A DNA stretch of 64,000 nt from Comamonas sp. NLF-1-9 (GTDB taxonomy: Bacteria; Pseudomonadota; Gammaproteobacteria; Burkholderiales; Burkholderiaceae_C), in assembly GCF_019195435.1 (NCBI RefSeq), contig NZ_CP078069.1, positions 682,001-746,000 on the forward strand, given 5' to 3'. A model generated the notes under the pieces. It did no database searches. It saw nothing but the letters and a program-made list of their open reading frames with translations, and was not told the DNA's origin. Positions 1-64,000 of the stretch are shown one piece after another. A program made the position numbers and the translations under genes. The first letter of the stretch is position 1, and the number at the start of each line of letters is the position of its first letter.

Positions 1-662
1 AGTACCGGGTGCCCATCGTCATCTCCTCGCTGGGCGCGCGCGAGGATGTGAACCATGCCGTGCACGATTGGGGCGGCGTGGTGCTGCACGACGTGATCAA
101 CGACCGCTTTGCCCGCAAGGCGATAGAAAAGGGCGCCGACGGTCTGATTGCGGTGGCCGCGGGGGCGGGCGGGCATGCGGGCGTGAAGAGCCCGTTTGCG
201 CTGGTGCAGGAGATCCGCCGCTGGTTTGACGGGCCGCTCGCGCTCTCGGGCGCGATCGCCACGGGAGACGCGGTGCTCGCGGCCCAGGCCATGGGCGCCG
301 ACCTGGCCTATATCGGCTCGGCCTTCATCGCGACGCAGGAGGCGCGCGCGCAAGACGCCTACAAGCAGGCCATCGTCGACGGCACGTCCGACGACATCGT
401 CTACACCAATTTGTTCACCGGCGTGCACGGCAACTACCTCGCGCCCTCGATACGCGCGGCCGGCATGGACCCCGAGCACCTGCCCGAGTCCGACCCGAGC
501 AAGATGAACTTTGGCGCCAGCGCCGCCGCCAAGGCCTGGAAGGACATCTGGGGCTGTGGCCAGGGCATCGCCGCGGTCACCGAAGTGCGTCCAGCGGCCG
601 AGCTGATCGCCCGCCTGCAGCGCGAGTACCGCAGCGCCCGCGAGCGGCTGCAATTGCATTGA
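1..662 (+). CDS. Nitronate monooxygenase (2-nitropropane dioxygenase family), 5' truncated
   Basis: Only the C-terminal part of about 220 residues is present; the reading frame is open to the window edge, so the true start lies upstream. The family is FMN-dependent and oxidises alkyl nitronates, a detoxification role. Visible family features are the flavin-phosphate-binding stretch around AAGAGGHAG, the LSGAIATGDAVLAAQAMGAD segment typical of the second half of the TIM barrel, and the following YIGSAFIAT strand. The conserved tail ending in AAELIARLQREY is also typical. The gene ends with TGA at 660-662 and runs toward rnk on the other strand. Family assignment is firm; the substrate is not shown by the sequence. 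Confidence 0.85.
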   Translation, partial: YRVPIVISSLGAREDVNHAVHDWGGVVLHDVINDRFARKAIEKGADGLIAVAAGAGGHAGVKSPFALVQEIRRWFDGPLALSGAIATGDAVLAAQAMGADLAYIGSAFIATQEARAQDAYKQAIVDGTSDDIVYTNLFTGVHGNYLAPSIRAAGMDPEHLPESDPSKMNFGASAAAKAWKDIWGCGQGIAAVTEVRPAAELIARLQREYRSARERLQLH

Positions 663-791
663 GGGCAGCCCGGCCCGCGCGCTTGCCGCGGCGGCTTGGG
701 CGGGTTCGGAGAGGGGCCTTGTTTCTTGCGGCCTGAGCGGCGGGCCCTTGAAGATCGTCGCGGCGCGCGGCGCGCGGCGCGCCGGATGCGT

Positions 792-1199
792 TCAGCGGTG
801 CAGTTCGCCCGCGCTCTCGGGCTGCCAGGTGATCGCGTCCACGCGCACCGTCACGTGGCCGGTGGGGCTGGGCATGGGCAGCTCCTGGCCGACGCTCAGG
901 CCCAGCAGCGCAATGCCCACGGGCGCGAGCACCGACACCTTCTCGGCCGAACCGTCGACGTCCTTGGGGTAGACCAGTTGCAGCGTGCTGGTCTTGCCGG
1001 TTTCCACGATGGTGAAGCGCACCGTGGAATTCATCGTGACCACGTTGGCGGGCATGTCCTTGGGCTCGAGCACGTCGGCGCGGTCGAGCTCGGCTTCCAG
1101 CGCATCGCGCCCGGCAAAGCTCGGTCCGTCCTTCTCAAGCAGCCTCTGCAGGCGCTCGTAGTCCAGCGACGACAGAGTGATCTGGGGTTTGCCTACCAT
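792..1199 (-). CDS. rnk: Nucleoside diphosphate kinase regulator (Rnk, GreA/GreB C-terminal-domain family)
   Basis: A 135-residue protein starting MVGKPQITLS with an N-terminal coiled-coil-like segment (residues ~10-45) and a GreA/GreB-type FKBP-like C-terminal domain (residues ~50-128). The domain shows the usual LVYPKD and SVLAPVGIALLGLSVGQ motifs. Rnk binds RNA polymerase and in E. coli affects nucleoside diphosphate kinase levels. It lacks the long acidic-tipped coiled coil of true Gre factors, so Rnk is preferred over GreA/B. A GGAAT Shine-Dalgarno lies 6-10 bases before the ATG. It is convergent with the nitronate monooxygenase and downstream of gltA on the same strand, separated from it by two terminator-like hairpins. 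Confidence 0.85.
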   Translation of the reverse strand: MVGKPQITLSSLDYERLQRLLEKDGPSFAGRDALEAELDRADVLEPKDMPANVVTMNSTVRFTIVETGKTSTLQLVYPKDVDGSAEKVSVLAPVGIALLGLSVGQELPMPSPTGHVTVRVDAITWQPESAGELHR

Positions 1200-1250
1200 G
1201 GTCGGATTCCTATCAAAATTTCTTGTCTGGCATTGGGCGCGCTCAGACGG

Positions 1251-1282
1251 ACAAAAGCCCGGGCAACCGCCGTTGTCCGGGC
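1251..1282 (-). terminator. Rho-independent terminator-like hairpin between gltA and rnk
   Basis: On the minus strand, GCCCGG-A-CAAC pairs with GTTG-C-CCGGGC around a GGCG tetraloop (10 bp with one mismatch), followed by TTTTGT. It lies downstream of the gltA terminator and upstream of rnk, so it would end a separate short transcript. Confidence 0.5.
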
Positions 1283-1319
1283 CAGAGCGTCATGCAGGGG
1301 CTTGCGCCGACATGCGTTG
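1251..1319 (-). ncRNA. Candidate small RNA between gltA and rnk
   Basis: A self-contained unit with a promoter-like pair (TTGGCG, 17 bp, CACAAT) at 1354-1326 on the minus strand, about 70 bases, then the terminator-like hairpin at 1251-1282. No convincing coding sequence is present, only a 7-codon ATG...TGA. The region is flanked by a perfect 12-base inverted repeat (1293-1304 and 1354-1365), which could instead mean a folded leader or a processed 3' end of the gltA message. This is inference from layout only. Confidence 0.25.
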
Positions 1320-1325
1320 ACCCGG

Positions 1326-1354
1326 ATTGTGCCGTGGATTGGCGCAAACGCCAA
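1326..1354 (-). promoter_or_regulatory. Putative sigma70 promoter of the candidate small RNA
   Basis: Minus strand TTGGCG (1354-1349), 17 bp spacer, CACAAT (1331-1326). Each hexamer matches the consensus at 4 of 6 positions. CACAAT also serves as the likely -10 before aapJ in this window. Confidence 0.25.
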
Positions 1355-1389
1355 GCAAGCCCCTGCAGCGGGCCGCCCCGGCCGCGCCA

Positions 1390-1422
1390 GAAAAAAGCCC
1401 GCCGGCGGCGTGCGGGCGGGCT
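1390..1422 (-). terminator. Rho-independent terminator after gltA
   Basis: On the minus strand AGCCCGCC (1422-1415) pairs with GGCGGGCT (1403-1396), followed by a run of six T. It begins 26 bases after the gltA stop and should end the sdh-gltA transcript. Confidence 0.8.
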
Positions 1423-1447
1423 GTTCTTGCAAGGCCTGCGTGGCCGA

Positions 1448-2764
1448 TCAGCGCTCGCCTATGGGCGTGACATTGCGTTCCGGCGCCCCGACATAGAGCT
1501 GGCGCGGGCGGCCGATCTTGTACTCGGGGTCGCTGATCATCTCGTTGAGCTGGGCGATCCAGCCCACGGTGCGTGCCAGCGTGAAGATGCCGGTGAAGAG
1601 CTTGACCGGAATGCCGATCGCGCGCTGCACGATGCCCGAATAGAAGTCCACGTTCGGGTAGAGCTTGCGCTGCACGAAATAGTCGTCTTCCAGCGCGATC
1701 TTCTCGACCTGCTTGGCCAGGGCGAACAGCGGGTCTTTCTCCAGGCCGAGCTCTGCCAGCACCTCGTTGCAGGTTTCCTGCATGAGCTTGGCGCGCGGGT
1801 CGTAGTTCTTGTAGACGCGGTGGCCAAAGCCCATGAGCTTGACGCCGCTGTTCTTGTCCTTGACCTGCTCCATGAACTCGCCGACCTTGGCGATGCCGCC
1901 ATTGGCCTGGATGTTCTCCAGCATGTTCAGGCAGGCTTCGTTGGCGCCGCCGTGGGCCGGACCCCAGAGGCAGGCCACGCCCGCGGCGATCGCCGCAAAC
2001 GGGTTGGTGCCCGAGGAGCCGCACAGGCGCACGGTGGAGGTGGAGGCGTTCTGCTCGTGGTCGGCATGCAGGATGAAGATGCGATCCATCGCGCGCTCGA
2101 TCACCGGGTTGACCTGGTAGTCGGCCGAGGGCACGCCAAACATCATGCGCAGGAAGTTGCCGGCGTAGGAGAGTTCGTTGCGCGGGTACATGTAGGGCTG
2201 GCCCACGCCGTACTTGTAGGCCATGGCCACGAGCGTGGGCAGCTTGGAGATCAGGCGGATCGCGGCGATCTCGCGGTGCTCGGCGTTGTGGATGTCGGTG
2301 CTGTCGTGGTAGAAGGCCGAGAGCGCGCCGATCAAGCCGGTGAGCACCGCCATCGGGTGGGCGTCACGGCGAAAACCGCGCATGAAGAATTGCATCTGCT
2401 CGTGCACCATGGTGTGGCTGATCACGAGCTTGTGGAATTCGTCGCGCTGGCCGACGTTGGGCAATTCGCCCTTGAGCAGCAGATAGCACACGTCCAGAAA
2501 GTCGCACTGCGTCGCCAGCTGCTCGATCGGGTAGCCGCGGTAGAGCAGGCGGCCTTTTTCACCGTCGATGAAGGTGATGCTCGACTGGCAGGAGGCGGTG
2601 GACAGGAAACCGGGGTCGTAGGTGAACATGCCGGTCTGGCTGTAGAGCTTGCGGATGTCGACCACGTCCGGGCCTATGGTGCCGTGGTAGACGGGCAGAT
2701 CCACGCTGGGGCTGCCGTTGTTGAACGACAGCGTCGCCTTGTGTTGCGCCAATTGCATAGTCAT
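1448..2764 (-). CDS. gltA: Citrate synthase, type II
   Basis: A 438-residue citrate synthase that condenses oxaloacetate and acetyl-CoA in the first step of the TCA cycle. The catalytic histidines are in the [10 protein letters not shown] and [14 protein letters not shown] motifs, and the catalytic aspartate is in VDFYSG. Length and N-terminal domain match the hexameric, NADH-sensitive Gram-negative type rather than the short methylcitrate synthase. It is the last gene of the gntR-sdhCDAB-sdhE-gltA run, 37 bases after sdhE, and has its own terminator at 1390-1422. Pairing with sdh in one transcript is standard in Burkholderiales. Confidence 0.97.
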
Positions 2765-2801
2765 CTCGGAGTTCCTTGTTAGTGTGGCAATGGGGTGGCC
2801 G

Positions 2802-3092
2802 TCACGACGGCAAGCCGCCCGGCGGACGCTGACGAATCAGTTCCAGCACGGCATGCACCTGCGGCACGTCCAGCTCGTCGGTGGGCTCCGTGCGGCGCAG
2901 GAAAAGCGCGAGCAGGTCGTTGTCCGGCAGGTTCATCAGCAGCGTAAGGCCATAAGCTTGTTCCTGGCTTACGCGCTGGCCGTGGACCTGGAAGAAACGC
3001 TCGATGAAGATGTCGTTTTCCAGCAGCCCACGGCGGCAGCGCCAGCGCAGGATCGATGTCTCGCGCTCGTCCAGCAGGTCGGGCGGGGGCAT
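2802..3092 (-). CDS. sdhE: FAD assembly factor SdhE (succinate dehydrogenase assembly factor 2)
   Basis: A 96-residue cytoplasmic protein that helps attach FAD covalently to SdhA. The family signature RGxxE is seen as RRGLLENDI near residues 20-28, followed by the usual helical bundle with [10 protein letters not shown]. Length is typical of SdhE/YgfY/Sdh5. It sits 6 bases after sdhB and 37 bases before gltA, so it is made together with its client flavoprotein. Confidence 0.92.
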
Positions 3093-3098
3093 GGGGGC

Positions 3099-3800
3099 TT
3101 ACAGCGCGCGGTGCGTCATCAATTCCTTGATCTTGCCGATGGCGCGATTGGGGTTGAGGTGCTTGGGGCAGACGTCCACGCAGTTCATGATGCTGTGGCA
3201 GCGGAACAGCCGGTAGGGGTCTTCCAGGTTGTCCAGGCGCTCGCCCGTGGCCTGGTCGCGGCTGTCGGCCAGGAAGCGGTAGGCCTGCAGCAAGCCCGCC
3301 GGGCCGACGAACTTGTCCGGGTTCCACCAGAACGAGGGGCAGGCGGTCGAGCAGCTCGCGCACAGAATGCATTCGTACAGGCCGTCGAGCTCTTCGCGCT
3401 CTTCGGGCGACTGCAGGCGCTCTTTCTCGGGCGGCGGCTCGTCGTTGATCAGATAGGGCTTGATCGAGTGGTACTGCTTGAAGAACTGCGTCATGTCCAC
3501 GATCAGGTCGCGGATCACGGGCAGGCCGGGCAGGGGCTTGAGCACGATGGTCTCGGGCAGCGTGTGCATGTTGGTCAGGCAGGCCAGACCGTTCTTGCCG
3601 TTGATGTTCATCGCGTCCGAGCCGCAGACGCCCTCGCGGCAGGAGCGGCGAAAGGCGATGGTCGGGTCTTCCCGCTTGAGCTTGAGCAGGGCGTCCAGCA
3701 GCATGCGCTCATGGCCGTCGAGCTCGACCTCGTGGGTTTGCATGTAGGGGCGTTCGTCCTTGTCCGGGTCGTAGCGATAGACTTTGATGGTGCGCTTCAT
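3099..3800 (-). CDS. sdhB: Succinate dehydrogenase iron-sulfur subunit
   Basis: A 233-residue subunit that passes electrons from SdhA FAD through three Fe-S clusters to ubiquinone. The [2Fe-2S] ligands are in the CREGVCGSDAM segment and its downstream cysteine. The C-terminal ferredoxin-like domain has CILCASCSTACP and CHSIMNCVDVCPKHLNP for the [4Fe-4S] and [3Fe-4S] clusters. Length fits the family. It follows sdhA by 29 bases in the order C-D-A-B. Confidence 0.97.
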   Translation of the reverse strand: MKRTIKVYRYDPDKDERPYMQTHEVELDGHERMLLDALLKLKREDPTIAFRRSCREGVCGSDAMNINGKNGLACLTNMHTLPETIVLKPLPGLPVIRDLIVDMTQFFKQYHSIKPYLINDEPPPEKERLQSPEEREELDGLYECILCASCSTACPSFWWNPDKFVGPAGLLQAYRFLADSRDQATGERLDNLEDPYRLFRCHSIMNCVDVCPKHLNPNRAIGKIKELMTHRAL

Positions 3801-3829
3801 GATTCGATTACCTCGTGTGAACGAACCGC

Positions 3830-5635
3830 TCAGAACGTGCGGACTTTGGGGGGAATGCTGTCCACGCTCAAGGGCTTGAGGTTGACCGGCTTGTAGTCAA
3901 GGCGGTCGCCGTCGCGGTACCAGAGCGTGTGCTTGAGCCATTCCTCGTCGTTGCGCCCGAGCGGGAATTGCGGATGGTCGGCCGGGTGCTCGTAGTCGTA
4001 GACCATGTGCGCGCCGCGGCATTCCTTGCGCGCTGCGGCCGAGGCGATGGTGGCGCGCGCCACTTCGATCAGGTTCTCGACCTCCAGCGCCTCCATGCGC
4101 GCGGTATTCCACACCAGGGACTTGTCCTTGAGCGCGATGTGCTCAACCTCTTCGGCAATGCCCTTGACCATCTGAACGCCCTCGTCGAGCATCTTCTGCG
4201 TGCGAAACACCCCGGCGTGCGTCTGCATCGTGGTGCGCAGCTTGTTTGCCACATCCTGCGAATACAGGCCGTCGCTGGAGTCCTGCAGCTTGTTCAGGCG
4301 CGAGAGTGAATAGTCGGAGGCATCGGCCGGCGCATCGTGGTGCTCGCCGTAGCCGCGCACGTATTGGGTGATGTGCTCGCCCGCCGACTTGCCGAAGACC
4401 AGCAGGTCGAGCAGCGAATTCGTGCCCAGGCGGTTGGCGCCATGCACCGAAACCGCCGAGCATTCGCCCACCGCGTACAGGCCGTGAACGACCTGGTTCT
4501 GCTGCCCGTCCCAGACCACCACCTGACCGTGGATGTTGGTCGGGATGCCGCCCATCATGTAGTGGATGGTGGGCACCACGCCGATCGGCTCCTTGGTGAT
4601 GTCCACGTTGGCGAAGTTGTGCCCGATCTCTTCGACCGAAGGCAGGCGCTTGTGGATGGTCTCGGCGCCCAGGTGGTCGAGCTTGAGCAGGATGTGGTCC
4701 TTGTTCGGCCCGCAGCCGCGGCCTTCCTTGATCTCCTGGTCCATGGAGCGCGAGACGAAGTCGCGCGGCGCCAGATCCTTCAAGGTGGGCGCGTAGCGCT
4801 CCATGAAGCGCTCGCCTTCGCTATTCAAAAGGATAGCGCCCTCGCCGCGGCAGCCTTCGGTCAGCAGCACGCCGGCGCCGAACACGCCGGTGGGGTGGAA
4901 TTGCCAGAATTCCATGTCCTGCAGCGGAATGCCGGCGCGCGAAGCCATGCCCAGGCCGTCGCCGGTGTTGATGTAGGCGTTGGTCGTGGCGGCAAAGATG
5001 CGTCCCGCGCCGCCGGTAGCCAGCAGCACCGCCTTGGCGTGCAGCTCGTAGAAGTCGCCGGTTTCCAGCTCGAGCGCGGTCACGCCGATCACCTCGCCGC
5101 GGGTGTTGCGGATCAGGTCCAGCGCCATCCACTCGACGAAGAAGTTGGTCTTGGTGCGCACGTTCTGCTGGTACAGCGTGTGCAGCATGGCGTGACCGGT
5201 GCGGTCGGCTGCGGCGCAGGCGCGCTGCACCGGCTTTTCGCCGTAGTTGGAGGTGTGGCCGCCAAACGGGCGCTGGTAGATGGTGCCGTCCGGGTTGCGG
5301 TCAAACGGCATGCCGAAGTGCTCGAGCTCGATCACCACCTTGGGCGCTTCGCGGCACATGAATTCGATGGCGTCCTGGTCGCCCAGCCAGTCGCCGCCCT
5401 TGACGGTGTCGTAGAAGTGGTAGTGCCAGTTGTCCTCGCTCATGTTGCCGAGCGATGCCGACACGCCGCCTTGCGCCGCCACGGTGTGCGAGCGCGTGGG
5501 AAAGACCTTGGTGAGGCAGGCCACGTTCAGGCCCGAGCGCGACAGCTCCAGCGCAGCACGCAGGCCGGCCCCGCCGGCGCCGACGATCACGACGTCGAAC
5601 TTGCGCTTGGTGATATTGGCTTTGGTGTAGCTCAT
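3830..5635 (-). CDS. sdhA: Succinate dehydrogenase flavoprotein subunit
   Basis: A 601-residue catalytic subunit that oxidises succinate to fumarate. Visible are the dinucleotide-binding [11 protein letters not shown] motif near residue 17, the SHTVAAQGG segment with the FAD-linking histidine, HPTGVFGAG and TEGCRGEGA in the active-site region, and [14 protein letters not shown] for FAD. The ATG at 5635 ([14 protein letters not shown]) is chosen. The frame stays open about 70 codons further upstream, but that stretch overlaps sdhD in another frame and has no family similarity. sdhD ends 23 bases before this start. Confidence 0.97.
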
Positions 5636-5658
5636 GCTTGACTTTCGCTCGGAAGAAT

Positions 5659-6024
5659 TTACAGACGCCACAGCACCTGGATGGCCCAGCCGCCGCAGGC
5701 GACCAGCCAGAAGGCGGTGACGAGATAGAACACGAGGCGCAGGCCATCGGGCTTGACGTAGTCCATCCAGATGCTTTGCATGCCGACCCAGGCATGCCAG
5801 ATCAGCGCCACGATGGTGGCAAAGGTGATGGTCTTCATCCACTGGCTGGCGAAGATGCCGGCCCAGGTTTCATAGCCTATGGGGCCGCTGCTGGCGATCA
5901 GCTGCGCGAGCAGCGCAATGGTGAACAGCGCCATGATGATGCCCGACAGGCGTTGCACGAGCCAGTCGCGCCAGCCGTAGTGGGCGCCGACGACGAGCCG
6001 CTTGGGACCGTAGGTGGTAGCCAT
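5659..6024 (-). CDS. sdhD: Succinate dehydrogenase membrane anchor subunit
   Basis: A 121-residue membrane protein with three hydrophobic helices (about residues 28-48, 57-79 and 93-115). [16 protein letters not shown] near residues 77-92 contains the conserved His and the DY quinone-site pair of SdhD. With SdhC it anchors SdhAB in the inner membrane, binds heme b and forms the ubiquinone site. It lies between sdhC (38 bases) and sdhA (23 bases). Confidence 0.93.
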
Positions 6025-6062
6025 GGAAATCTCCTTGATTCAGAAAATGCGCCGGGGCGCCA

Positions 6063-6494
6063 TCAGTACAGGCCAAACAGCTTGGCGCCGAGGATGGCGG
6101 TCAGACCAAAGGCCAGGATCAGCGTGGCAGCGGCAGTGCGCCGTCCGCGGCTCTTGGTCGTCATGTGGGTGATGTCGAAATAGATGTGGCGCACGCCCGC
6201 AATGAAGTGCTGCAGATAGGCCCAGATCAGCGCCAGCACGACGAGCTTGATGAACCAGCCGGGCACGAAACCTGCCCCTTCGCTGAACACGGAGGTGAAG
6301 CGGTTGAAGGAAATCTCGGAAGACACCGAGGTGTCGAACATCCAGATGATGAAGGGCAGCAGCAGGAAGATCAGCAGACCGCTGATGCGGTGCATGCCCG
6401 AAACCAGCGCCGCCAGCGGCCAGCGGTAGGTGGGCAGGTCTGAAAAGACGTTGAGATTGCGGAACTCCGGGCGTTTCTTGGCGGTCTCTGGCAT
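6063..6494 (-). CDS. sdhC: Succinate dehydrogenase cytochrome b556 subunit
   Basis: A 143-residue integral membrane subunit. The N-terminal RPEFRNLNVF and the SGMHRISG motif (quinone-site Ser and Arg) are characteristic, and the heme histidine lies in HFIAGVRHIYFD near residues 83-94. Three transmembrane helices are evident. The ATG at 6494 (MPETAKKRPE) matches family N-termini; an upstream in-frame ATG at 6548 would add 18 unrelated residues. A TAGAAT hexamer on the minus strand at 6560-6555 could be the -10 of an sdh promoter, but I see no strong -35. Read-through from gntR, 149 bases upstream, is also possible. Confidence 0.95.
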   Translation of the reverse strand: MPETAKKRPEFRNLNVFSDLPTYRWPLAALVSGMHRISGLLIFLLLPFIIWMFDTSVSSEISFNRFTSVFSEGAGFVPGWFIKLVVLALIWAYLQHFIAGVRHIYFDITHMTTKSRGRRTAAATLILAFGLTAILGAKLFGLY

Positions 6495-6643
6495 GGTGTG
6501 CTTTCGGAAAATGGGGATGCGTTCAGTCGTGGCGCGCAGCGTCGGCAACCGGAAATTCTAGGACACCACAGCCATGACCGGACGCATGACCGTGAAATTG
6601 GGCGCAGGCGTGGCCCTCGGGCGCGTACGGCATGGCGCAGGCC

Positions 6644-7399
6644 TCAGGCCAGGGTGTTGCGGTAGTGGTGCGTGTCCGTGCGGTACAGACCGCGGCGCAG
6701 CTCCATCGCAAGGTCGTTGTAGGTATAGGCGACGCGCTCCACGCTGAGCACCGGCGTGTTCACGTCTACCTCTAGCAGGGCAGCCTGCTCGGCGCTCGGG
6801 TGCACGGCGCGCAGCTTTTCGTCGGCGCGCACCATGCGCACGCCAAAGTCTTCCTCGAACATCGCATAGGTCGGGCCCGGGTAGCTCGCCAGGCGCTCGG
6901 CGTTCAAGCCCTTGAAGGCCTGGGCCGGCAGCCAGATGTCTTCAAGGATGGCGGGGGTCTGCGCAAACAGCAGCACGCGCCTGGCGTGCATCAGCGCGTC
7001 GCCCGTGCGCAGCGCCAGCAGCCGGGCCATTTCGGCGCTGGCGCGCATGCGCTTGCATTCGAGGATCAGGCGCCGGGCCGGGCCTTCGCTGTGCTCGTCG
7101 CCCTGGTCGGGGCGCAGGCGCAGGAAGCGGTACTGCACCTGCTGCTCGGCGTGGGTGGAGACGAAGGTGCCCTTGCCCTGGCGGCGCATCAGCAGGTTGT
7201 CGGCCGCGAGCTCGTCGATCGCCTTGCGCACCGTGCCCTGGCTTACGCGAAAGCGCGCTGCCAGATCCATCTCGCTGGGGATGACTTCGCCCGGCTTCCA
7301 TTCGCCCGATTGCAGCCCCTGCAGTATCAAGCCCTTGATCTGCAGATACAGCGGGCTGAAGGCGGGCGTGTCCAGTGTGGAGGAGGAAGCGTTGGTCAT
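6644..7399 (-). CDS. GntR-family transcriptional regulator, HutC subfamily
   Basis: A 251-residue regulator with an N-terminal winged helix (residues ~15-80, with EVIPSEMDLAARF and SQGTVRKAIDEL as the recognition region) and a C-terminal UTRA ligand-binding domain of the HutC type (residues ~100-245). The effector is not evident. It stands between mdh (divergent) and sdhC (same strand), so the natural guess is control of these TCA genes. The spacer toward mdh holds a perfect 12-base palindrome within its own predicted promoter, which suggests autoregulation. Regulon membership is inference. Confidence 0.9.
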   Translation of the reverse strand: MTNASSSTLDTPAFSPLYLQIKGLILQGLQSGEWKPGEVIPSEMDLAARFRVSQGTVRKAIDELAADNLLMRRQGKGTFVSTHAEQQVQYRFLRLRPDQGDEHSEGPARRLILECKRMRASAEMARLLALRTGDALMHARRVLLFAQTPAILEDIWLPAQAFKGLNAERLASYPGPTYAMFEEDFGVRMVRADEKLRAVHPSAEQAALLEVDVNTPVLSVERVAYTYNDLAMELRRGLYRTDTHHYRNTLA

Positions 7400-7457
7400 G
7401 AAAGGCTCCGGCGGGGCCGGCGCGGCACAGGTGCCGGGCCCCCTGCGGGCGGCGCCA

Positions 7458-7463
7458 ATTATA
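7458..7463 (-). promoter_or_regulatory. Putative -10 element of the gntR promoter
   Basis: The minus strand reads TATAAT exactly. A poor -35 (TTTGTC) lies 17 bp upstream, at 7486-7481. The 12-base palindrome falls between the two elements, as expected for an autorepressed promoter. Confidence 0.45.
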
Positions 7464-7475
7464 TCTTATATAAGA
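7464..7475. promoter_or_regulatory. Palindromic operator candidate between gntR and mdh
   Basis: A perfect palindrome TCTTATATAAGA followed by the direct repeat TAAGACATAAGAC. It is strikingly AT-rich in GC-rich surroundings, lies inside the predicted gntR promoter and ends 11 bases before the mdh -35. GntR/HutC regulators bind short palindromes of this size. The link to this regulator is inference. Confidence 0.5.
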
Positions 7476-7486
7476 CATAAGACAAA

Positions 7487-7516
7487 TTGACGCGGGAGCG
7501 ATGGAGGCAGTAAAAT
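7487..7516 (+). promoter_or_regulatory. Putative sigma70 promoter of mdh
   Basis: TTGACG (7487-7492), 18 bp spacer, TAAAAT (7511-7516), about 95 bases before the mdh ATG. Both hexamers match the consensus at 5 of 6 positions. Confidence 0.6.
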
Positions 7517-7610
7517 CTTGCGGTTTCGCCGGGGTTTGCAGCGCGCCAGCAGATCGGGACGCCACAGCCACGGTTTTACTGCGTCTTACCGTTTCCACTG
7601 GAGTATCACC

Positions 7611-8597
7611 ATGAGCAAGAAACCCGTCCGCGTGGCCGTCACCGGTGCTGCGGGCCAGATCGGCTACGCCCTGCTGTTTCGCATCGCCTCGGGCGAAATG
7701 CTCGGCAAGGACCAGCCGGTCATTTTGCAGTTGCTGGAAATCCCGGCAGAGAAGGCCCAGAACGCGCTCAAGGGCGTGATCATGGAGCTTGAAGACTGCG
7801 CCTTCCCGCTGCTCGCGGGCATCGAGGCCCACTCTGACCCGATGCAGGCCTTCAAGGACACCGACTACGCCTTGCTGGTGGGTGCGCGCCCGCGCGGCCC
7901 CGGCATGGAGCGCGCCGACCTGCTGGCCGCGAATGCGCAGATCTTCACCGCCCAGGGCAAGGCGCTGAACCAAGTCGCTTCGCGCAACGTGAAGGTGCTG
8001 GTCGTGGGTAATCCGGCCAACACCAATGCCTACATCGCCATGAAGAGCGCACCCGACCTGCCGCGCGAGAACTTCACCGCCATGCTGCGCCTGGACCACA
8101 ACCGCGCCGCGAGCCAGATCGCGCACAAGATGGGCGTGGCCGTGGGCGACATCGAGAAGCTGGCTGTCTGGGGCAACCACTCGCCCACCATGTACGCCGA
8201 CTACCGCTTCGCCCAGGTCAACGGCAAGTCGGTCAAGGACGCGATCAACGACCAGGACTGGAACGCCAATGTCTTCCTGCCCACGGTGGGCAAGCGCGGC
8301 GCGGCCATCATCGAGGCGCGCGGCCTGTCCTCGGCCGCTTCGGCCGCCAATGCCGCCATCGACCACATGCACGACTGGGCCCTGGGCACAAATGGGAAGT
8401 GGGTCACGATGGGCATCCCGTCCAACGGCGACTACGGCATTCCCAAGGACGTGATGTTCGGCTTCCCGGTCACCACCGAAGGCGGCAAGTACAGCGTGGT
8501 GCAGGGGCTGGAGATCGACGCCTTCTCGCAGGAGCGCATCGACAAGACCCTGGCCGAGCTGCAGGGCGAAGCCGACGCGGTCAAGCACCTGCTCTGA
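7611..8597 (+). CDS. mdh: Malate dehydrogenase
   Basis: A 328-residue NAD-dependent enzyme that interconverts malate and oxaloacetate. It has the NAD-binding [11 protein letters not shown] motif at residues ~10-20, the substrate loop with [13 protein letters not shown], the [11 protein letters not shown] segment and the catalytic histidine in [11 protein letters not shown]. Length and GAAGQIGY place it in the cytosolic-MDH-like group used by Burkholderiales. The ATG at 7611 is chosen because it follows a CTGGAG Shine-Dalgarno and starts the conserved region; the longer in-frame start has no similarity. It is the first gene of the plus-strand TCA run. Confidence 0.97.
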
Positions 8598-8620
8598 GCC
8601 GCTTGCCGCACGCGCGCGCC

Positions 8621-9430
8621 ATGCCCGACTGGAACCCGGCGCTCTACCTGCACTTTGCGCCGCAGCGCACGCGCCCCGCGGCCGAGCTGCTGGCGCGCGT
8701 GCCCCTGGTTTCGGTGCGCGAGGTGGTCGACCTGGGCTGCGGCCCGGGCACTTCCACCGCCTTGCTGGCGCAGCGCTACGCCGGTGCGCGCGTGCTCGGG
8801 CTCGACAGCTCTGCCGCCATGATCGAGCGCGCCCGCGCCCTGGTGCCGCAGGCCGTCTTTCGGCACCAGGACCTGCGCGCCTGGCTGGAGGCGATGGAGC
8901 AGGGCGCAGGCAGCGAGCCCGCGCCCGAGCTGATCTTTGCCAACGCGACGCTGCAATGGGTGCCGGAGCACGAAGGCCTGCTGCCCCGGCTGTTCGCCCG
9001 TCTCGCCCCGGGCGGCGTGCTGGCCGTGCAGATGCCCGACAACCTGCATGAACCGGCGCACCGGTTGATGCAAGAACTCGCACAGCAGCCCCGTTTTGCG
9101 CCGCACCTGGCGGCTGCGGGGGCGCTGCGCACACCGCTGCTCGCGCCCGATGCCTACTACGACCTGCTGGCCGCGCCGTCTGCGCAGGCGGTGGAGGTGG
9201 ACATCTGGCGCAGCACCTACCTGCATGCGATGGAGTCGCCCGACGCCATCGTGCACTGGTTTCTGGCCACGGGGCTCAAGCCTTATGTCGAGGCCTTGCC
9301 GGCGGCGCTGCAGGGCGACTTTGTCGACGCCTACCGGGCGCGCATTGCCGACGCCTACCCCGCGCGCGTCGACGGCTGCCGTCTGCTGGCATTTCCGCGT
9401 TTGTTCATTCTTGCCAGGCGCAGACCATGA
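8621..9430 (+). CDS. tam: Trans-aconitate 2-methyltransferase
   Basis: A 269-residue SAM-dependent class I methyltransferase. It opens with DWNPALYLHFAPQRTRPA, very close to E. coli Tam, followed by motif I DLGCGPGTST (residues ~36-45), an acidic LDSS at the end of strand 2, LIFANATLQWVPEH and AVQMPDNLHEP. Tam methylates trans-aconitate, the toxic isomer that forms spontaneously from the aconitase intermediate cis-aconitate. It lies 23 bases after mdh and overlaps the next gene by ATGA. Having it in the same run as acnB makes metabolic sense. Confidence 0.9.
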   Translation: MPDWNPALYLHFAPQRTRPAAELLARVPLVSVREVVDLGCGPGTSTALLAQRYAGARVLGLDSSAAMIERARALVPQAVFRHQDLRAWLEAMEQGAGSEPAPELIFANATLQWVPEHEGLLPRLFARLAPGGVLAVQMPDNLHEPAHRLMQELAQQPRFAPHLAAAGALRTPLLAPDAYYDLLAAPSAQAVEVDIWRSTYLHAMESPDAIVHWFLATGLKPYVEALPAALQGDFVDAYRARIADAYPARVDGCRLLAFPRLFILARRRP

Positions 9431-10422
9431 CCCGGCAGCCCGCCGCCACCCATCCCGCCCGGGTTCTGCTCGGCCCGCAGGGCGGCGCCGCGGTCTTGCC
9501 GGTGTGCGACCACTACAGCGGCGTCGAAGCGCGCATGCGCAAGAGCCTGCAACTGCAGGCCGAGATGACGCGCGAATTCGGCACCTGCGTGTTCGACGTC
9601 ACCCTGGATTGCGAGGATGGCGCGCCCGTGGGCGGCGAGGCCGAGCATGCGCGCCTGGTAGCGGCGCTCGCGCGCGAGAGCGAAGCGGGCGCGCGCGTGG
9701 CGGTGCGCGTGCACCCGGTCGATCACCCCGCGTTTGCGCAGGACATGGACACCATTCTGGGCGAGGCGGCCGACCGCCTGTGCCACGTCATGCTGCCCAA
9801 GGTGGAAAGCGTGGACGATATTCTTGTGGCCGAAAAAGCCCTGCAACGCAATGCAGGCGGGCGTTTGCAGCTACATGTTTTGATAGAGTCGCCAGCGGCG
9901 GTGCAGCGCGCATTCGACATCGCCGCGCACCCGCGGGTGCAGAGCCTGTCTTTCGGGCTGATGGATTTCGTCTCGGCGCATGGCGGTGCGATACCGGCCT
10001 CTGCCATGGGTTCGGCGGGCCAGTTCAGCCACCCGCTGGTGCTGCGCGCCAAGCTCGAAATCGCCAGCGCCTGCCACGCCCATGGCAAGGTGCCGTCGCA
10101 CTGCGTCGTGACCGAGTTCAAGGACACGGCCGCCATGCAGGCCGCGGCCCGGCGCGCCAGCCAGGAGCTGGGCTATACGCGCATGTGGAGCATCCACCCG
10201 GCGCAGATCCGTCCCATTCTCGCGGCGATGGCGCCGGCCGACGCCGAAGTTGCAGATGCCGCGCGCATCCTGCTCGCGGCCCAGGCTGCCGAGTGGGCGC
10301 CGATCAGCGACGCCGGCACCCTGCACGACCGCGCGAGTTACCGCTACTTCTGGCAGTTGCTTGAACGTGCCCATGCCACCGGCATGGCCTTGCCGCCCAC
10401 GGTGGCGCACTGGTTTTCCTGA
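9427..10422 (+). CDS. HpcH/HpaI aldolase / citrate lyase beta-like CoA ester lyase
   Basis: A 331-residue TIM-barrel enzyme of the CitE/malyl-CoA lyase family, which cleaves or forms 3-hydroxy-acyl-CoA thioesters using Mg2+. FDVTLDCEDGAP holds the metal-site acid, VRVHPVDHP the CoA-binding arginine, VMLPKVES the next strand, HVLIES the second metal acid and SFGLMDFVSAHG the downstream loop. There are no citrate lyase alpha or gamma genes nearby, so a stand-alone lyase (malyl-, citramalyl- or similar CoA) is more likely than true CitE. It overlaps tam by 4 bases. The substrate cannot be told from the sequence. Confidence 0.82.
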   Translation: MTRQPAATHPARVLLGPQGGAAVLPVCDHYSGVEARMRKSLQLQAEMTREFGTCVFDVTLDCEDGAPVGGEAEHARLVAALARESEAGARVAVRVHPVDHPAFAQDMDTILGEAADRLCHVMLPKVESVDDILVAEKALQRNAGGRLQLHVLIESPAAVQRAFDIAAHPRVQSLSFGLMDFVSAHGGAIPASAMGSAGQFSHPLVLRAKLEIASACHAHGKVPSHCVVTEFKDTAAMQAAARRASQELGYTRMWSIHPAQIRPILAAMAPADAEVADAARILLAAQAAEWAPISDAGTLHDRASYRYFWQLLERAHATGMALPPTVAHWFS

Positions 10423-10465
10423 TATACAGCATGCTTGTACCGTCTTCGTCCTTACAGGTGATCGC

Positions 10466-11053
10466 ATGAAACCCCTGATCCTGGCTTCCCTGCTGGTGCT
10501 GGCGCCCGCACTGTGCTGGGCCGCCGATGCCCCCGCGCCCACAGCCACATCGACCAAGGCCGCGGCCAAGCCGGCCGCCAAGGCGCCGGCTGCGGCGCAC
10601 AAGGCCAAGCCTGCCAAAAAGACGGCCAAGGCCGCACCCAAAAAAACCCAGGTCGCGCCCGTGGCCGAAACGGTGCCCGAGGTGATCGTGCTCACCGACC
10701 AAGAGCGCGCACTGGGCGAGCGGGTCTATACCGGGCGCATCGTCTGTGAGCTTGGCGCGACCGTGCAGATCGACGCCGATCCGGCCTCGCCCGGCGCCTT
10801 CTTTGTCTCGGGCCGCGGTTTCAAGTACCACATGCGCCCGGTGGTGGCAGCCACTTCGGCGGTGCGCCTGGAGGACCAGAAGGCCGGCGCGGTGTGGATA
10901 CAGATCGCCAACAAATCCATGCTCATGAACCAGAAGCTCGGCCAGCGCATGGCCGACGAATGCATGAGCGAGCAGCAGGCCCAGGTCACGCAGGCGATGA
11001 AAACGGCGCCGGCGCAAAGCCTGTTCGATTCCGCGCCTATCGGCAGTCGCTGA
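10466..11053 (+). CDS. Exported protein of unknown function with Lys/Ala-rich linker
   Basis: I do not recognise this 195-residue protein. It begins with a clear signal peptide (MKPLILASLLVLAPALCWA, cleavage likely after residue 19). A low-complexity Ala/Lys/Pro linker follows (residues ~21-65, repeated AAKPAAK and KPAKK units), then a compact conserved-looking domain (residues ~70-175) with two cysteines (VCELGA and DECMSE) that may form a disulfide. The linker is strongly basic and might bind DNA, polyanionic envelope components or cell wall. It lies 43 bases after the citE-like gene and 95 bases before acnB. The ATG at 10466 follows an AGGTGATC Shine-Dalgarno. Confidence 0.75.
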   Translation: MKPLILASLLVLAPALCWAADAPAPTATSTKAAAKPAAKAPAAAHKAKPAKKTAKAAPKKTQVAPVAETVPEVIVLTDQERALGERVYTGRIVCELGATVQIDADPASPGAFFVSGRGFKYHMRPVVAATSAVRLEDQKAGAVWIQIANKSMLMNQKLGQRMADECMSEQQAQVTQAMKTAPAQSLFDSAPIGSR

Positions 11054-11148
11054 GTTTGCAAGCCAGGGTTTTGCCGCGGCGCTGCGCCGGGCGCGGCGCA
11101 GCCATGCCGGTTTTTATGTTTTGACGATGCACTTTGGAGAAGAAGGAA

Positions 11149-13740
11149 ATGTTGCAAGCCTACCGTGAACACGCCGCCCAGCGCGCGGCGCTCGGCATAC
11201 CGCCGCTGGCGCTGTCCGCCCAGCAGGTGGCCGAACTCATCGAGCTCATCAAGAACCCGCCGGCGGGCGAGGCCGGATTTCTGCTGGACCTGCTGGTGCA
11301 CCGCGTGCCGCCCGGCGTGGACGACGCAAGCCGGGTCAAGGCATCCTTTCTCGCGGCGATTGCGCTCGGCGAGATCGAGGTCGGGCTGATCTCGCGCGAG
11401 CGCGCCACCGAGCTGCTGGGCACCATGGTGGGCGGCTACAACGTGCAGCCCCTGGTCCAACTGCTGGACGACCCTGCGGTCGGCAAGATTGCCGCCCAGG
11501 GCCTGAAGCACACGCTCCTGATGTTCGACTACTTCAACGACGTAGCGGCCAAGGCCAAGGAGGGCAATGCCTTGGCTGCCGAGGTGATCCAGAGCTGGGC
11601 CGAGGCCGAATGGTTCACCAGCCGCCCCAAGGTGGCCGACAAGCTCACCGTCACCGTCTTCAAGGTACCGGGCGAGACCAACACCGATGATCTTTCCCCA
11701 GCGCCCGACGCCACCACGCGCCCGGACATCCCGCTGCACTACCTGGCCATGCTCAAGAACGCGCGCCCCGACGCCGCCTTCCAGCCCGAGCAGGACGGCG
11801 TGCGCGGCCCCATCCAGTTCATCGAGGAGCTGAAGAAGAAGGGCCACGTCGTCGCCTACGTGGGCGACGTGGTGGGCACGGGGTCGAGTCGCAAATCGGC
11901 CACCAATTCGGTCATCTGGGCCACGGGCGAGGACATTCCCTACGTGCCCAACAAGCGCTTTGGCGGCGTGTGCCTGGGCGGCAAGATCGCCCCCATCTTC
12001 TTCAACACCCAGGAAGACTCGGGCGCGCTGCCGATCGAGGTCGATGTCTCGAAGATGGAGATGGGCGACGTGATCGACATCTACCCCTACGCGGGCCGGA
12101 TCGAGAAGGCGGGCGCAAAGATCGCCGACTTCGCGCTCAAGAACGAAGTGCTGCTCGACGAGGTGCAGGCCGGCGGGCGCATCAACCTGATCATCGGCCG
12201 CTCGCTCACCGCCCGCGCGCGCGACTTTCTGGGCCTGGCGCCGTCCACCGCGTTTCGCCTGCCCCAGGAGCCGGCGCCGTCGACGGCCGGCTTCACGCTG
12301 GCGCAGAAGATGGTCGGTCGCGCCTGCGGCCTGCCCGAAGGTCAGGGCGTGCGCCCCGGCACCTATTGCGAGCCCAAGATGACCACCGTCGGCAGCCAGG
12401 ACACCACCGGCCCGATGACGCGCGACGAACTCAAGGACCTGGCTTGCCTGGGCTTTTCCGCCGACATGGTGATGCAGAGCTTCTGCCACACCGCCGCCTA
12501 CCCCAAGCCGGTGGACGTCAAGACGCACCACGAGCTGCCCGAGTTCATCAGCACGCGCGGCGGTGTCTCGCTGCGCCCGGGCGACGGCATCATCCACTCC
12601 TGGCTCAACCGCCTGCTGCTGCCCGATACCGTGGGCACGGGCGGTGATTCGCACACGCGCTTTCCGATCGGCATCAGCTTCCCGGCGGGCTCTGGGCTGG
12701 TGGCCTTTGCCGCCGCCACGGGTGTGATGCCGCTGGACATGCCCGAGTCGGTGCTGGTGCGCTTCTCCGGTGAGATGCAGCCCGGCGTGACCCTGCGCGA
12801 CCTGGTGCACGCGATTCCGCTGTTCGCCATCAAGCAGGGCCTGCTCACCGTTGCCAAGGCGGGCAAGAAGAACATCTTCTCGGGGCGCATTCTGGAGATC
12901 GAAGGGCTGCCCCACCTCAAGTGCGAGCAGGCCTTCGAGCTGTCTGACGCCTCGGCCGAGCGCAGCGCGGCCGGTTGCACCATCAAGCTGGACAAGGAGC
13001 CGATCATCGAGTACCTCAAGTCCAACGTGGTCTTGATGAAGAACATGATCGCCGACGGCTACCAGGACGCCAAGGCGCTGCACCGGCGCATCGAGAAGGT
13101 GCAGGCCTGGCTCGCCAATCCGCAACTGCTCGAAGCCGACAAGGACGCCGAATACGCAGCGGTGATCGACATCGACCTGAACCAGATCAAGGAGCCCATC
13201 GTCTGCTGCCCGAACGATCCGGACGACGCCAAATTCCTCTCCGAGGTGGCCGGCACCAAGATCGACGAGGCCTTCATCGGCTCGTGCATGACCAACATCG
13301 GGCACTTCCGCGCGGCGGCCAGGCTCTTGGGCGGCGAGCGTGACATTCCGTCCAAGCTCTGGGTCGCGCCGCCGACCAAGATGGACGAGAAGGAACTGGT
13401 CGGCGAGGGCCATTACGCGGCCTTTGGCACCGCCGGCGCGCGCACCGAGATGCCGGGCTGCAGCCTGTGCATGGGCAACCAGGCACAGGTGCGCAAGGGC
13501 GCTACGGTGATATCGACCTCGACGCGCAACTTCCCCAACCGCCTGGGGCGCGACACCAACGTCTTCCTGGGCTCGGCCGAGCTGACCGCAATCGCCTCGC
13601 GCATGGGCAAGCTGCCCACGCCCGAGGAATACCTGGAGGCGATCAAGGTGGTGGACGCCGACAAGGCCAACATCTACCGCTACATGAACTTCAACGAGAT
13701 CGAGGAATACAACAAGGTGGCCGAAACCGTGCAGAGCTGA
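11149..13740 (+). CDS. acnB: Aconitate hydratase B
   Basis: An 863-residue AcnB-type aconitase that converts citrate to isocitrate through cis-aconitate using a [4Fe-4S] cluster. It has the AcnB-specific N-terminal HEAT-like domain with [17 protein letters not shown] and RVPPGVD, then the swivel domain near the front, as only AcnB has. The cluster cysteines are in the SFCHTAAYP region and the GCSLCMGNQ motif, with [12 protein letters not shown] close by. The ATG at 11149 is chosen because GGAGAAGAAGGA sits directly upstream and [10 protein letters not shown] aligns with E. coli MLEEYRKHVA. A TTG at 11134 would overlap that ribosome-binding site. Confidence 0.97.
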
Positions 13741-13757
13741 GCGCTGCGCGCGACGCC

Positions 13758-13793
13758 AACCCCGCCAGGGCGCAAACCCCGGCGGGGTTTTTT
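13758..13793 (+). terminator. Rho-independent terminator after acnB
   Basis: CCCCGCC (13760-13766) pairs with GGCGGGG (13781-13787), followed by six T. It lies 17 bases after the acnB stop. Confidence 0.8.
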
Positions 13794-13858
13794 CATTGGG
13801 CACAATCCCTGGCGACAGCCCCGCGAATGGGGGCGCAGACAGCAGAAAAGGACAGCCC

Positions 13859-13945
13859 ATGGCGCACTACCAAATCAAGCCGACCCGGCCATCACGCCGA
13901 TGCGCGCGGCCTGGCGCCGACCGCGCCTGGAGGGCGTGCGCATGA
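13859..13945 (+). CDS. Possible 28-codon leader ORF upstream of the methyltransferase
   Basis: An ATG at 13859 preceded by AAAAGGACAG opens a 28-residue frame (MAHYQIKPTRPSRR... rich in Arg) whose TGA overlaps the next gene's ATG as ATGA. The arrangement suggests translational coupling or a gene remnant. Composition is unremarkable and I know no family for it. Confidence 0.25.
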   Translation: MAHYQIKPTRPSRRCARPGADRAWRACA

Positions 13946-14427
13946 CTGCGCCGCGCACTTCGCCGGCCAGCTGGCTGGACTGCAAGCTGCCGCCTGTGCT
14001 GGTGGCGGCGCTGGCGGGCGGTCTGTCCTGGGGCGTGGTGCAGCTCACGCCGATGTGGACGCGCCTGGCGCGCTCGCCCTGGCCGCTGGTGCTGGTTTTG
14101 CTGGCTCTTGCAGGGTTCTTCGGGCTGGGCGCGGTGGCGGGGTTCCGGCGCGCGCGCACCAGCGTGAATCCTCATGCGCCCGCGCGGGCCAGCCAGCTCG
14201 TCGTCGCCGGGCCGTACCGCTTCACGCGCAACCCCATGTATCTGGCACTGGCCCTGGCCTTGCTTGCCTGGTGCGCCTGGCTCGCCAACCCCGCTTCGCT
14301 GCTCGGGCCGCTGTTCTTCGTGGCCTACATCACGCGCTGGCAGATCATCCCCGAAGAGCGCGTGATGGCGGACAAGTTCGGCGATGGCTACCGCGCCTAT
14401 TGCACCCGGGTGCGGCGCTGGTTCTGA
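13942..14427 (+). CDS. Isoprenylcysteine carboxyl methyltransferase-like membrane methyltransferase
   Basis: A 161-residue integral membrane protein with hydrophobic segments at about residues 15-33, 42-60 and 95-125. It has the ICMT/PEMT signature: GPYRFTRNPMYLAL near residues 90-103, and a C-terminal IIPEERVMADKFGDGYRAYCTRVRRWF-type region, of which EERVMADKFGDGY is the core. Bacterial members methylate lipids or small isoprenoids; the substrate is unknown here. It starts inside the ATGA overlap with a 28-codon ORF and is convergent with tolA across a repeat element. An in-frame ATG at 13900 would add 14 Arg-rich residues of no recognised type. Confidence 0.8.
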   Translation: MTAPRTSPASWLDCKLPPVLVAALAGGLSWGVVQLTPMWTRLARSPWPLVLVLLALAGFFGLGAVAGFRRARTSVNPHAPARASQLVVAGPYRFTRNPMYLALALALLAWCAWLANPASLLGPLFFVAYITRWQIIPEERVMADKFGDGYRAYCTRVRRWF

Positions 14428-14431
14428 TGGT

Positions 14432-14478
14432 CTTTTATGGCCCCAGCCCTTGCTGGACAAGCGCTGGCAGCTATTGAA
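14432..14478. repeat. Dispersed ~45 bp repeat, copy A
   Basis: The core reads GGCCCCAGCCCTTGCTGGAC then AAGCGCTGGCAGCTATTGAA. It shares the order GGCtCcAGC-CTTG-tCCAG/tGGAC-AGCGC-CAGCTAT with copies at 21002, 39495, 43506 and 51918. It sits between the convergent methyltransferase and tolA ends, and can fold because the CAGCCCTTGCTGG and AGCGCT parts are partly self-complementary. Confidence 0.75.
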
Positions 14479-14553
14479 TCAGGACTTGATCCTGCCTGAC
14501 CGGGAGCTGCGGCGCAGTGTCCATCGCCGCCCGCGCCCCGCACCGGCCGAAGT

Positions 14554-15564
14554 TCAGTCCTTGGGACGAAAGCCGATGATCAGCGCCGACGGCACGCGCC
14601 CGTCCACGTCGCGTGGCAGGGTCTCGGTCTTGGAGAGCGCGCGCAGCACCGCGTCGTCCCAGGCGGGGTTGCCACTCGACTTGGTGATGCGCGTGCCGAC
14701 GATGGTGCCGTCGGGTGCGGCACGCACTTCGACTTCGGCGCGCGGGTTGCCGGAAATGGAGTCGGGGTAGACGATATTGGGCCTGACCTTGGCGGCGACC
14801 TTGCCGGCGTAGGAGCCCGAGGGCCCGCTGCTCTGCAAGGCGCTGCCGGTGGCCGCCGGGCTGCCGCTGGCGCCTGCCAGGCCCGCGATGCGCTTGAGCT
14901 GCTCCTGGCGCAGCGCCTCGGCGCGCTTGGCCTCGGCTTCGGCCTTGCGTTTTTCTTCCGCCAGCTTGCGCTGCTTTTCCTTCTCGGCTTTTTCTTTCTC
15001 GGCCTTCTCTCTTTCGGCTTTTTCGCGGGCCAGCTTTTCCTTCTCGGCCTTTTCCTTTTCCGCCTTCTCTTTTTCCGCCTTGGCCTTCTGCGCGGCCAGC
15101 TTTTCCTGGCGCTGGCGCTCCTGGGCTTCCTGATGGGCCTTTTCTTCCTGGGCGCGCTTTTCCTGCTCCAGCCGGGCCTGGCGCTGCTTTTCTTCTTCCT
15201 GGCGTTTCTTTTCGCGTTCCAGCGCGATGTCGGCCTCGCTCGGCTGCGGCGCTTCTTGCACCTTGGGCGGCGGCGGAGCTGGGGCCGGAGCGGGTTCGGG
15301 CGCGGGCTCAGGCTTGGGTTCGGGCGCGGGGGGCGGCGCTGGCGGCGGTGCAGTCGGTCGGGGCGCAGCCTGCTGGGGCACGGCGGACCAGAGCTCGGCC
15401 TCCACCGCGGGCTGATCGGCGCTGCTCTTCCAGTTCACGCCCCAGGTCAGCGCCGCGATCAGCGCGATGTGCGCGAGCACCGCCAACGCAATCGCGCGCT
15501 TGCGTCCGCCCGGCACCGTAGGGGCGAAGAGGTCGTGCTCGCTCGGGCCTGTCACCGTCGTCAC
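14554..15564 (-). CDS. tolA: Tol-Pal system protein TolA
   Basis: A 336-residue periplasm-spanning protein. A single N-terminal transmembrane helix lies at residues ~22-42 (AIALAVLAHIALIAALTWGV). Next comes a Pro-rich region (70-100), a long Lys/Glu/Ala helical domain (110-225) containing a KEK repeat, and a C-terminal TonB/TolA domain (residues ~250-336). TolA links TolQR motor energy to the outer-membrane Pal-TolB complex during cell constriction. The start overlaps the tolR stop by ATGA. No tolB-pal-cpoB follows; the next gene is convergent. Confidence 0.93.
   Translation of the reverse strand: MTTVTGPSEHDLFAPTVPGGRKRAIALAVLAHIALIAALTWGVNWKSSADQPAVEAELWSAVPQQAAPRPTAPPPAPPPAPEPKPEPAPEPAPAPAPPPPKVQEAPQPSEADIALEREKKRQEEEKQRQARLEQEKRAQEEKAHQEAQERQRQEKLAAQKAKAEKEKAEKEKAEKEKLAREKAEREKAEKEKAEKEKQRKLAEEKRKAEAEAKRAEALRQEQLKRIAGLAGASGSPAATGSALQSSGPSGSYAGKVAAKVRPNIVYPDSISGNPRAEVEVRAAPDGTIVGTRITKSSGNPAWDDAVLRALSKTETLPRDVDGRVPSALIIGFRPKD
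14974..15084 (-). repeat. Tandem KEKAE-type coding repeat in TolA
   Basis: Residues ~161-197 are near-perfect 4-6-residue units of the AEKEK/AREK/EREK type, encoded by a 15-base-like purine-rich repeat on the coding strand. Such tracts form the long helix of TolA and often vary in copy number between strains. Confidence 0.7.
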
Positions 15565-15986
15565 TTGCCGGTCTTGACCGCCAGGGCCACGCGCTTGACG
15601 CCGGCGCGCTGCAGCGCGGCCATGGCCTGCACCACTTCGTCGTAGGCAACGCTCTTGTCGGCACTGATCAGCACCGGGGTGTCCTCGGCTTGGTCCTTGA
15701 GCCAGTTGCTGGCCACCGTGCCCAGGTTTTGCAGCGCCACGCTGCGCTCGTTGCCGTCGGCCTTGAACAGCAGGCTGCCGTCCTTTTGCACGATCACGTC
15801 GGCGCGCTGCTTGGGCGGCGTGCTGCCCTTGCCCACCGAGGGCACGTTGATCGCGCCGGGCGTGAGCATGGGCGCGGTCACCATGAAGATGATGAGCAGC
15901 ACCAGCATCACGTCGATGAAGGGCACCATGTTGATCTCGTTCATCGAGCGGCGGCGGCCGTGGCCGCGACTGGCCATGACGGGCAT
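15561..15986 (-). CDS. tolR: Tol-Pal system protein TolR
   Basis: A 141-residue ExbD/TolR-family inner-membrane protein with one transmembrane helix (residues ~19-40) carrying the essential aspartate in MVPFIDVMLVLLIIFMVTAP. The periplasmic domain ends with the ISADKSVAYDEVVQAM pattern. With TolQ it forms the proton-driven motor that energises TolA. The ATG at 15986 (MPVMASRGHG) is 13 bases after the tolQ stop; an ATG three codons later is also possible. A longer upstream frame overlaps tolQ and is rejected. Confidence 0.94.
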   Translation of the reverse strand: MPVMASRGHGRRRSMNEINMVPFIDVMLVLLIIFMVTAPMLTPGAINVPSVGKGSTPPKQRADVIVQKDGSLLFKADGNERSVALQNLGTVASNWLKDQAEDTPVLISADKSVAYDEVVQAMAALQRAGVKRVALAVKTGK

Positions 15987-15999
15987 GCTGGCGTCCTCC

Positions 16000-16704
16000 T
16001 CAGTGCGGCGCAGCCGCCGGCGGCTGGCCGCCGAGGTTGCGCTGCAAGATGTTGGAGAACTCCTCGATGAAGGTCTCCTGCTGGATGGCCACGCGGTCGA
16101 TGTCGCGCGCAAAGCGGTTGTAGGCGATCACCGCCGGGATGGCGGCGAACAGGCCCAGCGCCGTGGCCACCAGCGCCTCGGCAATGCCGGGGGCCACCGT
16201 CGCGAGCGTCACCTGCTCCATGCCGGCAAAACCGGTGAAGGCATGCATGATGCCCCAGACGGTGCCAAACAGCCCCACATAGGGGCTGACCGAGGCGACC
16301 GAGCCGAGAAAGGACAGGTTGGATTCGATCACGTCCATCTCGCGCTGCAGGCTGGCGCGCATGGCGCGGCGCGCGCCGTCCAGCAGCGTGCCCGCGTCCT
16401 GGATGTGGCGCTCGCGCAGCTTGTGGAATTCGCGCATGCCGCTGGCGAAGATGCGCTCCATGGGGCCGCAGCCGGCGGCGTTCTTCACCGCCGCCGCGTA
16501 CAAGTCGTTCAGCCGCGCGCCCGACCAGAAGTCGCGCTCGAAGTCGTCATTGAGCGCGTTGATTTTCTTGAGTCCGTAAATCTTGCGAAAGATCGCGGCC
16601 CAGCTCGCGACCGAGACAACGAGCAGCAGCAGCATGACGAGCTGCACCACCCAGCTGGCGTTGAGCACCAGGGCCAGAATGTTCAAATCCTGTGGCGAAT
16701 TCAT
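16000..16704 (-). CDS. tolQ: Tol-Pal system protein TolQ
   Basis: A 234-residue ExbB/TolQ/MotA-family protein with three transmembrane helices (residues ~15-38, 130-155 and 170-195). The conserved SPYVGLFGTVWGIMHAF and ALVATALGLFAAIPAVIAYN stretches line the proton path with TolR. It overlaps ybgC by 4 bases (ATGA) and is followed by tolR, the standard order. Confidence 0.95.
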   Translation of the reverse strand: MNSPQDLNILALVLNASWVVQLVMLLLLVVSVASWAAIFRKIYGLKKINALNDDFERDFWSGARLNDLYAAAVKNAAGCGPMERIFASGMREFHKLRERHIQDAGTLLDGARRAMRASLQREMDVIESNLSFLGSVASVSPYVGLFGTVWGIMHAFTGFAGMEQVTLATVAPGIAEALVATALGLFAAIPAVIAYNRFARDIDRVAIQQETFIEEFSNILQRNLGGQPPAAAPH

Positions 16705-17117
16705 GGATGAAGTTGTTGGAGTAGTGTCGGGGGAATGCGTTGCGGGCGCAGCGTCTGCGCGTCGACCCAGCCTATGCGTATGCTGGCTTCGACCAGCACC
16801 GTGGGCGGCGCGCCGGCGCTGCCTGGCGCGAGCAGCGCCTGCTGTTGCACCGTGATGCTGGCGCGGCTGTGTTCAGCCAGTGCGGCGGTGATCAGGAGTT
16901 CATTGTCCAGGCGCGCGGGGCGCAGGTAGCGCAGCCGCGCATCGGTGACCACGAACATCGCGCCCAGCGTGGTCTTGAGTTGCTGCTGGCCGTGACCGAG
17001 CGCGCGCAGCCATTCGGTGCGCGCACGCTCGAAGAATTTCAGATAGTTGGCGTAGAACACGATGCCGCCGGCATCGGTGTCCTCCCAGTACACCCGCACG
17101 GGCCAGCTGAAGGTCAT
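16701..17117 (-). CDS. ybgC: Tol-Pal-associated acyl-CoA thioesterase YbgC
   Basis: A 138-residue hot-dog-fold thioesterase. VRVYWEDTDAGGIVFYANYLKFFERARTEW contains the YbgC signature with the catalytic aspartate (WEDTDAGGIVFYANY, residues ~10-24). It hydrolyses acyl-CoA thioesters and is almost always the first gene of the tol operon. The start overlaps the stop of the upstream aminotransferase by one base (TGATG). Confidence 0.93.
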   Translation of the reverse strand: MTFSWPVRVYWEDTDAGGIVFYANYLKFFERARTEWLRALGHGQQQLKTTLGAMFVVTDARLRYLRPARLDNELLITAALAEHSRASITVQQQALLAPGSAGAPPTVLVEASIRIGWVDAQTLRPQRIPPTLLQQLHP

Positions 17118-18301
17118 CAGGCCAGCTCCCGGCGCAGGCGCGCCACCGCTTCGTGCAGTTGCGCCATGCTGTTGGCGGTGGAAAAGCGGATGAAGTGCGC
17201 GGTCTCGGCATGGCCGAAATCACGCCCCGGCGTGGCCGCCAGATGTGTGCGGCGCATCAGCTCCAGGGCGAAGTCCCAGCTGCCCTGGACACCGAGCTTT
17301 TGCGCGGCGCTGCTGCAGTCGGCCCAGGCGTAGAAGGCGCCGTCGGGCATCACCGGAACCTTCAGGCCGAGCTGGTTCAGCGCCGGGATGAAGTAGTCGC
17401 GCCTGGCCTTGAATTCGGCGCGGCGCTGCTCGTACAGCGCGATGCTCTCGGGCTCGAAGCAGGCGAGCGCCGCATGCTGGGCGATGCTGGACGCGCAGAT
17501 GAAGAGGTTTTGCGCCAGGCGCTCGACCACCGCCACCATCGTGTCCGGCACCACCATCCAGCCCAGGCGCCAGCCGGTCATGTTGAAGTACTTGCTGAAG
17601 CTGTTGATGCTGATGATGTCCTCGCCCAGCGCCAGCGCGCTCTGGCCAAAGGCCTCGTCGTGCGACAGGCCGAGGTAGATCTCGTCGATCAGCGTGATGC
17701 CGCCGCGCGCGCGCACCACGTCGTGGATGGCGCGCAGCTCGCCGGGCGCGATCGAGGTGCCCGTGGGGTTGGAGGGCGAGGCGAGCAAAACGCCGCGCGT
17801 CTTCGCGCCCCAGGCCGCCTGCACCTTGGCGCTGCTGAGCTGGTAGCGCTCTTGGGCGTTGGTCGGGATCAGCACCGGCACGCCCTCGGCCGCGCTCACG
17901 AAGTGCCGGTTGCAGGGGTAGCCGGGGTCGGACATGAGGATTTCGTCGCCCGCGTTGATCAGCGCCAGGCACGCCAGGTGCAATGCGGCGGAGGCGCCCG
18001 CGGTGACCACGATGCGCCGCGCCGGCACCTGGACGCCAAAGCGCTGCGCATACCAGCCGCTGAGCGCTTCGCGCAGGCTGTCCAGGCCGAGCGAGTTGGT
18101 GTACTGCGTGCGGCCGTCCCGGATGGCGCGCGCGGCCGCCTCTGCGACCGCGGGCGCCGCGGTGAAATCGGGCTCGCCCACGTTCAGGAAGATCATGGGC
18201 TCGCGCCCCTGGGCGGCCGCGCGCGCCATGGTCTGGGCGGTCTTGGCCATCTCCATCACGTAAAACGGGTCAATCCGCTCGGTGCGGGCGGCAAATTGCA
18301 T
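17117..18301 (-). CDS. PLP-dependent class I/II aminotransferase
   Basis: A 394-residue fold-type I aminotransferase. The PLP lysine is in NSFSKYFNMTGWRLGW (near residue 240), the tyrosine of the cofactor site in EIYLGLSHD, the phosphate-binding SPSNPTGTS near residue 170 and the substrate-carboxylate arginine in HFIRFSTANS near the C terminus. It is closest in feel to the AspC/diaminopimelate-aminotransferase-like group; the substrate is unknown. The ATG at 18301 (MQFAARTERIDPFYVMEM) starts the conserved region. It sits between nusB (23 bases) and ybgC (1-base overlap), a neighbourhood I associate with Comamonadaceae. Confidence 0.88.
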   Translation of the reverse strand: MQFAARTERIDPFYVMEMAKTAQTMARAAAQGREPMIFLNVGEPDFTAAPAVAEAAARAIRDGRTQYTNSLGLDSLREALSGWYAQRFGVQVPARRIVVTAGASAALHLACLALINAGDEILMSDPGYPCNRHFVSAAEGVPVLIPTNAQERYQLSSAKVQAAWGAKTRGVLLASPSNPTGTSIAPGELRAIHDVVRARGGITLIDEIYLGLSHDEAFGQSALALGEDIISINSFSKYFNMTGWRLGWMVVPDTMVAVVERLAQNLFICASSIAQHAALACFEPESIALYEQRRAEFKARRDYFIPALNQLGLKVPVMPDGAFYAWADCSSAAQKLGVQGSWDFALELMRRTHLAATPGRDFGHAETAHFIRFSTANSMAQLHEAVARLRRELA

Positions 18302-18324
18302 GGGGCTCGGCCTTCTTTGGGGAT

Positions 18325-18816
18325 TCAATTGCGCGGTTTGCCGCCCGGGTCGGCAGCGACTTCGGCGCTGCGCAGCTCGGGCGCGAGATGGTTGAGCACG
18401 CCGTTGACGTATTTGTAGCCGTCGGTGCCGCCGAAGGACTTGGACAGCTCGATGCACTCGTTGAGCACCACGCGCCAGGGGATGTCGGGGCAGTGCTTGA
18501 ACTCGTAGGCGCCCATCCAGAGCACGGCGTGCTCGATCGGCGAGATCTCGGCCCAGCTGCGGTCCAGATGGGGCTCCAGGCAGGCGTCGAGCTCGGCCGC
18601 GCTGGCGATGCAGCCGTGCAGCAGCGCGTCGTAGTGGGCGCTGTCGGCCTTGTGAAAGCCCGAGAGGTCGCGCGTGTACAAGTCGATGTCGCCGGGCGGG
18701 TTGCCGCCTACCAGATGCTGGTACAGGCCTTGCAGCGCGAATTCGCGCGCGCGCGAGCGGCCCGAGAGCTGGCTACTTCGGCGCGCGGTATAGGCGGAGC
18801 GGGGCGTTGCACTCAC
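18325..18816 (-). CDS. nusB: Transcription antitermination factor NusB
   Basis: A 163-residue all-helical RNA-binding factor that with NusE (S10) binds boxA in rRNA leaders. It has the [14 protein letters not shown] start of helix 1 and the C-terminal [29 protein letters not shown] signature, of which [12 protein letters not shown] is the core. No ATG is available before the conserved region; a GTG at 18816 overlapping the ribH stop (GTGA) is chosen. Close linkage to ribH is conserved widely. Confidence 0.94.
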
Positions 18817-19277
18817 GAAAGCGCCTCCAGCAGATTGGCCATCTCCACGGCCACGTAAGCCGCGTCGCGTCCCTTTTCGCTCTGGCGCGTGATCGCCTGT
18901 TCGAGGTTTTCGGTAGTCAGGATGGCATTGGCGATCGGCAACTGGTAGTCGAGCGCGACGCGGCCCACGCCGGCGCTCGAATCGTTGGAGACCAGCTCGA
19001 AATGGTAGGTCTCGCCGCGGATCACGCAGCCGATGGCGATCAGCGCGTCGTGCTCGCCCTGTTCGGCCATGGCTTGCAGGGCCACGGGAATTTCCAGCGC
19101 ACCCGGCACCTGCACGTGGGTGATGTCTTCCGGGCGCACACCCAGGTCTTGCAGCGCCTGCAGGCAGGCGCTGGCCATGGCGTTGGTGATGTTGGCGTTG
19201 AAGCGCGCCTGCACGATGCCGACGTGCAAGTCCTTGCCGTCGAGCTGCGCCGCGCTGCCCTTGTCTGCGTTGTGCAT
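18813..19277 (-). CDS. ribH: 6,7-dimethyl-8-ribityllumazine synthase
   Basis: A 154-residue lumazine synthase catalysing the penultimate step of riboflavin synthesis from the RibB product and the pyrimidine. Substrate-site motifs are VQARFNANI near residue 27, [11 protein letters not shown] near residue 62 and [13 protein letters not shown] with the catalytic histidine near residue 93. It follows ribBA by 2 bases and overlaps nusB. Confidence 0.96.
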
Positions 19278-19279
19278 GT

Positions 19280-20401
19280 TCAGTCCTTGGGGATGTAGCC
19301 GGTGATCTCCAGACCATAGCCGACCATGCTGGGCAGGCGCCTGGCCTGGCCCATGAGCTGCATGCGCGCCACGCCCAGCTCGCGCAGAATCTGCGCGCCT
19401 ATGCCGTAGGTGCGCAAATCCATGCGCCCGCGCTCGGGTGCGTGCGTAGCGCGCGCCGTGCCCTCGAAGCGCGCCAGCAGGCGCTCAGCGCCTTCGTCGC
19501 AATTGAGCAGCACCGCCACGCCGCGGCCCTGGGCCTCGATGTAGCGCAGGCTCTCGTGCAGGCTCCAGGAGTGCATGCTCGCGCCGACCTCGAGCAGGTC
19601 CAGCGTGGACAGCGGCTCGTGCACGCGCACCGGCACGCAGTCCTGAGGCTGCCACTGGCCCTTGACCAGTGCCAGGTGCACGTTGTGGCTGGGCGCGTCG
19701 CGAAACAGGTGGGCGGTGAATTCGCCCCAGGGGGTCTGCAGGCTGCGCTGGCTGAGCTGGCGCACCAGCGATTCGGTGAGGCTGCGGTGGCCGATCAGGT
19801 CGGCAATCGTGCCCACCTTCAGACCGTGTTCGGCGGCAAACAGCTGCAGGTCGGGCAGGCGCGCCATGGTGCCGTCGTCCTTCATCACCTCGCAGATCAC
19901 CGCGGCGGGGCTGCAGCCGGCCATGGCCGCCAGGTCGCAGCCGGCTTCGGTGTGGCCGGCGCGCATCAGCACGCCGCCATCGACCGCCTGCAGCGGAAAG
20001 ATGTGGCCGGGCTGCACCAGGTCGCTGGCCTTGGCGCCCGGGGCCACGGCGGTGGCCACGGTGTGGGCGCGGTCGGCGGCAGAGATGCCGGTGGACACGC
20101 CTTCGGCCGCCTCGATCGAGACGGTGAAGGCGGTGCCGAGCTTGGCGCCGTTGTGCGCCACCATGGGCGGCAGCTGCAGGCGCTCGCAGGCTTCGCGGCG
20201 CAGCGTCAGGCAGATCAGGCCGCGCCCGAAGCGGGCCATGAAGTTGATCGCCTCGGCGCTGACGTGATCGGCCGCCAGCACCAGGTCGCCTTCGTTCTCG
20301 CGGTCTTCCTCATCGACCAGGATGACCATGCGGCCGGCCGCAAGCTCGGCCACGATGTCCTGGACCGGAGAGATGGGTACGGGGGTGAGAGGGGTGTGCA
20401 T
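19280..20401 (-). CDS. ribBA: 3,4-dihydroxy-2-butanone 4-phosphate synthase with degenerate GTP cyclohydrolase II domain (RibBA-like)
   Basis: A 373-residue two-domain protein. The N-terminal RibB domain (residues ~12-210) is complete: [16 protein letters not shown] holds the Mg2+ acids, and [13 protein letters not shown] the substrate loop. The C-terminal domain (residues ~220-370) has the RibA fold start ([11 protein letters not shown]) but lacks the zinc cysteines: the usual RVHSEC and CDCG motifs are replaced by [12 protein letters not shown] and [12 protein letters not shown] cyclohydrolase II activity is therefore not expected, and a separate ribA should exist. No FMN riboswitch pattern is visible in the 290 bases upstream. 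Confidence 0.9.
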
Positions 20402-20694
20402 GCAAAGGGCTTTCGCAAGGGCCGCGACCAGCGCCAGCGCCGCTCCCGGCCGAGGAAAGCCCCAAAGAACATGCGCTGTGCCTCTGGACGGAGGACGCCG
20501 GGGATGGTTCCCCGCAAGCCGGCGATTTTAGGACAAGGCGGTGCAAGATCGTGGTGCGCGCCGCATTCCCGCATGCCGCGCGCCGCGGCCTTGTCCATCT
20601 CTGGCACGGCGGTGGTCGCGCGCGCCGTGCTCTGTACTCCGGTACCGGCTCTGCCGCCCCGCAAAGAGCGTTTCAACGCCCGCCGCCACTTGCG
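20402..20694. other. Gene-free spacer between ribBA and the ferredoxin gene
   Basis: 293 bases of ordinary GC-rich sequence. I see no conserved open frame, RNA gene, terminator or riboswitch motif. It must hold the ribBA promoter. Confidence 0.5.
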
Positions 20695-20982
20695 TCAGAA
20701 GGAGGAGCCCTCCAGCCCGACGTCGCTCTCGGGATAGGCGACGCAGGGCAGCACGTAGCCGTCGGCCACGTCCTGGTCGGACAGAACGATGAACTCGTGC
20801 TCGTAGCGCACCCGCCCGCGGGTGAGCCGGCCCATGCAGGTGCCGCAACTGCCGTCGCGGCAGGACGAGGGCCAGTCCACGCCGGCCAGCTCCAGCGCGT
20901 CGAGCAGGGTCAGCGAGCGCGGTGCGGGAATGTCCCGGGCTTCGCCTTCGATGTGCGCGGTGTAAGACTTGGGGAGATCCAT
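20695..20982 (-). CDS. Plant-type [2Fe-2S] ferredoxin domain protein
   Basis: A 95-residue cytoplasmic ferredoxin. Cluster ligands are in SSCRDGSCGTCMGRL (C-x4-C-x2-C) with the fourth in VLPCVAYPESD about 30 residues later. The fold begins with an LLDALELAGVDWP helix. It lacks reductase domains, so it is an electron carrier for an unknown partner. The ATG at 20982 (MDLPKSYTAH) is chosen; a longer in-frame start at 21039 would run into repeat copy B, which makes a real start there unlikely. No redox partner gene is adjacent. Confidence 0.85.
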   Translation of the reverse strand: MDLPKSYTAHIEGEARDIPAPRSLTLLDALELAGVDWPSSCRDGSCGTCMGRLTRGRVRYEHEFIVLSDQDVADGYVLPCVAYPESDVGLEGSSF

Positions 20983-21001
20983 GGCAAAAATCGGAATTTG
21001 A

Positions 21002-21052
21002 ATGAAATACGGCTCCAGCCCTTGCTGGACAATCGCCAACAGCTATCACAAC
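21002..21052. repeat. Dispersed ~45 bp repeat, copy B
   Basis: GGCTCCAGCCCTTGCTGGAC followed by AATCGCCAACAGCTATCACA. The first 20 bases differ from copy A at a single position. It lies just upstream of the ferredoxin start on the minus strand, between divergent genes. Confidence 0.75.
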
Positions 21053-21167
21053 AAGAGTGTTTGGGGCGTAGCACGGTGCGCCGGATTCTTTCACGTCCTG
21101 GCGGCCGCTTCGGGGCGGGCGCACATGGGCACAGTAGGATCGTGGTCGCTGTCCAAAGGAGTTTCAC

Positions 21168-22094
21168 ATGAACGATGCCGACCGCGCCGCCGATTTCTCC
21201 GCCGGCGCCGCCTGGGTGCAGGGCCGCTACCTGCCGATCGCCCAGGCCACGCTGCCGCTGACCGACTGGGGTTTTTTGCGCTCCGACGCCGCCTACGACG
21301 TGGTGACCGTCTGGGACGGCGCCTTTTTCCGGCTCGACGCCCATCTGCGGCGCTTTCGCGCCAGTTGCGACACCTTTCGCCTGCAGCCCGGGCGCAGCGA
21401 CGAGGAGATCGCGCAGATCCTCATGGAGTGTGTGCGCCTGTCCGGCCTGCGCAATGCCTATGTGGAGATGATCGTCACGCGCGGCCAGCCGCCCTGGGGT
21501 TCGCGCGACCCGCGCCAGGCGCTCAACCAGTTTTATGCGTTTGCCGTGCCCTATGTCTGGATCGCCAACGCCGAGCAGCGCGAGAGGGGCCTGCGCATGC
21601 AGGTGAGCAGCGTGCCGCGCATACCTTCGGCCAGCGTGGACGCGCGGGCCAAGAACTACCACTGGCACGACCTCACGCGCGGCCTGCTGCAGGCGCTGGA
21701 CGCGGGCTTTGACACCACGGTGCTGGGCGACGGCGCCGGCCACGTGGTGGAGGGGCCGGGCTTCAACATCTTCGCGGTCGATGCAAGCGGCCAGATCGCC
21801 ACGCCGGCGCAGGGCGTGCTCGAAGGCATCACGCGCCAGACGGTGATCGACATCGCGGCCGCCCTGGGTATCGCGCTGCAGCAGCGCGCCTTGCCGGTGC
21901 AGGAGTTGCGCGCGGCGCGCGAGGTGTTCATCACCAGTTCGGCCGGCGGCGTGCTGCCGGTGACGCAGCTCGACGGCCGGCCCGTGGGCAGCGGCGCGCC
22001 GGGGCCGCTGACCCGGAGCATCACCGACACCTACTGGGCCTGGCACAAGGATCCGCGCTACAGCCGCGCGGTGGACTACGCCGGCACGCGCTGA
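21168..22094 (+). CDS. Class IV aminotransferase (BCAT / D-amino acid aminotransferase family)
   Basis: A 308-residue fold-type IV PLP enzyme. It shows LPLTDWGFLRSDAAYD at the N terminus, the PLP lysine in DARAKNYHWHDL near residue 160, the EGPGFNIFAV loop, the GITRQTVIDIA phosphate-binding helix and FITSSAGGVLPVTQLDG near the C terminus. These fit the D-alanine/branched-chain aminotransferase superfamily. The exact substrate is not told by the sequence. It is preceded by an AAAGGAG Shine-Dalgarno and abuts the convergent NUDIX gene with no spacer. Confidence 0.88.
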   Translation: MNDADRAADFSAGAAWVQGRYLPIAQATLPLTDWGFLRSDAAYDVVTVWDGAFFRLDAHLRRFRASCDTFRLQPGRSDEEIAQILMECVRLSGLRNAYVEMIVTRGQPPWGSRDPRQALNQFYAFAVPYVWIANAEQRERGLRMQVSSVPRIPSASVDARAKNYHWHDLTRGLLQALDAGFDTTVLGDGAGHVVEGPGFNIFAVDASGQIATPAQGVLEGITRQTVIDIAAALGIALQQRALPVQELRAAREVFITSSAGGVLPVTQLDGRPVGSGAPGPLTRSITDTYWAWHKDPRYSRAVDYAGTR

Positions 22095-22973
22095 TCAGGC
22101 GAGCAAGGCGTCAAAGCCCTCGGCCGGCAGGAACAGGCGGCCCTGACGGTACAGCCGCGTGGGGCCGGGCAGGGCGCGCTCCTTGACGGAATGGTGCGTG
22201 TCGCCCGGATAGCACAGCACCTGGGTGTCGCCCTCCTGGTAGATCTCCGGTGCGATCGCCGGCGCCAGGCGCTCGCGCGCGGCGGCCAGCGCCTGGTCCG
22301 CGCTGGCGTAGCGGCACAGATGGGCCAGGCTCATGATCTGCGGCGGCGCCAGTTCGATCTGCCCGTCGCGGTAGTACTGCAGCGCGCTGTGCGGCGTGCA
22401 CCAGAGGCTGGCCGTGGTTTCCCGGGCGTCGTGCAAGGCCTCCTGCCCGGCCGGTGCCTGGGCGAGAAAGAAGCGCGCATCAAAGCGGCGGGTGCGCAGC
22501 AGCGGCGTGGCCGGGGTGATCCAGCGCGACCACGGCACCAGCGCGCGCGTGGCCATGCGCAATTGCAGTTGCGCCAGAACCTGGGCAAAGCCCAGGCCCT
22601 CGGCCAGCAGACGGCGCGCGCGCAGGTTGTCAAGCCGCGCGCCGCTGCCGCCTGGCTCGGCCAGCAGCAGACCGCATTCCTCCAGCGCTTCGCGCAGCGC
22701 CGCCACGTGCAGGCCCGCGGCCATGGCGGCGTCGGTATCGGCTTCGCCCAGGCGGGCCTGCAGCGCTGGCAGGGTTTCGTCGAGCAGGCCGAAGCTGTGC
22801 GCGTCAGAGTCGCTGTATTCGAGCTTGCCGCCCGGGAAGACGAACATGCCCGCCATGTTGGCCAGCGCCGCATTGCGCTGCAGCAGCAGGGTTTGCAGGC
22901 CCTCGGCGCTGTCGCGCAGCAGCACGATGGTGGCGGCCGGGCGCGGTATCGCCAGCTTGTCGGGCGTCGTCAT
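22095..22973 (-). CDS. NUDIX hydrolase, NUDT7/NUDT19-like
   Basis: A 292-residue NUDIX-fold protein with VFPGGKLEYSDSD near residue 46 and the catalytic REALEECGLLL helix near residue 95. The insertion between these two parts of the Nudix box is the pattern of the NUDT19/NUDT7 branch, whose members cleave CoA or acyl-CoA pyrophosphate bonds. Long C-terminal residues ~170-290 carry family-specific extensions. It is divergent from the SDR gene (94-base spacer) and convergent with the class IV aminotransferase. CoA as substrate is inference. Confidence 0.82.
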   Translation of the reverse strand: MTTPDKLAIPRPAATIVLLRDSAEGLQTLLLQRNAALANMAGMFVFPGGKLEYSDSDAHSFGLLDETLPALQARLGEADTDAAMAAGLHVAALREALEECGLLLAEPGGSGARLDNLRARRLLAEGLGFAQVLAQLQLRMATRALVPWSRWITPATPLLRTRRFDARFFLAQAPAGQEALHDARETTASLWCTPHSALQYYRDGQIELAPPQIMSLAHLCRYASADQALAAARERLAPAIAPEIYQEGDTQVLCYPGDTHHSVKERALPGPTRLYRQGRLFLPAEGFDALLA

Positions 22974-23066
22974 GATGCCCGTCCTGCGGGCGACGGCCGA
23001 CGCGCCGGCGCTGGCTTACATTGCGCCGATCGCAATGCGTACAACTGGATGAAGGGAGCGTGCATC

Positions 23067-23975
23067 ATGGGTCTGGATTTCACGGGGCGGGTGGCCATCG
23101 TAACGGGCGCGGGCGGCGGCCTGGGGCGCGAGCATGCGCTGGCGCTGGCAGCGCGCGGCGCGAAGGTGCTGGTCAACGACCTGGGCGCGGCGGTCGACGG
23201 CAGCGGCCATTCGGTGTCGGCGGCGCAGCAGGTGGTCGACGAGATCCGCGCGGCGGGGGGCGAGGCCATGGTCAACGGCGCCTCGGTCACCGACTTTGCG
23301 GCGGTGCAGGCCATGGTGCAGCAAGCCGTTGATGCCTGGGGCAGGGTGGACATATTGGTGAACAACGCCGGCATCCTGCGCGACAAGTCGTTTGCCAAGA
23401 TGTCGATGCAAGACTTTCGCCTGGTCGTGGACGTGCACCTCATGGGCGTGGCCTACTGCTGCAAGGCGGTCTGGCCGCTGATGCAGGCGCAGCAGTACGG
23501 GCGCATTCTCATGACCACTTCGTCCACCGGGCTGTACGGCAACTTTGGCCAGGCCAACTACGGCGCGGCCAAGCTCGCGCAGGTCGGCATGATGCAGACC
23601 CTGGGCATCGAAGGCGCCAAGTACGGCATCCATGTGAACGCGCTGGCACCGACTGCCGCCACGCGCATGACCGAAGGCCTGATGCCCGAAGGTGCGCTCG
23701 AGCAGCTGGCGCCCGCGGCGGTCGTGCCGGCGATGCTGGTGCTGGTGCACGAAAGCGCGCCCACGCGTACCATCTTGTGTGCCGGCGCCGGCAGCTTCGA
23801 GGCAGCGCACATCACCCTGACCCAGGGTATACATCTGGGCACGGGCGCCCAGGTGCCCGAGGCGCTCGCCCAGCGGCTGCAGGCGGTGCTGGCGCCCGAA
23901 GGGCAGCAGGTGCCCGACAGCGGCCAGGCCCAGGCGATGCACGAATTGGCCAAGGCCGGCAGCCCCATGCACTGA
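23067..23975 (+). CDS. SDR-family dehydrogenase, similar to (3R)-hydroxyacyl-CoA dehydrogenase
   Basis: A 302-residue short-chain dehydrogenase. It has the cofactor motif TGAGGGLG near residue 13, NNAGILRD near residue 92, catalytic serine in TTSSTGLYG and the YxxxK pair in NYGAAKLAQ. GREHALALA, the insert around DLGAAVDGSG, and NAGILRDKSFAKM closely follow the dehydrogenase domain of multifunctional peroxisomal enzyme type 2 (HSD17B4), suggesting action on 3-hydroxyacyl-CoA esters. The ATG at 23067 follows GAAGGGAG. It stands alone. Confidence 0.88.
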   Translation: MGLDFTGRVAIVTGAGGGLGREHALALAARGAKVLVNDLGAAVDGSGHSVSAAQQVVDEIRAAGGEAMVNGASVTDFAAVQAMVQQAVDAWGRVDILVNNAGILRDKSFAKMSMQDFRLVVDVHLMGVAYCCKAVWPLMQAQQYGRILMTTSSTGLYGNFGQANYGAAKLAQVGMMQTLGIEGAKYGIHVNALAPTAATRMTEGLMPEGALEQLAPAAVVPAMLVLVHESAPTRTILCAGAGSFEAAHITLTQGIHLGTGAQVPEALAQRLQAVLAPEGQQVPDSGQAQAMHELAKAGSPMH

Positions 23976-24062
23976 AGACCCGCGCATGCACGCAGGTGAT
24001 CGCTCCCTGCGGCCTCGTGCCCGGGCCTGCCGTGCTAAGTTTCGCACCTTCCTGAAAATGGC

Positions 24063-25610
24063 ATGCACCACACCATGAGCACATTGCAAGCGCGCATAGC
24101 GGCGCTGGACGCCGAGCGCCTGCGCGGCATGCGCCGAGGCATAGAAAAGGAAGGCCTGCGCGTGCTGCCCAGCGGCCAGCTGGCGCTCACGCCGCACCCG
24201 AGCGCGCTGGGTGCGGCGCTCACCCACCCGAGCATCACCACGGACTACAGCGAATCGCTGCTGGAGCTCATCACCCGCCCGCATGCCAGCGTGCAGGACT
24301 GCGCCGCCGAACTGGCCGAGCTGCACCAAGCGGTAGAGCAGGTGCTGGCGCGCCAGAGCGAGCCCGAGATCCTCTGGAACGCCAGCATGCCGTGCCGCCT
24401 GCCGCCCGACGAGACCATCCCGCTGGGGCGCTACGGCTCGTCCAACATCGGTCGCGCCAAGAGCATCTACCGCATGGGCCTGGGCCACCGCTACGGGCGG
24501 CGCATGCAGACCATTGCGGGCATCCACTACAACTGGTCGCTGCCGGGCGTGGGCACGGACGAATACTTTGGCCTGATCCGCAACTTCCGTCGCCACTCCT
24601 TCGTGCTCTTGTACCTGTTTGGCGCCTCGCCCGCGCTCGCGCCCTGCTTCGTGCAGGGGCGCGCGCACGGCCTGCAGCCGCTGGGCGACGGCAAGCGCGG
24701 CATGGGCCTGCCGCACGCGACTTCGCTGCGCATGGGGCGCCTGGGCTATCAGAGCGATGCCCAGGCAAGTCTTGCGGTGAGCTACAACGGCTTGCAGGGC
24801 TTTGCCGCGTCGCTCTACGACGCGCTCACCCGGCCTTATCCGGCCTACGAGGCCATAGGCGTGCGCAGCCTCGGGGGCGACTACAACCAGCTGGGCACCA
24901 GTCTGCTGCAGATCGAGAACGAGTTCTACGGCACGATACGCGCCAAGCGCACGGTGCGCAGCGGCGAGCGTCCGCTGCACGCGCTGCGCGAGCGCGGCGT
25001 GGAATACGTCGAGGTGCGCCTGATGGACATCAACCCGTTGGTGCCCACCGGCATCAGCACGCAGGCCATGCGCGTGCTCGACATGTTCCTGCTGCACTGC
25101 CTGCTCTCGGACAGCCCGCCCGACACCCCCGAGGAGATCAGCGCCCTCAAGCACAACCAGCACCTGAGCGCCGAACGCGGGCGCGAGCCCGGCCTGCGCC
25201 TGAGCCGCGGCCAGGAGCAGATCGCGCTGGTGGACTGGGCCGCGCAGGTGCTCGACGAGTGCCTGCCCATCGCCGAGCGCATGGACGCGCTGCACGCTGG
25301 CGCGGAATACGGCCAGGCGCTCAGCGAGGCGCGCGCGCTGCTGCAGCGCCCTGAAGCCACGCCCTCGGCGCGCGTGCTGGCCGAAATCTCCGGCCTGCAC
25401 GACAACGACTACATCGCCTTTGCCACCACGCGCTCGCTGACCGCGCGCCAGATGCTGCTCTCCAGCCCCTGGACCCGGGCGCAGGAGCAGCATTACTGCC
25501 AGTTGGCGAGCGACTCCTTCGTGCGCCAGCGCGCAATGGAAGAGGCGGACACGCTGAGCTTTGAAGACTGGCTGGTGCGCTACATGGCCGAGGATCAGCT
25601 CGTGGTTTGA
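24063..25610 (+). CDS. gshA: Glutamate-cysteine ligase, E. coli GshA type
   Basis: A 515-residue ATP-dependent ligase joining glutamate gamma-carboxyl to cysteine, the first step of glutathione synthesis. Family motifs include RGIEKEGLRV near residue 22, TDYSESLLELIT near residue 60, PLGRYGSSNIGRAKSIYR and IAGIHYNWS near residue 150. Length matches the gammaproteobacterial class 1 enzyme. A second in-frame ATG 12 bases later (MSTLQARIAALD) is an equally good start. The 3' end overlaps nth, on the opposite strand, by 16 bases. Confidence 0.95.
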   Translation: MHHTMSTLQARIAALDAERLRGMRRGIEKEGLRVLPSGQLALTPHPSALGAALTHPSITTDYSESLLELITRPHASVQDCAAELAELHQAVEQVLARQSEPEILWNASMPCRLPPDETIPLGRYGSSNIGRAKSIYRMGLGHRYGRRMQTIAGIHYNWSLPGVGTDEYFGLIRNFRRHSFVLLYLFGASPALAPCFVQGRAHGLQPLGDGKRGMGLPHATSLRMGRLGYQSDAQASLAVSYNGLQGFAASLYDALTRPYPAYEAIGVRSLGGDYNQLGTSLLQIENEFYGTIRAKRTVRSGERPLHALRERGVEYVEVRLMDINPLVPTGISTQAMRVLDMFLLHCLLSDSPPDTPEEISALKHNQHLSAERGREPGLRLSRGQEQIALVDWAAQVLDECLPIAERMDALHAGAEYGQALSEARALLQRPEATPSARVLAEISGLHDNDYIAFATTRSLTARQMLLSSPWTRAQEQHYCQLASDSFVRQRAMEEADTLSFEDWLVRYMAEDQLVV

Positions 25611-26260
25611 GTGCGTCGCATCGATGGCGCGGGGGTTTTGGGCCGGTAGTCGCACCAGGGCGCAACGCTGCATTCCCAGCAGCGCGGCAGGCGGGCCTGG
25701 CAGACATAACGGCCGTGCAGGATCAGCCAGTGGTGCGCATCGGGCAGGTACTCGGGCGGCACACGGCGCAGCAGCTTGAGCTCGACCGCCAGCGGCGTTT
25801 TTCCCGGTGCAAGACCGGTGCGGTTGCCGACACGAAAGACGTGCGTGTCCACCGCCATCGTGGCTTGGCCGAAGGCCACGTTGAGCACCACGTTGGCCGT
25901 CTTGCGCCCCACGCCGGGCAAGGCCTGCAGCGCCTCGCGCGTGCGCGGCACCTGGCCGTCGTGGTGCTGGAGCAGCAGCTCGCAGGTGCGCATCAGGTTT
26001 TTCGCCTTGCTGCGGTACAGACCTATGGTGCGCAGGTAGTCTTCGAGCCGCGGCAGGCCCAGCGCCACGATGGCCGCCGGCGTGTTGGCAACCGCAAAGA
26101 GCCGCCGCGTGGCCTTGTTCACGCCCACGTCGGTGGCCTGCGCCGACAGCAGCACGGCGGCCAGCAGCTCAAACACGCTGGTGTATTCCAGCTCGGTCAC
26201 GGGCTGCGGGTTGGCCGCCTTGAGCGTGGCAAAGAATGCCTGTATCGATGCCTGGTTCAT
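25595..26260 (-). CDS. nth: Endonuclease III
   Basis: A 221-residue bifunctional DNA glycosylase/AP lyase that removes oxidised pyrimidines. The helix-hairpin-helix LPGVGRKTANVVL includes the catalytic lysine; the catalytic aspartate is in AVDTHVFRV. The [4Fe-4S] ligands have the exact C-x6-C-x2-C-x5-C spacing (CQARLPRCWECSVAPWC). The ATG at 26260 (MNQASIQAFF) fits family length; an in-frame ATG at 26341 would add 27 unrelated residues. Confidence 0.96.
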   Translation of the reverse strand: MNQASIQAFFATLKAANPQPVTELEYTSVFELLAAVLLSAQATDVGVNKATRRLFAVANTPAAIVALGLPRLEDYLRTIGLYRSKAKNLMRTCELLLQHHDGQVPRTREALQALPGVGRKTANVVLNVAFGQATMAVDTHVFRVGNRTGLAPGKTPLAVELKLLRRVPPEYLPDAHHWLILHGRYVCQARLPRCWECSVAPWCDYRPKTPAPSMRRTQTTS

Positions 26261-26343
26261 GGCCGCGATTGTCGCCGTGCGCGGCGCGCCGCGCGATTGG
26301 CGACAATCGCCGTTTTCCCCTCCAACGATCACGAGAGACATCG

Positions 26344-27546
26344 ATGCCGATCCCCTTCGCCCGCCGCCTCGACCAGGTGGAAACCTCCGCCATCCGCGAA
26401 CTCTTCAAGCTGCTGGGCAAGCCCGGCATCATCAGCTTTGCCGGCGGCTTTCCGGACAGCGCGATGTTCGACGTCGAAGGCATACGCGAAGCGTCTGAGC
26501 GCGCGCTGGCCGAGGAGCCGGGCAGCGCGCTGCAGTACGGCGCCACCGAAGGCTATCCGGCGCTGCGCGAGCAACTGGCCGACTACATGGCACAGCGGGG
26601 CGCGCAAGGCATAGGGCCGCAAGACCTGATCGTCACCACCGGCAGCCAGCAGGCGTTGGACCTGGTGGGCAAGACGCTGATCGATCCAGGCGCCAAGGTC
26701 ATCGTCGAAGGACCGACCTTTCTCGCGACCATCCAGTGCTTTCGCCTCTACGGCGCCGAACTCGTCAGCGCGCCGATCGACGCCGACGGCGTGCAGGTCG
26801 ATCGCCTGGAGCAGTTGATTGCCGAGCACCGCCCGCGCCTGGTCTATCTGATTCCGACCTTCGGCAACCCCAGCGGCGCGACGCTGAGCCTGCAGCGGCG
26901 CAAGCGCATCCTGGAGCTTGCGGTCAAGCACCAGACGCTGATCGTCGAGGACGACCCCTACGGCGCGCTGTACTTCGACGCCCCGCCGCCCGCCAGCCTG
27001 CTGGCGCTGTCGGCCCAGGTGCCGGGCAGCCGCGAGCTGCTGGTGCATTGCGGCTCCCTGAGCAAGGTGCTCTCGCCCGGCCTGCGCGTGGGCTGGATGA
27101 TTGCGCCGCCGGCGCTGCTGGCCAAGGCCACGATGTGCAAGCAGTTCAGCGATGCCCACACCAGCACCTTTGCGCAGGCAACGGCCGCGCAATACCTCAA
27201 GGCCGGGCGCATGCCGGCGACGCTGGAGCGCGTGCGCACGGTCTATGCGCAGCGCGCGCGCACCATGGGCGAGGCCTTGCGCGCCGAACTGGGCGAGGCC
27301 GTGGATTTCGTGCAGCCGCACGGCGGCCTGTTCATCTGGGCGCGCCTGAGCGGCGCCGGCGGCAAGCTGTCCGACGGCAGCGCCTTTGCCCGCAAGGCCA
27401 TCGAAGAGGGCGTTGCCTTCGTGCCCGGCGCGCCTTTTTACTGCGCCGACCCGGACCCGGCAACGCTGCGGCTGTCGTTCGCGACGGCCGACGAAGCCCG
27501 GATACGCGAGGGCGTGGCGCGCCTGGGCCGGGCGCTGGCCGCCTGA
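26344..27546 (+). CDS. PLP-dependent aminotransferase, 2-aminoadipate/MocR-domain-like
   Basis: A 400-residue class I/II aminotransferase without a DNA-binding domain. ISFAGGFPDSAMFD near the N terminus, QYGATEGYPALRE, PTFGNPSGATL, VEDDPYG and the PLP lysine in HCGSLSKVLSPGLRVGWM are the pattern of the 2-aminoadipate/aromatic aminotransferase group related to MocR. The substrate is open. It diverges from nth with an 83-base spacer and is followed 7 bases later by slyX. Confidence 0.88.
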   Translation: MPIPFARRLDQVETSAIRELFKLLGKPGIISFAGGFPDSAMFDVEGIREASERALAEEPGSALQYGATEGYPALREQLADYMAQRGAQGIGPQDLIVTTGSQQALDLVGKTLIDPGAKVIVEGPTFLATIQCFRLYGAELVSAPIDADGVQVDRLEQLIAEHRPRLVYLIPTFGNPSGATLSLQRRKRILELAVKHQTLIVEDDPYGALYFDAPPPASLLALSAQVPGSRELLVHCGSLSKVLSPGLRVGWMIAPPALLAKATMCKQFSDAHTSTFAQATAAQYLKAGRMPATLERVRTVYAQRARTMGEALRAELGEAVDFVQPHGGLFIWARLSGAGGKLSDGSAFARKAIEEGVAFVPGAPFYCADPDPATLRLSFATADEARIREGVARLGRALAA

Positions 27547-27553
27547 GCGCACG

Positions 27554-27766
27554 ATGTCCACGCAGCAAGAACGGCTGCAGGCGCTGGAGCTCAAGGCCGT
27601 CTGGGCCGAAGACCTGCTCGAGCAGCTGAACCTGAGCGTCTTTCGCCAGGCGCAGGAGATCGAGCAGCTGCGCCGCCAGCTCGCGCACCTGCGCCAGCAA
27701 CTGCGCGACGGCGCCGCCCCGGCTGCCGAGCGCGACCCGCGCGACGAGATTCCGCCGCACTATTGA
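27554..27766 (+). CDS. slyX: SlyX-family protein
   Basis: A 70-residue protein predicted to be mostly coiled coil (residues ~5-50: RLQALELKAVWAEDLLEQLN then heptad-like leucines) and ending in the family tail DEIPPHY. SlyX proteins are conserved in proteobacteria but their function is unknown. It is 7 bases after the aminotransferase stop, so probably co-transcribed. Confidence 0.82.
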   Translation: MSTQQERLQALELKAVWAEDLLEQLNLSVFRQAQEIEQLRRQLAHLRQQLRDGAAPAAERDPRDEIPPHY

Positions 27767-27797
27767 GGCCATGCCCGGGCGAGCGGGCGCAGTCGAT

Positions 27798-27820
27798 AAA
27801 ATGCATCTCAAATGACACTT
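27798..27820. promoter_or_regulatory. NsrR operator candidate upstream of nsrR
   Basis: Two 11-base half-sites, AAAATGCATCT and AAATGACACTT, separated by one base. The known NsrR site is an inverted repeat of AANATGCATTT with a 1-base spacer; the left half matches at all but one position and the right half at 8 of 11. It ends 17 bases before the nsrR ATG, suggesting autoregulation. Confidence 0.65.
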
Positions 27821-27837
27821 TATGTGTGGACGAGTGC

Positions 27838-28305
27838 ATGCATCTGACCCAGTGGACCGACTATGCGCTGCGCGTGCTGATGTATTGCGCGGCCTTCGAA
27901 GACCGTGAAAAGCCGGTCACCATCAGCGAGATCGCCCAGGCGCACGACATCTCGCGCAGCCACCTGACCAAGATCGTGCGCCAGCTCGCCGCCCTGGGCG
28001 TACTGGACACCACGCGCGGGCGCGGCGGCGGCATGCGCTTGATGCGCGCTCCGGCAGACATCTCGGTCGGCTTCGTCGTGCGCGCCACCGAAACCGGCTT
28101 CGACATGGTCGAATGCTTCAGCCGCGACCACAGCAGCTGCCGCATCAGCAACAACTGCAATCTGCGGGGCGTGCTCGAGCGCGCCACGCGCAGCTACCTC
28201 GCGGTGCTCGACGAGGTGACGCTTGCCGACCTCGCGCCGGTGCGCGCCAGCAGCGTGACGCGCGCGCGCCGCACGCCGATTCCAGGCCTGCCCATGTTGT
28301 CGTGA
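27838..28305 (+). CDS. nsrR: Nitric oxide-sensing repressor NsrR (Rrf2 family)
   Basis: A 155-residue Rrf2 regulator with an N-terminal winged helix (MHLTQWTDYALRVLMY, then SRSHLTKIVRQL as recognition helix) and cluster cysteines C93, C101 and C107 in a C-x7-C-x5-C arrangement typical of NsrR, which holds a NO-sensitive Fe-S cluster. The RGRGGGMRL wing is conserved. An NsrR-like box lies directly upstream. No hmp, nor or nir gene is in the window, so its targets lie elsewhere. It is convergent with the antiporter operon. Confidence 0.9.
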   Translation: MHLTQWTDYALRVLMYCAAFEDREKPVTISEIAQAHDISRSHLTKIVRQLAALGVLDTTRGRGGGMRLMRAPADISVGFVVRATETGFDMVECFSRDHSSCRISNNCNLRGVLERATRSYLAVLDEVTLADLAPVRASSVTRARRTPIPGLPMLS

Positions 28306-28333
28306 CGCTTGCCCGGGGGCGCGCCCTGCGCCC

Positions 28334-28735
28334 TCAGCCGCGCGCGCCGTCGTGCCCGGAGGCTTGCCCACCCGGCGGCGCCGACGGCGGGCGCGCCTGG
28401 CCGCTGAGGTTGGGCGGCACATCGGCCCCGGCGCGCCGTGCGCGAAACAGCGCCGCACGCATCAGGAAGACGCTGGTGATCGGCACCGTGATGGCGACGA
28501 AGAATGCAATCAGATACAGGCGCAGCGGCGCGCTGCCCGTGGCCCACCAGAAGTAGGCGAAGGCCGCGTGCAGGATGCACCAGCAGGCGAGCGTGGCGAT
28601 CATGGCCGGCGGGTGCGTGCGGGCAAAAAAGCTGGGCAGCGTGAGCAAACCCATGGACGCAACCAGGGCGATCGCCGCGCCGGCCAGCGCCAGCAGCGAC
28701 ACCAGAATGTCCAGCCACAGCGGCATCGCGTTCAT
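28334..28735 (-). CDS. mnhG: Monovalent cation/proton antiporter subunit G
   Basis: A 133-residue MnhG/MrpG/PhaG protein with three transmembrane helices (about residues 7-29, 41-62 and 68-92) and the family sequence MGLLTLPSFFARTHPPAM. The C-terminal ~35 residues are hydrophilic and Pro/Gly-rich. It is the last gene of the six-gene operon and overlaps mnhF by ATGA. It is a required accessory membrane subunit of the multi-protein antiporter. Confidence 0.92.
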   Translation of the reverse strand: MNAMPLWLDILVSLLALAGAAIALVASMGLLTLPSFFARTHPPAMIATLACWCILHAAFAYFWWATGSAPLRLYLIAFFVAITVPITSVFLMRAALFRARRAGADVPPNLSGQARPPSAPPGGQASGHDGARG

Positions 28736-29013
28736 TCGATGACCTCGCCACGCAGCAGGAATTTGGCCAGCGCCGTGCTGGCGGCAAAACCCAGCACCGC
28801 GATGAGCAGAGCCGCCTCGAAGTACACCATGCTGCCCCAGTAGATGCACAGCACCAGCACCAGCAGCATGGCGTTGAGGTACATCGCGTCCAGCGCCAGG
28901 ATGCGGTCTTGCGCCGTCGGTTTGCGCAGGATGCGCACCAGGCACAGCACCATGGCCAGCGCCAGCATGCCCATGGCCAGGGGCAGGGCCCAAGGCAGAA
29001 CGCTTGCATTCAT
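28732..29013 (-). CDS. mnhF: Monovalent cation/proton antiporter subunit F
   Basis: A 93-residue MnhF/MrpF protein with three transmembrane helices and the conserved RILRKPTAQDRILALDAM loop (residues ~27-44), in which the DR pair is a family mark. It overlaps mnhE and mnhG by ATGA on each side. Confidence 0.92.
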   Translation of the reverse strand: MNASVLPWALPLAMGMLALAMVLCLVRILRKPTAQDRILALDAMYLNAMLLVLVLCIYWGSMVYFEAALLIAVLGFAASTALAKFLLRGEVIE

Positions 29014-29501
29014 GACTCGAAAATCTCCATCAGCGGGGCTTCGTAGCAGCGCTGCACATGGGCGGCGACGGCCTGCGCGTCGGCCACCTCCAGCACGTGC
29101 AGCATCAGCAGCGAGCGGTCCAGCGACAACTCCGCCCATACCGTACCCGGGGTGATGCAGACGATCATCGCCAGCACCGCCAGTGCATTCGGGTCGCGCA
29201 CCTGCAGCGGGATGTGCACGAAGCCCGACGGATGCGGGCGCCGCGCCGGTTGCAGCAGGTAGCGCAATACCGCGATGTTCGAGCGCGTGGTGTCCAGCAT
29301 CACCCGCAGGCACAGCCGCAGCACCGTCAAAGGATGGCGCACGCGCACCCGCTGCGGCCGCAGCCCCTGCAACAGCAGCGGCAGCCCGATCGCCAGCAGC
29401 AGCGCCAGCAGGAGCTGGCCGCGGCCGCCGTCGGGGTTCAGCAACAGCCAGGCGAGCGCCAGGCCGACGCTCACCAGCGGGGCAGGCAGCAAGCGCTTCA
29501 T
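29010..29501 (-). CDS. mnhE: Monovalent cation/proton antiporter subunit E
   Basis: A 163-residue MnhE/MrpE protein with two hydrophobic segments near the N terminus (residues ~6-45) and the cytoplasmic domain motifs SGFVHIPL and ITPGTVWAEL, followed by LLMLHVLE. It overlaps mnhD and mnhF by ATGA. MrpE aids assembly of the complex. Confidence 0.9.
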   Translation of the reverse strand: MKRLLPAPLVSVGLALAWLLLNPDGGRGQLLLALLLAIGLPLLLQGLRPQRVRVRHPLTVLRLCLRVMLDTTRSNIAVLRYLLQPARRPHPSGFVHIPLQVRDPNALAVLAMIVCITPGTVWAELSLDRSLLMLHVLEVADAQAVAAHVQRCYEAPLMEIFES

Positions 29502-31153
29502 CGCGCAGGCGCCTCCCGCGGCGGCGTTGCAAGAATTTCCTCGATGTAGTGCACCGGCGCATGCAGCGCGCGCGCCGCCTGGCTGGTGTAGTGCATCACC
29601 GCAGCGGCCTGCACCACCAGCGCGACGCAGGCCGCGAGCAGCCCGGCGATCGGCAGCCCTTCGAGCACGCGCAGCTGCGGCGCCCGCCGGTCGTGCGCGG
29701 CCCAGAAATGCCGTATGCCCACGCGCGTCATCGCCAGCAAGGCCATGAAGCCGGTGACCAGCATCAACGCCAGCAGCCACCAGGCCTTGGGCGTTGCGCC
29801 AGCGCCCCCGAGTGCGGCCGTCAGCATCGCGAACTTGCCGATGAAGCCCGACAGCGGCGGCAGGCCGGTAATCACCAGCGTCACCAGCAGGAAGGCGAGG
29901 CCCAGGAAGGCAGTGGCCGCCTGGATCACGCGGCCCACCAGGATTTGCTGGTCATCGTCCAGATTGAAGTTCTCGCTGGGCAGCAGCTCGGGCGTGAGAA
30001 AGGGCGTGTCGTCGCGCTCGTAGGGCGCGACGCTGGCGCCGTCGTTGCGCCAGCGCTTGATCAGGTCCGACAGCAGGAACAGGCTGGCCGCCGCCAGGGT
30101 CGAGCCGGGCAGGTAATAGATCAAGCCGGCCGTCACGCCGGCCTGGCCCAGACCCATGGCGGCGAGCAGCGTGCCCGAAGACAGTATGGCCGCATGCCCG
30201 GCGAGATAGCTCAGGCGCTGCGAGGCCATCATGCCCAGCGCCCCGAAGAGCATGGTCGCCATGCCGGCGCCATACAAATACGCGCTGCCCCACTGGCCCG
30301 ACAGTCCTGCGGCCTCGCCAAACCACAGCGGCCAGAGCCTGAGCAGGGCGTACACGCCCACCTTGGTGAGCACCGCAAAGAGCGCGCCCACCGGCGCGGC
30401 GGCGGCGGCATAGGCCGGCACCAGCCAGAAGTTCAGCGGCCACACCCCCGCCTTGATCAGAAAGGCCATGGCCAGCGTCGCCGCGCCGGCATTGAGCAGG
30501 CCGCGGTGCGCCTGCGGCACGTCGCTCATGGCGCGGGCGATGTCGGCCATGTTGAGCGTGCCGGTGATGCCATAGACCAGCGCGGCGCCAATGAGAAACA
30601 GCGTGGATGCGGCCAGATTGATGGCGATGTAATGCAGCCCCGACTGCACCCGCGCCTGCCCCGAGCCGTGCAGCAGCAGCCCGTAGGAGGCGGCCAGCAG
30701 GATCTCGAAGAACACGAACAGGTTGAACAGGTCCGCCGTCAGGAAGGCGCCGGCCAGGCCCATGAGCTGGAACTGAAACAGCGTGTGGTAGAGCACCCCT
30801 GCGCGGTGCCAGCGCGCGCTGGCAAACAGGATGGACGCGAGCGCCACCGTGTTGCCGGTGAGCAGCATCAAGGCCGCCAGCCGGTCCAGCGCCAGCGTGA
30901 TGCCGAACGGCGCGGGCCAGTTGCCGGGCAGGTATACGCCGATGTTCTGCGTCTGTCCGCTCGCCGTCCAGACCAGCAAGGCCAGGGAAACCAGGAAGCC
31001 CAACACGGTCGAGCCCAGGTTGATGGCGAGCTTGAGCCGCTCGCGCTCTTCGCGCAGCACCAGCAACAGCGCCGCAGTGAAGAGGGGCAGGGCGATGGGC
31101 ACCAGCATCAGGTGCGGCATCAGCGCCGCAATGGCTTGCACGGAAGGGTTCAT
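29498..31153 (-). CDS. mnhD: Monovalent cation/proton antiporter subunit D
   Basis: A 551-residue polytopic subunit homologous to complex I NuoM/NuoN. LTADLFNLFVFFEI, NLAASTLFLIGAAL and AFLIKAGVWPLNFWLVPAYA contain the conserved charged residues of the proton path, and LPPLSGFIGKFAML is the C-terminal signature. About 14 helices are expected. The ATG at 31153 overlaps the mnhC stop (ATGA). With MnhA it forms the ion-translocating core. Confidence 0.94.
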   Translation of the reverse strand: MNPSVQAIAALMPHLMLVPIALPLFTAALLLVLREERERLKLAINLGSTVLGFLVSLALLVWTASGQTQNIGVYLPGNWPAPFGITLALDRLAALMLLTGNTVALASILFASARWHRAGVLYHTLFQFQLMGLAGAFLTADLFNLFVFFEILLAASYGLLLHGSGQARVQSGLHYIAINLAASTLFLIGAALVYGITGTLNMADIARAMSDVPQAHRGLLNAGAATLAMAFLIKAGVWPLNFWLVPAYAAAAAPVGALFAVLTKVGVYALLRLWPLWFGEAAGLSGQWGSAYLYGAGMATMLFGALGMMASQRLSYLAGHAAILSSGTLLAAMGLGQAGVTAGLIYYLPGSTLAAASLFLLSDLIKRWRNDGASVAPYERDDTPFLTPELLPSENFNLDDDQQILVGRVIQAATAFLGLAFLLVTLVITGLPPLSGFIGKFAMLTAALGGAGATPKAWWLLALMLVTGFMALLAMTRVGIRHFWAAHDRRAPQLRVLEGLPIAGLLAACVALVVQAAAVMHYTSQAARALHAPVHYIEEILATPPREAPAR

Positions 31154-31521
31154 CGCTTGCTGGCACCCCTGCGCCGCTCGGGCTCGGCGCCATCGACGTG
31201 GTCGGTGCCCGTCATGCCGCGCAGCGCCAGCAGCACCACCAGAAACAGCGCCGTCATGGCAAAGCCGATGACGATGGCCGTGAGCACCAGAGCCTGGGGC
31301 AGCGGATCGGTGTAGTGCAGCAGGTCCAGCGGCTTGGCGGGGTCGAGCACCGGTGCCTTGTTCGCCGCCAGCCCCAGACGCGCCGAGGCGAAGATGAACA
31401 GGTTGACCGCGTAGGACAGCAGTGTCAGCCCCATGATGACCTGGAAGGTGCGCGGGCGCAGCGTCAGCCAGACGCCGCAGCCGGCAAGCACCCCTATGGC
31501 CAGCGCCAGCACCACTTCCAT
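31150..31521 (-). CDS. mnhC: Monovalent cation/proton antiporter subunit C
   Basis: A 123-residue NuoK-like subunit with three transmembrane helices (about residues 3-21, 28-48 and 77-100). Family motifs are FQVIMGLTLLSYAVNLFIF and the segment DPLPQALVLTAIVIGFA. The start shares one base with the stop of mnhA (TGATG), and the end overlaps mnhD by ATGA. Confidence 0.94.
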   Translation of the reverse strand: MEVVLALAIGVLAGCGVWLTLRPRTFQVIMGLTLLSYAVNLFIFASARLGLAANKAPVLDPAKPLDLLHYTDPLPQALVLTAIVIGFAMTALFLVVLLALRGMTGTDHVDGAEPERRRGASKR

Positions 31522-34448
31522 CAGCCCTGTCCTCCGTGCGCGCCGGCGGGCTCACGCTCAGCCAGCAGATGGGCGTGGAAGCGGTGACTGCGCACCGACT
31601 GGTGGGCGATGGCCGTGAGTATCAGCAGCGTTGCACCCACCACCAGCAAGGCCACGCCGATGTCAAAGAACAGCGCGCTTGCCAGATGCAGCTCGCCCAG
31701 CCAGGGCAGTTGCAATTGCAGCATGTGGCTGGTGAGAAACGGGTAGCCGAAGTACAGCGCGCCCAGCCCGGTGCACAGCGCGCACAGCAGGCCCGCTGCC
31801 ATCCAGCGCTCGGGCAGGATGCGCACATGGGCCTCGACCCACACCGCGCCGGACACCAGGTATTGCACGATCAGACCCAGCGAGAGCACCAGGCCGGCGA
31901 CAAAGCCGCCGCCCGGCTGGTCGTGGCCACGCAGAAAAAGATGAACCGCGACCAGCGCCGAAAACGGCAGCAGCAGCCGTGCGAGCACCGCAGGCACCAT
32001 CAGATAGCCGACGGCGGTGTCGCTCGCATGGCGCGGATTGAGCAGATCGGTCTGCAGGTCGGCGGGCAGCAGGCGCTGTTGGGGCGGCAAGTCCATGGTT
32101 TCGCGCGCAGGACGAAAGCGGCGCAGCAGCGCATACACGGTGCAGGCCACGATGCCGAGCACGACGATCTCGCCGAAGGTGTCGAAGCCGCGAAAGTCCA
32201 CCAGCATCACGTTGACCACGTTGCTGCCGCCGCCCTGGGGCAGGGCCTGCTCCAGAAAATAAGTCGCCGTGCCGTGGCTGAAGTCGCGGCTCATCAGCGC
32301 GTAGGCAAGCCAGGCCATGCCCAGGCCGCAGATGCTGGCGATGAAGCCGTCGCTCACGCGCCGCGCGCGCGTGCGCAGCTGCTCGGCGCGCGCCGCGCGC
32401 AGAGTTTCGTCGCGCCGCGGCAGCCAGCGCAGGCCCAGCAGTATCAGCACGGTGGTGACGAACTCCACCGCGAACTGCGTGAGCGCCAGGTCCGGCGCGG
32501 AAAACCACAGGAAGGTCAGGCTGACGCACAAGCCGGTGCCGCCCGCCAGGATCAGCGCCGCCAGGCGGTGAAACTTGGCCTGCCAGGCCGCGGCGATGGC
32601 GCAGGCGCCGCCGACCAGCCACAGCATGGTGAGTGTGAGCGAGGGCGGCAGCAGCGCCCGCTCGCCCCAGTGGGTACGCGCGGACCACAGCGGCAGGGCC
32701 GCTGCCAGGAAAGATGTCACCACCAGCCAGCGCATCTGCCATTGCAGGCGCCGCGTGCTCAGCAGCCGCCGGCCACTGCGCGCCCCGTGGGTAGCCAAGG
32801 TCAGCGCGGCGTGGAAGACGCGGCTCGCGTCGACGCGGCCCTGCCAGATGCGGGTGTGGCGCTGCGTGCGGCTGCGCAGCAGCCCCCAGTAGAGAAAGAT
32901 GCCGCCGACCATGGCGATCGCGCTCATGGTCAAAGCCGCGTTCGGACCGTGCCAGAGCGAAAGACTGTAGGCAGGCAAATGCCCGCCGACGACGGGCTGG
33001 GCAGCGGTGGCAAGTATCGGCCCTATGGCCCATTGCGGAAACATGCCGACCAGCAGGCAGATGGCCACCAGCAGCTCCACCGGCACGCGCATCCAGCGCC
33101 GGGGTTCGTGGGGCTGCCGCGGCAGATCGCTGGCCAGCGGGCCGAAGAACACCGAAACCGTCAGGCGCAGCGAATAGGCGACGCTGAACATGCCCGCGAT
33201 GGTGGCCGCCACCGGCAGCGAAATCGCCACCAGCGGCGAGGCGTCGAGAAACACGGTCTCCGAAAAAAACATCTCCTTGGACAGGAAGCCATTGAGCAGG
33301 GGCACTCCGGCCATGGCGGCGCTGGCCACCGTCGCCAGCGTGGCGGTGATCGGCATGGCGTGGCGCAGCCCGGACAGCCGTTGCATGTCGCGCGTGCCGC
33401 TTTCGTGGTCAACAATGCCGGCCGCCATGAACAGCGAGGCCTTGAAGGTCGCATGGTTCATGATGTGAAACACCGCCGCCACCGTCGCCAGTTCGCTGTT
33501 CAGGCCGAGCAGGAGCGTAATCAAGCCCAGGTGCGAGATCGTGGAATAGGCAAGCACGCCTTTGAGGTCGCGCTGGAACATGGCAATGAAGCCGCCCAGC
33601 AGCAGCGTGGCAACGCCTACGCCGCCGACCCACCAGAACCAGGCCTGGGTGCCCCCGAGCACCGGCCACAGGCGCGCCAGCAGGAAGACGCCGGCCTTGA
33701 CCATGGTGGCCGAATGCAGGTAGCTGGACACCGGCGTGGGCGCGGCCATCGCGTTGGGCAGCCAGAAGTGGAAGGGAAATTGCGCGCTCTTGGTAAAGGC
33801 CGCGAGCAGCACCAGGGCAAGCACCGCCGGATACAGCGCATGCGCGCGGATCTGCTCGCCAGCCGCGAGCGTGGCGTCCAGCGTGTAGCTGCCGACGATG
33901 TGGCCCAGCATCAACACCGCGCCCAGCAGTGCCAGCCCCCCCGCCGCGGTCACGGTGAGCGCCATGCGCGCGCCGCGCCGCGCGTCGCGCCGGTGGTGCC
34001 AGTAGCCGATCAGCAGAAACGAAAACAGGCTGGTCAGCTCCCAGAAAAAGACCAGCTGTACGGTGTTGCCCGACACCACCACGCCCGCCATCGCCCCCAT
34101 GAAGGCGAGCAGAAAGGAAAAGAAGCGCGGCACGGGGTCCGAGGGCGACATGTAGTAGCGCGCATAGAGCACTACCAGCGTGCCTATGCCGAAGACCAAC
34201 ATGCAGAACATCCAGGCGAAGCCGTCCAGCCGCACGCTGGGGTTCAGGCCCAGTTGCGGCATCCAGGTGAGCTCGGCCTGCAGCACCTGGCCGGCGGCAA
34301 TTTCCGGGAACAGCAGGGCGCTTTGCAGCGTGCACCAAAGTGCCACGACCGCGGCCAGGGTGGACTCCAGGTTGCGCGCGTTCGCCGGCAGCAGCGCCGC
34401 CAGGACGCTGGCGGCAAACGGCAGAACGAGCAGGAGCCACAAAGACAT
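31521..34448 (-). CDS. mnhA: Monovalent cation/proton antiporter fused subunits A and B
   Basis: A 975-residue membrane protein. The N-terminal part (residues ~1-490) is NuoL-like (WELTSLFSFLLIGYW, AAFTKSAQFPFHFWLPNAMAAPTPVSSYLHSA-type region, LVSGF-like FLSKEMFF). The middle (~500-800) is the MrpA-specific extension with VEFVTTVLILLGLRWLPRR. The end (~830-975) is a complete MnhB domain (LRGHDQPGGGFVAGLVLSLGLI). A-B fusion marks the six-gene group 2 Mrp or Pha systems, which exchange Na+ or K+ for H+ and support pH and salt homeostasis. Ion preference cannot be read from sequence. The gene heads the operon. Confidence 0.94.
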   Translation of the reverse strand: MSLWLLLVLPFAASVLAALLPANARNLESTLAAVVALWCTLQSALLFPEIAAGQVLQAELTWMPQLGLNPSVRLDGFAWMFCMLVFGIGTLVVLYARYYMSPSDPVPRFFSFLLAFMGAMAGVVVSGNTVQLVFFWELTSLFSFLLIGYWHHRRDARRGARMALTVTAAGGLALLGAVLMLGHIVGSYTLDATLAAGEQIRAHALYPAVLALVLLAAFTKSAQFPFHFWLPNAMAAPTPVSSYLHSATMVKAGVFLLARLWPVLGGTQAWFWWVGGVGVATLLLGGFIAMFQRDLKGVLAYSTISHLGLITLLLGLNSELATVAAVFHIMNHATFKASLFMAAGIVDHESGTRDMQRLSGLRHAMPITATLATVASAAMAGVPLLNGFLSKEMFFSETVFLDASPLVAISLPVAATIAGMFSVAYSLRLTVSVFFGPLASDLPRQPHEPRRWMRVPVELLVAICLLVGMFPQWAIGPILATAAQPVVGGHLPAYSLSLWHGPNAALTMSAIAMVGGIFLYWGLLRSRTQRHTRIWQGRVDASRVFHAALTLATHGARSGRRLLSTRRLQWQMRWLVVTSFLAAALPLWSARTHWGERALLPPSLTLTMLWLVGGACAIAAAWQAKFHRLAALILAGGTGLCVSLTFLWFSAPDLALTQFAVEFVTTVLILLGLRWLPRRDETLRAARAEQLRTRARRVSDGFIASICGLGMAWLAYALMSRDFSHGTATYFLEQALPQGGGSNVVNVMLVDFRGFDTFGEIVVLGIVACTVYALLRRFRPARETMDLPPQQRLLPADLQTDLLNPRHASDTAVGYLMVPAVLARLLLPFSALVAVHLFLRGHDQPGGGFVAGLVLSLGLIVQYLVSGAVWVEAHVRILPERWMAAGLLCALCTGLGALYFGYPFLTSHMLQLQLPWLGELHLASALFFDIGVALLVVGATLLILTAIAHQSVRSHRFHAHLLAEREPAGAHGGQG

Positions 34449-34488
34449 TGATGCCGGATTCTAGGAGGGGCAGTGCGGGCAGGCGGCG

Positions 34489-35652
34489 CTAGAGCTCTTC
34501 GACGCGCCGCGGCGGATAGCTGTCCCAGCTCTGGCAGCCCGGGCACTGCCAGAAATGCTGCAGGGCTTCAAAGCCGCAGGCGGCGCAGCGGTAGCGCAGC
34601 AGGGGCTTGGCCGCCAGGTCCAGCGCGCGCTGGATCGCCGGATGGCGCTCCTCGTGGCTCAGCGTCTCGTGCGCCAGCCACTTGCCCGCGACCACGAGCG
34701 AAGGCTCGCGCTCCAGGTAGTCGGCGTACCAGTCCTGCGCCTGAGCAGGCCCGCTGGCACCGGCGTCTGCCGGCGACAGCGCGATGATGGCGTCCAGTAC
34801 GTCGAGCGAGGCCTGCGTCTCGTAGTGCGTCTGCAGCATCGCCCGCGCGCTCTGCTGCTCGTCGCAGGCCTGGGCTGCTTCCACCATCAAGGCGGCGGCA
34901 AGAGGCAGGGCGGCGGGGGCGGCGGCAGCAAGCTCGCGCAGCGTTGCCAGCGCCGAGCCGGGCGCGCCTTGCTGCAACTGCAGGCGTGCCAGCTCCAGCC
35001 GCGCCCGGGGTGCGTTGGGCGCGAGCGCCACGGCCTGGGTCAGCAGCGCGCGCGCGGCCTCATGGTCGGCGCGCGCGATGCGGCCTGCGGCCTGTTCGCA
35101 CAGATAGTGCGCCTGGCGCACGCTGAAGTCCCCCTGGTGGGCGTCCTGCATGCGCTGGGCAATCGCGCTGGCCTGCTGCCAATCGTGCGAGCGCTCGTAA
35201 ATGATGAGCAGCGCGAGCCTGGCCTGGGTTTCAAACGGCGTGCCTTCCAGGCGCCGCAGCGCGTCCTCGGCGCGGTCGAGCAAGCCGGCCTTGAGGTAGT
35301 CGAGCGCCAGACCGTGCTGCGCGCGCTCGCGGTCGCCGCGGCCGATGTCGTCGCGCGAGAGCAGGTGCTCATGCACGCGCACGGCGCGGTTGTATTCGCC
35401 ACGGCGGCGAAACAGGTTGCCCAGGGCAAAGTGCAGCTCGGTGGTGTCGGGGTCGTTCTGCACCGCCTCGATGAAGGCGTCTATGGCCTGGTCCTGCTGT
35501 TCGTTGAGCAGGTAGTTCAGACCCTTGAAATAGGCCTTGGGTGCGCGCCGGCTGTCGGCGCGCGACTGACGCAGATCCAGGCGCGAGGCGAGCCAGCCGA
35601 AGACGAAGGCCAGGGGCAGGCCCAGCAGCAACCAGCTCGGGTCAAATTCCAT
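34489..35652 (-). CDS. lapB: Lipopolysaccharide assembly protein LapB
   Basis: A 387-residue protein with an N-terminal membrane anchor (residues ~6-22, SWLLLGLPLAFVFGW), then TPR repeats from about residue 40 to 330 (YFKGLNYLLNEQQDQAIDAF is the first), and a C-terminal rubredoxin-like metal site with two CxxC pairs (YRCAACGFEA and QCPGCQSWD). In enterobacteria LapB (YciM) controls LpxC turnover with FtsH and so balances LPS synthesis. It overlaps lapA by 11 bases and follows rpsA-ihfB, the common order. Confidence 0.94.
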   Translation of the reverse strand: MEFDPSWLLLGLPLAFVFGWLASRLDLRQSRADSRRAPKAYFKGLNYLLNEQQDQAIDAFIEAVQNDPDTTELHFALGNLFRRRGEYNRAVRVHEHLLSRDDIGRGDRERAQHGLALDYLKAGLLDRAEDALRRLEGTPFETQARLALLIIYERSHDWQQASAIAQRMQDAHQGDFSVRQAHYLCEQAAGRIARADHEAARALLTQAVALAPNAPRARLELARLQLQQGAPGSALATLRELAAAAPAALPLAAALMVEAAQACDEQQSARAMLQTHYETQASLDVLDAIIALSPADAGASGPAQAQDWYADYLEREPSLVVAGKWLAHETLSHEERHPAIQRALDLAAKPLLRYRCAACGFEALQHFWQCPGCQSWDSYPPRRVEEL

Positions 35653-35914
35653 CGGCGCGCGACTCGGTGGATGCCGCAAGCGCCGGACCGCGCTGCTGGC
35701 GCGCGGCGCTGCGGTGGCGCCACCAGTGCGGCACCATGCCGAGCACGCCCACGGCCACGCCGAGCGTGAACGCCGCAAGCACTACCAGCACCAGCGAGGT
35801 GGTCCACCGCGTGCCGAAGAAGAAATGCACGGTGACGTCCTGCTGGTTGTTCAGCGCGAAGGCGAACAGGGTAAAAAAAATGGCTGCCTTGAGCAGCCAT
35901 GCGAAATATTTCAT
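35642..35914 (-). CDS. lapA: Lipopolysaccharide assembly protein LapA
   Basis: A 90-residue inner-membrane protein (DUF1049) with two transmembrane helices (residues ~7-23 and 41-65). The family motif FALNNQQDVTVHFFFG lies between them, ending in a basic cytoplasmic tail. It works with LapB in LPS regulation. The ATG at 35914 (MKYFAWLLKA) follows GGGAAGCTTC; a TTG four codons earlier is a weaker alternative. Confidence 0.9.
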   Translation of the reverse strand: MKYFAWLLKAAIFFTLFAFALNNQQDVTVHFFFGTRWTTSLVLVVLAAFTLGVAVGVLGMVPHWWRHRSAARQQRGPALAASTESRADGI

Positions 35915-36003
35915 GAAGCTTCCCAACGATGCTGGCCGATTCTACGGTGTCGCATGGCTGGGCGAAGGCCTCGCCTGCCAAGGGGCAGGCAGGGCGCGCG
36001 CGC

Positions 36004-36339
36004 TCACTGGCCGTCGGGACTTGCGGTGCCAGAGCCGGTGCCAGCGTCGGTGCCTGCCAGGCTGGCCGCCACGCTGGTGCGCAGCGCCTTGCCCGGCTTG
36101 AAATGCGCGACGCGCTTGCTCGGCACCTGCACGGCTTCGCCGGTACGCGGGTTGCGCCCGGTGCGCGGCCGGCGGTGGTTGACCGAAAAGCTGCCAAAAC
36201 CGCGTATCTCTATGCGATGACCGCGCACCAGCGCGTCGGCGATCGCGTCAAGGATGTTCTTGACGGCCGATTCCGTATCGCGCTGGGTGAACTGGCCGAA
36301 GCGGGCGGCCAGTTCCTCGACGAGGTCTGAACGGGTCAT
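36004..36339 (-). CDS. ihfB: Integration host factor subunit beta
   Basis: A 111-residue DNA-bending protein of the HU/IHF family. [11 protein letters not shown] is the usual IHF-beta start, [22 protein letters not shown] forms the DNA-binding arm whose proline (in GRNPRTGE) intercalates, and [16 protein letters not shown] closes the fold. The last ~17 residues are a Gly/Ser/Thr-rich extension beyond the E. coli length. It lies between rpsA and lapA, as in most proteobacteria. Confidence 0.96.
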
Positions 36340-36425
36340 GGGCGGGTCTGCAAGAGCGGCATTGGCGGCGCCCGGGGATGGTCTCGTGTAGTGACCGTGC
36401 CGAGCGCCTGGCGATGCCTTGGGGC

Positions 36426-38108
<1,683 letters not shown>

Positions 38109-38298
38109 GGGTTTCCTTGATCGCAGCACAGGGTTTCCGTGGACCGCCCGATTGCGGTGCCTATGCGGTTTGTGTGCGAGGGCTAATGCGGTAGTGGGTA
38201 TTTCCGCGGGTTTGAGGGTTGAACCACCGGCGGGCCGTTGCGCTATGCGCGCGAGGAGGGAGCCCGCCGGGCGTTTGCCAGCCGCCTTGCGCTGCGGT

Positions 38299-40329
38299 TC
38301 AGCGCGCAAAGGGCTGGCGTGCCTGCCACCAGCCAAGCACCTGCTCCACGGTTTCTTCGATCGTGAGCTCGGAGCTGTCCAGCAGCAAGGCGTCTTCGGC
38401 CGGTTTGAGGGGCGCGCTCTGGCGCTGCATGTCGCGCGCGTCGCGTGCCTCAAGGTCTGCCCGAAGGTCGGCGATTGTAGTTGCAAATCCCTTGGAAATC
38501 AATTGCTTGTAGCGCCGCTCGGCACGGCACTGGGCGCTTGCGGTGAGGTAGATCTTGAGCGGCGCCTGCGGGAAGATTACGGTGCCCATGTCGCGCCCGT
38601 CGGCCACCAGGCCGGGCAGACGGCGAAAGCCGTGTTGCAGCGCCACCAGGGCGGCGCGCACGCGCGGCAGCTGCGACACCTGGGAGGCCTGCATGCCGAT
38701 CTGCTCGCTGCGTATCGCCTCGCTCACGTCCTGGCCAGCAAGCCAGATACGGCCGGCGTCAAAGCGCACCGGCAGGCACGCAGCCAGCTCGGCGAGCGCC
38801 GCCTCGTTTGCCGGCTGGGGGCCAACGCCATGCTGCGCCGCAGACAGCGCGGTGAGCCGGTACAGCGCGCCGGAATCGAGCAGGTGGTAGCCCAGGCGCG
38901 CGGCGACCGCGGCGGCGAGCGTGCCCTTGCCCGAGGCGGTGGGGCCGTCGATGCAGATCACCGGAATGCGTTCGGCCGCGGTCTGCGCCACACCCAGCAG
39001 CGCGTCGAAATAACCCGGGAAGGTCTTGGCCACGCAGCCCGGCTCCAGGATGCGCAGCGGCAGCCCGGCCGGGTTGAAGGCGGCAAGCGACAGACACATC
39101 GCCATGCGGTGGTCGTCGTAGGTGTGGATGCTTGCGGCGCGCCAGTGCGCCGCGTCACGGGGCGGCGTGATGCGCAGATAGTCTTCGCCCGCCTCGCAGT
39201 GCGCGCCCAGGCGGCCGAGCTCGGCCGCCATGGCGGCGATGCGGTCGGTTTCCTTCACGCGCCAACTGGCGATGTTGGTGAGCTCGGTCGTGCCCTCGGC
39301 ATACAGCGCCATCGCAGCCAGGGTCATGGCGGCGTCGGGGATGTGGTTGCAGTCCAGCGAGATCGCCTTGAGCGGCCAGCGCCCGCGGCGCACCTGCAGG
39401 CTGTGGGCGTCGCCGGTGATCTGCGCGCCCATGGCCCGGGCTGCGTCGATGAAGCGGATGTCGCCCTGGATGGAGGAAAGCCCCACGCCCTCGATTTTCA
39501 AGCCATTTTGGCCTGCATCGCTTGCTGCTATTGCGCCAGCAGCTATGAAATAGCTAGCTGATGAGGCATCTGCCTCCACCTGCAGCACCCCGGGCGAGCG
39601 GTAGCGGCTGCCCGCAAGGATGGTGAAGCGTCGGTAGCCATCGCGCTGCAGCGCGATGCCAAAGCGTTCGAGCAGCGCCAGCGTGATGTCGATGTAGGGC
39701 TTGGAGATGAGCTCGCCGACCACTTCGATGCTGAGCGCGCGCTGCTGCGCACGCTGGGGCAAGGCCATGAGCAGGGCGGTGAGGAACTGGCTGGACACGT
39801 CGCCGCGCACGCGAATCGGCCGATCGAGCGCCAGCGGCGCGGCCGCGTCCTGGCGGATGCGCAGCGGCGGAAAACCGGGCGTGCCCAGGTATTCGATGGC
39901 GCAGCCCAGTTGCTGCAGCGCCTGCACCAGGTCGCCGATGGGGCGCTCATGCATGCGCGCCACGCCCGACAGCTCGTAATGCCCGCCGCGCAGGGCCAGC
40001 GCCGCTGCCAGCGGGCGCATGGCGGTGCCGGCATTGCCGAGAAAGAGCTTGACGGGCGCGCCGCCGTGCGCCGGAGGCGGACTTGCGCCCAGGCCGCCCA
40101 GGCACAGGCGGTCGGCATCGGGCTCTTGCACGGTGCAGCCGAGCTGGCGCAGCGCGTCGAGCATGACGCGGGTGTCGTCGCTGTGCAGCAGGCCGCGGAT
40201 TTCGGTACTGCCCTCGCTCAGCGCGGCCAGCAGCAGCACGCGGTTGGAGATGCTCTTGGAGCCCGGCAGGCGCACGCAGCCGGCCACGCCCTGCAGCGCG
40301 GGAATGTCCAGAAAAGCCGGGTAGCCCAT
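38299..40329 (-). CDS. aroA-cmk: Bifunctional 3-phosphoshikimate 1-carboxyvinyltransferase / cytidylate kinase
   Basis: A 676-residue fusion. Residues ~1-450 are EPSP synthase ([80 protein letters not shown]), the sixth shikimate-pathway step. Residues ~455-676 are cytidylate kinase with the P-loop [13 protein letters not shown] and [13 protein letters not shown]. The two are separate genes in most bacteria. In AroA an unusual segment at residues ~260-278 matches the dispersed repeat (copy D). It overlaps the tyrA stop by one base and continues the aromatic amino-acid block. Confidence 0.95.
39495..39553. repeat. Dispersed ~45 bp repeat, copy D, inside aroA
   Basis: Plus strand GGCCTGCATCGCTTGCTGCT then ATTGCGCCAGCAGCTATGAAA aligns with copy A over its whole core, with one added base and about nine differences. 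On the coding strand it is translated as part of the [18 protein letters not shown] stretch, longer by several residues than the matching loop in EPSP synthases I know. Confidence 0.65.
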
Positions 40330-41213
40330 CAGCCGCCCGTGCTGCGCCGCTGCGCGCCCATGCGCCACTTGGCGCGCAGGGTGCTGGCGGCGGTAATCAG
40401 GTTTTCCAGCGGCTGGTCGTCGTCTGCCTGCATCGCCTGCTCCAGCTCGCGCAGGGCTTCGCGAAAGAGCGCCGCCTGGCCGAGGATTTCCTCGTGGTTG
40501 GAGCGCAGCACGTCGCGCCACATCTTGGGGTCGCTCGCGGCGATGCGGGTGAAGTCGCGAAAGCCCGGGCCGGCCAGCGAGAGGTAGTCGTCCGCCTCGG
40601 GCTGCATGGAGATGCTTTGCATCATCGCGAAGGCGAGCAGGTGCGGCAGATGGCTGACTGCGGCAAAGGCCGAATCGTGCGCCTGCGGGCTCATGCGCTT
40701 GACGCGGCAGCCCAGCGCCTTCCACAGCTCTTCGGCGCGTTCGAGCTGGTTCAGATCGGTCGCGTCGGTCGGCGTGAGAATGATCTGGCGGCCGCTGTAG
40801 AGCTCGGCTTCGGCGTGCTCCACGCCCGAGACCTCGCGGCCGGTGATGGGGTGCGCGGGCACGAAGTTGCTGATGTGCTCGCGCAGCGCGCGCTGCGCGG
40901 CGGCGACCACGTCCGATTTGGTCGAGCCCACGTCCATCACCAGCATCCTGGGCGTGATGAGGTGGCGCACCGCCTTGAGCGAGGCTTCGGTTGCGGCCAC
41001 CGGCACCGCCAGCAGCACCAGGTCGGCGTTGGAGACGGCCATCAGCGCCGAGGGCGCCTGCGCGTCGATCACGCCCAGTTGCTGGGCGCGCTCGGTAGTG
41101 GTGGGCGACTTGCTGTAGCCGACCACGCGCTTGACCAGGCCGGCGCGCTTCATGGCCAGGGCGAAGGAGCCGCCCATCAGGCCGCAGCCGATGAGCCCGA
41201 GTTGTTCAAACAT
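40329..41213 (-). CDS. tyrA: Prephenate dehydrogenase
   Basis: A 294-residue enzyme converting prephenate to 4-hydroxyphenylpyruvate in tyrosine synthesis. The Rossmann motif [15 protein letters not shown] is at the N terminus, followed by VVGYSKS. VLLAVPV, DVGSTKS and [17 protein letters not shown] with the catalytic histidine follow. It lacks a fused chorismate mutase, which is found in PheA instead. It sits 9 bases after pheA and shares one base with aroA-cmk. Confidence 0.94.
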
Positions 41214-41222
41214 GCATTGCCT

Positions 41223-42320
41223 TTATTGCGCGACGGGGTAGGTGCCCAGCACCTTGTAGAAGGCGCACAGCCGCGCCAGCTCGGCCAGCGCCGCCGCCAC
41301 GTGCGGCTCCGCCGGATGCCCTTCGATGTCGATATAAAAATAATAGTCCCACTGGCCGTTGCGCGCGGGGCGCGACTCGATGCGCGTCATGGATACCGCG
41401 TGCTGCTTGAGCGGCACCAGCAGGTCGTGCACCGCGCCGGGGCGGTTGGGCACCGAAACCACCATGCTGGTGCAGTCGCGCCCGCTGGGCTGGGGCGTGG
41501 GCATGGTCTGCGGCAGGCAGATGACGGCAAAGCGGGTGCGGTTGTGCGCATCGTCCTGGATTGCCTGGGCCAGCAGGTGCAGGCCGTACTTCTGCGCCGA
41601 GCGCTCACTGGCGATGCCGGCCCAAGCCGGGTTGGTCGCCGCCAGGCGTGCGCCCTCGGCATTGCTCGAAACCGGCCGGCGCTCGGCCTGCGGCAGGTGG
41701 CGCGAGAGCCAGCCCTGGCACTGCGCCAGCGCCTGCGGGTGGGCCAGCACCGCCTCGATGCCGTCCAGGCCTTCGCTCGCGCGCAGCAGGTGGTGGCGCA
41801 CCAGCAGGCTGATCTCACCGACGATGTGGCAGGGCGTGCGCAGGAACATGTCGAGCGATCGCGTCACCGCGCCCTCGCTGGAATTCTCCACGCCGACCAC
41901 GCCAAACTCGGCCGTGCCCGCGGCCACCGCGTGGAAGACCTCGTCGAAGTTGCCGCAATAGACGAAGTCGGCGCTGCTGCCGAAGTATTCGATCGCGGCC
42001 TGCTCGCAGAAGGTGCCCTCGGGGCCGAGCAGTGCCACGCGCTGCGGGGCTTCCAGCGCCAGACAGGCGGACATCAGCTCGCGCCAGATGGCCGCTACGT
42101 GCTGGCTCTTGAGCGGCCCCGGGTTGGCCGCCTGCACGCTGTTTATGACCTGGGCCACGCGGTCGGGGCGAAACAGCGGACTGCCTTCGCGCTTCTTGAC
42201 CTCGCCCACCTGCTCGGCCAGGCGCGCGCGTTCATTGAGCTGGATCAGCAGCTGGCGATCGATCTCGTCAATCTGCTCGCGCAGGCGCGCCAGAGCGGGA
42301 GAGGTTTGGGGTTCAGACAT
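41223..42320 (-). CDS. pheA: Bifunctional chorismate mutase / prephenate dehydratase (P-protein)
   Basis: A 365-residue three-domain enzyme. An AroQ-type chorismate mutase is at residues ~8-90 (LREQIDEIDRQLLIQLNERARLA in part), prephenate dehydratase at ~95-275 (LGPEGTFCEQAA, VGVENSSEGAVTRSLD), and an ACT domain at ~285-360 (RPGAVHDLLVPL, ESRPARNGQWDYYF) giving phenylalanine feedback. The ATG at 42320 (MSEPQTSPAL) has a GAGG seven bases upstream; an ATG four codons earlier has none. Confidence 0.95.
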   Translation of the reverse strand: MSEPQTSPALARLREQIDEIDRQLLIQLNERARLAEQVGEVKKREGSPLFRPDRVAQVINSVQAANPGPLKSQHVAAIWRELMSACLALEAPQRVALLGPEGTFCEQAAIEYFGSSADFVYCGNFDEVFHAVAAGTAEFGVVGVENSSEGAVTRSLDMFLRTPCHIVGEISLLVRHHLLRASEGLDGIEAVLAHPQALAQCQGWLSRHLPQAERRPVSSNAEGARLAATNPAWAGIASERSAQKYGLHLLAQAIQDDAHNRTRFAVICLPQTMPTPQPSGRDCTSMVVSVPNRPGAVHDLLVPLKQHAVSMTRIESRPARNGQWDYYFYIDIEGHPAEPHVAAALAELARLCAFYKVLGTYPVAQ

Positions 42321-42392
42321 GGGCCTCGTCATGGATGGTGTTTGCCGCGCCGGCGGCGGGCGCCGTGCGTCGGTGGCGCGCCGCCCTGGCGC

Positions 42393-43502
42393 TCATGCGT
42401 GCTCGCGCTCGAAGGCCGCCATGTAGTCCACGAGCGCCTGCACGCCCGCGATCGGCATGGCGTTGTAGATGCTCGCGCGCATGCCGCCGACCGACTTGTG
42501 GCCCTTGAGCTGCAGCAGGCCACGCTCACGCGCGCCGGCGAGAAAGGCGTCGCTGCGCGTGTCGTCGGCGAGCAAAAAAGGGATGTTCATGCGCGAGCGG
42601 CAATGGGGCGCAACCTTGTTCAGGTAAAAGCCCGAGGCGTCGATGAAGTCGTAGAGCAGGCGCGCCTTGGCGATGTTGCGCGCCTCGATCGCGGCGATGC
42701 CGCTGAGCTCGCCCTCGCGCTGGCGCTTGAGCCACTGGAAGGTGAGCCCGGCGATGTAGATGCCCCAGGTGGGCGGGGTGTTGTAGCGTGAGTCGGCCTC
42801 GGCCACGTTCTTGTAGTCGAAAGCGCTGGGGCAGATGGGCAGCGCGTGCCCTGTCAGGTCTTCGCGCACCACGACCAGGGTCACGCCCGCCGGTCCCAGA
42901 TTCTTTTGCGCGCCGCCGAAGGCCAGGCCGACGCGGCTCCAGTCCACGGGGCGGGAGGCCACGTGCGAGGAAAAATCCACGACCAGTGGCGCATCGCTGC
43001 CCAGGGCCTTGAGGTCGGGCAGTTCCTGGAATTCAACGCCATGGATGGTTTCGTTGCTGCAGATGTGTACGTAGCTTGCGCCGCGCGAGAGCTGCCAGCC
43101 GGCGGGGTCGGGCACGGTGGTGAAGCCCGAGGCTTCGGCGCTGGCGGCGGTGTGCACTTCGGCGGCGTACTTGAGCGCTTCCTTGCGCGACTTCTGGCTC
43201 CAGCTGCCGGTGAGGACAAAGTCCACGGTGCCCGCGCGCGAGAGGTTCAGCGGCACGATGGCGTTCTCGGCCACGCCGCCGCCCTGCATGAAGAGGATGC
43301 GAAACTCCTCAGGCACCGCGAGCAGCTCGCGCAGGTCGGCTTCGGCCTGCTCGCAGATCGCGACGAATTCCTTGCCGCGGTGGCTCATCTCCATCACGCT
43401 CATGCCGCTGCCGTGCCAGTCGAGCATTTCGGCGGCAGCGGTTTGCAGCACTTCTTCGGGGATGGCGGCGGGGCCGGCAGAAAAATTGTAGGGGCGATTC
43501 AT
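42393..43502 (-). CDS. serC: Phosphoserine aminotransferase
   Basis: A 369-residue PLP enzyme that makes O-phosphoserine and also serves pyridoxine synthesis. It starts [20 protein letters not shown]. The PLP lysine lies in [31 protein letters not shown] precedes it, and [13 protein letters not shown] is the substrate-arginine region. It stands between gyrA and pheA, a conserved order. The 53 bases between it and gyrA are almost wholly repeat copy C. Confidence 0.96.
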
Positions 43503-43505
43503 TTG

Positions 43506-43559
43506 AATAAAATTCGGCTCTAGCGCTTTACCAGCATACGCTGACAGCTATCAAATCAG
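43506..43559. repeat. Dispersed ~45 bp repeat, copy C, in the gyrA-serC spacer
   Basis: GGCTCTAGCGCTTTACCAGC then ATACGCTGACAGCTATCAAA aligns with copies A and B. It fills the whole gyrA-serC spacer, and its end supplies the gyrA stop codon (43556-43558 on the minus strand). Confidence 0.7.
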
Positions 43560-46168
43560 GAGATTTCTTCGGGGGCTTCATCGCCGGCGTCGTTCTCCAC
43601 GATGCGCTGCAGGCCCGACAGGCGCGCGCCTTGGTCCAGGTTGATCAGCGTCACCCCTTGGGTGGCGCGTCCCAGTTCGCGGATCTCCGCCACGCGCGTG
43701 CGCACCAGCACGCCGGTGTCGGTGATCAGCATGATCTCGTCGTCGGCATGCACCAGCGTGGCGGCCACGACGCGGCCGTTGCGCTCGCTTTGCTGGATCG
43801 CGATCATGCCCTTGGTGCCGCGGCCGTGGCGCGTGTATTCGGTGATGCTGGTGCGCTTGCCATAGCCGTTTTCTGTGGCGGTGAGTACGCTTTGCGATTC
43901 GTCCTGCGCCACCAGCATGGCGATCACGCTCTGACCTTCTTCCAGCGTCATGCCGCGCACGCCGCGCGCATTGCGGCCCATGGGACGCACGTCGTTTTCG
44001 TCAAAGCGCACCGCCTTGCCGCCGTCGGAGAACAGCATCACGTCGTGCTGGCCGTCGGTCAGCGCCGCGCCGATCAGGTAGTCGCCTTCGTCCAGGCCGA
44101 CGGCGATGATGCCGACCTTGCGCGGGTTGGAAAACTCCGACAGCGCGGTCTTTTTCACCGTGCCCATGCTGGTCGCCATGAAGACGTAATGGTCCTCGGG
44201 GAAGTGGCGCATCTCGCCGGTGAGCGGCAGCACCACGTTGATCTTTTCGCCGTCCTGCAGCGGGAACATGTTGACGATGGGGCGCCCGCGCGCGTTGCGC
44301 GAGCCGGCAGGCACTTCCCAGACCTTGAGCCAATACAGCCGTCCGCGGTTGGAAAAGCACAGGATCCAGTCGTGCGTGTTGGCAATGAAGAGCTGGTCTA
44401 TCCAGTCGTCTTCCTTGGTTTGCGTGGCCTGCTTGCCGCGCCCGCCGCGGCGCTGCGCGCGGTATTCGGACAGGGGCTGGCTCTTGATGTAGCCGGTGTG
44501 GCTGAGCGTGACCACCATGTCGGTGGGCGTGATCAGATCTTCGGTGGAGAGGTCTTGCGCGCTGTACTCGATGGTGGAACGGCGCGCGCCCAGCCTGGTC
44601 TGGCCGAATTCGTTCTTCAGCGCGGTGAGCTCCTCGCCAATGATGGTGGATACGCGCTCGGGCCGGGCGAGGATGTCGAGCAGGTCTTCTATCACCGCCA
44701 TGATGTCCTTGTATTCGGCGACGATCTTGTCCTGCTCCAGGCCGGTGAGGCGCTGCAGACGCATTTGCAGGATTTCCTGCGCTTGCGTCTCCGACAGGCG
44801 ATACAGCCCGTCCGTTTGCAGGCCGTAATGGCGCTCCAGCCCCTCGGGGCGGTAGTCGTCGGCGTTCACCACTGCGCCGTCCGCCCGGGTGCGCGTGAGC
44901 ATCTCGCGCACGAGCGCGCTGTCCCAGGAGCGGTTCATCAGCTCGGCCCGTGCCACGGGCGGCGTGGGCGATTCGCGAATGATGCGAATGAACTCATCGA
45001 TGTTGGCCAGCGCTACCGCCAGGCCTTCGAGTACATGGCCGCGCTCACGCGCCTTGCGCAATTCGAACACCGTGCGCCGCGTCACGACCTCGCGGCGATG
45101 GCCGATGAAAACCTCGATCAAGTCCTTCAGATTGCACAGCTTGGGCTGGCCATCGACCAGCGCCACCATGTTCATGCCGAAGGTGTCCTGCAGCTGGGTC
45201 TGCTTGTACAGGTTGTTGAGCACCACCTCGGGCACTTCGCCGCGCTTGAGTTCAATCACCAGGCGCATGCCCGACTTGTCGGACTCGTCCTGGATGTGGC
45301 TGATGCCCTCGAGCTTTTTCTCGTGCACCAGCTCGGCCATGCGCTCTTGCAGCGTCTTTTTGTTCACTTGGTAGGGCAGCTCATCGACGATGATGGCCTG
45401 GCGTTGGCCGCGGTCGATGTCCTCGAAATGCACCTTGGCGCGCATCACCACGCGCCCGCGCCCGGTGCGGTAGCCGTCTTTGACGCCCTGGATGCCGTAG
45501 ATGATGCCGGCCGTGGGAAAGTCGGGCGCGGGCACGATTTCCATCAAGTCGTCTACTGTTGCGTCTGGACTGCGCAGCAAATGCAAACAAGCGTCAACGA
45601 CTTCATTGAGGTTGTGCGGCGCGATATTGGTCGCCATGCCCACGGCAATACCTGCGCTGCCGTTGACCAGCAGATTGGGCAGGCGCGCGGGCAATACCAG
45701 CGGCTCTTTCTCGCTGCCGTCGTAATTCGGGCCGTAATCGACGGTTTCCTTGTCGATGTCGGCGAGCATTTCGTGGGCGATTTTCGAAAGGCGAATCTCG
45801 GTGTAGCGCATGGCCGCGGCGTTGTCGCCATCCACGCTGCCGAAGTTGCCCTGGCCGTCGACCAGCATGTGGCGCAGCGAAAAGTCCTGCGCCATGCGCA
45901 CGATGGTGTCGTAGACCGCGCTGTCGCCGTGCGGGTGGTACTTGCCGATCACGTCGCCGACGATGCGCGCCGACTTCTTGTACGGGCGATTCCAGTCGTT
46001 GTTCAGCTCATGCATTGCATAGAGCACGCGCCGGTGCACGGGTTTGAGGCCATCGCGCGCATCGGGCAGGGCGCGGCCGACGATCACGCTCATCGCGTAA
46101 TCGAGGTAGCTGCGGCGCATCTCCTCTTCCAGGCCGATGGGCAGGGTTTCCTTGGCGAACTCAGGCAT
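43556..46168 (-). CDS. gyrA: DNA gyrase subunit A
   Basis: An 870-residue type II topoisomerase subunit. The catalytic tyrosine is Y122 in [12 protein letters not shown], and the quinolone region reads [15 protein letters not shown] with S83 and D87 at E. coli numbering, the susceptible state. The C-terminal beta-pinwheel carries the GyrA box QRRGGRGKQ near residue 570. The ATG at 46168 ([17 protein letters not shown]) is the conserved start. A 32-residue upstream extension is not supported. It diverges from the OmpA-family gene. Confidence 0.97.
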
Positions 46169-46398
46169 TTCGTACGATCCGGACACGGGAAAGAAGGGCC
46201 ATTTTAGGTGCAAGGGTTTGTTGCCATATGGCAACAGCTTGGGTCTCATCCGGGTGGCATGCACCGCCGGCGCGCACCGATTGCCACACTATTGGTAGCG
46301 CCTGTGGCACAATCTGGTCAACGTTTTTAGTGCGGTTCACTGACGACGTCTTGTTTTCGCAGCGCGGCTGCGGTTTTTAATTTCCCAAGAGGAGAACC

Positions 46399-47058
46399 AT
46401 GAAAAAACTGAACCAAGTGGCAGTGCTGTTGGCCTCTGCCGTGCTGGCTGCTTCGGCCACTGCCCAGGTAAAAGCGGCTGATGGCGGCAAAACCATCGAC
46501 AACTGGGTGAATGGCACGGGTGAGCTGGTCTGGAAGAACGGCACCAATGAACTGTGCTGGCGCGATGCGTCCTGGACGCCCGCCACCGCCGCTGAAGGCT
46601 GCGACGGCGCGCTGCAAAAGACCGCCGCTGCTCCGGCACCCGCCGCCGCTCCCGCGCCGGCCGCTGCTCCGGCACCTGCCCCCGCACCCGCACCCGCCGT
46701 GGCCAGCAAGGTCACCTACGGCGCCGACGCCTTCTTCGACTTCGACAAGTCTGTCCTGAAGCCCGAAGGCAAGGCCAAGCTCGACGATCTGGTCTCCAAG
46801 ATCAAGGGCATCAACCTTGAAGTCGTGGTTGCCGTGGGCCACACCGACTCGATCGGCACCAACGCCTACAACCAGAAGCTGTCGGTGCGCCGCGCCGAGT
46901 CCGTCAAGGCTTACCTGGTGTCCAAGGGCATCGAAAAGAACCGCATCTACACCGAAGGCAAGGGCGAAACCCAGCCCATCGCCTCCAACAAGACCAAGGA
47001 AGGTCGCGCCAAGAACCGCCGCGTCGAAATCGAAGTGGTCGGCACCCGCGCCAAATAA
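46399..47058 (+). CDS. OmpA-family outer membrane / peptidoglycan-binding protein
   Basis: A 219-residue protein with a signal peptide (MKKLNQVAVLLASAVLAASATA, cleavage likely near residue 22-26), a short N-terminal domain with two cysteines (LCWRDA, GCDGAL), an Ala/Pro linker (residues ~75-100) and an OmpA C-terminal domain (residues ~105-219). The latter has the peptidoglycan-binding GHTDSIGTNAYNQKLSVRRA and NRRVEIEV motifs. It lacks the eight-stranded barrel, so it is a periplasmic linker protein rather than a porin. GAGGAGA precedes the ATG. This gene lying next to gyrA is common in Comamonadaceae. Confidence 0.9.
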   Translation: MKKLNQVAVLLASAVLAASATAQVKAADGGKTIDNWVNGTGELVWKNGTNELCWRDASWTPATAAEGCDGALQKTAAAPAPAAAPAPAAAPAPAPAPAPAVASKVTYGADAFFDFDKSVLKPEGKAKLDDLVSKIKGINLEVVVAVGHTDSIGTNAYNQKLSVRRAESVKAYLVSKGIEKNRIYTEGKGETQPIASNKTKEGRAKNRRVEIEVVGTRAK

Positions 47059-47075
47059 GCACTCGCAGTGCCATT

Positions 47076-47104
47076 CAAAAAGCCCCGCTAGCGGGGCTTT
47101 TTTT
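47076..47104 (+). terminator. Rho-independent terminator after the OmpA-family gene
   Basis: AGCCCCGC (47081-47088), a 2-base centre, GCGGGGCT (47091-47098), then seven T. Five A precede the stem, so it could work in both directions. It begins 18 bases after the stop. Confidence 0.85.
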
Positions 47105-47296
47105 ATGCTTGTTGTGTTGCGGAGTTGGGGAAAATGGGTGACGAGCCTTACCCCCGGCACTGGCTCCACAGTTGGGGCTGCTTGGTTCCCCACCTGACCC
47201 GATTGGCTGCTTCACCATGCGGGGAGGCCCGTCGCCTTGCATTGTAAGGGCCTGCCGCGCGCTCGCGACCGCACTGGCCACATAGAATCACCCACC

Positions 47297-49225
47297 ATGT
47301 CTTATCTCGTGCTCGCCCGCAAGTACCGCCCTCGCAATTTTTCGCAGATGGTAGGCCAGGAGCACGTGGTCAAGGCGCTGGCCAATGCGCTCACGCAGCA
47401 ACGCCTGCACCACGCCTATCTGTTCACGGGCACGCGCGGCATAGGCAAGACGACGGTTTCGCGCATCCTGGCCAAATCGCTCAATTGCGTGGGGGCGAAC
47501 GGGCAGGGCGGCATCACCGCCACGCCCTGCGACGTCTGTCCGGCCTGCACCGCGATCGACGCGGGGCGCTTTGCCGATTACGTCGAGCTCGATGCTGCCT
47601 CCAACCGCGGTGTGGACGAGGTGCAAGGCCTGCTGGAGCAGGCGGTGTACAAGCCGGTGCAGGGGCGCTTCAAGGTCTTCATGATCGACGAAGTACACAT
47701 GCTCACGAACACCGCGTTCAACGCCATGCTCAAGACGCTGGAGGAGCCGCCGGAGTATCTGAAGTTCGTGCTCGCCACGACCGATCCGCAGAAGGTGCCG
47801 GTGACGGTGCTCTCGCGCTGTCTGCAGTTCAATCTGCGCCCCATGGCGCCGGAGGTGATCGCGCAGCACCTCGCCCAGGTGCTCGGCACCGAATCGATTG
47901 CCGCCGAGGGCCAGGCCTTGCGCCTGATCGCGCATGCGGCGCGCGGCTCGATGCGCGATGCGCTCAGCCTGACCGACCAGGCGATCGCTTTCGGCGGCGG
48001 CGCCTTGCAGGAAGAGGCGGTGCGCCAGATGCTGGGCAGCGCCGACCGCGCCCACGTGTTTGCGCTGATCGATGCGCTGGCGCAGGGCGACGGCCAGCGC
48101 GTGGTGCAGACCAGCGAGGCCTTGCGCGTGCAGGGCTTGTCCGCCGCTGCCACCTTGCAGGACATGGTGGCGGTGCTCCAGGGCGTGGCGACCGCCCAGG
48201 TGGCGCCCGACGCCGCACTGCTCGCAAGCGAGAGCGGGCCGGACGCGGCCGAGATGCTGCGCCTGGCGCAGGCCATGCCGGCCGACGAGGTGCAGCTGCT
48301 CTACAGCATCTGCCTGCACGGCATGCAAGAGCTTGGCCTTGCGCCCGACGAGTACGCGGCGCTGACCATGGTGCTGCTCAGGCTGCTGGCCTTCAAGCCT
48401 GCGGGTCCCGGCGCAGAAAAAAAAAAGCTGAAGCCGGCTGAGGCTGCCAAAGCGCGCCCGCCTGCAGCGCCGTCGCCGCAGCCTGCACAGGCCCCGGCGG
48501 CGGATTCGGCGCCGGGCGCTCGGCCGGCTTTGCAGCAAACGCCTGCCCTTGCATCGTCGCCATCCTCGGCACCAATACCCACACCCACACCGACACCGAC
48601 ACCGGTGCCCGCATCGGCGCGCGCCGTGCCGACCGCGCACGACAGCGCGGCCTCAGACGTTGCGCAGAGCGCCGTCCCGGGCGATCTGCGCCTGCCGGTG
48701 CGCACGCCCGAGAGCTTGAAGGAAAAACCCTCGCAAACCCTTGTGCCGACTGCGCAAGCTGCTACGCAAACCATGAGCGTTCCGGTACGCGACTTGCCCC
48801 AGGGGGAGGACACCACCGCGATGGCAACGGAGCTCGCGCCCACGCCCGAGGGCGACGTCTGGCATGCGCTGGTGCAGCAGCTCGTGGCGCAGCAGAAGAT
48901 AGGCGCGCTGGTGCGCGAGCTGGCGCTGCAGTCGCAACTCGTGGCGCGCGACGCCGACCACTGGCATCTGCGTGTGGAAAACGCTTCGCTCAACCAGGCG
49001 ACGACGCGCGAGCGTTTGCGCCTGGCGCTGCAGGAAGCGGGGCAGGCGAGCCAGATCAGCGTCGAAGTCGGCGCCGTGAGCGACAGCCCGGCGCGGCGCA
49101 ACGCGGCCGCCGAAGTGGCGCGCCAGCGACGGGCCGAAGCCATCGTGCATGGCGATCCGCAGGTGCAGCGGTTGATGCGCGAGTTCGGGGCGAGAATCGT
49201 CCCTGGCAGCATCCGGCTGGCATGA
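47297..49225 (+). CDS. dnaX: DNA polymerase III subunits tau and gamma
   Basis: A 642-residue clamp-loader ATPase. The P-loop GTRGIGKTTVSRI, a four-cysteine zinc knot (residues ~65-80, CDVCPAC included), FMIDEVHML and the SRC arginine-finger motif LSRCLQF form domains I-II, and domain III ends near residue 373. A Pro/Ala-rich linker (~385-470) and the tau-specific end for polymerase and helicase contacts follow. A 10-A run at codons 374-377 offers a slip that would end a gamma form at 381 residues. It is first in dnaX-ybaB-recR. Confidence 0.95.
   Translation: MSYLVLARKYRPRNFSQMVGQEHVVKALANALTQQRLHHAYLFTGTRGIGKTTVSRILAKSLNCVGANGQGGITATPCDVCPACTAIDAGRFADYVELDAASNRGVDEVQGLLEQAVYKPVQGRFKVFMIDEVHMLTNTAFNAMLKTLEEPPEYLKFVLATTDPQKVPVTVLSRCLQFNLRPMAPEVIAQHLAQVLGTESIAAEGQALRLIAHAARGSMRDALSLTDQAIAFGGGALQEEAVRQMLGSADRAHVFALIDALAQGDGQRVVQTSEALRVQGLSAAATLQDMVAVLQGVATAQVAPDAALLASESGPDAAEMLRLAQAMPADEVQLLYSICLHGMQELGLAPDEYAALTMVLLRLLAFKPAGPGAEKKKLKPAEAAKARPPAAPSPQPAQAPAADSAPGARPALQQTPALASSPSSAPIPTPTPTPTPVPASARAVPTAHDSAASDVAQSAVPGDLRLPVRTPESLKEKPSQTLVPTAQAATQTMSVPVRDLPQGEDTTAMATELAPTPEGDVWHALVQQLVAQQKIGALVRELALQSQLVARDADHWHLRVENASLNQATTRERLRLALQEAGQASQISVEVGAVSDSPARRNAAAEVARQRRAEAIVHGDPQVQRLMREFGARIVPGSIRLA
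48417..48441 (+). other. Putative programmed frameshift / slippage site in dnaX
   Basis: Ten consecutive A (48417-48426) contain the heptamer A_AAA_AAG (48421-48427) in the correct zero frame, identical to the E. coli dnaX slippery site. In the -1 frame (or with one extra A in the transcript) reading continues GCT GAA GCC GGC and meets TGA at 48439-48441. Loss of one A gives an immediate TGA. The break falls right after domain III, where gamma should end. Confidence 0.65.
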
Positions 49226-49408
49226 TTGAAGTATTGCGGCGGCAGTGGCAAAACACCGCGCCTGCGTGGCGCAAGAGTGGTCTTGCTCTTGCGGCCGCTG
49301 GCCCTGCCATCTCAGGCGGGCCGTGCGACGAATCGGTGTGCGCGCACGCCGCATGCCCTGGCCAGAAGAGCGTCTCTTAAACATTTTCAGGACCACAAGG
49401 AAACATCG

Positions 49409-49741
49409 ATGTTCAACAAAGGACAGCTTGCCGGCCTCATGAAGCAGGCCCAGGCCATGCAGGACAACCTCAAGAAGGCGCAAGACGAGCTCGAGCGCAT
49501 CGAGGTCGAGGGCGAATCGGGCGCCGGCATGGTCAAGGTGCTCATGACCTGCAAGCACGACGTCAAGCGCGTCACCATCGACCCCGGCCTGCTGGCCGAG
49601 GACAAGGACATGCTCGAAGACCTCGTGGCCGCGGCCTTCAACGCGGCCGTGCGCAAGGCCGAGGAGACCTCGCAGGAGAAGATGGGCAAGATCACTGCCG
49701 GCATGCCGGGCCTGCCCGGCGGCATGAAGTTTCCGTTCTGA
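49409..49741 (+). CDS. ybaB: YbaB/EbfC nucleoid-associated protein
   Basis: A 110-residue dimeric DNA-binding protein. It starts [20 protein letters not shown], and shows [21 protein letters not shown] and [11 protein letters not shown], all family marks. It is nearly always between dnaX and recR. An ACAAGGAA Shine-Dalgarno precedes the ATG. The 183-base gap after dnaX has no evident gene and may hold a separate promoter. Confidence 0.95.
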
Positions 49742-49758
49742 TCTGGGGGCAGCGCTCA

Positions 49759-50349
49759 GTGTCCGATGCCGGCAGCCTGCAGGCGCTGATCCAGGCGCTG
49801 CGCCGCCTGCCCGGGGTGGGCGTGAAGTCTGCCCAGCGCATGGCCTACCACATGCTGCAGCACGACCGTTCAGGCGCGCAAATGCTGGCGCGGGCGCTGC
49901 AGCAGGCCTGCGAGCACCTGGGCCATTGCGAGCGCTGCCACACCTTTTCCGAGCAGGCACTGTGTGCCATCTGCCGCGACGGCGGGCGCGACGCCACCCG
50001 CCTGTGCGTGGTCGAAACCCCGGCCGACCAGGCTGCGATGGAGCGCACCGGCGCCTTCAATGGCCTGTACTTCGTGCTCATGGGGCGGCTGTCGCCACTG
50101 GACGGCGTCGGGCCGGCAGACATCGGCATGCAGCAACTGCTGCAACGCGCCGCCGACGGCGTGGTGCAGGAGGTGATTCTGGCCACCAGCTTCACCGCCG
50201 AGGGTGAAGCCACTGCCCACGCCTTGTCCGAGGCGCTCAAGCGCCTGGGGGTGCGCGTGACCCGGCTGGCGCGCGGGGTGCCGGTGGGCAGCGAGCTGGA
50301 ATACGTCGATCTGGGCACCATCGCCCATGCGCTGGCGGACCGACGCTAG
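49759..50349 (+). CDS. recR: Recombination protein RecR
   Basis: A 196-residue recombination mediator that with RecFO loads RecA at gaps. It has the helix-hairpin-helix [15 protein letters not shown], a C4 zinc finger (HCERC...CAIC near residues 57-72), a Toprim domain ([26 protein letters not shown] in part) and the Walker-like C-terminal [14 protein letters not shown]. It uses GTG as start, 17 bases after ybaB, preceded by GGGGG. It is convergent with mutS across 160 bases without features. Confidence 0.94.
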
Positions 50350-50511
50350 CGCCAGCCGCGAACAAGCCGCTGCGATGGCGCAAGCCCTGCGCGTGTTCGG
50401 GCTTTGGGGCGCAACACGCAGCACTGTCCGAGGACGTTGAAAGGACTTGCCGAGCCGCAGACCGGCACCGAGCGGGATGCGCCACGCGCCTGGAGTGCCT
50501 TGCGCCTTGCC

Positions 50512-53112
50512 TCAGCTTTTGAGCAAGGCCTTGAGCTGGTAGAGCGCATCCAGCGCATCGCGCGGGCTGAGCTGGTCGGGGTTGAGCTGCGCAAGCGCAG
50601 CCTCGGCCGCACTCGGCGCGCTGGGCGGCGGCGCCGGCGGGGCGGCAAACAGGTCGACCTGGCGCTGCGCTTCCTGAGCGCGCGTCTGCAGCGCCTCCAG
50701 CGCATGGCGCGCATGGTGCAGCACGCTGGCGGGCATGCCGGCCAGTTTGGCCACCTGAATGCCGTAGCTGCGGCTGGCCGGCCCGGGCTGGATCTCGTGC
50801 AGAAAGGCGATGTCCTGGCCGCTTTCCACCGCGCTCACATGCAGGTTGATGGCGTGGCGGGCACTTGCGGGCAATTCGGTGAGTTCGAAGTAGTGCGTGG
50901 CAAACAGCGTGAAGGCCTGGCTCTTGTCGTGCAGATGGCGGGCAATGCTCGACGCCAGTGCCAGGCCGTCGAAGGTGCTGGTGCCGCGGCCGATCTCGTC
51001 CATCAACACCAGACTTTCGGGCGTGGCAGCGTGCAGGATTTGCGCCGCTTCCACCATCTCCAGCATGAAGGTCGATTGCGCGTTGGCCAGGTCGTCGGCC
51101 GCGCCGATGCGGGTGTGGATCGCGTCGATCGGCCCCAGGCGGCAGCTTGTTGCCGGCACGTGGCTGCCCATGCTGGCCAGCAGCACGATGATGGCCACCT
51201 GGCGCATGTAGGTGGATTTGCCGCCCATGTTGGGCCCGGTGATGATCTGCATGCGCTGCCTGGCGTGCAAGCGCGTGGGGTTGGGGATGAAGGCGCCGCT
51301 GGAAGCCTCGGCCAGGCGTGCTTCCACGACAGGGTGGCGGCCGGCCTCGATGTCGATGCAGGGGTCGGTGGCAAAGCTGGGCGCGCACCAGTTCAGCGTC
51401 AGCGAGCGCTCGGCCAGGCAACAGAGCACATCGAGCTGCGCCAGCGCCTGGGCGACGCGGATGAGCTGCGCTACCTCGGGCTGCAGTCGATCGAGCACCT
51501 GCTCGTACAACCACTTTTCGCGCTGCAGCGCGCGCTCCTGGGCGGACAAGGCCTTGTCCTCGAAAGCCTTGAGCTCGGGCGTGATGAAGCGCTCGGCATT
51601 CTTCAGCGTCTGGCGGCGGCGGTAGTCGCCCGGCACCTTGTCCAGATGGCTGGTGGTGACTTCGATGTAGAAGCCATGCACCTTGTTGAACTGCACGCGC
51701 AGGTTGGGGATGCCGCTGCGCTCCTTCTCGCGCGCTTCCAGCTCGAGCAGAAAGCCGTCGCAATTGCTCTGGATGGCGCGCAGCTCGTCGAGCTCGGCGT
51801 CAAAGCCGTCGGCAATCACGCCGCCGTCGCGCACCAGCGCTGCGGGCTCGGGGGCGATGGCCGAGCGCAGCAGATCGAGCGCCGTGGCAGGAGGACGCAG
51901 TTGCGCAAAAATATCGGTCAAATAGGGTTCTGACGCTTGTCCAGAAAGCGCGAGCAGCTCCTTTTTTTCTAGCGTATGCGCCAAGGCCAGCAGCTCGCGC
52001 GGGCGCACTTGGCGCAGCGCAATGCGCGCCGTGATGCGCTCCACGTCGGCGACGCCCTTGAGCTGCTCGCGCAGCACCTGCCAGGCCCCGCCGCGCAGCG
52101 CCTGGGTGGCGGCCAGGCGCTGGCGCGCTGCCCCGCGGTCGCGCTCGGGCTGCAGCAGCCAGGCGCGCAGCAGGCGGCTGCCCATGCCGGTCATGCAGGT
52201 GTCCAGCAGCGACAGCAGGGTAGGGCTGCTTTCGCCGCGCAAGGTTTGCACCAGTTCCAGGTTGCGCACCGTGCTCGCGGGCAGGGTGATCAGCGCGTCG
52301 TCGCGTTGCACCTGCACGCTGTGCAAATGGGTGAGCGTGCGCCCCTGGGTGTGTTCGGCGTAGTGCAGCAAGGCAGCGGCGGCGGCGTGGGCCTCGTGCA
52401 GGTTCTCCGCCTGCCAGGCGGCCAGGCTTGCGGCACCGAGGTGCTCGCACAGGCTGCGCTCGCCCAAGGGGCCGTCAAACTGCCAGTCTGGGCGCGGCGT
52501 GAGCGGACAGGCCAATGCACCCCGGTGTTGAAATTGCTGCAATTGCTGCTCAAAGCGCTGGGTCACACCGGCGCTGTAGATCAGCTCGCTGGGCGCGATG
52601 CGCGTGAGCCAGGCCGCGAGCTCATCCGGCGCGCATTCGGCCAGAAACACCCGTCCCTGCGTCACCGACAGCCAGGCCAGGCCGCAGCGCGCACGCGGCC
52701 CCTGGTGCAGCGCCAGCAGCAGCGCTTCGGCCTTGTCGCTCAGCAGCTCGCTGTCGGTGATGGTGCCGGGCGTGACCACGCGCACCACCTTGCGTTCGAC
52801 CGGCCCTTTGGCGGCGGCCACGTCGCCCACCTGCTCGGCAATCGCCACCGATTCACCCAGCTTGATGAGCCGCGCCAGGTAATTTTCAAGCGCATGAAAA
52901 GGCACTCCGGCCATCACCACCGGCTGCCCGCCCGACTGCCCGCGCTGCGTCAGCGTGATGTCGAGCAGCCGCGCGGCCTTCTCGGCATCGGCGTAGAACA
53001 GCTCGTAGAAGTCGCCCATGCGGTAGAGCAGCAGCGTCTCGGGGTACTCGGCCTTGAGCGCGAGGTACTGCGCCATGACCGGTGTGTGTGGCAGTGACTC
53101 GGTTTTTTCCAT
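50512..53112 (-). CDS. mutS: DNA mismatch repair protein MutS
   Basis: An 866-residue mismatch-recognition ATPase. The mismatch-contacting Phe and Glu are in [10 protein letters not shown] near residue 37. The ATPase has [13 protein letters not shown], then [12 protein letters not shown] and [11 protein letters not shown], with the C-terminal dimer segment at the end. Residues ~382-399 ([20 protein letters not shown]) correspond to repeat copy E and are unlike the matching helix region of MutS proteins I know. It is downstream of the aromatic aminotransferase, beyond a terminator. Confidence 0.95.
51918..51970. repeat. Dispersed ~45 bp repeat, copy E, inside mutS
   Basis: Plus strand GGTTCTGACGCTTGTCCAGA then AAGCGCGAGCAGCTCCTTTT aligns with copies A-C over the core. 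It is read in frame in mutS as part of [16 protein letters not shown], within the MutS lever/core region. It is the most diverged copy. Confidence 0.55.
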
Positions 53113-53143
53113 GAGGAGCAGGGGGCGGGGTGACCCGGCGATG

Positions 53144-53167
53144 AAAAAACCGCCCGAAGGCGGTTTT
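53144..53167 (-). terminator. Rho-independent terminator after the aromatic aminotransferase
   Basis: Minus strand CCGCC-TTCG-GGCGG stem-loop with a stable UUCG tetraloop followed by six T. It lies 20 bases after the aminotransferase stop and before the mutS start. Confidence 0.85.
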
Positions 53168-53187
53168 CGGCTGGTCGTCGGCTGAGC

Positions 53188-54384
53188 TTACAGCACCGCC
53201 GCAATCGCCTTGGCCACGTAGTCGACGTTGCGCGTGTTCAGCGCGGCCACGCACATGCGCCCGCTGTCGGTGCCATAGACGCCGAACTCGCTCTTCAGGC
53301 GCACCATTTGATCCTTGGAGAGGCCCGAATAACTGAACATGCCGACCTGCGTGGTGATGAAGGACATGTCCTGCGTGACGCCCGCAGCCTTCAGGCCGTC
53401 GACCAGGGCGCGGCGCATGCTCTGGATGCGGGTGCGCATCTCGCCCAACTCCTTTTCCCACAGCGCGCGCAGTTCGGTGCTTTGCAGCACGCTGGCGACG
53501 ATGCTCGCGCCGTGCGTGGGCGGGTTGGAGTAGTTGGTGCGCACCGTGATCTTGAGTTGTGACAGCACGCGCTCGGTTTCGTCCTTGCTTTGCGTCACGA
53601 CCGACACCGCGCCCACGCGCTCGCCGTAGAGGCTGAAGCTCTTGGAAAATGAAGTGGAGACGAAGAAGCTCAAACCTGAGGCGGTGAATTTCTCGATCGC
53701 CGTCGCGTCTTCCTTGATGCCCTGGCCAAAGCCCTGGTAGGCCATGTCCAGGAAGGCGACGAGCTGCTTTTCGCGCACCACGTCCACGACCTGGTCCCAC
53801 TGCGCGGCGCTCAAGTCGTAGCCCGTGGGGTTGTGGCAGCAGGCGTGCAGCACCACCACGGTGCCGGGCGCGGCGGCGCGCAGGTCGGCGAGCATGCCGT
53901 CGAAGTCGACCTTGCGGCCGGCGGCGTCGTAGTAGGTGTAGTTGCCTACCTGAAAGCCCGCGTGCTGAAAGATCGCGTTGTGGTTCGCCCACGTGGGGTT
54001 GGACACCAGCGCCTTGGCGCCGGGCTGGAGCTGGTGCAGAAAGTCGGCGCCTATCTTCAGCCCGCCGGTGCCGCCCAGGCTTTGCACCGTGGCGACGCGC
54101 CCGGAGCGCACCACTTCGGATTGCGCGCCAAACACCAGGGCCTTGACGGCGGCGTCGTAGGCGGCGATGCCGTCCATCGGCAGGTAGTTGCGCGCCTTGG
54201 GGGCCTGCAGCATGGCCTGTTCCGCCTGGCGCACGCATTCGAGCAGGGGCAGCTTGCCTTCGTCGGTGAAGTACACCCCCACACCCAGGTTGACCTTGTT
54301 CGGATTCGCGTCTTTGGCGAATTGGTCGTTGAGGCCGAAGATCGGGTCGCGCGCTGCCATTTGCACGGCGGAAAACAGAGACAT
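53188..54384 (-). CDS. tyrB: Aromatic amino acid / aspartate aminotransferase
   Basis: A 398-residue fold-type I aminotransferase of the AspC/TyrB subgroup I-alpha. It starts MSLFSAVQMAARDPIFGLND. NLGVGVYFTDEGKLPLLE, HACCHNPTGYD, the PLP lysine in STSFSKSFSLYGERVGAV and GMFSYSGLS near the C terminus are characteristic. AspC and TyrB cannot be separated with confidence; the aromatic form is named because of usual annotation in this group. The longer upstream frame is not supported. It diverges from uvrB. Confidence 0.9.
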   Translation of the reverse strand: MSLFSAVQMAARDPIFGLNDQFAKDANPNKVNLGVGVYFTDEGKLPLLECVRQAEQAMLQAPKARNYLPMDGIAAYDAAVKALVFGAQSEVVRSGRVATVQSLGGTGGLKIGADFLHQLQPGAKALVSNPTWANHNAIFQHAGFQVGNYTYYDAAGRKVDFDGMLADLRAAAPGTVVVLHACCHNPTGYDLSAAQWDQVVDVVREKQLVAFLDMAYQGFGQGIKEDATAIEKFTASGLSFFVSTSFSKSFSLYGERVGAVSVVTQSKDETERVLSQLKITVRTNYSNPPTHGASIVASVLQSTELRALWEKELGEMRTRIQSMRRALVDGLKAAGVTQDMSFITTQVGMFSYSGLSKDQMVRLKSEFGVYGTDSGRMCVAALNTRNVDYVAKAIAAVL

Positions 54385-54484
54385 GATGTGTCCTGGAAGT
54401 TGAACAGGGTGGACACCGTCACCAGCTAGGATGGCGGAACAGCAAATTTTAACGAGCGCCTGCGCGCCGCCGTTGACCCACCGC

Positions 54485-56548
<2,064 letters not shown>

Positions 56549-56569
56549 CAAAAATCAAGTACCGTGCAA

Positions 56570-56594
56570 ATTACCCGAGAAAATTACTGGAGAT
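56570..56594. promoter_or_regulatory. IscR type 1 site candidate 1
   Basis: ATTACCCGAGAAAATTACTG followed by GAGAT. The reverse complement follows the type 1 IscR pattern, including the CTCGGGTAAT end. It lies just upstream of the iscR -10 element. Confidence 0.55.
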
Positions 56595-56597
56595 TAA

Positions 56598-56606
56598 TGG
56601 TATAGT
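56598..56606 (+). promoter_or_regulatory. Extended -10 promoter of iscR
   Basis: TGG-TATAGT matches the extended -10 TGn-TATAAT, with no good -35 at the normal distance. It overlaps the second IscR site, as expected for repression by [2Fe-2S]-IscR. Confidence 0.55.
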
Positions 56607-56627
56607 CGTACAAATCAGTCGGGTAAT
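56602..56627. promoter_or_regulatory. IscR type 1 site candidate 2
   Basis: ATAGTCGTACAAATCAGTCG followed by GGTAAT. This closely resembles the E. coli iscR promoter sites (ATAGTTGACC...CTCGGGAAT). Together with the site at 56570 it makes two sites in tandem, the E. coli arrangement. Confidence 0.65.
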
Positions 56628-56711
56628 GCGGGCATTCGGGCAATCGCTTGCCGCCTTCCATCCCGGGTTGCTGCTGGCTGTTTGTCTGGTGCTTACTTAC
56701 AGGAGCCGTTC

Positions 56712-57245
56712 ATGCGCCTCACTACCAAAGGCCGTTTTGCCGTCACCGCCATGATCGATCTGGCCTTGCGCCAGAACAGTGGTCCGGTGACGCTGGCAGC
56801 GATCAGCCAGCGTCAGCAGATCTCGCTGTCCTATCTGGAACAGCTCTTTGGCAAGCTGCGCCGCCATGAACTTGTGGAATCCACACGCGGCCCGGGCGGC
56901 GGCTACACGCTGGCGCGCAAGGCCGGCTCCATCACCGTGGCCGACATCATCGTGTCGGTGGACGAACCGATCGACGCGACGCAATGCGGCGGCAGCGAAA
57001 ACTGCATGGGTGGCGGCAAGTGCATGACGCACGACTTGTGGACTGCGCTGAACCAGCGCGTGGTCGAGTTCCTCGACTCGGTCACGCTGCAAAAGCTCGT
57101 TGACGAGCAACTGGCGCGCGGCATCCGCATTGAAGACCGCCCGGCCACGCGGCGCGCGATCTCCACCGTGCCGGTGGTCAAGCCCATCCGCGTGAACGCG
57201 CCCAATTCGGTGTTTGCGCTGGGCAGCGCGGCGTTTGCCAAATAG
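56712..57245 (+). CDS. iscR: Fe-S cluster-sensing regulator IscR
   Basis: A 177-residue Rrf2-family regulator starting [19 protein letters not shown]. The cluster ligands C92, C98, C104 and H107 sit at exactly the E. coli positions ([16 protein letters not shown]). The recognition helix [14 protein letters not shown] and wing [11 protein letters not shown] are intact. Two type 1 IscR sites overlap its promoter, so autorepression by the [2Fe-2S] form is expected. The ATG at 56712 follows CAGGAGCCGTTC. It heads the run iscR-iscS-IscU-like-dnaQ. Confidence 0.95.
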
Positions 57246-57274
57246 CGGAGCAAGTTCGAGAATCGGCCGCATCC

Positions 57275-58501
57275 ATGGCCGTTTCTCCCCCCATCTATCT
57301 CGACTATGGCGCGACCACCCCGTGCGACACGCGGGTGGTCGACGCCATGCTTCCCTGGCTGCGCACGCGCTTTGGCAACCCGGCGTCCAGTTCCCACGCC
57401 TGGGGCTGGGAGGCGCAGGAAGCGGTACAGCGCGCGCGCGAGCAGGTGGCCGCGCTGGTCGGCGCCGATGCGCGCGAGATCGTCTGGACCAGCGGCGCGA
57501 CCGAGTCGATCAATCTTGCGCTCAAGGGCGTAGCCGAGAGCTACCAGCACAAGGGCAGGCATTTCATCACCCTCAAGACCGAGCACAAGGCGGTGCTCGA
57601 CACCATGCACGAGCTGCAGCAGCGCGGCTGCGAGGTCACTTGCCTGGACGTGCAGCCCGATGGCTTGCTCGACCTGCAGCGCCTGGCCGACGCGCTGCGC
57701 GAGGACACCGTGCTGGTCAGCGTGCTGTTCGTGAACAATGAAATCGGCGTGGTGCAAGACATCGCCGCGATCGGCGCCTTGTGCCGCGAGCGCGGCGTGC
57801 TGCTGCACGTGGATGCGGCCCAGGCCACGGGGCGGGTGGACATCGACCTGGCCAGTCTGCCGGTGGACTTGATGAGCATGACGGCGCACAAAACCTATGG
57901 CCCCAAGGGCGTGGGCGCGCTGTATGTCCGGCGCAAACCCAGGGTGCGGCTGAGCGCGCAGATACACGGTGGCGGGCACGAGCGCGGGCTGCGCTCGGGC
58001 ACGCTGCCCACGCACCAGATCGTCGGCATGGGCGAGGCCTTTCGCATCGCCGGGCGCGAGATGCACGAGGACAACGCGCATGCGCGCGCATTCCAGCAGC
58101 GGCTGCTCGCGGGCCTGCTGCCGCTGGGCGAGATACTGGTCAATGGCAGCTTGGACCAGCGCGTGCCGCAGAACCTGAACCTGAGCGTGCCTTGTGTGGA
58201 AGGCGAGGCCTTGATGAGCGCGATCCGCGGCGTGGCGCTGTCCTCGGGTTCCGCCTGCACCTCGGCCAGCGCCGAACCCAGCCACGTGCTGCGCGCGCTG
58301 GGGCGCAGCGACGAGCTCGCGCACAGCAGCCTGCGCATTACCACCGGACGCTTTACCACCGAGCGCGAGATCGACCAGGCGGTGCAGGCGATACGCGAGG
58401 CGGTGCTGCGCCTGAGGGCAATCAGCCCCCTGTGGGAGATGCACCAGCAAGGCGTGGACGTCGACGCGCTGCAATGGGCGCCGGCGCTGAGCGACCGCTA
58501 A
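57275..58501 (+). CDS. iscS: Cysteine desulfurase IscS
   Basis: A 408-residue PLP enzyme that takes sulfur from cysteine for Fe-S clusters and thio-modified tRNA. Catalytic C328 lies in [10 protein letters not shown] at E. coli numbering, the PLP lysine in [14 protein letters not shown], and the stacking histidine in KTEHKAVLD. The C terminus keeps the SPLWEM and QGVD elements that in E. coli IscS contact IscU, so it should still bind a scaffold-like partner. It begins 29 bases after iscR. Confidence 0.95.
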
Positions 58502-58511
58502 ACTCGCCGCA

Positions 58512-58916
58512 ATGGCGTATTCGCAGCAGGTCAACGACCATTTCGAGAACCCGCGCAATTGCGGCTCGTTCGACGCCGCCGAGCCGGGCGTCGCCACCGC
58601 CATGGTCGGTTCGCCCCGAGCGGGCGAAGTGATACGGCTGCAGCTTCGCCTGCACGCCGACGGCGTGCACATCGAAGAAGCGCGCTTCAAGGCCTACGGC
58701 GCGGCGCCGGCCATAGCCGCCGCTTCTTTTGTCGCACAGTGGCTGGGTGGCAAGAGCCTGGAGCAAGCCCTGGCGCTGGGCCACGCCGATGTGTCCCAGG
58801 CCCTGGCGCTGCAGCCGTCGCAGCTGCACAGTGCCATCCTGGCCCAGGAGGCGGTGCGGGCCGCGGTCGCTGCGCTGTCTGGCGGAGCGTCACGAGAGGA
58901 GAACAGCAAACCATGA
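58512..58916 (+). CDS. IscU-like scaffold protein lacking all cluster-ligand cysteines
   Basis: A 134-residue protein that aligns with IscU along its length from MAYSQQVNDHFENPRN onward. Every functional cysteine is replaced: C37 is A37 in GSPRAGEV (usual GAPACGDV, with D39 now E), C63 is A64 in AYGAAPAIA, and C106 is S107 in QLHSAILAQ. The HscA-binding LPPVK is LQPSQ. Its only cysteine, C17, is not a ligand position. It cannot hold a cluster in the usual way. The frame is intact, 10 bases after iscS, and its TGA overlaps the dnaQ ATG. It may regulate or stabilise IscS; the function is unknown. Confidence 0.85.
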   Translation: MAYSQQVNDHFENPRNCGSFDAAEPGVATAMVGSPRAGEVIRLQLRLHADGVHIEEARFKAYGAAPAIAAASFVAQWLGGKSLEQALALGHADVSQALALQPSQLHSAILAQEAVRAAVAALSGGASREENSKP

Positions 58917-59653
58917 CGAGCAACGCCGTGCGCCAGATCGTGCTGGATACGGAAACCACCGGACTGTCGGCCGAGCAGGGCGACCGCATTGTCGAGCTCG
59001 GCTGCGTGGAGCTGGTGGGCCGACGCCTGACGGGCAACAACCTGCACCTGTACTTCAACCCCGAGCGCGAGAGCGAGGAAGGCGCGCTGCGCGTGCACGG
59101 CCTGAGCAGCGAATTCCTGCGCGACAAGCCAAAGTTTGCGGAATGCGCCGAGCAGATTTTTGGTTACCTCCAGGGTGCGGAGCTCATCATCCACAACGCC
59201 GCCTTCGACATGGGCTTTCTGGAGATGGAGTTCGCGCGTCTGAAGCGCCCGCCGCTTGCCGCTGCGCTGGCGGGCGTGCTCGACACCCTGATGTTGGCGC
59301 GCGACCTCTATCCGGGCAAGCGCAACACGCTCGACGCGCTGTGCGACCGTCTGGAGGTGGACCGCTCGGACCGCACGCTGCACGGTGCGCTGCTCGATGC
59401 GGAGCTGCTCGCCAGCGTCTACATCCAGATGACGCGTGGCCAGGAATCTCTGCTGGTTGCGCCCGGTGTCGTGGACAGCCCGCAGGCGATCGCTGCCGCG
59501 GCGCTGGACCTGAGCGGCTTCGATCTGCCGGTGCTGCTGGCCGACGCCCGCGAGCTCGCCGCCCACGAGGCCGTGCTGCTGCAGATCGACAAGGCAAGCG
59601 CAGGCCAGACGGTGTGGAAACCTGCCCGGGATGCGACGCAAGCTGTGCCATAA
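58913..59653 (+). CDS. dnaQ: DNA polymerase III subunit epsilon
   Basis: A 246-residue 3'-5' proofreading exonuclease of the DEDDh family. Exo I is VLDTETTGL near residue 10, Exo II HNAAFDMGFLEMEF near residue 93, and Exo III HGALLDAELLASVY with the catalytic His and Asp near residue 158. The C-terminal ~50 residues should bind the alpha subunit. It overlaps the IscU-like gene by ATGA, so its translation is coupled to an Fe-S operon, and it is followed by tRNA-Val. Confidence 0.94.
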   Translation: MTSNAVRQIVLDTETTGLSAEQGDRIVELGCVELVGRRLTGNNLHLYFNPERESEEGALRVHGLSSEFLRDKPKFAECAEQIFGYLQGAELIIHNAAFDMGFLEMEFARLKRPPLAAALAGVLDTLMLARDLYPGKRNTLDALCDRLEVDRSDRTLHGALLDAELLASVYIQMTRGQESLLVAPGVVDSPQAIAAAALDLSGFDLPVLLADARELAAHEAVLLQIDKASAGQTVWKPARDATQAVP

Positions 59654-59678
59654 TCGCGCTCTTCGCAAAACGCGATCC

Positions 59679-59753
59679 GGGTGATTAGCTCAGCGGTAGA
59701 GCACTGCCTTCACACGGCAGGGGTCAGTGGTTCGATCCCACTATCACCCACCA
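59679..59753 (+). tRNA. tRNA-Val (anticodon CAC)
   Basis: A 75-base cloverleaf with CCA encoded. Acceptor GGGTGAT pairs with ATCACCC, and the D-arm is in TTAGCTCAGCGGTAGAGC. The anticodon stem CTGCC/GGCAG encloses TTCACAC (anticodon CAC, reading GUG), and the T-arm holds GGTTCGATCCC. It lies 25 bases after dnaQ. Confidence 0.97.
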
Positions 59754-59765
59754 CGGACTACGCAG

Positions 59766-59799
59766 CGCCTTGGCATTCAAAGTGCCAAGGCGTTTTTTT
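59766..59799 (+). terminator. Rho-independent terminator after tRNA-Val
   Basis: CGCCTTGGCA (59766-59775) pairs with TGCCAAGGCG (59783-59792), a perfect 10 bp stem, followed by seven T. Confidence 0.92.
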
Positions 59800-59945
59800 G
59801 TGCGCGCACCGCGCTGGCTGCGGCCCGTGCCCTTGCGGGCGCGGGGCTGCAGACACCTGCCTGGCCTTGTTCTCCCTGCAAAGCTTGCAGCGGAAAAACC
59901 GCGCCGCCGCTGCAAAAGCTAGGGTTTTCATGGCCCGACTTTGCC

Positions 59946-59975
59946 TTGACAGTGGCCGCCGAGGCCACCCACAAT
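59946..59975 (+). promoter_or_regulatory. Putative sigma70 promoter of aapJQMP
   Basis: TTGACA (59946-59951), 18 bp spacer, CACAAT (59970-59975), about 60 bases before the aapJ ATG. The -35 is a perfect match. The rest of the spacer from 59800 shows no other feature. Confidence 0.6.
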
Positions 59976-60034
59976 GGCCGGTCAGGGGTCCAGCTCGCGA
60001 TCCTGTCCGACAGCAACGATTTCAAGGAGACACA

Positions 60035-61054
60035 ATGAACAAGGCACTGACTCTGCTGGCCGCCGGCGTGGCTATGGCATTTGCCAGCACGGCCGTCCAG
60101 GCGGGGGACACCTACAACGCGGTCAAGAAAAAGGGCTTCGTGCAGTGCGGCATCAACCCGGGTCTGCCGGGGTTCTCGCTGGCCGACAGCAAGGGGGTCT
60201 GGAAGGGCCTGGACATCGACATGTGTCGCGCGATTGCGGCCACGGTCTTCGGTGACGCGTCCAAGTTCAAGGTGACGCCGCTGACCACGCAGCAACGCTT
60301 CACCGCTCTGCAGTCGGGCGAGGTGGATGTGCTGACGCGCAACTCGACGGCGACCATCGTGCGCGACACCACGCTCGGATTGATGAGCACCGGCACCAAC
60401 TACTACGACAGCCAGGGCGTGATCGTCAAGAAGAGCCTCGGCGTGAAGAGTGCCAGCGAGCTCGACGGTGCCTCGGTCTGCGTGCTGCAGGGCACGACCA
60501 CCGAGCTGAACCTGGCCGACTGGTTCCGCTCGCACAAGATCACCTACAAGCCGGTGGTGATCGAGACTTCCGAAGGAGGCTTTCGCACCTTCGAGGCCGG
60601 CCGCTGCGACGCCACTACCAGCGACAAGTCGCAACTGGCGGCGCTGCGCGCGTCCTCGTCGGCGCCGGACGACTTCGTCATCCTGCCCGAAGACTTCTCC
60701 AAGGAGCCGCTCGGCCCCATGGTGCGCCAGGGCGATGACGAATGGTTCATGGTGGTGCGCTGGACGCTCAACGCCATGTTGGAGGCCGAGGAGTACGGCA
60801 TCACCTCCAAGAACGTCGAGCAGATGCTCAAGAGCGACAACCCCAATGTGCAGCGCATCCTGGGCGTGAACGGCGAGATGGGCAAGGGCCTCGGCGTGGA
60901 CAACCGCTGGGCCTACAACATCGTCAAGCAGGTGGGCAACTACGGCGAATCCTTCGATCGCAACGTCGGCAAGGATTCCCCGCTCAAGCTCGACCGCGGC
61001 CTCAATGCCCAGTGGACCAAGGGCGGCGTGATGTACGCCTGGCCCATCCGCTGA
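60035..61054 (+). CDS. aapJ: General L-amino acid ABC transporter substrate-binding protein
   Basis: A 339-residue periplasmic binding protein. The signal peptide is MNKALTLLAAGVAMAFASTAVQA (cleavage likely after residue 23). The mature part has VQCGINPGLPGFS, GLDIDMCRAIAA, LTTQQRFTALQSGEVDVLTRN and GFRTFEAGRCDA, which match AapJ of the general L-amino acid permease rather than narrower family 3 binding proteins. AAGGAGACACA precedes the ATG. It is the first gene of aapJQMP. Confidence 0.93.
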   Translation: MNKALTLLAAGVAMAFASTAVQAGDTYNAVKKKGFVQCGINPGLPGFSLADSKGVWKGLDIDMCRAIAATVFGDASKFKVTPLTTQQRFTALQSGEVDVLTRNSTATIVRDTTLGLMSTGTNYYDSQGVIVKKSLGVKSASELDGASVCVLQGTTTELNLADWFRSHKITYKPVVIETSEGGFRTFEAGRCDATTSDKSQLAALRASSSAPDDFVILPEDFSKEPLGPMVRQGDDEWFMVVRWTLNAMLEAEEYGITSKNVEQMLKSDNPNVQRILGVNGEMGKGLGVDNRWAYNIVKQVGNYGESFDRNVGKDSPLKLDRGLNAQWTKGGVMYAWPIR

Positions 61055-61113
61055 TCGCACGCCTCTGAGCTGAAGACCGGGGTGCCACGCACGGCGGCGC
61101 TCCGGTTGCCGGT

Positions 61114-62316
61114 ATGGCTGGACAAGATTTAGCACCGTCGCCGCGGGCCCCGGGGGCGCGGCGTGCGCGGCGTTGGTCGTGGAACGACCCGACGACCCGC
61201 GCCATCATCTACCAGGTAGGTCTGCTGCTGCTGGTCGGCCTGCTGATCTGGTATCTGGCGCACAACACGCTGCGCAACCTGGCGGCGCGCAACATCACCA
61301 CGGGTTTCGACTTCCTGCAGCAGCAGGCGGGCTTCTCGATCGGTGAGAGCGCGATCGACTATTCCCCGACCGACAGCTATGGCCGTGCGGTGCTCGTCGG
61401 CCTGCTCAACACCTTGATGGTGTCGGTCGTGGGCATCATTGCAGCCACTGTGCTCGGTACCTTGCTGGGCATAGGGCGCCTGGCCAGGAACTCGCTGGTC
61501 TCTGGCCTGTGCAGCATCTACATCGAGGTGATGCGCAATATTCCGCTGCTGCTGCAGCTGTACTTCTGGTATGCGCTGGTGACCGAGGTGATGCCCAGCG
61601 CGCGCAAGGCCTTCTCGCCGCTGCCCAGCGTCTTCATCTCCAACCGCGGGCTGCGCCTGCCCTGGTTGCAAGGCAATGCGATGGAATGGATGCTCGGCGG
61701 TCTGGCCGTGGCGATAGCGGCCTGTCTGCTGCTCGGCCACTGGTCGCGTCGCCGCCAGGAGGCAAGCGGGCGCAGCTTTGCGCTCTTGCCGGCTTGCGCG
61801 GCTTTGCTGCTGGCGCTGCCGGCGCTGGGCTGGTGGATCAGCGGGGCGGGCTTCGTCGTGGATCGGCCGGTGCTCAAGGGCTTCAACTTCCAGGGCGGCT
61901 TTACCGTGACGCCCGAGATGTTTGCGCTGCTCGCGGGGCTCGTCACCTATACGGCGGCCTACATTGCCGAAGTGGTGCGCTCTGGCATCCAGGCGGTGAA
62001 CAAGGGGCAGTGGGAGGCGGCGGCGTCCATTGGCCTGTCGCGGGCGCGGGTGCTGCGCTTCGTCATCCTGCCCCAGACCATGCGTGTCGTGATACCGCCG
62101 ATGACCAGCCAGTACCTGAATCTGGTCAAGAACAGCTCGCTGGCGGTGGCCATAGGCTATCCAGACATCGTGGCAGTGACCAATACCATCCTGAACCAGA
62201 CGGGGCAGGCGATCGAGGGCATTGCCATCATCATGGCGGCCTATCTGGTGGTGAGCCTGTCGATTTCGCTGTTCATGAACTGGTACAACAAGCGCATGGC
62301 GCTGGTGGAGCGCTGA
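61114..62316 (+). CDS. aapQ: General L-amino acid ABC transporter permease AapQ
   Basis: A 400-residue HisM-family permease with about eight hydrophobic segments. Typical are the long N-terminal part with the extra loop GFDFLQQQAGF, NTLMVSVVGIIAATVLGTLLG, YIEVMRNIPLLLQLYFWY, and the EAA loop EVVRSGIQAVNKGQWEAAASIGLS, which contacts the ATPase. This length and loop set AapQ apart from shorter HisQ/HisM types. It pairs with AapM. It lies 59 bases after aapJ and 3 bases before aapM. Confidence 0.93.
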   Translation: MAGQDLAPSPRAPGARRARRWSWNDPTTRAIIYQVGLLLLVGLLIWYLAHNTLRNLAARNITTGFDFLQQQAGFSIGESAIDYSPTDSYGRAVLVGLLNTLMVSVVGIIAATVLGTLLGIGRLARNSLVSGLCSIYIEVMRNIPLLLQLYFWYALVTEVMPSARKAFSPLPSVFISNRGLRLPWLQGNAMEWMLGGLAVAIAACLLLGHWSRRRQEASGRSFALLPACAALLLALPALGWWISGAGFVVDRPVLKGFNFQGGFTVTPEMFALLAGLVTYTAAYIAEVVRSGIQAVNKGQWEAAASIGLSRARVLRFVILPQTMRVVIPPMTSQYLNLVKNSSLAVAIGYPDIVAVTNTILNQTGQAIEGIAIIMAAYLVVSLSISLFMNWYNKRMALVER

Positions 62317-62319
62317 GGG

Positions 62320-63417
62320 ATGACGCAAGCGCAAGCCTCCAGCGTCGGCCGCGCGCCGCCCCGCAGCAGCGCGGGCGTGGCAGGCTGGCTGCGCAGCCAG
62401 CTGTTTTCTTCGCCGCTCAACGCCGTGCTCACCGTGCTGGTGGTCTGGGTGCTGCTGATGGCGCTGCCCGCGCTGGTGGACTACTTCTTCATCAAGCCGG
62501 ACTTTGCCGCCACCACCGCGGCCGGTTGCCGCGAAGCGGGCGGCTACTGCTGGGCGCTGGTGCGCGAGAAGCACCGGCTGATCCTGTTTGGTCTCTACCC
62601 CTACGACGAGCAATGGCGCCCGCTGCTGGCTTCGGTGATTTTACTCGGCATCATCATCTGCAGTGCGATGCGGCGCTTCTGGCGCCCCGCGCTGGGCCTG
62701 GCCTGGGTGGTGGCGCTGGTGGCGGTGGGCGTGCTGATGTGGGGCGGGGTGTTCGGCCTCAGCTACGTGGAAGACGCACGCTGGGGCGGTTTGCCGCTGA
62801 CGCTGATTCTGGCCACCTTCGGCATCGGCATTGCCTTCCCGTTTGGCGTGCTGCTGGCGCTGGGGCGGCGCTCCGACATGCCTGCAGTCAGGGCTGTGTG
62901 CATCATCTACATCGAGCTGATCCGCGGCGTGCCGCTCATCAGCCTGCTGTTCATGTCTTCGGTGATGCTGCCGCTGTTTCTGCCCGAAGGTTTTTCCATC
63001 GACAAGCTGCTGCGTGCGCAGATCGCGCTGATTCTGTTCACCGCCGCCTACATTGCCGAGGTGGTGCGCGGCGGCCTGCAGGCCATACCCCGGGGGCAGG
63101 TGGAGGGCGCGGATTCGCTTGGCCTGTCCTACTGGCAGCAGATGCGCCTGGTGGTCTTGCCGCAGGCGCTGCGCATCTCCATCCCCACGCTGGTCAGCAC
63201 CTTCATTTCTCTGTTCAAGGACACGTCACTCGTGGTGATCATCGGCATTTTCGACCTGATGCAGGCGGCCAGGGCGGCGGTGCTGGACTCGGCCTGGCAG
63301 GGCTTCAGCATCGATTCCTACATCTTCATCGCGGTGATCTACTTCGTGTTCTGTTTTTCCATGTCGCGCTACAGCCTGGCGCTGGAGCGGCGGCTCAACC
63401 AGGGGCAGCAGCGCTGA
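62320..63417 (+). CDS. aapM: General L-amino acid ABC transporter permease AapM
   Basis: A 365-residue permease partner of AapQ. It has YIELIRGVPLISLLFM, FTAAYIAEVVRGGLQAIPRGQVEGADSLGLS (EAA loop) and LPQALRISIPTLVSTFISLFKDTSLV near the C terminus. A hydrophilic insertion around residues 70-100 with paired cysteines (AGCREAGGYCW) is periplasmic and typical of AapM. Confidence 0.93.
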   Translation: MTQAQASSVGRAPPRSSAGVAGWLRSQLFSSPLNAVLTVLVVWVLLMALPALVDYFFIKPDFAATTAAGCREAGGYCWALVREKHRLILFGLYPYDEQWRPLLASVILLGIIICSAMRRFWRPALGLAWVVALVAVGVLMWGGVFGLSYVEDARWGGLPLTLILATFGIGIAFPFGVLLALGRRSDMPAVRAVCIIYIELIRGVPLISLLFMSSVMLPLFLPEGFSIDKLLRAQIALILFTAAYIAEVVRGGLQAIPRGQVEGADSLGLSYWQQMRLVVLPQALRISIPTLVSTFISLFKDTSLVVIIGIFDLMQAARAAVLDSAWQGFSIDSYIFIAVIYFVFCFSMSRYSLALERRLNQGQQR

Positions 63418-63450
63418 AGGGCGCGCTGGACCCGTGCACGGTTTGCCTCC

Positions 63451-64000
63451 ATGTCCGAATCGACCATTCAGCTCAAGAACGTCAACAAGTGGTACGGCCA
63501 GTTTCACGTGCTGCGCGACGTGAACCTGGAAGTGGCCAAGGGTGAGCGCATCGTCATCTGCGGGCCGTCGGGCTCGGGCAAGTCGACGATGATCCGCTGC
63601 ATCAACCGGCTGGAAGAGCACCAGGAAGGCCAGATCATCGTGGACGGCGTGGAGCTGAGCAACGACCTCAAGCAGATCGAGGCGATACGGCGCAACGTCG
63701 GCATGGTGTTTCAGCACTTCAACCTGTTTCCGCACATGACGGTGCTGGAAAACCTCACTCTGGGCCCGATCTGGGTGCTGAAGAAGACCAAGGCAGAGGC
63801 CACGGCCGAGGCGATGAAGTACCTCGAGCGCGTGCGCATTCCGGATCAGGCGGGCAAGTACCCGGGGCAGCTCTCGGGCGGTCAGCAGCAGCGTGTGGCG
63901 ATTGCGCGCTCGCTGTGCATGAACCCCAAGATCATGCTGTTTGACGAGCCCACGTCGGCGCTGGACCCGGAGATGGTCAAGGAGGTGCTGGACGTGATGA
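63451..64000 (+). CDS. aapP: General L-amino acid ABC transporter ATP-binding protein, 3' truncated
   Basis: The first 183 codons of an ABC ATPase, open to the window end. The Walker A motif is GPSGSGKST near residue 38, the Q-loop [10 protein letters not shown], the signature [15 protein letters not shown] and Walker [16 protein letters not shown] near residues 167-181. About 60 C-terminal residues should follow beyond the window. It energises import through AapQM and lies 33 bases after aapM. Confidence 0.95.

Follow-up and report, generated by a model that had tools for sequence, protein, structure and literature searches.

An IscU-like protein without ligand cysteines, kept beside iscS in a Comamonas lineage with a SUF system

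The gene that follows iscS in Comamonas sp. NLF-1-9 is an orthologous remnant of the scaffold gene iscU in a lineage that carries a SUF system. Its product lacks the three ligand cysteines and probably does something other than cluster building, since selection still keeps it. The reading that we prefer, to which we give a probability of about one half, is that the former scaffold survives as a partner of IscS without a part in cluster assembly. As a scaffold IscU is strongly conserved, and what it does to the desulfurase is difficult to tell apart from its part in cluster building. The features of the locus, which runs from iscR through iscS and the iscU-like gene to dnaQ, are given below in coordinates of the window, that is, the whole stretch of 64,000 nucleotides that was analysed.

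56602..56626, forward strand: IscR type-1-like operator upstream of iscR, four mismatches to the E. coli consensus
56712..57245, forward strand: iscR, Rrf2 regulator (TIGR02010, 211.7 bits, over the cut-off)
57275..58501, forward strand: iscS, cysteine desulfurase that retains its active-site Cys and the SPLWEM tail (NF010611, 639.7 bits, over the cut-off; TIGR02006, 634.0 bits, just under 643.2)
58499..58504, forward strand: TAAACT box, candidate -10 element of a leaderless promoter, 7 nt before the ATG of the iscU-like gene
58512..58916, forward strand: iscU-like gene, 134 aa, ATG to TGA, ligand-cysteine-free IscU-like protein
58894..58901, forward strand: GAGAGGAG, likely dnaQ Shine-Dalgarno sequence within the 3' end of the iscU-like gene, read directly
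58913..58916, forward strand: ATGA overlap of the iscU-like stop and the dnaQ start
58913..59653, forward strand: dnaQ, DNA polymerase III epsilon subunit (NF004316, 303 bits, over the cut-off), overlapping the iscU-like gene

The protein resembles IscU (TIGR01999; E. coli IscU, human ISCU2) in fold family, in length and in its place after iscR and iscS. Its residues 1-121 align to E. coli IscU, PDB 2l4x and others (phmmer, E = 8.7e-36), and H105, Y3, G38, V40 and the RFKxYG strand are kept. Unlike IscU, however, it shows the replacements C37A, D39E, C63A and C106S in this alignment, and LQPSQ stands where E. coli IscU has LPPVK (99-103); counted along the protein itself, the residues at the ligand sites are A37, A64 and S107. 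It passes the NifU_N model (PF01592) with 107.1 bits against a gathering cut-off of 22, but falls under the IscU equivalog cut-off (TIGR01999, NCBIfam; 116.1 against 192.4 bits), as do all nine further proteins scored from the clade described below (123.0-167.5 bits). SufU (TIGR01994) belongs to the same superfamily, but the true SufU sits in the suf operon of the same genome, and the iscU-like protein, with no cysteine at the ligand positions, scores 37.7 bits against that equivalog cut-off of 92.5. Where a scaffold has three ligand cysteines and Asp39 this protein has A, A, S and E, the LPPVK segment is gone, and, unlike in IscU systems, HscA, HscB and CyaY were not found in its genome. Because the ligands are missing, HscA and HscB do not exceed their cut-offs and the equivalog cut-off is failed, the protein is not a conventional scaffold. 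The first-pass annotation had called the residues A/A/S, D39 to E and LPPVK to LQPSQ, had concluded that the protein cannot be a scaffold, and had pointed to tight linkage with iscS and ATGA coupling to dnaQ. The alignment to E. coli IscU confirms the calls, the conclusion is borne out on the three grounds just given, and the linkage is seen in a gap of 10 nt behind iscS and the overlap at 58913-58916. Its suggestions of an IscS-binding modulator, a decoy or a partner that steers sulfur away from cluster assembly stay hypothetical. It had proposed a search for homologs with A/A/S at the ligand positions, and one was found in Comamonas flocculans.

This closest relative, P0002 of C. flocculans, is 87% identical and has the same A/E/A/S and LQPSQ. 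Since the same four residues and LQPSQ occur there, sequencing error, misassembly and chance are ruled out for the window protein. The protein search among 1400 candidates yielded, together with the window protein itself, 18 proteins with E values up to 1e-3, and in an alignment of 134 proteins only the window protein and P0002 lack all three ligand cysteines. The top profile matches, P0019 and P0020, were set aside, as no ligand cysteine is missing from them and both contain an internal repeat of a C-terminal piece, so that the third cysteine is present twice; this repeat may be real or an artefact of assembly. Among distant metagenome IscU-like proteins, P0016 and P0018 lack only the equivalent of C37 and P0017 only that of C106; all three lie outside the clade and were excluded from its analysis.

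The loss of ligands is genus-wide and graded, which the first-pass annotation had missed, as it had the presence of SUF. An intact iscU-like gene is found in eight of nine genus genomes, and in all eight, the window included, the gene order is uvrB-iscR-iscS-iscU-like (uvrB in the genus loci named by reading) and the frame and a length of 131-134 aa are kept. In the ninth, G103, iscS and dnaQ are missing as well; the absence of the iscU-like gene there is likely due to an assembly gap, and this genome was discarded as a case of loss. C37 and C63 are absent from all eight copies and C106 is retained in six: G095 and G104 have T37 and S63, G100 has A37 and S63, G101 has Q37 and S63 and also retains D39, G105 has S37 and S63, and G106 has D37 and S63. 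Between the iscU-like gene and dnaQ, iscA is present in G100, G101, G105 and G106 and absent from the window's own genome (G000), G102, G095 and G104, while hscB, hscA and fdx occur at that place in none of the eight loci; in the canonical relative G009 it holds 3.3 kb that read as iscA-hscB-hscA-fdx. In a tree built from four flanking proteins, G000 and G102 group with G095 and G104 (support 93) and G101 branches off first. On this topology a single loss could account for the absence of iscA, and one further event, in the ancestor shared by G000 and G102, for that of C106, K103 and LPPVK.

Eighteen cysteine-poor sequences form one clade (support 99) with no canonical member within. This set consists of the eight genus copies and ten metagenome proteins (P0003-P0005, P0021, P0023-P0027 and P0033) and was compared with 28 canonical family IscU proteins and that of E. 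coli; P0001 is the window protein, P0002 the G102 protein, and P0022 reads as the G105 protein, all three being duplicates. Beyond the genus, 95 family genomes gave a match; the canonical ligands were read in the 28 that scored best, which are not a random sample. The six other genus copies (G095, G100, G101, G104, G105 and G106) and the metagenome proteins resemble the window protein in belonging to this clade and in the loss of C37 and C63, and those in genomes also share its locus. They differ from it in that C106 and H105 are kept, with K or R at position 103, in all 16 clade relatives outside the cysteine-free pair, Q being found at 103 only in that pair; moreover, four of the six genomes keep iscA at the locus. 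The iscU gene tree groups G000, G102, G101 and P0005 on long branches, and because this conflicts with the flanking-gene tree its inner order is not trustworthy.

Comparison of G000 and G102 provides a measure of selection between two cysteine-free copies. Their iscU-like genes differ in amino acid at 18 codons and silently at 26 (dS 0.35, dN 0.065, dN/dS 0.183), and neutral simulation expects 31-33 amino-acid changes and 0.6-0.9 stops against the 18 changes observed; as few changes arose in none of 2000 neutral runs in each of four mutation settings. A pseudogene is ruled out by these values, and the purifying selection for which the first-pass annotation had proposed a test is borne out. In the same pair dN/dS is 0.081 for iscS, 0.096 for dnaQ and 0.046 for uvrB, and iscR has no amino-acid change; the iscU-like gene is thus constrained, but less than its neighbours. 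Pairs that keep C106 give 0.113 (G100-G106) and 0.244 (G105-G106), and G095-G104 gives 0.226 from very few changes. Six of the 18 changes between G000 and G102 fall within the last 13 residues. Three stretches, picked post hoc (30-44, 54-75 and 100-121; 59 aa), have no amino-acid and 15 silent differences, and a pre-set test for fewer changes near contact and ligand residues in this pair was not significant at four widths (Fisher 0.10-0.36).

The genome itself is a single contig of 3,032,465 bases with a completeness of 100, and it encodes two NifU_N proteins, the iscU-like product and SufU. A canonical IscU hidden elsewhere in it was therefore rejected, the sole other NifU_N match being SufU. 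The proposal to look elsewhere for a canonical iscU or a suf operon led to the latter, a sufBCDSUT operon at about 847.9-853.7 kb (G000:C1) with these members.

SufB, G000 suf operon: 892.5 bits, cut-off 717
SufC, G000 suf operon: 300.1 bits, cut-off 212.8
SufD, G000 suf operon: 167.5 bits, below the cut-off of 222
SufS, G000 suf operon: 469.8 bits, just below the cut-off of 475.1
SufU, G000 suf operon: 144.8 bits, cut-off 92.5
SufT, G000 suf operon: 228.5 bits, cut-off 202.6

A RelE/ParE-family toxin and its antidote (TIGR02683 and TIGR02684; L051:9166-9468 and 9393-9764, forward strand) adjoin sufT in this genome.

Among 100 family genomes SufB is found in 10 and HscB over its cut-off in 94. 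The six without HscB over the cut-off are G000 and G095, which belong to this genus, together with G094, G027, G083 and G093; G083 is 85% and G093 55% complete, and G027 has a partial HscB match. HscB was scored in two of the nine genus genomes, its best match in G000 reaching 28 bits against a cut-off of 46.75, and ferredoxin was judged from the isc locus alone. In G094, a genome of another genus (100% complete; locus L109 around dnaQ), SufB is present, IscU is absent and HscB is below the cut-off, and the ISC scaffold and chaperone seem to have been lost outright beside SUF; seven other SufB genomes carry both an IscU match and HscB. HscA exceeds its cut-off in none of the nine genus genomes, the best match in each (608-618 bits against 708.55) being probably DnaK, and G095 has an additional weaker Hsp70-like match (150.5 bits) in a frame of 855 aa. 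CyaY matches none of the nine genus genomes and, among 14 control genomes, E. coli alone. TusA is found in all nine genus genomes, as are A-type carriers, which lie within the isc locus only in G100, G101, G105 and G106.

In E. coli, the residues of IscU in contact with IscS are Tyr3, Tyr11, Gly38, Val40, Lys42, Lys59-Gly64 and Lys103; the complex was lost with K103E but still formed with Y11A, and IscS without its C-terminus no longer bound IscU (Shi et al. 2010, PMC2854127, consulted in part). Of these contact positions the window protein keeps Y3, G38, V40, K59, Y61 and G62 and shows the changes Y11F, K42R, T60A, G64A and K103Q. At positions at least 95% conserved in the 28 canonical IscU proteins, with the cysteines and D39 excluded, contacts are conserved at 6 of 10 in the window protein against 47 of 81 other positions, and at 56 of 80 against 423 of 648 in the eight genus copies. 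Preferential conservation of the IscS-facing surface was thus tested, by residue counts and by the pair test above, and not found. On the side of the desulfurase, C328 and SPLW are kept in all eight genus copies when compared with 27 canonical IscS proteins, and at six residues in contact with TusA, 41 of 48 cells across the eight copies are conserved. Across these eight copies, conservation of IscS is lower at the IscU-contact positions (98 of 128) than elsewhere (1663 of 1864; Fisher 8e-5), and the changes common to all eight copies there include S312A, I314M and Y390H; judged from these residues, the face of the genus IscS for IscU looks reshaped more than decayed.

The operator upstream of iscR is the sole site with six or fewer mismatches to the IscR consensus in the 64 kb window. 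An IscR-type site with three to four mismatches is found in all seven other genus regions scanned and in the canonical relative G009, and the 20 kb around suf contain none with six or fewer. The window IscR is identical in protein to that of G102 and has C92, C98, C104 and H107, which we take to be its cluster ligands. In G100 (L046) IscR has Gly at C98; C92, C98 and C104 are kept in the other seven genus copies.

The leader of the iscU-like gene is also distinctive. TA(A/C)ACT (TAAACT or TACACT) is found 6-7 nt upstream of the ATG in seven of the eight genus copies (the window, L044-L046 and L048-L050), and in the window the TAA of the box doubles as the iscS stop. None of the eight copies has a Shine-Dalgarno motif before this gene, and G101 has neither motif nor box; by the same motif test, iscU is preceded by a Shine-Dalgarno-like motif at 4-22 nt in each of 27 canonical loci, and none of these has a TAnnnT box near the ATG. 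Only one of the 1811 ATGs of the window is preceded by TA(A/C)ACT at that spacing and three by TAnnnT, which stands there before none of 76 long frames (taken from the first ATG with a limit of 200 aa, the iscU-like gene being shorter). The box suggests a private leaderless promoter of the iscU-like gene, which may have arisen within the genus; the genomes compared are related to one another. At the other end of the gene, G102 has AGAAGGAG at the position equivalent to the likely dnaQ Shine-Dalgarno sequence.

Ligand-free IscU-like proteins beside iscS are not unique to this genus, as is shown by a locus (L003) in a MAG labelled uncultured Gammaproteobacteria, of which 3.3 kb were seen. It encodes two desulfurases, one NifS-like and one IscS-like (386 aa), together with a NifU_N protein and an A-type carrier whose gene is cut off by the end of the stretch, and the feature of interest is as follows.

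L003:2513-2935, forward strand: ligand-free IscU-like protein (NifU_N, 39.8 bits, cut-off 22)

This protein is 34% identical to the window protein, and four matches among 125 candidates, P0135-P0138, are 99, 82, 69 and 60% identical to it; L003 and the nearly identical P0135 may come from one organism. All five sequences have S37 (a position that rests on a gapped alignment), G63, L/I/V106, P105 and E103. Like the window protein, the group has no cysteines at positions 37, 63 and 106, and the NifU_N protein of L003 lies directly behind an IscS-type gene; unlike it, the group is far more diverged and has P105 and E103, and in L003 the neighbouring IscS lacks its tail and an A-type carrier gene follows. 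The L003 IscS ends at RLRQLSPPRPYAA without the SPLWEM tail, which shows that loss of the IscU contacts can go together with loss of the tail that the window's genus retains. A small tree nests the group, with a branch length of 2.6 substitutions per site, within the window clade (support 75); this placement is read as long-branch attraction, so a separate origin of the two groups is likely on the sequences compared, and ligand-free IscU beside iscS has perhaps evolved repeatedly.

Under the preferred reading of a non-cluster partner of IscS, SUF would have taken over Fe-S cluster assembly from ISC, after which the ISC chaperones and ferredoxin would have been lost and the IscU ligands would have decayed harmlessly, leaving iscR, iscS and the iscU-like gene as what remained of the isc locus. 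IscS would have been retained for sulfur trafficking, presumably through TusA. The iscU-like protein would bind at the former IscU site or close to it and modulate the delivery of sulfur from IscS to remaining clients such as TusA, acting by occupying or activating IscS and not by accepting sulfur, and its level would be set by IscR jointly with that of iscS, possibly also by its own leaderless promoter. This reading is favoured by the frame being intact in eight of nine genomes, the single clade formed by the 18 cysteine-poor sequences, the rejection of neutrality, the suf operon in the genome and TusA in all nine, as well as by the C328 and SPLW tail of IscS (8 of 8) and the IscR-type operator, both of which are kept. 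The contrast with L003, in which the IscS tail is gone and position 103 is Glu, argues in the same direction, as does the analogy with E. coli, in which IscU and TusA compete for IscS and the TusA-stimulated activity falls in the presence of IscU (PMC11302665, consulted in part). Against it count the contacts, which are not preferentially kept, and K103Q in the cysteine-free pair; the IscU-contact positions of IscS, which are less conserved than the rest; the dN/dS of 0.183, which exceeds that of iscS (0.081) and dnaQ (0.096); the pre-set test of contact and ligand residues, which was not significant; and the persistence of a ligand-free IscU in L003 with the known IscS contacts gone. A more specific form, in which a pseudo-scaffold or 'IscS governor' without metal or sulfur, made from the IscR operon and a leaderless transcript, would apportion persulfide to TusA-type clients while SUF makes the clusters, is tentative, and we regard it as possible but on balance improbable.

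The stepwise loss of hscBA-fdx, iscA and the ligands, together with a dN/dS roughly double the values of iscS and dnaQ, would also fit a slowly eroding relic, constrained only against becoming a misfolded or sticky protein and heading for loss, as apparently happened in the complete genome G094, with its SufB and without IscU or HscB over the cut-off. This is unlikely, given that neutrality is rejected between two cysteine-free copies, that frame and length (131-134 aa) are kept in eight of eight genus copies, that the promoter-like box is conserved in seven of these, and that the second ligand-free group keeps its frame in five sequences, although two of them are 99% alike. It is slightly less probable still that the fold now serves as a binding module for SufS, SufU or another client: the 59 unchanged residues with their 15 silent differences (a post hoc choice) and the lack of special retention of known IscS contacts would agree with a new partner, but the linkage offers no candidate beyond iscS, iscR and dnaQ, and the gene adjoins iscS in all eight genus copies.

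The C106 and H105 kept in all 16 clade relatives outside the cysteine-free pair raise the idea of a sulfur relay, in which cysteine-poor relatives would carry persulfide on C106 alone and the window lineage would later have lost this ability. By our own reading of the equivalence, C95 and D71 of human ISCU2 correspond to C63 and D39 of E. coli IscU. The ISCU2 variants C95S and D71A show persulfide at background only (PMC11021402, consulted in part), so C106 alone may not work. The window protein, which has Ser at that position, cannot relay sulfur through ligand cysteines, and by this analogy such a relay is doubtful in the relatives that keep C106; the idea as a whole is improbable. Finally, the ATGA overlap and the dnaQ Shine-Dalgarno sequence inside the iscU-like gene in G000 and G102 might mean that the frame is a passenger of translational coupling, kept so that translation up to the ATGA starts dnaQ. 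Such a passenger would show near-neutral amino-acid changes, which the simulations reject, and in four of eight genus genomes iscA separates the gene from dnaQ and the gene is still kept, making this explanation very improbable.

In the literature searched (titles and the starts of abstracts, with most subscription journals outside), no cysteine-less, degenerate or paralogous IscU is described, and the same kind of search for IscU with Comamonas and SUF gave no fitting description; the consulted part of PMC10631705 holds nothing on a cysteine-less IscU. In the lineage described here the cluster-building part of IscU has seemingly been removed by evolution and the rest left, with the steps visible in living relatives, and the locus shows what remains when one Fe-S assembly system replaces another. 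If the iscU-like protein still controls IscS, it would be a natural separation-of-function form for studying how IscU acts on cysteine desulfurases in the absence of metal and sulfur.
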